Positions 1 to 20,096 of a DNA stretch of 20,096 nucleotides are shown piece by piece; the stretch's first letter is position 1, and the number at the start of each line of letters is the position of its first letter. Source of the stretch: a virus. The position numbers and the translations under genes were made by a program. The stretch covers positions 1 to 20,096 of the IMG/VR virus record IMGVR_UViG_3300049893_000101; one strand, given 5' to 3'. Below the pieces are notes generated by a model. That model saw only the letters and a program-made list of their open reading frames with translations. It was not told where the DNA came from and did not search any database.

Positions 1-3000
1 CCTTAGTTCCGGTGACTGCGTACTGCTTGTCATCCTTCACACGCAGGAGCTGTGCACCATTCCCGACGACGGGGATGAACCTACCCGTACGCCCGACGTG
101 CATCATGTTGTGCTCCATGGGCATGGGCCGATCCCAGTCGAAATCGAGATACATCACTCCCTGCTTGACGCTCCTGTTCTCACAGAAGTCATCAAGAGTG
201 AGCTCCTCCTTGCTGAAGAGCTGCTTGAAGACGTACGGATGCTGGAACTGTGCACCAACAGCCGTCCACTTCACACCGTCCGTAGCGATATAGACGGCGT
301 CGTTCACGAGAGCGAACTTGGTGTAGGTCGCCTCATACTCGAAGTCGTATCCCCACTTCTTCCCGAAGGCCACCACCTTGTTGATGATGTCCTGGGTTGC
401 GTTGGGGATCTTGATCGAGTCGGTCTTGATGTGGACTACCTTGAACCCCTGCTCTTGCACATAGTGCTTCAGGTCGATCATGAACAGAGCACCGCGCTTT
501 GCTACGATGTTGTCCTTGTTGCGAACGTCCCTGAAGGGGTTATCGAACTTCGCACTGGTTAGACCGTAGACAATGTTGATTACGATCTTCAGGGCATACG
601 ATAGGGCTTCGGCCGCTTCGGGGTCACCGAGGTACGGCGCGAGCTTTCCACCGAGCATTTGTTTGGCGGCGTCGTAGTCCTTGTGCTTGATAGCCAGTCG
701 GGCCTGCTTGAGCGCTGAGAAATTCTCCGTGTAGTCTCCGAAGAGATTGAGGCACTCAATGCTTGTAGGGTGCATGCTAGCGACGTCAAGGAGCGTGACA
801 TCCGTGTAAATGCCTGGCTCAGCGTAGACATAGCCTCCTTCTCCAACCTCCTCACCTCGATAAGTGCTGACTCCGAGATCGAAGGTATAGCCGGGGAAGT
901 CATTGGAGAGATCGGTGTAGACGAAGTCTCGCTGTGCATCACGATCCCCTTCGAAGATGATCCTAGCAGTGTGCTGCTGAGTAGGACTGTTAACCGGTAG
1001 TCCAGATAGCTCAGCCAGGATCTTGCGCGCGACCAGGTCTTGTTCCCTGTCATCGAGAACTGCCTCCGTTGCCAATACGTCGTTGACGCAATACTCAACG
1101 ACCTTGTCGATCATATGGTCAGGAACTGGCTGGTCCCAAGGGAGGTCCAGCTCCATGTGGTGGATACCCAGGTCGATCTCGAACTGCTTCAAGCTCTTCT
1201 TCTCAGAGCTGAAGTCCCAGATATCTGCATACGAGAGGTTGTACGCCTCGCCGAACATAGCCGACTTTTCGTTGGCGATGATCTTCTTCGAGAGCTGGAA
1301 CAGCCGCTCATTGTCGTAACCCATGTACCTCGCGTAGAGGATGTGGTTGTCGTATCTACGGTTGTTGAAGCCGACAAGCTTGTGCTTGAACAGCTCCCAC
1401 ACCTCACCAGGAGAAGGATTGACCATCCGGACAACCGTGGGGCTGCCTCGGTACTTCCAGCACACGACGAGGAGATTCGGGTAAACCTCGACATCGTAGA
1501 TGGTCAGTCGATCGTCTTCAACCAGCGGTGTGTACCCAGGCGCCTCGTCCGAACGCAGCTCAGAAGCAAACTTCATCTTCTGCACCATCTTGATGCAGTC
1601 GAGTGCGTGATTGCTGCTGTTGTTAGCAAACGCCAGAATACGAGGACGCATGTCGGTCACGTCGTAGATAATGCCCGACTCATACGCCTCATCCAGAAGC
1701 GACTTGATGAAATCCACCGAAGGCTTGGTACCTGCGTGGATCTCTTTCCTAAGGTTCCGCTCGATCAGATCGCGGTAACCCTTCTCGGTTGTAATAACCT
1801 TGTCAGTAAGCACCTTCTTCTCCTTGATAGGGAGTCCGCTGGTGAGGACGTTGACGGGGAGTGCGTTGCACTTCGTCAGCTTTCGACGAAGAGATGCTCC
1901 GCCCTTATAGACCTTCACCTCGATGCCGTCCGAGAACTTCCGGTCCAGCTTCGAGACGTCTCCCTCGTAGATGTAGTGCAGGTGCACACCTCCGCCCGAC
2001 TTGCTGATCTCGGCGTAGGTAGGAGGCCACATGCTAGCCTCTTCAAGATTTCGCTCGAGGTCCTTTCCTCCTCGAGGTCCCTTAAGGTCGAAATCGATCA
2101 CGATGTGCTGCTCAGGAACCTTGACGTAGTGGACCTTCTTCGTGTCAATATCCTTGAGCCGCGTCTTTACACGAGTCCACGAGTTGCGAGGGGTGTCCTC
2201 TTCCGTGGCGTACTGAGCCGGGTAGTCAAAATACTTCTGATCAAACAACGACTCAGTCTCATCGAGAACCAGCTTGTAGCCGTTGTCCTCAATCTTCTCC
2301 TTGTATTGCCCAGGCATTTTGAACCCAGAGAATACGTATCGGTACTGCCGTCCGTCGATCGACTTACGATCTTCGAACTCGTTGAAATAAGCCTTCAGCT
2401 CCTCACGGAACTTGTGCCTAGGCAACGCCCGATCGTTGTTGTTCTCCGAGCAATACTCCTTGTAGAGCTTCCACGCCTGCTCGAGCCAGGTGAAATCTTG
2501 CTGCTTGAACACATCAAAGTTAGCCTCAACGAAGTTGTAGAACACGTTCGTCTTGAGCATCATCTTCGTGGGGATATAGTCCCTGTAGTGGTTAGGCCCA
2601 AGAGTCTGATAGACCTCGAGACAATGCGCTGCAATAGCCCCATGCTCGAAATGGATTCGCTTCATGAGAGCTTCGTAGTGCGAAGGCTGGAACGTCTCGC
2701 CAGTAGGCTCAACATCGATCATGCGTCGGATAAGACCCGAGTTCTGATCAGTGATTGTCACTGGAGAGTTAGTAGCCATGAAGAGCATGGCCTGAATCCT
2801 GGCCTGATATGCGGCCTTGAACTTCTGGTTGATTACAATGTCCTCGTGAGCAATCACCGAGTTGAGCTTGCTGTTGTCGGTGATACGGGACAGATCAGTA
2901 TCGTGGTCTACAGCGACAAGAGGAAATGACTCGAACGCAGCCATGGAGAAATCCTTGTTAGCATTCGCCATGTCAGCAGCTCGGAATGCAGTCCAGTATC

Positions 3001-3583
3001 CATCGAACATGTCCTGGATGATGTTCAGAACAGTCGACTTACCCTTTCCACCCTTGCCATAGATAACAATACACTTCTGCAGTTTCTTGGAGTCTCCAGA
3101 GACTAGCGCTCCAATAGCCCACTCGATCTTAGCCTTCTCGTCAGGACTGTAGAGCTTGTCCATCAGTTCGTCCCAGGCCGAGTGGTCCCCCTCCTCAAGA
3201 GGATACGGAAGTCTGAACGTGGCATACACTTCGCGCTTAGGCTCGGTGTTGGACCACGCCATGATCTGGTTGAGCGGCTTGTAGTTGTCGTCGACTACCT
3301 TGCACAGCTCGAGGAACTTCTTGCGGTACCCGCTGTCGAACTTGGACATGAGCATGGGAGTATGCCCAGGACCACGCTGTTCGCATTCCGCGAGGACCTC
3401 CTTGTCAACCAGCTCTGTCACCTTGTAGGAGTCCTTGCTCCAGAGACCGGTTTCTGCATCCCAAATGGCGTAGAACTTCGTGCCCTGCACCATGAGGTCT
3501 TTTGTTCGGACAGTGAAGAACTCAGGGTAGACCTCGATTTTTCCGTTCTTGCCGTTGCGTACTGCTACGCGGAAGAAATCCAC
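1..3583 (-). CDS. Fused SF3 helicase / PrimPol / family B DNA polymerase (3' end outside window)
   Basis: A replication protein whose reading frame is open from a GTG at 3583 to the left edge (about 1194 codons visible, C-terminus missing). The GTG lies two bases after the upstream TAG and follows a GGGAGGT ribosome site. Domains in order: an SF3/D5-type helicase with Walker A GKGGKGKST (residues 176-184), Walker B-like VAVDHD (about 223), motif C FMATN (268-272) and arginine finger GLIRR (to 287). Next an archaeo-eukaryotic primase-like module with IDFD (Asp497, Asp499), SGGGVHLH (His534) and IEVKVYKG...LRRK (554-568). Then a family B polymerase: exonuclease motifs YDVEVYP (Asp697, Glu699), NNRRYD (about 745) and YCVND (831-835); polymerase motif A DVASMHPTS (933), motif B KIVINIVYG (999-1007) and motif C KTDS (Asp1055). 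The usual first Asp of DTDS is Lys. It should unwind, prime and copy phage DNA. Domain identities rest on motifs, not a search. Confidence 0.88.
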   Translation of the reverse strand, partial: MDFFRVAVRNGKNGKIEVYPEFFTVRTKDLMVQGTKFYAIWDAETGLWSKDSYKVTELVDKEVLAECEQRGPGHTPMLMSKFDSGYRKKFLELCKVVDDNYKPLNQIMAWSNTEPKREVYATFRLPYPLEEGDHSAWDELMDKLYSPDEKAKIEWAIGALVSGDSKKLQKCIVIYGKGGKGKSTVLNIIQDMFDGYWTAFRAADMANANKDFSMAAFESFPLVAVDHDTDLSRITDNSKLNSVIAHEDIVINQKFKAAYQARIQAMLFMATNSPVTITDQNSGLIRRMIDVEPTGETFQPSHYEALMKRIHFEHGAIAAHCLEVYQTLGPNHYRDYIPTKMMLKTNVFYNFVEANFDVFKQQDFTWLEQAWKLYKEYCSENNNDRALPRHKFREELKAYFNEFEDRKSIDGRQYRYVFSGFKMPGQYKEKIEDNGYKLVLDETESLFDQKYFDYPAQYATEEDTPRNSWTRVKTRLKDIDTKKVHYVKVPEQHIVIDFDLKGPRGGKDLERNLEEASMWPPTYAEISKSGGGVHLHYIYEGDVSKLDRKFSDGIEVKVYKGGASLRRKLTKCNALPVNVLTSGLPIKEKKVLTDKVITTEKGYRDLIERNLRKEIHAGTKPSVDFIKSLLDEAYESGIIYDVTDMRPRILAFANNSSNHALDCIKMVQKMKFASELRSDEAPGYTPLVEDDRLTIYDVEVYPNLLVVCWKYRGSPTVVRMVNPSPGEVWELFKHKLVGFNNRRYDNHILYARYMGYDNERLFQLSKKIIANEKSAMFGEAYNLSYADIWDFSSEKKSLKQFEIDLGIHHMELDLPWDQPVPDHMIDKVVEYCVNDVLATEAVLDDREQDLVARKILAELSGLPVNSPTQQHTARIIFEGDRDAQRDFVYTDLSNDFPGYTFDLGVSTYRGEEVGEGGYVYAEPGIYTDVTLLDVASMHPTSIECLNLFGDYTENFSALKQARLAIKHKDYDAAKQMLGGKLAPYLGDPEAAEALSYALKIVINIVYGLTSAKFDNPFRDVRNKDNIVAKRGALFMIDLKHYVQEQGFKVVHIKTDSIKIPNATQDIINKVVAFGKKWGYDFEYEATYTKFALVNDAVYIATDGVKWTAVGAQFQHPYVFKQLFSKEELTLDDFCENRSVKQGVMYLDFDWDRPMPMEHNMMHVGRTGRFIPVVGNGAQLLRVKDDKQYAVTGTK

Positions 3584-3585
3584 GT

Positions 3586-4122
3586 CTACCTCCCTTCGTT
3601 CTCCATAATATAGGCTTGCATCTGATACCAGAGTTCTACCTTTGTCTGGTCATCTTCTGGGTACTTCAACGGAAATAGTCCGCCTCTTCCGTCTGCACTG
3701 TAAGTTCGGAATGTGACTTGGTCGGTCACCTCCTCTACCAGTGCAGGCAGGTTTTTCTTGTATGCGTCGTTGCACTCGCTCAGTCCGAGGTTCTCGATAA
3801 GCTTCCAGAACCAGAACGATGGACTTCGGTCGGCCTGGAACGACAGTCGACGAGAAATGCCGATCATCATCTCCAGGAACGAACAACCCTGATCCATCCA
3901 ATGCGGGTCGACCTCTGAGATCTCAGCGTCATAGCAGAATTCACCACGCAGCTCGATGCCATCGGAAATCCGTGCATCATCGTTTGGAACAAACCAAACA
4001 AACTCGGTGGTAAATAGAGCACGCATGAGATCCCAGTAGGTCTTCCGCGATGACTTCAGATTTGGGTTAGCTACCTGACCGTAGAGCCAAACGAGATACA
4101 ACTCGTCAAGCGGCTCGTTCAT
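3586..4122 (-). CDS. Conserved phage protein of unknown function (178 aa)
   Basis: The start ATG at 4122 shares one base with the upstream stop (TGATG), so translation is probably coupled. The stop lies two bases before the GTG of the replication fusion. The protein is soluble, rich in aromatic and acidic residues, with no membrane segment and no catalytic motif that I can name. The N-terminus EPLDELYLVWLYGQV, the FVWFVPNDD segment near residue 42 and the C-terminal DGRGGLFPL...KVELWYQ segment match a family I recall as widespread in phages of actinobacteria and gut bacteria, always without a known function. Its place directly before the polymerase fusion suggests a role in DNA replication or early takeover, but that is inference from position only. 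Confidence 0.85.
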   Translation of the reverse strand: MNEPLDELYLVWLYGQVANPNLKSSRKTYWDLMRALFTTEFVWFVPNDDARISDGIELRGEFCYDAEISEVDPHWMDQGCSFLEMMIGISRRLSFQADRSPSFWFWKLIENLGLSECNDAYKKNLPALVEEVTDQVTFRTYSADGRGGLFPLKYPEDDQTKVELWYQMQAYIMENEGR

Positions 4123-4811
4123 CAGTCGTCATACGTCCTGAACTTGCGAGGCCCGATCTTGTCCTCGTGCTGGATGAACCCAAGGACCTGTTCGGTATAC
4201 TTGCCCTCGTTCTTGACGACCTCGAAGTCGACCTCCATCTTCTCGTTGCGCACGTAGAGAATGTTGGGGTCGCCAGAGCCGTAGCCGATCCTGAGGAGAT
4301 TGTCCTCTCCCACGACACGATCGACGTCAGGGATATGAGCGTCCTTCTCATCAGCAAGAACCTCGTCACCCTCATACCAGGTAAGCGTGACCATCTGGTT
4401 CTCAGACTCGTAGAACTCGTCGTGCGTAATGATATAGGGCTTCTCAGGATCCCGGTTGTCGATATCGGCCTGATCGAACTCTACATCCTTCATGTCGGTG
4501 AAGACGTTCCGAGCAACCTCCACCTTGTCGCCCGTGTCATCAGAAGAGACGTAGGCCTGCTCCTCGATGATCTCCTCAGGAGACTCGTAGTCCTTGGCCA
4601 GCTCTACAGGAGAAGGCTTAGCCTCCGGCAGACTAGCGAAGAACTTCTCAGTCTTCTGAACCGACTCATAGACAAGCCGGTCAAGATCCTCATAGAACCG
4701 CTTGCGAGTGTAGAAATATGTCGTTCCTACACCGGCAACACCGGTAGATACAATTGCAGTGAGTGCAAGCCACCGAGGAACCGGCGCCTGCAGATATGCC
4801 TTGACGTCCAT
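4122..4811 (-). CDS. Membrane-anchored conserved phage protein (229 aa)
   Basis: One membrane segment lies near the N-terminus (about residues 13-34, WLALTAIVSTGVAGVGTTYF), followed by basic RKR, so the remaining 195 acidic residues probably lie in the cytoplasm. The C-terminal domain (about 120-229) carries PYIITHDEF, TLTWYEGDEVLADE, GYGSGDPNILYVRNE and a closing EVLGF segment. I recall this pattern from many uncultured phages, where it travels with DUF6353-like proteins; no function is known. The start at 4811 has a GAGAGGT ribosome site that overlaps the end of the upstream gene, whose stop is at 4814-4816. The gene overlaps the next one by one base. Linkage to the polymerase gene raises the possibility of a membrane attachment role for replication proteins. 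Confidence 0.85.
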   Translation of the reverse strand: MDVKAYLQAPVPRWLALTAIVSTGVAGVGTTYFYTRKRFYEDLDRLVYESVQKTEKFFASLPEAKPSPVELAKDYESPEEIIEEQAYVSSDDTGDKVEVARNVFTDMKDVEFDQADIDNRDPEKPYIITHDEFYESENQMVTLTWYEGDEVLADEKDAHIPDVDRVVGEDNLLRIGYGSGDPNILYVRNEKMEVDFEVVKNEGKYTEQVLGFIQHEDKIGPRKFRTYDD

Positions 4812-4813
4812 GG

Positions 4814-5695
4814 TTACCTCTCGATCTTGTCGTAGACGACGCCATCGACGTTGAAGTCGAGCAAGATGCTCTTCTCAACACCGTTGACGAATGCTCGAAC
4901 CTCGTCCGTGTGGTGGTTGAAGATGCCGAAGTCGACGTAGTTGTCGCCGTCGTCGTACATCGTCCAGCCAACAACGCAGCCGGCAGTGGTCCGAGGGTGG
5001 CCCAGCATGTCGTACACGTCGTTCAGAAGGATATGGCCGCGTGCACGAAGGATGTCCGTCGCAACACGCTGCTGCACGTTCAGGAACCCCAGGTTCTTCT
5101 CAGCGCTCCGAGTCCAGTTCGGGTTTGCCTCGTCGAAGAAAATGGCGTACTCGCTGTAGTTGATCTTCTTGGGCTTCTTGTGAGCACCGTCGAGAACCCG
5201 GTCGCGCTCAGCAAGCTCCTTCGAGACGTTGTAGTGCAGACGAGCCTCGGCCTCCTCGCCGAAGTCCTCGCGCACCTTGCTACGATACAGGTCGTAGGAT
5301 CGCTCGAGAGCAGCGTAGGCGGCCGTAAGAGCAGCGTTACGCTTAGACAGGATACGGTGCGAACCGGTAAGGCACGCGATGCCGATTCCGCCGGCAATCA
5401 GAGCAGGGCCGTAAAGCTTGCTCAGGTCGATCCCGACCTCGATCAGAACCTCGATCTTATCCTGCACGACCTGACGGTCCGTGTAAGTCGGGTGCTCCTT
5501 GGCCATCGCGGAGATGTCCTCGAGGTGCTGGACATGCTTCTCGAGAACCGGACCAGCCTTGAGAGTTGCTCGGCTAGCAAGCACCGCGCCGCCGATGACA
5601 CCGACAACGCCAATGCCGAACAGCAGGTTGGGGCTTGCCTTCTGAGCCTTCAGAACCGTCCTGCTGGCGGCCCTGGTGACAATGCTGAAATCCAT
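4814..5695 (-). CDS. DUF6353-like membrane protein, copy A (293 aa)
   Basis: I chose the start MDFSIV at 5695 because TAAGGAGA sits eleven bases upstream and contains the stop of the previous gene; an upstream ATG at 5776 would overlap that gene by 22 codons. Two glycine-rich hydrophobic segments are visible: about residues 20-42 (SPNLLFGIGVVGVIGG) and about 98-118 (YGPALIAGGIGIACL). Then comes an alpha-helical part with RNAALTAAYAALE and a YRSKVREDFGEE block, and a C-terminal domain with VYDMLG and VVGWTMYDDGD. It is a diverged paralogue of the gene at 7707-8489: both share SP..L.GIG..G near the N-terminus, a second PA...G segment, R.AA..AAY...E and an FYDLIG/VYDMLG...GW stretch. The family name is from memory; function unknown. 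It probably acts in the cell membrane of the infected host. Confidence 0.84.
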   Translation of the reverse strand: MDFSIVTRAASRTVLKAQKASPNLLFGIGVVGVIGGAVLASRATLKAGPVLEKHVQHLEDISAMAKEHPTYTDRQVVQDKIEVLIEVGIDLSKLYGPALIAGGIGIACLTGSHRILSKRNAALTAAYAALERSYDLYRSKVREDFGEEAEARLHYNVSKELAERDRVLDGAHKKPKKINYSEYAIFFDEANPNWTRSAEKNLGFLNVQQRVATDILRARGHILLNDVYDMLGHPRTTAGCVVGWTMYDDGDNYVDFGIFNHHTDEVRAFVNGVEKSILLDFNVDGVVYDKIER

Positions 5696-5708
5696 CTTGT
5701 TTGTCTCC

Positions 5709-6347
5709 TTAACGGTCGAGGATCTCGGGGCGGGGGAGGTTGAGCAGGAATCCTTCACGGCCGGCTCGAGTAACATCGGCTCCGCGCATGTCCTGCCATC
5801 CGTACTTTTCGTCGGTGTAGTCGCCTACGATGCCGACCAGCTCGTACAGGTCGCTGACGCTGGCCTGTCCGTAACGATCACAGAGGTCGTCAAGACGCTC
5901 AATGACAGTCTCGGCCTCAGCGCGCGTCTCCAGGATGATTTCGTCGAAGTTGTGGTTTGCACGACCACGTCGACTCATCTGTCGGCCCTCGTCCTTAGAC
6001 TGGTACCGACTCCCACCCTTGCTGAAGCTTGAGTAGTTCGTGTAACCGTACCCAGAAGATCCGGTTGCAGATCGACGCCTGCTGCTCGACGATCTCGAGT
6101 CGCCGAAGAGCATACGCTCGACGCCCATACTCACCGCATCGGAGAGAGTGTCCTTCACAGCAGGGATGAGGATATCGTATGCGACATAGCCCCACACCGA
6201 GTCGGCGTCACCGCCAATGAAGATCTCCTTGATGCGCTTACCCAGAGGAGTCTTTCGCTTGACAACGTTACCGGTGATAACCTTGTCCAGCTTCTCAGGG
6301 CGAGCAGCAGGCTCCTTCTTGTTGTTGCTATTGCTGGGATACTCCAT
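5709..6347 (-). CDS. Conserved 'YPSNS' phage protein of unknown function (212 aa)
   Basis: The start ATG at 6347 follows a GGAG eight bases upstream. The N-terminus MEYPSNSNNKKE is basic and polar, then comes VITGNVVKRKTPLGKR, an amphipathic stretch VAYDILIPAVKDTLSDAV (about 56-73), a serine/arginine-rich low-complexity linker (about 83-130) and a C-terminal domain with FDEIILETRAEAETVIERL, QASVSDLYELVG and YGWQDM followed by LLNLPRPEILD. I recall the same N- and C-terminal signatures in many uncultured gut phage proteins near DUF6353-like genes; no function is established. It is the first gene of the replication operon, just after a terminator at 6361-6399, and no promoter repeat like those further right is present before it. 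It is therefore probably transcribed by read-through or from a promoter I cannot see. Confidence 0.85.
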   Translation of the reverse strand: MEYPSNSNNKKEPAARPEKLDKVITGNVVKRKTPLGKRIKEIFIGGDADSVWGYVAYDILIPAVKDTLSDAVSMGVERMLFGDSRSSSSRRRSATGSSGYGYTNYSSFSKGGSRYQSKDEGRQMSRRGRANHNFDEIILETRAEAETVIERLDDLCDRYGQASVSDLYELVGIVGDYTDEKYGWQDMRGADVTRAGREGFLLNLPRPEILDR

Positions 6348-6360
6348 CAGTTCTCCATGT

Positions 6361-6399
6361 CAAATAAGAAAGCCTAAGAACCTTGTAGGGTCCTTAGAC
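6361..6399 (-). terminator. Rho-independent terminator after the 82-aa gene
   Basis: On the minus strand the arms 6389-6399 and 6372-6382 pair over 11 bases with G-U wobbles around a 6-base loop, and a U-rich run (TTTCTTATTT) follows at 6362-6371. The loop and closing bases read CCTTGTAGGG on the plus strand, a signature shared by all five terminators in this region. It separates the micro-gene array from the replication operon. Confidence 0.75.
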
Positions 6400-6411
6400 T
6401 TCTGAGCCTGC

Positions 6412-6660
6412 TTACTTGGCGACGTACAGGATCTTGATCTGATCGATGCCAGAGGCGATCTCATCGATAGAGCTGTTCACGTAGTCCTCAACCGGCTTCT
6501 CGAGCAGGCTCGCCACCATGAACGCTCCGATGAAGATGACAACCTTCTGATAAGGCTTCTTCACGGGGGTGTTCGCGGTGATGAGTGCTGAGATAGTGGC
6601 CGAGGTACAGTACGAGGCAGTCTTCGATGCGATCAACTTGGTGATCTCGAGCTTGGTCAT
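6412..6660 (-). CDS. Small membrane protein (82 aa)
   Basis: The start ATG at 6660 follows AAGGAG and a promoter repeat (6679-6711) that leaves an untranslated leader of about 20 bases. The protein begins with a lysine- and threonine-rich helix (KLIASKTASYCTSATISALI), has one hydrophobic segment at about residues 40-54 (KVVIFIGAFMVASLL) and an acidic tail VEDYVNSSIDEIASGID. Its general layout resembles short phage proteins I recall from gut phages, with no known function. It is an independent unit: own promoter, one gene, own terminator. A role at the membrane (for example superinfection exclusion or lysis tuning) is possible but nothing in the sequence shows it. Confidence 0.8.
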   Translation of the reverse strand: MTKLEITKLIASKTASYCTSATISALITANTPVKKPYQKVVIFIGAFMVASLLEKPVEDYVNSSIDEIASGIDQIKILYVAK

Positions 6661-6678
6661 GGTACTTCTCCTTGGGTA

Positions 6679-6711
6679 GGGGTCTCATTATAGGCCCTGT
6701 TTTATACGCGA
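6679..6711 (-). promoter_or_regulatory. Promoter repeat P6
   Basis: On the minus strand: TCGCGT, then TATAAAACAGGGCC, then a perfect -10 TATAAT (6687-6692), then GAGACCC. The ATG of the 82-aa gene lies 26 bases past the -10 box. No TTGACA-like -35 box exists at 17 bases; the GCG block occupies that region. A 37-base stretch (6676-6712) is identical to 9458-9494 at P3. Confidence 0.78.
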
Positions 6712-6717
6712 GGGTGG

Positions 6718-6732
6718 GGCACCTTTTGTGCC
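6718..6732 (-). other. Small hairpin in the 6713-6829 spacer
   Basis: A 5-bp perfect stem (GGCAC / GTGCC) with a 5-base loop sits upstream of P6 and downstream of the chaperone-like gene. It lacks a U-run, so it is a weak terminator candidate at best. The rest of the 117-base spacer holds nothing I recognise. Confidence 0.25.
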
Positions 6733-6829
6733 GGGGGACACACACGGCGGTCGTTTAAGAGCTAGCATCCGGAATAAGGCGAGACCCAGGGGCGGAGTAC
6801 CCCAAGAACCTTTGCTGCTCCCCATCTCC

Positions 6830-7345
6830 TCACATCCCGTTGGACTCGCGCCAGGCGGCGAACTCCTCCGGAGTCATCGTAGAGAAGTCCGGCATCTGCG
6901 CCGCGGCCTCGATGTTTTCGATGTTCTCCTGCGAAACAGGAACCTCGGTCTCGACAGGAGGCAGCGGAAGCTGACCCTGAACCTGCTCGGCAAGACCCTT
7001 CGGGATAACGCCGTTCACGAACTCAGCACCAGCCTGAGCGTTCGTAGCCAGCTCCATGAAGAGCTCGCTAAAGGCGGGGCTTCCCTCGAACTCCTCTCGG
7101 ATCTCCTGGTTCTTGACAAAGCTCTGCCCGCGACGCTTACCGACGGACAGGAGGAGGATGCGCTTGAAACCAGCAATGATCTCCTTACCATTGCCGGCCT
7201 TGATGATCTCCTGCATGGTCTCCGAGAAGCCACCCTCCTCCGAGACCTCGAGCTCCAGAAGCTCAGACTTGGTCAGGTTGAAGTAGAAGTCCTCGGTGAC
7301 GGTCTCGCCGTCGAAGTTTTCGAACGTGACGGTCTTCTTGTACAT
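6830..7345 (-). CDS. Putative tail assembly chaperone (171 aa)
   Basis: I chose the start MYKKTVTF at 7345, which follows AGGAGAAGGA; the ATG ten codons earlier has no ribosome site. The N-terminus pattern YKKTVTFENFDGETVTEDFYFNLTK, a LELE...GG helix, a KRILLLSVG segment and a SELFMELATNAQAGAEFVNG segment fit a family that I recall as tail-assembly chaperone-like in siphoviruses of Gram-positive hosts. The C-terminal 45 residues are Pro/Glu-rich and end with MTPEEFAAWRE. Such genes normally sit just before the tape measure gene; here it lies about 6.6 kb downstream of that gene, past the holin, in the micro-gene array. It has no promoter repeat of its own and follows a terminator (7366-7401). 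I see no frameshifted second product. The function is a family-recall inference. Confidence 0.82.
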   Translation of the reverse strand: MYKKTVTFENFDGETVTEDFYFNLTKSELLELEVSEEGGFSETMQEIIKAGNGKEIIAGFKRILLLSVGKRRGQSFVKNQEIREEFEGSPAFSELFMELATNAQAGAEFVNGVIPKGLAEQVQGQLPLPPVETEVPVSQENIENIEAAAQMPDFSTMTPEEFAAWRESNGM

Positions 7346-7365
7346 GGTTGGTCCTTCTCCTAGTC

Positions 7366-7401
7366 GAAAAGACAAATCCCAAACCCTTGTGGGGTCTGGG
7401 A
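7366..7401 (-). terminator. Rho-independent terminator after the 66-aa gene
   Basis: On the minus strand TCCCAGACCC pairs with GGGTTTGGGA (7392-7401 with 7377-7386) around a 5-base CACAA loop, followed by the U-rich run TTTGTCTTTT. The plus-strand core CCTTGTGGGG is the shared terminator signature. It lies between the 66-aa gene and the chaperone-like gene. Confidence 0.75.
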
Positions 7402-7408
7402 CTGAGGT

Positions 7409-7609
7409 TCACTTCTTGGAGGAAGTGGTCTCTGCGGGGGCGAGCTCCGTGTCGGTCTCCTCGGTCTCGTTCGAGTTGAACTTGAGGGCGGCCAGCACGA
7501 CGGCGACAGTAGTAACTGCCACGGCGGTGATGACGACCTTCTTGTTCTTCCAGAGCGGGACGCGGGCGGAGGTCTCGACGACGGTGGTCTCGACGGTCTG
7601 CTCGGACAT
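7409..7609 (-). CDS. Small single-span membrane protein (66 aa)
   Basis: I chose the start MSEQTVETT at 7609, which has AAGGAG upstream. An in-frame ATG at 7642 overlaps the -10 box of promoter P5 and would not be in the transcript. Layout: a Thr/Val/Glu-rich N-terminus, basic WKNKK, one membrane segment (about residues 25-42, VVITAVAVTTVAVVLAAL), and an acidic, Thr/Glu-rich tail ending in SSKK. The K(K/I)-V-(V/L)-(I/V)-T-A-V start of the membrane segment resembles the segments of the 52- and 59-aa proteins further right, so these may be distant relatives or simply similar by composition. It forms its own promoter-gene-terminator unit. Function unknown. Confidence 0.8.
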   Translation of the reverse strand: MSEQTVETTVVETSARVPLWKNKKVVITAVAVTTVAVVLAALKFNSNETEETDTELAPAETTSSKK

Positions 7610-7633
7610 TTGGGTCTCCTTAGTAGAGTGAGT

Positions 7634-7665
7634 GGATCTCATTACAGGCCTTGTTTTTCACGCGA
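7634..7665 (-). promoter_or_regulatory. Promoter repeat P5
   Basis: Minus strand: TTCGCGTGAAAAACAAGGCC followed by a -10 box TGTAAT (7641-7646) and GAGATCC. It lies 31 bases before the ATG of the 66-aa gene. The -10 box departs from the family at its second base. Confidence 0.72.
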
Positions 7666-7706
7666 ATGGCCACTCGCCCTGAAGGAGAGGAAGCCAGGAT
7701 ATCGCC

Positions 7707-8489
7707 TTAGTATTGGCGAAAGTAGTTCACAAGCGGCAGCTCGTCATACTCGATGGACAGGCAAGGCCGTCCGTCCTCGGAAATAACGGTGCTGAACCTC
7801 ACGCTCAGAGGTCGGTCACTGTTCCAACCGACGGTCTCAGAGAATGCGGTACCTGACAGACCGATCAGATCGTAGAACTCTGTCAGGCTTGCGTAGGATC
7901 CAATCGACATCAAGATCTTGTGGTTGATGTCATTCTCAGCCTTCTTGATTGACTCCATGCTGGACTCGAAATATCGGCCCGTCAGAGAGTCATAGCAGAG
8001 AACATCGCCCTTGCCCGTGATGACGACCTCTCGAGTGGAGACTGGATTGTCGTCCACACGCTTCTGCGCCACTTCGTCACGAAGGGCTCGATGCTTCTTC
8101 TCGCCGAGCTTCTCTTCGACCTTCTCGCGGTACTCGAAGAACGCCTTCTCGGACAGCGAATATGCGGCCGCAACGGCTGCAGCACGCCGCGTTCCAATCC
8201 GATTCGCTCCGATGATGGCAGCTACTGAGAGAGTACCAACTCCGATCGCAGGAACGAAGTCCACCCAGTATCGCTTAACGATCTCGGTAGTGGTCGGGTT
8301 CTCCGGAGGGAGACCCTCGAGGAGCGGCTCGTAGTGACCTGCATTGAGGTCAAGGCCCATTCTGTAGGCCGCGCGGCCGGCAAGATATGCAGTAACGACC
8401 GTACCCGCTGCGCCGATCCCAGTCAGGATCGTAGGGCTGTTGTCGACTGCGTACTTTTCGGCCTGCTTGAGAATATCAAGCAACGTCAT
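7707..8489 (-). CDS. DUF6353-like membrane protein, copy B (260 aa)
   Basis: The start ATG at 8489 follows AAAGGAG and overlaps the end of the previous gene by 14 bases. Two membrane segments are visible: about residues 18-40 (SPTILTGIGAAGTVVTAYLAG) and about 77-97 (VPAIGVGTLSVAAIIGAN). Then RRAAAVAAAYSLSEKAFFEYREKV, an EKLGEKKHRALRDEVA helix, and a C-terminal domain with VVITGKGDVLCYDSLTGRYF, LTEFYDLIGL and VGWNSD...RPCLSIEYDE. This fits closely what I recall as DUF6353, a phage family of unknown function. It closes a five-gene coupled unit that starts at promoter P4; I see no clear terminator behind it. The window holds a second, more diverged copy at 4814-5695, in the replication operon. 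It probably acts in the host membrane. Confidence 0.86.
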   Translation of the reverse strand: MTLLDILKQAEKYAVDNSPTILTGIGAAGTVVTAYLAGRAAYRMGLDLNAGHYEPLLEGLPPENPTTTEIVKRYWVDFVPAIGVGTLSVAAIIGANRIGTRRAAAVAAAYSLSEKAFFEYREKVEEKLGEKKHRALRDEVAQKRVDDNPVSTREVVITGKGDVLCYDSLTGRYFESSMESIKKAENDINHKILMSIGSYASLTEFYDLIGLSGTAFSETVGWNSDRPLSVRFSTVISEDGRPCLSIEYDELPLVNYFRQY

Positions 8490-8763
8490 TCCGCCACTCC
8501 TTTACGGTCTTGAAGATGCGATCGTCTCGATCCATCTGGATGATGCGAGCATGGAAGCGAGCCATGCGCTCTTCGCGTTCGACGTCTACCTTCTCTTCGG
8601 TCTGCTTGAGCACTTGCAGACACAGGTCACGGGTCTCGATCATGACCTTGAGGTCTCGCTTCTCCAAGTACTCCTTGTACTTGACCCAGAGAATTGCGAC
8701 GAGTACGGGAGTCCCAAGAACAAGGACTACCCAGAACAGTTCGAGCGCTGCGCCTTGAATCAT
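8476..8763 (-). CDS. Small membrane protein with charged helix (95 aa)
   Basis: One N-terminal membrane segment (about residues 7-27, LELFWVVLVLGTPVLVAILW) is followed by a long charged helix (KEYLEKRDLKVMIETRD...EEKVDVEREERMARFHARII) that could form a coiled coil. Start ATG 8763 overlaps the stop of the zinc-ribbon gene by four bases (ATGA), a classical coupling arrangement, and the 3' end overlaps the DUF6353-like gene by 14 bases. No family recognised. The layout, a short outside or membrane part with a cytoplasmic helix, and the fixed neighbours suggest it may work with the membrane protein encoded next to it; this is inference. Confidence 0.8.
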   Translation of the reverse strand: MIQGAALELFWVVLVLGTPVLVAILWVKYKEYLEKRDLKVMIETRDLCLQVLKQTEEKVDVEREERMARFHARIIQMDRDDRIFKTVKEWRNDVA

Positions 8764-8918
8764 GACTTCTTCGCCTTTCGTTCAGCAGCCCTACGCTCTG
8801 CACGGCGCTGCTTGCTTCCAATGGATGGGTTGTACTGGCACCAACCGCAAGGAGTCTTGTCTACGGTTTTTGCCTCTCTCGGATGGCCGCAGTTTTTACA
8901 CATGACCATGTCGCGCAT
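8760..8918 (-). CDS. Zinc-ribbon micro-protein (52 aa)
   Basis: Too short for common length limits but well supported. The ATG at 8918 shares one base with the stop of the upstream reading frame (TGATG) and the stop overlaps the next start by four bases. Residues 7-27 form a CKNC...CGWC pattern (Cys7, Cys10, Cys24, Cys27), a typical four-cysteine zinc ribbon. The C-terminal half (about 36-52) is strongly basic: KQRRAERRAAERKAKKS, which could bind nucleic acid. It may be a small DNA- or RNA-binding regulator made together with the membrane proteins of the P4 unit. What it binds cannot be read from the sequence. Confidence 0.78.
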   Translation of the reverse strand: MRDMVMCKNCGHPREAKTVDKTPCGWCQYNPSIGSKQRRAERRAAERKAKKS

Positions 8919-9007
8919 CAGTCCGTCCTATCCCAGTCGTTGAAGAAATAGGACCATTCACCGTTCTTCCAAACAGTGAACCCATGCTCGTCGTGGATGA
9001 TGAGCAT
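8918..9007 (-). CDS. Micro-ORF, 29 aa, coupled
   Basis: A 29-residue frame, MLIIHDEHGFTVWKNGEWSY and nine more residues, with start ATG sharing one base with the stop of the 38-aa gene and stop sharing one base with the start of the zinc-ribbon gene. The two TGATG junctions fit an intact coupled chain, which is the main argument that it is translated. Content is aromatic and acidic with no membrane segment. It could instead be a non-functional bridge that only carries ribosomes to the zinc-ribbon gene, since I see no separate ribosome site for that gene. Confidence 0.5.
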   Translation of the reverse strand: MLIIHDEHGFTVWKNGEWSYFFNDWDRTD

Positions 9008-9123
9008 CAGTATTGCCTCCGCATCTCGCGGACGAAGATCCAGATCAACCAGAGACCTGCGGTGAGGCAGATCATGATCAGGTCGAACAGGAAGTTGCCG
9101 AAGCCGTAGCGTCGAGTGGACAT
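9007..9123 (-). CDS. Micro membrane protein (38 aa)
   Basis: First gene of the P4 unit. ATG at 9123 follows a strong GGAGG eight bases upstream, after an untranslated leader of about 85 bases. Layout: MSTRRYGFGN, then a membrane segment (about residues 11-30, FLFDLIMICLTAGLWLIWIF), then VREMRRQY. Basic residues flank both ends of the span. I recall near-identical short proteins, with the same STRRYGFGNF start and WLIW...VREMRR end, in many actinobacterial and other Gram-positive phages, where they are usually unannotated or 'hypothetical'. Function unknown. Confidence 0.8.
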   Translation of the reverse strand: MSTRRYGFGNFLFDLIMICLTAGLWLIWIFVREMRRQY

Positions 9124-9207
9124 GCGAGCCTCCAATATCGGGTGGGTTGGGCAAAATATATGAGATGTGATTCTCCAATGGGGGAGGGTCGTGAGCCATT
9201 ACTGACT

Positions 9208-9239
9208 CCATCTCATTATAGTCCATGTTTTTCACGCGA
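9208..9239 (-). promoter_or_regulatory. Promoter repeat P4
   Basis: Minus strand: TTCGCGTGAAAAACATGGAC then -10 TATAAT (9215-9220) and GAGAT. It drives the five-gene coupled unit. Unlike the other copies it is 91 bases away from the first start codon, leaving a longer leader (9124-9208) in which I see no clear structure. Confidence 0.75.
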
Positions 9240-9273
9240 ATTCAAAACCTAAAGCCCTTGTGGGGGCCTTAGG
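9238..9273 (-). terminator. Rho-independent terminator after the 52-aa gene
   Basis: CCTAAGGCCC (9264-9273) pairs with GGGCTTTAGG (9248-9257) with one G-U, then TTTTG. The T-run ends within a few bases of promoter P4, so one unit stops almost where the next begins. It is nearly identical to the terminator at 9838-9863. Confidence 0.8.
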
Positions 9274-9283
9274 CTGTTTGATG

Positions 9284-9442
9284 CTACTTGGTCGCAGTGA
9301 GGACGATGACGTCCCGGAGGAACTGGCGGTGGGCTTCGACGCGCGCCTGGGCGAATACAGCTGTTGTTGCGGTAACAACGACTGCGGTCACCAGGATCGC
9401 ACGCTCGTGCTCCAGATACCAGTCCTTGAGGGTCTTGGTCAT
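9284..9442 (-). CDS. Micro membrane protein (52 aa), paralogue of the 59-aa gene
   Basis: ATG at 9442 follows AAAGGAG; stop TAG at 9284-9286. Layout: MTKTLKDWYLEHER, then a membrane segment (about residues 16-31, ILVTAVVVTATTAVF), then AQARVEAHRQFLRD and a short hydrophobic end. It aligns with the neighbouring 59-aa protein without long gaps: Y-x3-ER-x-ILVT-x2-VV-x-T-x2-AV, then H-x2-FL. The pair therefore looks like a tandem duplication that has diverged. It has its own promoter P3 and its own terminator. Function unknown; the positive N-terminal side suggests that the N-terminus stays inside the cell. Confidence 0.78.
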   Translation of the reverse strand: MTKTLKDWYLEHERAILVTAVVVTATTAVFAQARVEAHRQFLRDVIVLTATK

Positions 9443-9461
9443 GGTGTCTCCTTTGTAGTAG

Positions 9462-9493
9462 GGGTCTCATTATAGGCCCTGTTTTATACGCGA
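9462..9493 (-). promoter_or_regulatory. Promoter repeat P3
   Basis: Minus strand: CTCGCGTATAAAACAGGGCC then -10 TATAAT (9469-9474) and GAGACCCC; 26 bases before the ATG of the 52-aa gene. Positions 9458-9494 are identical to 6676-6712 (P6) over 37 bases. Confidence 0.8.
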
Positions 9494-9495
9494 GA

Positions 9496-9527
9496 CAAAA
9501 ACCATACTCCTTGTGGGGAATATGGTT
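9496..9527 (-). terminator. Rho-independent terminator after the 59-aa gene
   Basis: AACCATATTCC (minus strand, 9517-9527) pairs with GGAGTATGGTT (9500-9510) with one wobble, followed by TTTTTGTCTCG. The loop region carries the shared CCTTGTGGGG signature, although the stem sequence is different from the other terminators. The T-run touches promoter P3. Confidence 0.78.
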
Positions 9528-9537
9528 TGTGAGGGGA

Positions 9538-9717
9538 TTACTCCTCATCGAGGGCGTAGAACTCTTCGTAGAGGTCGTGCTCCTTGAGGAAGTCGTTGTG
9601 CTGCTTGATGCCAGTCCGCATCAGGACAGCGGCGGTCGTTGCGACGACGGCTGTGGTGACGAGGATCTTGCGCTCATTGCGCACGTAGAACTTCTTAATG
9701 GAGGTCAGGGCCTTCAT
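9538..9717 (-). CDS. Micro membrane protein (59 aa), paralogue of the 52-aa gene
   Basis: ATG at 9717 follows GAAAGGA; stop TAA at 9538-9540. Layout: MKALTSIKKFYVRNERK, a membrane segment (about residues 18-32, ILVTTAVVATTAAVL), then MRTGIKQHNDFLKE and an acidic, aromatic tail ending EEFYALDEE. The basic N-terminal side suggests an N-in orientation with the acidic tail outside. It shares Y-x3-ER-x-ILVT and H-x2-FL with the 52-aa neighbour. Single-gene unit between promoter P2 and its own terminator. No known function. Confidence 0.78.
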   Translation of the reverse strand: MKALTSIKKFYVRNERKILVTTAVVATTAAVLMRTGIKQHNDFLKEHDLYEEFYALDEE

Positions 9718-9740
9718 GGTAGGTTCCTTTCGTGGGGGTA

Positions 9741-9772
9741 GGGTCTCACTATAAGCCCTGTTTTGTACGCGA
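9741..9772 (-). promoter_or_regulatory. Promoter repeat P2
   Basis: Minus strand: ATCGCGTACAAAACAGGGCT then -10 TATAGT (9748-9753) and GAGACCC; 30 bases before the ATG of the 59-aa gene. The 65-base spacer between it and the terminator at 9838 contains a CCCCCCGGGG run but nothing I recognise. Confidence 0.75.
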
Positions 9773-9830
9773 TACCCCGTATGTCCGTTTTGCCCTTTGT
9801 GTCCAGAAATATGACCCCCCGGGGAAAATT

Positions 9831-9863
9831 GCCAAAACCTAAAGCCCTTGTAGGGGCCTTAGG
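9831..9863 (-). terminator. Rho-independent terminator after the 93-aa gene
   Basis: CCTAAGGCCC (9854-9863) pairs with GGGCTTTAGG (9838-9847) with one G-U wobble, then TTTTGGC. It differs from the 9248-9273 copy at a single base in the loop, over about 33 bases. Confidence 0.78.
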
Positions 9864-9888
9864 CTTGGGTTCCTTTCAGGTCTCGGTG

Positions 9889-10170
9889 TTACCGAAGCTT
9901 CTGGACGAAAGTCATCGCTGTCTTTGGGATGATCGTGGTGCGCTCGTGCTGCAGAACGAGGAGGATCCCGATCAGGTTTGCGCCGATCAGCGCCCAGGTG
10001 TCTCGACTCACGCCCGTCTTAGTCTCGTTGACTTTGAGGGAGTGGAGCTTTGACAGCCTGTCTAGCTGGTCGTTGTAAATCTCTGACTGGGGGTCTTCCT
10101 TGCTCATAAGCAAGAGGATCCGATCGATCTCAGAGTTCAGCGAACTTGCGGGGGTCTGCTTCTGAAACAT
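9889..10170 (-). CDS. Small membrane protein with C-terminal span (93 aa)
   Basis: I chose MFQKQTPASS at 10170, preceded by AAAGGAG; the in-frame ATG at 10194 lies inside promoter P1. Unlike its neighbours, the cytoplasmic part comes first: residues 1-60 are polar and helical (SEIDRILLLMSKEDPQSEIYNDQLDRLSKL shows the helix pattern), followed by GVSRDTWALIGANLIGILLVL (membrane segment about 62-77), then a short basic end with PKTAMTFVQKLR. I recall very similar proteins (a DP.S..Y......L.KL helix, then SRDT...GANL.GILL) from uncultured gut phages, function unknown. First single-gene unit of the array, directly after the holin. Confidence 0.8.
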   Translation of the reverse strand: MFQKQTPASSLNSEIDRILLLMSKEDPQSEIYNDQLDRLSKLHSLKVNETKTGVSRDTWALIGANLIGILLVLQHERTTIIPKTAMTFVQKLR

Positions 10171-10186
10171 TCGGTCTCCTTTGTAG

Positions 10187-10217
10187 GGTCTCACTATAAG
10201 CCTTGTATATAGCGCGA
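10187..10217 (-). promoter_or_regulatory. Promoter repeat P1
   Basis: Minus strand: GTCGCGCTATATACAAGGCT then -10 TATAGT (10193-10198) and GAGACCC; 22 bases before the ATG of the 93-aa gene. It is the most diverged copy in the middle block. It starts only a few bases after the holin stop codon with no terminator between, so late transcripts may run through. Confidence 0.7.
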
Positions 10218-10219
10218 CC

Positions 10220-10606
10220 TTACGATGAAGGAGGACTCTGAACCTTCAGAACCAGCTGCTGCAGCTCAGACGGATCCTTATCCAGGACCAGGTTTGTGAG
10301 CACAGTTCCGTTATCACTAGGAATGGCCGTGACCGACCCGTTGAACTTTGCGCCAGAAGCGTCGTAGGCCTTCTTTGCAAGACCGATGAAGACCCCCAGG
10401 AATGCGTCGACAGCCACAATGGTGCCGACCACCTGAGTGGCGTTCGGGAAACCCCAGATGGCTGCAAGAGCCATATAGAGCGTCGCGGTGCCCGGAAGAA
10501 GAACCCTAGCCACCCACTCGAGGTTGGTGTAGGCCTTGTCCGAGAGCCAGGGATTGCGACCATCCGTAGGCTCAGAAATCTCGTGCTCACCAATAGGCTC
10601 GGACAT
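10220..10606 (-). CDS. Holin, r1t-type (128 aa)
   Basis: A lysis protein that would form holes in the cell membrane. The start ATG at 10606 follows GAAAGGA. After a polar N-terminus comes a segment WVARVLLPGTATLYMALAAIWGFPNATQV (about 32-60) and a second one VVGTIVAVDAFLGVFIGLA (about 59-77). The LPG..TLY.ALA.IWG.P...QVVGTI.A.D.FLGV.IG order is the r1t/phage holin signature as I know it, with two membrane spans. The C-terminal 45 residues are polar. It directly follows the last tail gene and precedes promoter P1. No endolysin gene is next to it in this window. Confidence 0.85.
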   Translation of the reverse strand: MSEPIGEHEISEPTDGRNPWLSDKAYTNLEWVARVLLPGTATLYMALAAIWGFPNATQVVGTIVAVDAFLGVFIGLAKKAYDASGAKFNGSVTAIPSDNGTVLTNLVLDKDPSELQQLVLKVQSPPSS

Positions 10607-10617
10607 GTCGTTCCTTT

Positions 10618-11685
10618 CTACTGCTTCCAGACTCCGCCGACATTGACAAACCTAGTAGCGGGCTTCCAGATGCCGTTGATGTTGATGTACGGGATTGCAA
10701 CCTTCCACACCCCTGCAACATTAACAAGGACACCCGGAAGGGTAGTTGTGCTTTGGTCTGTAGTTGGCGAACTGTAACCGTTTACGTTATGCGCAAATAT
10801 GCGGAAGTAGTACGTCGTTCCTGGGTTTAGACCAGAAATAAGAGCTGACGTTACACTTCCAGCAAACGTCGCGTCCGTATACGTTGTGAACGTTGGATCT
10901 GTGCTGTAGCGAACCAGGATCTGGTCGATAGCAGCTCCGCCGTTGTACGGAACCGTGATTCCACCGATTGTGACGTCGGTCTGGTTGACACTTGCAAAAT
11001 ACCAAGTGTTTGCCGGGGCGCCGGGAATGGTCGACAGCGTAGTAAACGCAGCCCATCCACCCCATGCGCCATAACCGTACGTACTGTTGGAGAACCTCAC
11101 CCGAGCGTAATATAGCGTCGCAGGAGTAAGTCCAGTCAGTGCTTGCGAGGCTGCATACGCACCGCGAGTCACTGTAGTTGCGCCTGTGGCGGAAGCACTT
11201 GTGTTGTACTGCACCTGGAGGTTGTTAAGAGTTCCACCGTTGCCCGAAGCGGCCCACCCTGAGATGGTTGCTCCTGTGCTGGTAATGGCTGAAGCTGCAT
11301 AAGAACCGTCGGTGAAATATGGTGCCAAGCCTCCGGACGGAAGAGCGAACGTTCCGGTGATGATTCCGCCGCCGACTGCCTCGACGTTGTCGATCTTACC
11401 GGTGACGCTAGCATCTCCATACTGCTGCCAAGCAGTCAAAGACTTGAAGGCCTTTACACCTCCACCACTCGGGATCGAATATGCGATGTTGGAACCACTA
11501 GAGGCTCCGCAGTCACCAGAGACGGCCCACGTATTGACGCTGTCTGAAATCGACCCACCGAACTCGACGTAGAACGTGCCGTCATAAATGGCCTGAGTTC
11601 GGTCTGCGGTGTAGGTAACCGTGTAGTCAAGCCTGATTCTGGCCTGAAAACTTGTTCCCTGCCAAGCACTATATAGTGTAGGCAT
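10618..11685 (-). CDS. Minor tail protein with two FN3-like modules (355 aa)
   Basis: A virion protein likely exposed on the tail tip. Residues 1-120 form a beta-rich N-terminal part (LYSAWQGTSFQARIRLDYTV start, as in carbohydrate-binding or baseplate-type modules). Two fibronectin III-like modules follow (about 135-215 and 220-315), each with the LTGLTPATLYYARVR or ISGLNPGTTYYFRIFA signature. The last 39 residues hold three copies of a [VI]N[VI]-x-G-[VI]WK motif (at about 321, 334 and 348). The start at 11685 has only a weak AGGT site eight to ten bases upstream and lies seven bases after the stop of the preceding gene. The gene ends just before the holin start. Which surface structure it binds cannot be read from sequence. 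Confidence 0.83.
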   Translation of the reverse strand: MPTLYSAWQGTSFQARIRLDYTVTYTADRTQAIYDGTFYVEFGGSISDSVNTWAVSGDCGASSGSNIAYSIPSGGGVKAFKSLTAWQQYGDASVTGKIDNVEAVGGGIITGTFALPSGGLAPYFTDGSYAASAITSTGATISGWAASGNGGTLNNLQVQYNTSASATGATTVTRGAYAASQALTGLTPATLYYARVRFSNSTYGYGAWGGWAAFTTLSTIPGAPANTWYFASVNQTDVTIGGITVPYNGGAAIDQILVRYSTDPTFTTYTDATFAGSVTSALISGLNPGTTYYFRIFAHNVNGYSSPTTDQSTTTLPGVLVNVAGVWKVAIPYININGIWKPATRFVNVGGVWKQ

Positions 11686-11692
11686 AGATTAC

Positions 11693-11980
11693 CTACGGCG
11701 TGTACTTGAAGTAGATGTCGCCCGTAGCCCCGGTGCCATTGACTGGAGCAGCGGTTCCGTAGGTAATTGCTCCGCTGAGTCCGAGGTTAGTACGAGCCGT
11801 AGCAGCGTCAGTTGCGCCAGTTCCACCTCGAGAGATGGGCCACGTAGCAAGGATAAGCGCCTTGACCTGCGCAATGAAGTCTCTAGTTCGGTTGATCTCA
11901 AGATCACCGTCCTTGACAAGACCGGTGGTACCAGATACAAGCGGATAGCCTGCAGCTGTTGCGTCGTCGCCGACAGCCAT
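11693..11980 (-). CDS. Small tail protein with fibre-type GGTGAT motif (95 aa)
   Basis: ATG at 11980 follows a GGAGGAGGA site. The motif PISRGGTGATDAATARTNLGL (residues 48-68, last four variable) is the well-known linker of phage tail fibres and collar proteins, usually located just before the receptor-binding tip. Here it occurs in a very short protein with a 45-residue N-terminus (DGDLEINRTRDFIAQVKALI, probably helical) and only about 25 residues after it (AAPVNGTGATGDIYFKYTP). It could be a small adaptor or a fibre tip that has lost its terminal domain. It sits between the Gp37-like gene and the FN3 gene in the late operon. Confidence 0.8.
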   Translation of the reverse strand: MAVGDDATAAGYPLVSGTTGLVKDGDLEINRTRDFIAQVKALILATWPISRGGTGATDAATARTNLGLSGAITYGTAAPVNGTGATGDIYFKYTP

Positions 11981-11989
11981 TCCTCCTCC

Positions 11990-13159
11990 TTACATGCCAT
12001 CCCAGACTTCGGTCGTGTAGATATCCCAGTTCTTTGCAGGAGAGACCGCATCCCAAGAACCAGACACAAGAATATTGTTGATGGTAAGCGTGGGGTAGCT
12101 GCGCTCGCCAGTCTTGTCTTGGACGAAGATCTGCTCGGTTACACGCATCTGAGAAACGGTTCCCTTGTCACTTCGCTTTTCGACAAGATCTCCCAGCTCG
12201 TAGTTGGTCCCATACACGTACGAGCCCGACTGAGGAATCTGTCCGTCAAAGCCCTGAAGAATACGGTTCTTAGCAAGCTCTTCTGTTCCTCGCTGAACCA
12301 GTTTGGCAGTGAGACCAGCGCCAGCAGCGTCCGTAATGTCACTAGCATCGACGACCAAGATCTTCTTGTCGAAGCCCGCGGTGTTTGCATCGGCCCCGTT
12401 TCCGTAGACCGTAGTCGTTCCGTTAGGGGCATAGACATACGCCACGTTCTTCAAACCATCCGAAACAATCAGCTCTGACGTGTCAGTAAGACTGTCAAGT
12501 GCCGAACTGAACACGACCGCGTCCTTAGCCGTCTGAGACGTTGTCCTATCGTACCCCATGTACACCTCGAAATATAGCTTCGAGTCGTCAAGTGGACGAA
12601 TAAGACGGAAGCCGAGGTTGTAGACTCGACAGATGTTCTGGATCGTCTCGTAGAGGTTCCCGATTGTGGTCTGAATCGTCGGAGTGTCTGTCGGTTCTGC
12701 GATCCTTCCGGAGGTCGGGGAAAATACTCCCGGCTGGATGAAAGGCATCTGGTCATTGACCTGAGTTGCATTTGACACGCAGATAGCAGTAAACAGATTA
12801 CGGACGATGTTGGCTGGAGTTGTAGCCCCATTACCAAGGGTAATCGCCGCGTTCACGTTTGCCACGTAACCGTTAGGACGCTCAAGAAGCTTTGCTTCGA
12901 GTGACTTGCCCTTACACACAAGGACGCGCTTTCCGTCATCGTTGTTCTTCTCCTCGGTCGAGTCAATATACATCACTCGAGAAGACTTGTCGATGCCCAG
13001 AAATGTTCCCTGATTAAACAGTGGACTATCCGCCAGGGACGGGTCAATGTCCAACTGAAAATCGCCATAGCCCTGGTACCTCTCCGTCCAGATCATCGAC
13101 TCGAATTGCTCGACAATCTCGGTTCGAAGAAGGTTTCCATCAAGAATAAAGACTTCCAT
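11990..13159 (-). CDS. ReqiPepy6 Gp37-like tail protein (389 aa)
   Basis: I chose the start MEVFILDGNLL at 13159, whose ATG shares one base with the stop of the distal tail gene (TGATG); the longer frame from 13225 would overlap that gene by 22 codons. The N-terminus, IVEQFESMIWTERYQGYGDFQLDI, then SRVMYIDSTEEKNNDDGKRVLVCKGKSLEAKLLERP, is the signature of the Siphovirus ReqiPepy6 Gp37-like family, a structural protein at the tail tip of phages of Gram-positive hosts. Later segments (IRPLDDSKLYFEVYMGYDR and the C-terminal YELGDLVEKRSD) fit baseplate-hub-like folds. It follows the distal tail protein as expected in such gene orders. I see no clear peptidase motif. Confidence 0.87.
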   Translation of the reverse strand: MEVFILDGNLLRTEIVEQFESMIWTERYQGYGDFQLDIDPSLADSPLFNQGTFLGIDKSSRVMYIDSTEEKNNDDGKRVLVCKGKSLEAKLLERPNGYVANVNAAITLGNGATTPANIVRNLFTAICVSNATQVNDQMPFIQPGVFSPTSGRIAEPTDTPTIQTTIGNLYETIQNICRVYNLGFRLIRPLDDSKLYFEVYMGYDRTTSQTAKDAVVFSSALDSLTDTSELIVSDGLKNVAYVYAPNGTTTVYGNGADANTAGFDKKILVVDASDITDAAGAGLTAKLVQRGTEELAKNRILQGFDGQIPQSGSYVYGTNYELGDLVEKRSDKGTVSQMRVTEQIFVQDKTGERSYPTLTINNILVSGSWDAVSPAKNWDIYTTEVWDGM

Positions 13160-13983
13160 CACAGGCCCCCGTACTTGTTCGTGTAGACGACCGTGTAAGG
13201 AATTGCTGCGCCAGAGACCAAGCACCTGAAGTAGTTAGCCCCAGGATATAGCGGCGTCCACTTGGCCGAGTTGGAAACGGCGTACAGAATCGACGTCGTT
13301 ACACTAGCTCGGGTGAGCGTTGCGTACTTGTTCTTGGGAATTGTGCTGATCTTGACAACGTCACCAGCCACAAGAGATAGAGTCACGTCCATCTGAGCAA
13401 TAGAACCGTCCGGACGACGTCGATAGATAGAGAAGCCTGTGATGCTTCGGTTCACATTCAGGGTGAATACAAAACCGGTCTCGACCGTACCCGCAACGGT
13501 AATCGTCTGTTCCGTAGTGTCAGCCACGGTGTTTCCGTTTACGGTAGTTGCGGATACGGCCGAGAAATCGGGATCCGTGCAGATAACGCTGATAGTCACC
13601 TCAGGGTCCTTGGCAAACAGCGAGTTCTCGAACGACTCGACGTAGCCAGAAATAAGATGCGTAGCGACGCCATCAATATAGAACTTGAGGTTCACCGGGG
13701 ACTTAGGCATGAAGTACCCATAAAGGGCAGCTCTCAAAGCCGCAACCGTCTGTCCTCCGGTGAAATATGGCTCGAGCCCGATCTTGAAGACGAGGTTCCG
13801 ATTCTCCTTTCGCGCAGACTGGAACTGAGAGCCGTCCAGCTGAGCAAATTCAGAGGTAGTAATCGTGGCCTTTACCGGGTCGAGTCCCTCAATTTCTCGA
13901 ATCATGTAACCAGGTGTCGTTGGCTGCAGAGGGAGCGCCAGAGTACCACCCTGGAGGTTGTCAACGTCGATCTTAGTCAACAT
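13159..13983 (-). CDS. Distal tail (Dit-like) protein (274 aa)
   Basis: The ATG at 13983 shares one base with the stop of the tape measure gene, and the 3' end shares one base with the next gene: both are coupled. Position immediately after the tape measure gene is that of distal tail proteins, the hub that joins the tail tube to the tip. The sequence fits: ITTSEFAQLDGSQFQSARKENRN (about 41-63), then GGQTVAALRAALYGYFMPKSPVNLKF, YVESFENSLFAKDPEVTISVIC, as in siphovirus-type tail component proteins, followed by a beta-rich C-terminal half. No enzymatic motif was seen. Confidence 0.85.
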   Translation of the reverse strand: MLTKIDVDNLQGGTLALPLQPTTPGYMIREIEGLDPVKATITTSEFAQLDGSQFQSARKENRNLVFKIGLEPYFTGGQTVAALRAALYGYFMPKSPVNLKFYIDGVATHLISGYVESFENSLFAKDPEVTISVICTDPDFSAVSATTVNGNTVADTTEQTITVAGTVETGFVFTLNVNRSITGFSIYRRRPDGSIAQMDVTLSLVAGDVVKISTIPKNKYATLTRASVTTSILYAVSNSAKWTPLYPGANYFRCLVSGAAIPYTVVYTNKYGGL

Positions 13984-16900
13984 CAGTTATCCAGCGCTCC
14001 CTTCACAATAGACAGCTGGTTCTTGGTCTGGCGGTAGATCTCGGCAGAGGACAGAGCCTTTGGCGAGTTGTTGATCTGAGTGAGTTCCACAGTCGTACCA
14101 GTCTGCTGGAAGGCATTGTAAGCCTCCACAGCAGCCTTAACATCCTCTACGGTATTGTTGGTAGCAACCGCATTCTGGAAGCTTACAGAGGCCTGTAGGG
14201 GGTCTGTAGCCAGAATATCGGTCATCTTACCAGCGTCCTTACGGAACGCAGTCAGGTCGAGAACCGGCGCAATGGTCGGTTGAACCTCAATATCACTGCT
14301 GACAGCACCTGAAATAGCCTGGAGAGACTTCTTCATGCTTTCAACAGCAACCTGACCGGCACGACGAGCAGAAATATCAATGACATTGGTGTTCTTCTCG
14401 ATTCCGAGTGCAAGACCCTTCATCGTGAACTTGCCGATCTCCTTGAAGACTCGCGACGGAGACTTGATACCAAGCTCCTTCTTGATCTCGTCGGCAATCA
14501 ACTTACCAATACTCTTCATCTTGTCAGCGATCTCACTGAGCTTACTCTCAAGCCCATCAACAAGACCCTGAGCAATATCGATTCCGGCCTTGTACAGCGA
14601 GTCCGCGGCACCCTGTCCGAGCGCACTTGCAGAGTTCGTAAGGCTGACGTCGATCTTGTTCAGCTCAGCAATCGTATCCCCACCAGAAGCAAGGAGGCTG
14701 TCCAGGAACGGCTGAATATCAGTTCCCTGGGCAAGGAAGTCCTTGTACTGGTTGTCATTAAGCCCAAGCGTCCGGAGCTGGTCCAGAGTTGCCTTGAACT
14801 TGATGTTGGCCTCGGTTGCCTTGCGGATATTGTCGAAATATGTGTCAAGAGTGGTGTCTGCATTGAGCTCGGGAAGCTTGCTATAAGCGTCCGTAATACT
14901 CTTTGCGTAGTTATTGCGCTCGTCCGTAAGAGCCTTGAGCTTGTCCTTAGCCTCGTCCAGCTTCTCCGAAGTCTTGTCGTATTCCGAAGCGAGCTGCTTA
15001 AGCTGCTTGATCTGCTCCTTGTGCTCCTTTGTTACGGTTGCGTAGGCCTTGTCGAGAGCCTTCTTAGCCGCTTCGGCCTTCTTCAGGTCAGCCTCTGCCT
15101 TAGCAAGCGCCTTCTTGTTGGCTTCAGTACGGGGGTCGTCCTTAAGATCCTTGACCTTGTTCTTGAGCTCGGCAAGATCCCGTGCTGCGTCCTCTCGCGC
15201 CTTCTTGATCTGGTCAGTGATGACCTGAAGAGACCTGTCAATCTGCTCACGACCGCCAACAACACCGTTGACGAAACCGAGCACAACGTTCTTACCGATC
15301 TCCTTGAAAACCTTCGAGGGAGAAGCAATACCAAGGATTTCCTTAGCTCTATCAATGGCATTCCCAGCAAGACCCGCAATAGCCTCGATAACACCGGAGC
15401 CAAGCGACGCAATTCCGGAGATCATACCGTCGATAATGGCCTTGACCAGCTCTCTACCAGCGTCGTTCATACGCTGTTGGTTGTTGCGAATCCACGTGGT
15501 AAGACCCTCAACGAACGTAATAAGAGTCTCGCCAGCAGCAGTCGTGATCTTCAGTGCTTGAGCACCCAGACCTCGAATGAACGCAACAATAACGTCGCCA
15601 GCCTTGTCCATCATCTTGGGCAGCTTCTTAGAAATGCCATCCAAGAGTCCTGTGACGACAACCATGCCGGCCGTCACAAGCTTGGGAATATACTCGATGC
15701 AGAGTTCGATGATTGCATCAAGAAGGACGCCAAGAGTCTCAACAACCTTAGGCGTAAGCTCCACAATGGCGTCGAGAAGTCCTCCCAGAACAACGACAAT
15801 CGCCTCAATAAGAGCCGGAGCCGCTGCAATGATGGCCTCAGCAAATGCGACGAGCGCAAGTTCGAGAGCCTTCATTACCGTGGGAATAATCCCGATAACC
15901 GTCTGCATGATTGCCGTCAAAGCGACGACGCCCATCGAGCCAATAGCAACCAGTGTCGACATGGCAGTCGCAAACGCAAGGACGCCAAGACCAATGAGAG
16001 CCATACCAACGCCGAGAAGTGCAACGGCGCCGGCAAGACCAATGATTTGCGGAATAACCGGAGTCAGAAGCAGGGCAGCCAACCCGATAACAGCAAATGC
16101 GCCTGCAAGGGCAATAAGCCCCTTACCGATCTCTTCCCACGACATCCCACCAAGGATCTTGAGTGCCGGGGCGAGCATCAGAAGCGCGGCTGAAGCGACC
16201 AGAAGAGCCGCGGAACCAGCAAGGGTTCCTGTCATCAGATATAGACCACCTGCGAGGATCAGCAGAGATCCGGCCAGTGCGACCAGACCCTTTGCAATCT
16301 CCTCCCACGACATACCGCCCATGCTCTTGAGTGCCAGAGCGATTCCGTTAAGAGCCACTGCGACGATAGCAAGACCAGCAGCCGTGAGAATAAGAGACGG
16401 ACCAGGCATGAGAGCCATAGCGCCTGCAATGATCAGCAGGGATCCAGCCGTTGCGGCAAGGCCCTTACCGATCTCCTCCCACGTCATAGACGCAAAGATC
16501 TTCATAGCTCCGGCGAGGACCGTCATGGCCGTAGCCACAACAAGAACCCCCGCAGCCGTAACAAGCATACTCGGACCCGGCATGAGAGACATTGTCACTG
16601 CGATGACGGCAAGAGCGCCGGCAACAGTAGCAAGACCCTTACCGAGCTCCTCCCAGCTCATCGAGGCAAATATCTTCATTGCCCCAGCAAGAACAACCAT
16701 CGCTCCGCTGAGAATAAGAATTGCAGTGGCTGCGGCCATCATTCCAGGCGCATTTGCAGCCAAAGGCTTCATCGTCACGTCCAGAACACCGAGAATAAGC
16801 GTCACAGCAGACAGGCCCTTAGCCAGCTCCTCCCAAGTCATAGACGACATGACAAGGATTGCTGCACTCAGAACAAGCAGCGCAGTTGAGAGAAGGATAA

Positions 16901-19139
16901 GAGAACCCGCCACAATTGGAAGCTTAAGGAACCCACTGCTCTGAGAAATACGATCAAGCACAGCCATAGCAAGCATGAGCTGAGTGAACGTAGCTGCCAT
17001 CGCAGCAAGGGCCTTGGTGAGCTTTGCGGACGGAATAAGAGACAGAACAAAGAGCGAAGCAACAAGGATACCCACCGCAATAGCGATGTCCTTGAGTGCG
17101 TCGGCCTTGATCTGCGTCTGCATGGCCTTCAGAGTTCCGGTAAGCTGGTCGAATGTACCCGTAATCGAGTCAATAAGACCGCTGCTTGCGCCCGGAAGGC
17201 CGTTCTTCATGAAGTTACGGAAGAGCAGGAAGATTCCGCCGAAAATGGCCGTGTTGATGGTGTCAAGCATGGCCGAGTAGTTGCCGTTAGACACGGACTC
17301 CTGGATCATCTCAGGGATCTGGCTGAAGATCTCAGACACATTAGCAAGAACCTCAGAGAAGACCTCCGAGAGCCCACTAAGCATCTGAGTAAATCGCTGC
17401 CAGAGAGAAATAAGAGTCTGCGTAAGACCCTTGAGAGGACTCAGACGCTCGTTGACCTTGTCGAAACCGTCCGTAGCCATCTGAAGACCGTCGAAGAGCG
17501 CCCCACTGAACAGCGCCTGGAGACCTTCGCCAACCTTTCGGATGATCACGTTGATCGGCGCCATGATGGCGTTCAGCTTCTGGAAGAACGGAATAAGAGC
17601 CCCGTTCTTGATCGCCTGATCGATCTTAACCAGGAAATCGCCGATGCCTGCGGTAGCGTCAAGAAGACCACTACCCACGCCACCAAACGACTTCACGAGG
17701 TCAACAACAACGCCGATGATCCCAGAAATGATACTCTTGCCAATGCTGAAAATAGCAAAGAAGCCAGCGAATGTACGCTGAACCTTATCAAGAGTCTCTC
17801 CGCTGATGTTCAGATACTTGAAGAAATTCCTGAACTCCAAAGTAAGTCCAACGAGCTTCTCAGCCGTAGTCGCAGGGAAGATCTCTCGAAATGCCCTAGC
17901 GATCGGCTTCAAAATAAGACCGAGCGTCTTGAAAGCTCTGGTAATTCCATCAATAAGAAGGTCTCGACCACCGAGGTCCTTCCAACCCTGCAGAAGCTCG
18001 TTACGAGCGTCTGAAAAGTTGTTAATGAACCCATTGATGGTGTTGCTCAGCTCAGAGAACGTGCCCTTGGCCTCGCTGAAGTCGCCGAAAATGATGGACC
18101 AAGTCTGAGCCCAACCAGAGCCGGCAGTCTCCTTAGCAACATCAATCACCTGCGAGAGGGTCTTGACGTTGGTAGCAGCCTCCTGTGCCATTTTGGCCTG
18201 CTTCTGGATGGCCATAACTTCGGCCTTCGTGAAGCCCTGAGCAGCAAGCTCAGCATCAGAAAGATCGCCAGTGAACTGGGCCAACGTCTTAGTCAGAACA
18301 TCTGAAGTGAGCCATCCGCCAACCTTAGGGTCGGAAATAGACTCACGGAAGGACATTCCTGCAATGGAGACGTTCTTCATAGGACCGGTAAGGCTGACCG
18401 CACCGTCCTTAAGCTTCCCCATCTTCTCTGCCGTCTGGGCAAGAGCACGCTGGAATACAGTACCACCCATGCCAGCATTGACCACAGAGTTCCAGTCCAT
18501 AAGGCTGACCTTGCCTGCAGCAAGAGCCTGAGAGAGCTGGTACATTGCCGTCGAGGCCTGCTGAGAGTTCGAACCGCTCAGCGCCGCCAGGTTAGCAATA
18601 CCCTTGATAGCCGCAGTAGAAGAATCCAGATCGACACCGGCTGCCGTGAAGGTACCGATGTTGCGAGCCATCTCCGAGAAGTTGTAGATCGTCTTGTCGG
18701 AGTATTCGTTGAGCTCACCAAGCGCAGCGTTGACCTCCTTCAGCCCGGCTCCGGAAGCCGCGGTGTTGCTGAGGATCGTCTGTACGCTGTTGAGGTTAGT
18801 CTCATACTCTGCAAAACCCTGCTTAATCGGGTCGATCGTCAGAGACTTAACCAGAATCGCGCCGGTCTGAATTGCCTGGCTTGCAATGTTGGACAGGGCC
18901 GTGATACCGATCGTGGCCATTGCCAAGAACTTGCCGTTGACACCCTCGATCGTAGTAGCAAGAGGGCCGAGCTTCATGTTGTTGAAGGAACTACCAAGAT
19001 CGTCTACACCCTTGCGGGAGGCGGAGAAATCGAGGCTCTGCTTGAGCTTCTCCAGCGTAGACATGGTCTCCGCGGTAGCGTTCTTGAACTGCTTGTTGTC
19101 AAATTCTAGCTGAACTACGCGGTCGTCAACCGTTGCCAT
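13983..19139 (-). CDS. Tape measure protein (1718 aa)
   Basis: The longest complete gene here; it sets tail length and is ejected with the DNA. I chose MATVDDRVVQLEFDNKQF at 19139, because this ATG overlaps the upstream stop (TAATG); a start 7 codons earlier is possible. Residues about 90-290 match the tape-measure N-terminal pattern (YETNLNSVQTILSNTAASG, YNFSEMARNIGTFTAAGVDL). The middle (about 690-1090) is strongly hydrophobic with five repeats of about 57 residues that start with [ST]WEE[LI][GA]KGL. A coiled coil rich in Lys, Glu and Ala lies at about 1290-1430. Two SPS-x-VFKEIGK motifs (about 1271 and 1558) mark the C-terminal part. At roughly 0.15 nm per residue, a known rule of thumb, the tail would be near 250 nm long. 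No peptidase or lysozyme motif was noticed. Confidence 0.95.
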   Translation of the reverse strand: MATVDDRVVQLEFDNKQFKNATAETMSTLEKLKQSLDFSASRKGVDDLGSSFNNMKLGPLATTIEGVNGKFLAMATIGITALSNIASQAIQTGAILVKSLTIDPIKQGFAEYETNLNSVQTILSNTAASGAGLKEVNAALGELNEYSDKTIYNFSEMARNIGTFTAAGVDLDSSTAAIKGIANLAALSGSNSQQASTAMYQLSQALAAGKVSLMDWNSVVNAGMGGTVFQRALAQTAEKMGKLKDGAVSLTGPMKNVSIAGMSFRESISDPKVGGWLTSDVLTKTLAQFTGDLSDAELAAQGFTKAEVMAIQKQAKMAQEAATNVKTLSQVIDVAKETAGSGWAQTWSIIFGDFSEAKGTFSELSNTINGFINNFSDARNELLQGWKDLGGRDLLIDGITRAFKTLGLILKPIARAFREIFPATTAEKLVGLTLEFRNFFKYLNISGETLDKVQRTFAGFFAIFSIGKSIISGIIGVVVDLVKSFGGVGSGLLDATAGIGDFLVKIDQAIKNGALIPFFQKLNAIMAPINVIIRKVGEGLQALFSGALFDGLQMATDGFDKVNERLSPLKGLTQTLISLWQRFTQMLSGLSEVFSEVLANVSEIFSQIPEMIQESVSNGNYSAMLDTINTAIFGGIFLLFRNFMKNGLPGASSGLIDSITGTFDQLTGTLKAMQTQIKADALKDIAIAVGILVASLFVLSLIPSAKLTKALAAMAATFTQLMLAMAVLDRISQSSGFLKLPIVAGSLILLSTALLVLSAAILVMSSMTWEELAKGLSAVTLILGVLDVTMKPLAANAPGMMAAATAILILSGAMVVLAGAMKIFASMSWEELGKGLATVAGALAVIAVTMSLMPGPSMLVTAAGVLVVATAMTVLAGAMKIFASMTWEEIGKGLAATAGSLLIIAGAMALMPGPSLILTAAGLAIVAVALNGIALALKSMGGMSWEEIAKGLVALAGSLLILAGGLYLMTGTLAGSAALLVASAALLMLAPALKILGGMSWEEIGKGLIALAGAFAVIGLAALLLTPVIPQIIGLAGAVALLGVGMALIGLGVLAFATAMSTLVAIGSMGVVALTAIMQTVIGIIPTVMKALELALVAFAEAIIAAAPALIEAIVVVLGGLLDAIVELTPKVVETLGVLLDAIIELCIEYIPKLVTAGMVVVTGLLDGISKKLPKMMDKAGDVIVAFIRGLGAQALKITTAAGETLITFVEGLTTWIRNNQQRMNDAGRELVKAIIDGMISGIASLGSGVIEAIAGLAGNAIDRAKEILGIASPSKVFKEIGKNVVLGFVNGVVGGREQIDRSLQVITDQIKKAREDAARDLAELKNKVKDLKDDPRTEANKKALAKAEADLKKAEAAKKALDKAYATVTKEHKEQIKQLKQLASEYDKTSEKLDEAKDKLKALTDERNNYAKSITDAYSKLPELNADTTLDTYFDNIRKATEANIKFKATLDQLRTLGLNDNQYKDFLAQGTDIQPFLDSLLASGGDTIAELNKIDVSLTNSASALGQGAADSLYKAGIDIAQGLVDGLESKLSEIADKMKSIGKLIADEIKKELGIKSPSRVFKEIGKFTMKGLALGIEKNTNVIDISARRAGQVAVESMKKSLQAISGAVSSDIEVQPTIAPVLDLTAFRKDAGKMTDILATDPLQASVSFQNAVATNNTVEDVKAAVEAYNAFQQTGTTVELTQINNSPKALSSAEIYRQTKNQLSIVKGALDN
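15975..16844 (-). repeat. Five hydrophobic repeats inside the tape measure gene
   Basis: Repeats begin with TWEELAKGL, SWEELGKGL, TWEEIGKGL, SWEEIAKGL and SWEEIGKGL at residues of about 766, 827, 884, 942 and 998. Each contains two hydrophobic stretches, the second often followed by LMPGPS or a similar turn. The period is 56-61 residues; protein similarity is clearer than DNA similarity. Confidence 0.8.
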
Positions 19140-19522
19140 TAGCTGGTCACCACCTTCCATACGTCGGCTGCGATTTGGTCCATGATTGGCTGAATTGCCG
19201 GATTGATGAAGTCACGCCCTTGGACGTAACCACCAGTTCCCGTTCCGTGCCCGTACTGAAGAAGAACGACGACTGGGGTTCCACTGTCCCCAGCCATGTA
19301 GTCGTTCCTCCATTCGATGGCTACGCGACCGTTCTTCTTACTGATCTCGTAATACCACGAATTTGCGCTGTTTCCAGTCTCGACAGGGGTTGCTGCCGAC
19401 AAAGCTGCTACGCCGCGCCGCGCGTACTCATCTAGCTGTGGAAATATGTTGTCCTGCATGACTTTTTGAAGCCAGCTCTCAGTGTTCTTCCAGGAGCCGC
19501 GAGATGACAAGCGAAACCCCAC
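19139..19522 (-). CDS. HK97 gp10-like tail/connector protein (127 aa)
   Basis: The start is GTG at 19522 with AGGAGGAG upstream, ten bases after the stop of the fibre-like gene. The features ATPVETGNSANSW (about 44-56), LLQYGHGTGTGGYVQGRDFINPAIQPI (about 87-113) and a closing helix fit the HK97 gp10-like family, which completes the head-tail or tail end of siphoviruses. In most such phages this gene lies among the connector genes well before the tape measure gene; here its stop overlaps the tape measure start. The arrangement leaves no room for the usual pair of frameshifted chaperone genes just before the tape measure gene. Confidence 0.82.
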   Translation of the reverse strand: MGFRLSSRGSWKNTESWLQKVMQDNIFPQLDEYARRGVAALSAATPVETGNSANSWYYEISKKNGRVAIEWRNDYMAGDSGTPVVVLLQYGHGTGTGGYVQGRDFINPAIQPIMDQIAADVWKVVTS

Positions 19523-19531
19523 GACTCCTCC

Positions 19532-20096
19532 TTAGACTGTGCTGAAACGGATTCCATCAACTGAAATCCAGCCGTTATTGCCCTGTCTGACCATTACGAT
19601 TCCATCATTTTGAACGTCGATTCGTCCATTGACTGAACCTGGGCCTGTATTGGCGTGAGTGTGCGCAGTACCAGTGCTTGCTGCGCCAGTGTTCCATGAA
19701 GCCAAAGCAGTTGTATTTCCGGAAAAGATCAGGATATTGACCGGCCTGTAACCAACGGGTAGCGTGAAAGCAGCCACGGTCAGAGTTCCCGACTTCATGA
19801 GACCTCTAAGAACTACTTCGTCTCCCATTTTGCGGTACTGAACGTTTTGGTACGGCGTACCATAATTAACCCAACCGTTTTGGAATACAACGTCTGTCCA
19901 TGGCGTGACTGCGTAGTCAATTCGACTCCATGCGGTCCAAGAACCGGCACCAAGCATAGCTCTCTGATAGACTACAGGCGTGCCATTCGTGAGGCTAGTT
20001 GCTCTTTGAACCATGTAGGTCGGCGTTGCTCCGGAGAAGTTTGTGTGCATCAGAACTTCTACATACCACCAGTTGGCATCCGGCGCATTTGTCAGG
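19532..20096 (-). CDS. Tail fibre-like protein, 5' end outside window
   Basis: The frame is open to the right edge, so the internal ATG at 20050 is unlikely to be the start; the visible upstream residues TNAPDANWWYVEVL continue the same fold. This first part (NAPDANWWYVEVLMHTNFSG, then YMVQRATSLTNGTPVVYQRAM) resembles knob-type modules of pyocin and phage fibres. The second part (WTDVVFQNGWVNYG, VQYRKMGDEVVLRGL, FTLPVGYRP) and the C-terminus with GRIDVQNDGIVMV and WISVDGIRF look like a fibre tip. Such a gene is expected downstream of the tail tip genes, not before the gp10-like gene. It might also be the C-terminal host-binding extension of a tail tube or capsid protein; the missing 5' part would decide. 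Confidence 0.8.
   Translation of the reverse strand, partial: LTNAPDANWWYVEVLMHTNFSGATPTYMVQRATSLTNGTPVVYQRAMLGAGSWTAWSRIDYAVTPWTDVVFQNGWVNYGTPYQNVQYRKMGDEVVLRGLMKSGTLTVAAFTLPVGYRPVNILIFSGNTTALASWNTGAASTGTAHTHANTGPGSVNGRIDVQNDGIVMVRQGNNGWISVDGIRFSTV

Follow-up and report, generated by a model that had tools for sequence, protein, structure and literature searches.

The HelPrimPolB group of family B DNA polymerases (PolB) was named by Kazlauskas et al. in 2020, who cite prior work in which the fusion had already been described, and its members combine an SF3 helicase and a PrimPol N-terminal to PolB with an unusual, divergent motif C (PMC7544198). One such protein, GP55 of Lactococcus phage 1706 (YP_001828703), was purified by Zhang et al. 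in 2025 and has helicase, RNA primase, polymerase and 3'-5' exonuclease activities (PMC12205980). It unwinds DNA using UTP or dTTP, synthesizes RNA primers with a strong site at CCAAC and GTP as the favored starter, extends primers, and carries out strand displacement and the de novo copying of M13 ssDNA. GP55 is mainly a dimer, its primase and polymerase are able to act in trans, and its polymerase domain influences its helicase activity. Priming requires a helical accessory domain (aHD), including residues Y655 and F667, and the same study states that this domain has no homology to known primase domains (PMC12205980). Few known replication machines are as compact as a single-chain helicase-primase-polymerase of this kind. 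Our literature searches returned no purified actinophage member of the group.

The AEP and SF3 modules of the NrS-1 PrimPol, AsfvPrimPol, SaPI5 and D5 primase-helicases share their folds with the protein analyzed here, but in those proteins the AEP precedes the helicase, whose part begins roughly 300-400 residues into the chain (also in the D5 counterpart E5), whereas here the helicase starts at residue 1 and a PolB has been added.

Domain organization of the window replicase

The stretch of DNA that was analyzed (the window) is an entire virus record of 20,096 bases. On its minus strand, an open reading frame runs from position 3583 to position 2, beginning with a GTG codon and leaving the left end after 1194 codons without a stop. 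Since the window is the whole record, the C-terminus of the encoded protein is not recoverable; judged by its homologues, which mostly measure 1230-1320 aa, some 45-100 residues are absent. The frame matches phrog_4210 over residues 1-1194 (1808 bits) and aligns at full length with GP55 (41% identity over 1171 aligned residues), identifying it as a HelPrimPolB replicase. An SF3 helicase module comes first, followed by an AEP domain, then by a small helical domain and finally by a PolB with 3'-5' exonuclease. An earlier note on this DNA had read helicase, primase and PolB motifs from the letters, with the helicase first; all of these motifs are present in the order that it gave, and AlphaFold2 modeling coupled with structure searches confirmed the three folds. 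In the full-length model (57 sequences; mean pLDDT 82.7, pTM 0.48) the domains are confident and the arrangement between them is uncertain. Across an alignment of 162 distinct sequences, the window protein among them, the catalytic residues of the four active sites show no or almost no variation.

The helicase module (residues 1-421; window 2321..3583, minus strand) comprises an N-terminal domain, an SF3 AAA+ core and a D5-type C-terminal domain. Its closest structural matches are the SaPI5 primase-helicase (Z 22) and the vaccinia D5 and mpox E5 proteins (Z ~18), followed by the helicase modules of AsfvPrimPol and NrS-1 (Z ~17), and Pfam assigns it to DUF5906 (1.3e-12) and Pox_D5 (1.9e-5). The Walker A motif GKGGKGKST (176-184), FMATN (268) and GLIRR (283) are in place, with a Walker A lysine, Walker B acid, sensor 1 and arginine finger; K182, N272, R286 and R287 are invariant across the 162 sequences, and D228 is found in 161. 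The D5-type order, with the AEP N-terminal to SF3, is absent from the window protein, where the helicase (1-421) precedes the AEP (442-590).

The AEP (PriS-like) catalytic domain (residues 442-590; window 1814..2260, minus strand) contains the motifs DFD (497) and SGGGVHLH (529) and a further block with VKVYKG (556) and LRRK (565). Its motifs I-III hold six residues (D497, D499, H534, H536, E555 and K557) that are invariant in the 162 sequences. Modeled alone (AlphaFold2, 89 sequences), residues 440-692 reached a pLDDT of 92 and best matched the NrS-1 PrimPol (Z 10.1 over 142 residues) and the pRN1 primase-polymerase (Z ~7), and each of the ten Foldseek matches below an E of 0.001 is a PrimPol of the NrS-1 or pRN1 sort. 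The proposal that residues 480-600 adopt an AEP fold is hence borne out by the model and by its top PDB matches. When the AEP segment was compared with the PDB as a sequence profile, no AEP came up at E <= 1, so the assignment is based on fold, motifs and homology. Chance motif matching as the source of the AEP-like region is ruled out by the fold.

A helical accessory domain follows (residues ~597-670; window 1574..1795, minus strand). The model has four helices here, those at 600-668 correspond in position to the GP55 aHD, and the alignment equates Y640 with GP55 Y655 and F652 with GP55 F667. Position 640 is Y or F in all 162 aligned sequences, and F652 is kept in 161. A structure search with these helices yielded no convincing match. 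As a separate observation, phrog_695 (DNA polymerase/primase) aligns across the AEP and the aHD (residues 477-681, window 1541-2155, E 2.6e-5), and from this alignment the aHD may have relatives among other phage primases.

The remainder of the chain is a PolB with a 3'-5' exonuclease domain (residues 690-1194; window 2..1516, minus strand). From residue 676 onward the protein matches family B polymerases, which make up all the top Foldseek matches (E to 8e-15), and aligns with KOD and Pol alpha at Z ~15 (VIA-align). The exonuclease motifs ExoI (DVEVYP, 697), ExoII (NRRYDNH, 741) and ExoIII (YCVND, 831) precede polymerase motifs A (DVASMHP, 933), B (NIVYG, 1003) and C (KTDS, 1053), and D697, E699, D745, Y831, D835 and D933 are invariant in the 162 sequences. 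Motif C (window 416..427, minus strand) reads KTDS instead of the usual DTDS, and K1053-T-D1055-S (residues 1053-1056) is identical in 162 of 162 aligned sequences. Lack of the first aspartate is therefore a group feature, with lysine for aspartate a fixed trait of HelPrimPolB, and it is compatible with activity because the active GP55 has it too.

Comparison with GP55 and proposed activity

GP55 and the window protein are alike in length class, domain order, KTDS and all the catalytic and aHD residues checked, and differ in sequence (41% identity) and in their position on separate tree branches. Seven GP55 residues examined by mutation (K189, D509, Y655, F667, D712, E714 and D949) are all identical in the window protein, where they correspond to K182, D499, Y640, F652, D697, E699 and D933. 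Every sequence and fold feature of HelPrimPolB or GP55-type replicases that we checked was found in the window protein, and no feature separating it from the group described in PMC7544198 was detected. We conclude with high confidence that the product of this gene is the replicase of the phage itself and belongs to HelPrimPolB.

Homology with GP55 provides the basis for a proposed mechanism, in which the SF3 module would unwind duplex DNA, the AEP and helical domain would lay short RNA primers, and the PolB would extend and proofread them; within a dimer, the primase of one subunit may work in trans with the polymerase of the other. By the same homology, we infer these four activities and a role in replicating the phage genome. 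The suggestion that the protein comes close to a one-protein replisome is thus supported by the biochemistry of its homologue GP55 (PMC12205980). A second polymerase or primase may exist in the phage genome beyond the 20,096-base record.

The chain could alternatively combine a polymerase and a helicase with an AEP-like part that only binds DNA or nucleotides, leaving priming to the host DnaG. The weak match of this part to the Pfam Prim-Pol family (0.13 in the full protein, 0.017 for the segment) would fit such a reading, but its fold is clearly that of a PrimPol, D497, D499, H534, E555 and K557 do not vary among the 162 sequences, both aHD residues essential for GP55 priming are kept, and the GP55 D509A mutant, altered at the equivalent of D499, is primase-deficient (PMC12205980); we consider this reading highly improbable. 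Still less credible is that the chain is cleaved or split in the cell into separate helicase-primase and polymerase proteins, as the two-ORF homologue of a Bifidobacterium phage, broken just ahead of motif A, might suggest, since none of the 162 aligned sequences has a break in the chain and GP55 was purified at full length, mainly as a dimer in which the polymerase domain affects the helicase (PMC12205980).

A chimeric assembly or frameshift artefact was ruled out: all 162 distinct sequences can be aligned from one end of the chain to the other with no stop, and residues 300-690, the stretch in which the earlier note would have taken a break as refutation, contain neither a stop nor a frameshift.

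Distribution of related replicases

The HelPrimPolB replicase of the window has many relatives. At a cut-off of E <= 1e-100, a GP55-like protein occurs in 253 of 50,697 phage records, the hosts being Arthrobacter, Gordonia, Streptomyces, Lactococcus, Curtobacterium, Rhodococcus, Microbacterium and others; many of these proteins are already annotated as 'DNA primase/polymerase'. In IMG/VR, at least 598 confirmed stretches carry relatives. The novelty that had been implied for this architecture is not sustained, given these records, the earlier naming of HelPrimPolB and the purification of GP55: the architecture is striking, yet known and biochemically characterized, and the window protein is an additional actinophage-type member. 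Viral metagenomes contain hundreds of relatives. This member alone adds little.

On a tree of 49 proteins, the Lactococcus proteins stand apart and the window protein falls within the remainder, beside a viral contig and inside a large actinophage-type clade, with whose other members it shares mostly 53-65% identity. The 'DNA primase/polymerase' proteins of the actinophages RosaAsantewaa (a Streptomyces phage; gp39), Conley (a Gordonia phage; gp61), ReqiPoco6 and Mudcat (phrog_4210) are 53-60% identical to it over the whole chain, and their loci carry the same upstream genes as the window, sequence divergence being the only difference. The chemistry described for GP55 very probably extends to the many actinophages in which the gene is present.

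The homologue in Bifidobacterium phage BitterVaud1 (L014, 1986-6616) is divided into two ORFs, one of 959 aa and the other of 368 aa, and a further ORF of 213 aa sits between them. An Rfam search for an intron at this split found none, and the arrangement reflects either an unrecognized intervening element or a two-chain polymerase.

Conserved genes upstream of the replicase

Four genes lie upstream of the window replicase on the same strand: a phrog_4678 protein directly adjacent to it (3586..4122, minus strand), a phrog_4695 protein whose N-terminal segment is hydrophobic (4122..4811, minus strand), a probable membrane protein of the DUF6353 family (PF19880; 4814..5776, minus strand; Pfam 5.9e-62) and a phrog_4079 gene (5709-6347). 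Among the 73 loci whose upstream sequence reaches 3.5 kb or more, a non-random sample picked by similarity to the window protein, each of these genes has a match on the replicase strand in 70 to 72 (phrog_4678 in 71, phrog_4695 in 70 and DUF6353 in 72), and the median gap between phrog_4678 and the replicase is 26 bases in the testable loci. The set spans 3586-6347 in the window, and the stretch 5833-6654 of a second locus (L003) belongs to the same observation. In phage 1706, gp51 was identified by profile as DUF6353 (E 8e-48) upstream of gp55; tblastn at this locus detected neither phrog_4678 nor phrog_4695, and missed DUF6353, though the profile finds it. DUF6353 thus lies on the upstream side of the replicase in almost all of the loci tested, phage 1706 included, an association that has apparently gone unreported; the literature searched contained no mention of DUF6353.

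In the 50,697 phage records, DUF6353 and the replicase have equal record counts for each genus, a match made on genus counts and not record by record: Arthrobacter 95, Gordonia 55, Streptomyces 54 and Lactococcus 13, with smaller shared counts for Siphovirus (12), Curtobacterium (7), Rhodococcus (4) and Microbacterium (4). This genus pattern is not followed by two control genes, both tail genes from the window. The matching counts link the DUF6353 and replicase genes, and are not proof of shared function. We offer, as a tentative and rather doubtful possibility, that HelPrimPolB might be served by a dedicated set of upstream partners (DUF6353, phrog_4695 and phrog_4678) that would tie the replisome to the membrane; the membrane reading of these proteins comes from a simple hydropathy scan and from records of which some bear the label 'membrane protein'. 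These conserved genes for probable membrane proteins provide a lead on where and how the HelPrimPolB replicase works in the cell. The window phage also harbors two DUF6353 paralogues (7707-8489 and 4814-5776), which flank a gene predicted to encode a tail assembly chaperone (Phage_TAC_17, 6830-7375).

What the first reader, a model, noticed from the sequence alone, without database searches (positions are those of the whole stretch)
6412..10170. Cassette array of micro-genes, each with its own promoter and terminator
In about 3.8 kb the pattern promoter, tiny membrane gene, terminator is repeated (93, 59, 52, 66 and 82 aa), next to a coupled five-gene unit. Phage genes are normally in long operons; single-gene units of this kind resemble 'morons' but are here in a tandem series under one shared control signal. 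It may be an accessory set of host-membrane or defence-related effectors.
Basis: partly seen in the sequence, partly recalled or inferred. Interest (0 to 1): 0.8.

Follow-up and report, generated by a model that had tools for sequence, protein, structure and literature searches.

The report
Phage micro-gene cassettes with private promoter
A bacterial virus carries a row of tiny genes, each with the same 29-letter start signal and its own stop signal; that start signal recurs in viruses of several bacterial groups that also carry their own one-piece RNA polymerase, so it is probably the polymerase's private promoter.

Summary
Five micro-genes (93, 59, 52, 66, 82 aa) each have a near-identical 29-nt promoter-like element about 20-28 nt before the start codon and a strong hairpin after the stop. 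A sixth copy drives a coupled five-gene unit. The element, TCGC-N7-ACA-N5-TATARTGAGA, has rigid spacing and lies on one strand. It recurs at the same place in phages of Streptomyces, Gordonia, Rhodococcus, Arthrobacter, Microbacterium and other hosts, with a variant in Lactococcus phage 1706. It is at chance level in bacterial genomes. Phages with it carry a roughly 900-aa protein, mostly annotated only as 'helix-turn-helix'. Its DFDGD motif and predicted fold show a QDE-1-like single-chain RNA polymerase with HTH-like ends. Six control phages lack both. Best explanation: the array is a regulon of one-gene transcription units read by the phage's own polymerase. Whole units come and go between close relatives, with breakpoints in the repeated terminator-promoter segments, so 'cassette array' is apt. 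Not shown: that the polymerase itself recognises the element (host sigma-A RNAP plus a phage factor is the main rival), any transcription, or the micro-genes' functions. The window is a fragment without the polymerase gene; its closest relative found carries it.

The parts
10189..10217 (-). Promoter-like element 1 (TCGCGCTATATACAAGGCTTATAGTGAGA), before the 93 aa gene
9889..10170 (-). Micro-gene, 93 aa, PHROG 5818 (unknown function)
   Evidence: homologues at the same place in Gordonia and Streptomyces phages
9834..9865 (-). Terminator hairpin, -19.4 kcal/mol
9744..9772 (-). Promoter-like element 2, before the 59 aa gene
9538..9717 (-). Micro-gene, 59 aa, PHROG 12653; homologues in Streptomyces phages
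9496..9530 (-). Terminator hairpin, -15.3 kcal/mol
9465..9493 (-). Promoter-like element 3, before the 52 aa gene
9284..9442 (-). Micro-gene, 52 aa, possible paralogue of the 59 aa product (weak PHROG 12653 match)
   Evidence: E 0.012
9243..9275 (-). Terminator hairpin, -17.9 kcal/mol
9211..9239 (-). Promoter-like element 4, before the coupled five-gene unit
7707..9123 (-). Coupled unit: 38 aa (9123-9007), 29 aa (9007-8918), 52 aa (8918-8760), 95 aa (8763-8476), 260 aa DUF6353 (8489-7707)
7637..7665 (-). Promoter-like element 5 (TGTAAT form), before the 66 aa gene
7409..7609 (-). Micro-gene, 66 aa, one hydrophobic segment
7375..7403 (-). Terminator hairpin, 12 pairs
6830..7345 (-). Tail assembly chaperone family gene (PF23803), no promoter element of its own
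6683..6711 (-). Promoter-like element 6, before the 82 aa gene
6412..6660 (-). Micro-gene, 82 aa, PHROG 7539 (unknown function)
6369..6402 (-). Terminator hairpin, -16.8 kcal/mol

Best explanation
The region is a cassette array of short transcription units. Each unit is the phage lineage's private 29-bp promoter, one micro-gene (once a five-gene operon) and an intrinsic terminator. The promoter is most likely read by the phage-encoded single-chain, two-barrel (QDE-1/YonO-type) RNA polymerase, which would contact TCGC (near -31) and ACA (near -20) through its HTH-bearing N- and C-terminal domains and open the DNA at TATAAT-GAGA without a host sigma factor. Every unit would then be switched on together but expressed separately. 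Because terminator-promoter segments repeat, homologous recombination adds or removes whole units. Shown by computation: anatomy, rigid motif, lineage-wide conservation, co-occurrence with the polymerase, predicted polymerase fold, unit gain and loss. Inferred: promoter activity, recognition by this polymerase, timing, function of the micro-genes.
For: Placement: 42 of 44 sites are noncoding in stretches that are 6-9% noncoding, median 21 nt before a CDS. Co-occurrence: 41 of 50 records have a full or near-full polymerase gene and one a weak fragment; 8 of the 9 without it were read and end before the polymerase locus. Reverse test: 25 of 28 polymerase-selected contigs have the motif, all on one strand, reversed-pattern control 0. 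Six control phages have neither. Five further complete phages have both. Variants occur in Lactococcus 1706 and Bifidobacterium BitterVaud1 with diverged polymerases. Bacterial genomes: 28 stretches in 257 Gb, where about 60 are expected by chance on uniform base composition. Polymerase: invariant DFDGD; HTH / sigma-region-4-like matches near both ends; model core 224-756 matches QDE-1 (Z 15.2, rmsd 4.5, 384 residues) and phage RNAPs P74 gp62 (13.4) and P32 gp64 (13.2). Unit gain and loss.
Against: Co-occurrence is confounded by shared descent: these phages also share DUF6353, primase-polymerase and structural genes, and I found no natural separation of polymerase from backbone. The element contains a perfect sigma-A -10 hexamer and a GAGA discriminator, which a host RNAP could use. 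No transcription, binding or start-site data. The window contig lacks the polymerase gene. YonO is not a detectable sequence relative, and the SPbeta region upstream of yonK lacks the motif. One truncated prophage scaffold has 13 loose matches and no polymerase.
Confidence: 0.62

Rival explanations
1. Host sigma-A RNA polymerase reads the elements. TATAAT and GAGA are its -10 and discriminator, and a phage activator bound at TCGC/ACA replaces the -35 element, as T4 MotA does at middle promoters (recalled, not tested here).
For: The -10 core is TATAAT in most sites; T at the last -10 position is 99.1% conserved; no -35 hexamer at the usual place in most copies.
Against: Spacing between TCGC, ACA and the -10 never varies. 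The second base of the -10 hexamer is the least conserved of its near-fixed positions (90.7%), while the third is 97.4%, unlike the usual sigma-A pattern. The same element serves phages of many host genera while bacterial genomes show no excess. The phages carry their own polymerase.
Confidence: 0.25
2. The elements are operators or stoperators of a phage repressor that silences the units, with promoter strength supplied by the embedded -10 only.
For: Repeated conserved intergenic motifs are known in actinophages; 18-bp, 13-bp and 30-bp motifs are reported in Microbacterium clusters EC, EF and EI, functions unknown (PMC7302621).
Against: The motif is asymmetric, lies on the coding strand only, sits at a fixed short distance from start codons and includes a full -10.
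Confidence: 0.08
3. A series of independently acquired morons, each with its own ordinary host promoter.
For: Single-gene units with promoter and terminator; units are gained and lost.
Against: All units share one long lineage-specific element, not assorted host promoters, and sit at one fixed genomic place across phages.
Confidence: 0.05

Closest known systems
P23-45 / P74-26 phage two-barrel RNA polymerases and their promoters (PMC10770324)
   Same: Phage-encoded RNAP of the same fold class (P74 gp62 Z 13.4, P32 gp64 Z 13.2); in P23-45 relatives a promoter motif is present or absent together with its polymerase.
   Different: P23-45 promoters are AT-rich or GC-rich motifs mapped by RNA sequencing; here the element is a 29-bp TCGC/ACA/TATAAT/GAGA motif in a large actinophage group, unmapped experimentally, driving micro-gene cassettes.
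SPbeta YonO RNA polymerase (PMC5467207)
   Same: Single-chain DNA-dependent RNAP class with a catalytic aspartate motif; phage-encoded.
   Different: No significant sequence relation found; YonO transcribes late genes as one operon and its promoter sequence was left undetermined; its upstream region lacks this motif.
SAS/ESAS and other conserved intergenic motifs of actinophages (PMC7302621)
   Same: Repeated, oriented intergenic motifs upstream of small genes.
   Different: Those described are 13-30 bp, cluster-specific, and were not reported with a linked polymerase.
Morons (lambdoid phages)
   Same: Single genes with their own promoter and terminator, variable between relatives.
   Different: Here they are in tandem and share one lineage-specific promoter element.

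Membership tests
QDE-1/YonO-type two-barrel single-chain RNA polymerase (the linked gene in relatives) | Catalytic DxDxD / DbDGD metal-binding motif | tested here: met
   LSGADFDGDT; D521, D523, G524, D525 invariant in 53 sequences and in 1706
QDE-1/YonO-type two-barrel single-chain RNA polymerase (the linked gene in relatives) | Two-barrel RNAP core fold | tested here: met
   Predicted model (pLDDT 78.8), residues 224-756 to QDE-1 Z 15.2; Foldseek E 2e-9
QDE-1/YonO-type two-barrel single-chain RNA polymerase (the linked gene in relatives) | Sequence homology to YonO itself | tested here: inconclusive
   hhalign probability 7%, 20 aligned columns
QDE-1/YonO-type two-barrel single-chain RNA polymerase (the linked gene in relatives) | DNA-dependent RNA synthesis | not testable with these tools
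   needs purified protein
Host sigma-A promoter | -10 TATAAT-like hexamer | tested here: met
Host sigma-A promoter | -35 TTGACA-like hexamer 16-18 nt upstream | tested here: not met
   only one of six window copies flagged; T-rich but no conserved hexamer upstream of TCGC
Moron | Single gene with own promoter and terminator | tested here: met
   five units in window by sequence; activity not tested
Moron | Presence or absence between close relatives | tested here: met
   Rima, OlympicHelado and DrGrey, relatives of the window phage
Moron | Independent, host-driven expression in a lysogen | not testable with these tools
   no transcript data; shared lineage-specific element argues against independence

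The most novel reading that the evidence does not exclude
A whole group of phages, at least 250 sequenced records with hosts in two bacterial phyla, carries a self-sufficient transcription system. A single-chain two-barrel RNA polymerase with built-in HTH promoter-binding domains, possibly injected with the virion, reads a private 29-bp promoter repeated up to about 33 times before micro-gene cassettes used early in host takeover. It would be a first defined promoter for this polymerase branch.
Probability: 0.4. Interest if true: 0.87.

Novelty: new variant of a known kind. Interest (0 to 1): 0.78.

Why it matters
It gives a concrete candidate promoter sequence for a branch of phage two-barrel RNA polymerases; for the related-type enzyme YonO the authors wrote that the promoter, and whether other factors are needed, remain to be found (PMC5467207). 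It suggests that many 'helix-turn-helix protein' annotations in about 250 phage records hide an RNA polymerase. The motif also marks a variable set of tiny phage genes of unknown function in Streptomyces, Gordonia, Rhodococcus, Arthrobacter and other phages, and could become an expression part for actinobacteria.

Tried and rejected
A generic promoter scan was not above shuffles. My first collection scan had the spacing off by one base and found 2 stretches; I kept it as a control. Rfam: no match. PDB sequence search with the polymerase: no match, so a structure model was needed. YonO as a sequence relative and the SPbeta region upstream of yonK as a motif carrier: no. Divergent relatives: L010's locus has two exact TCGC/ACA spacings with an altered -10; L011's polymerase is 43% identical and no motif was found. 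The human-faecal scaffold MT835485 (13 loose matches, no polymerase) lacks hits to Rima terminase and tape measure and contains isopropylmalate synthase and threonine synthase genes, so it looks like a truncated prophage and is not decisive. Literature: none of the seven held papers with the string TATAATGAGA and the word phage is, by title, about such a phage promoter; Summer 2011 on ReqiPepy6 is not held and no held paper matched 'phage 1706' with its polymerase, so a prior report cannot be excluded. Resemblance of TATAGTGAGA to the T7 promoter start was noticed from memory; the presence of a T7-type polymerase was not searched for.

Full report
What is there. The window is a whole 20,096-base IMG/VR contig from a tailed phage; nearest named relatives are Gordonia, Arthrobacter, Curtobacterium and Microbacterium phages. 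The genes considered here are all on the minus strand: tail genes, holin (PF16938), the micro-gene island (about 10.2 to 6.4 kb), a second DUF6353-like gene and others, then a primase/polymerase. In the island the order is element, 93 aa gene, hairpin; element, 59 aa, hairpin; element, 52 aa, hairpin; element, five coupled genes; element, 66 aa, hairpin; a 171 aa tail assembly chaperone without an element; element, 82 aa, hairpin. The finding is confirmed.

The element. Aligning the six copies gives TCGCG-N6-ACA-N5-T(A/G)TARTGAGA followed in most copies by a C-rich stretch and the ribosome-binding site. Fetched relatives show it in tandem, on one strand only. In fetched loci the spacing is absolute: 318 sites against 0 at every other spacing tried. 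Positions left free in the pattern also carry information: purine at 5, A/T at 8-11, G16, C18, C at 30-33. Leave-one-out conservation is 100% at C2 and G3, 99.8% at C13 and 99.1% at T25, but 90.7% at the second -10 base. In four annotated phages 42 of 44 sites fall in noncoding DNA, which is 6-9% of those stretches, a median of 21 nt before a gene.

Not a bacterial promoter class. The pattern occurs in 28 stretches in 257 Gb of bacterial and archaeal genomes; about 60 would be expected by chance for uniform composition (my arithmetic). The few multi-copy hits there (L140, L142) were not followed up and may be viral.

The linked polymerase. Streptomyces phage Rima gp86, Rhodococcus phage Pepy6 gp106 and Lactococcus phage 1706 gp75 are homologous (56% and 42% identity to Rima), with an invariant DFDGD motif, HTH matches near the N- and C-termini including sigma-70 region 4, and, in Pepy6 and 1706, a sub-threshold Pfam RdRP match. 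An AlphaFold2 model from 53 homologues (pLDDT 78.8, pTM 0.62) matches QDE-1 over residues 224-756 (Z 15.2, rmsd 4.5 over 384 residues), then plant RDR2 and the phage polymerases P74 gp62 and P32 gp64. So it is, by motif and predicted fold, a two-barrel single-chain RNA polymerase; activity is untested. It is found in 250 phage records (Arthrobacter 95, Gordonia 55, Streptomyces 54, Lactococcus 13 and others); most rows shown are annotated only as helix-turn-helix protein.

Motif and polymerase go together. Of 50 records, 41 have a full or near-full polymerase gene and one (G042) only a weak fragment; some of the 50 had been chosen through other genes rather than the motif. I read 8 of the 9 lacking it, all but the 17.6-kb G041: each is a collinear piece of the same genome type that ends before the polymerase locus. 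Going the other way, 25 of 28 contigs chosen by polymerase have the motif, with none on the other strand and none for the reversed pattern; the three without it are 18-25 kb fragments. Six phages without the polymerase (phiC31, R4, DocB7, GTE2, ArV2, TP901-1; hosts of the same genera) have no motif. Five more complete phages picked by DUF6353 (Bilo, LibertyBell, Camille, Serenabean, Paella) have both, although Serenabean only at 3 mismatches. Where the polymerase diverges the motif shifts: 1706 has (C/T/G)CACA-N2-TTTT-ACA-N5-TATAGT-AGA in about ten copies, BitterVaud1 TCGCGA-N5-ACA-N5-TATAATGAA. The window's closest relative (L008, 66% identity in the second DUF6353 gene) carries the polymerase and 14 motif copies. 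The weakness of this argument is shared descent: the same phages share other core genes, so co-occurrence does not by itself name the reader of the motif.

Cassette behaviour. Rima and OlympicHelado are 96-99% identical on either side of one Rima unit (gp38) that OlympicHelado lacks; the flanking alignments overlap by about 107 bases of terminator-promoter repeat. DrGrey has an extra unit (gp32) and lacks Rima's gp35 unit, again with repeat overlaps of about 90 and 44 bases. Units are thus gained and lost whole, most simply by recombination between the repeats.

Possible virion delivery. The polymerase starts with (D/E)xxLxHYGIxxxSGRYPWGSG. Four Rima and eight Pepy6 proteins of the packaging/head region carry a similar HYGVKGMKWG tag near their N-termini in most cases, and the Pepy6 record calls 1706 gp75 a structural protein. 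This hints that the polymerase is packaged and would make the island an early regulon; it is only a lead. No held paper mentions the GMKWG string with phage.

What is known. For YonO the promoter sequence and need for cofactors were stated as open (PMC5467207). For P23-45, two phage polymerases have their own promoters and the AT-rich motif follows its polymerase among relatives (PMC10770324), the same logic as here. Actinophage papers describe other repeated intergenic motifs without a linked polymerase (PMC7302621). I found no report of this element in the papers held, but the original papers on Pepy6 and 1706 could not be read.

Verdict. Array, motif and unit turnover are solid. That the motif is a promoter is very likely. 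That the phage polymerase reads it is the best-supported explanation (0.62), with host RNAP plus a phage factor as main rival (0.25). Function of the micro-proteins is unknown; the 66 and 52 aa products have clear hydrophobic segments, the other three are borderline.

Noticed in passing
L171, L169 (Rima and ReqiPepy6 packaging/head region); L172:14980; L170:14074: Series of proteins with an HYGVKGMKWG tag, mostly near the N-terminus; the RNA polymerase begins with a related HYG...YPWGSG sequence. Possible virion-targeting tag.
   Followed up: partly
Arthrobacter phage Paella MT771347 37.6-44.7 kb and 51.1-51.7 kb: 33 copies of the promoter in the genome (3 mismatches allowed), about one per 300 bases over 7 kb, plus two short fragments related to the polymerase N-terminal region. 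IMG/VR record G042 has a similar fragment inside its island.
   Followed up: no
window 6830-7345: A tail assembly chaperone family gene (PF23803) sits inside the micro-gene island, about 6.6 kb from the tape measure gene instead of beside it.
   Followed up: no
window 19532-20095: A fibre-like protein lies just upstream of the short gene before the tape measure gene, an unusual place.
   Followed up: no
MT835485 (L287-L290): Gut prophage scaffold with 13 motif-like sites, a serine recombinase and adjoining host leuA/thrC-type genes; suggests temperate members of the group.
   Followed up: partly
L140 (Acidobacteria MAG contig QHXL01000552), L142 (Eubacterium ramulus): Bacterial-genome contigs with 5 and 2 motif copies, perhaps misbinned virus or prophage.
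   Followed up: no
ReqiPepy6 GU580941 73549-76260; IMG/VR records G016, G030, G034: The search reports one stop codon inside the polymerase match in these four records; in Pepy6 the TAA is at the 3' edge of the annotated gene, the others were not examined.
   Followed up: no
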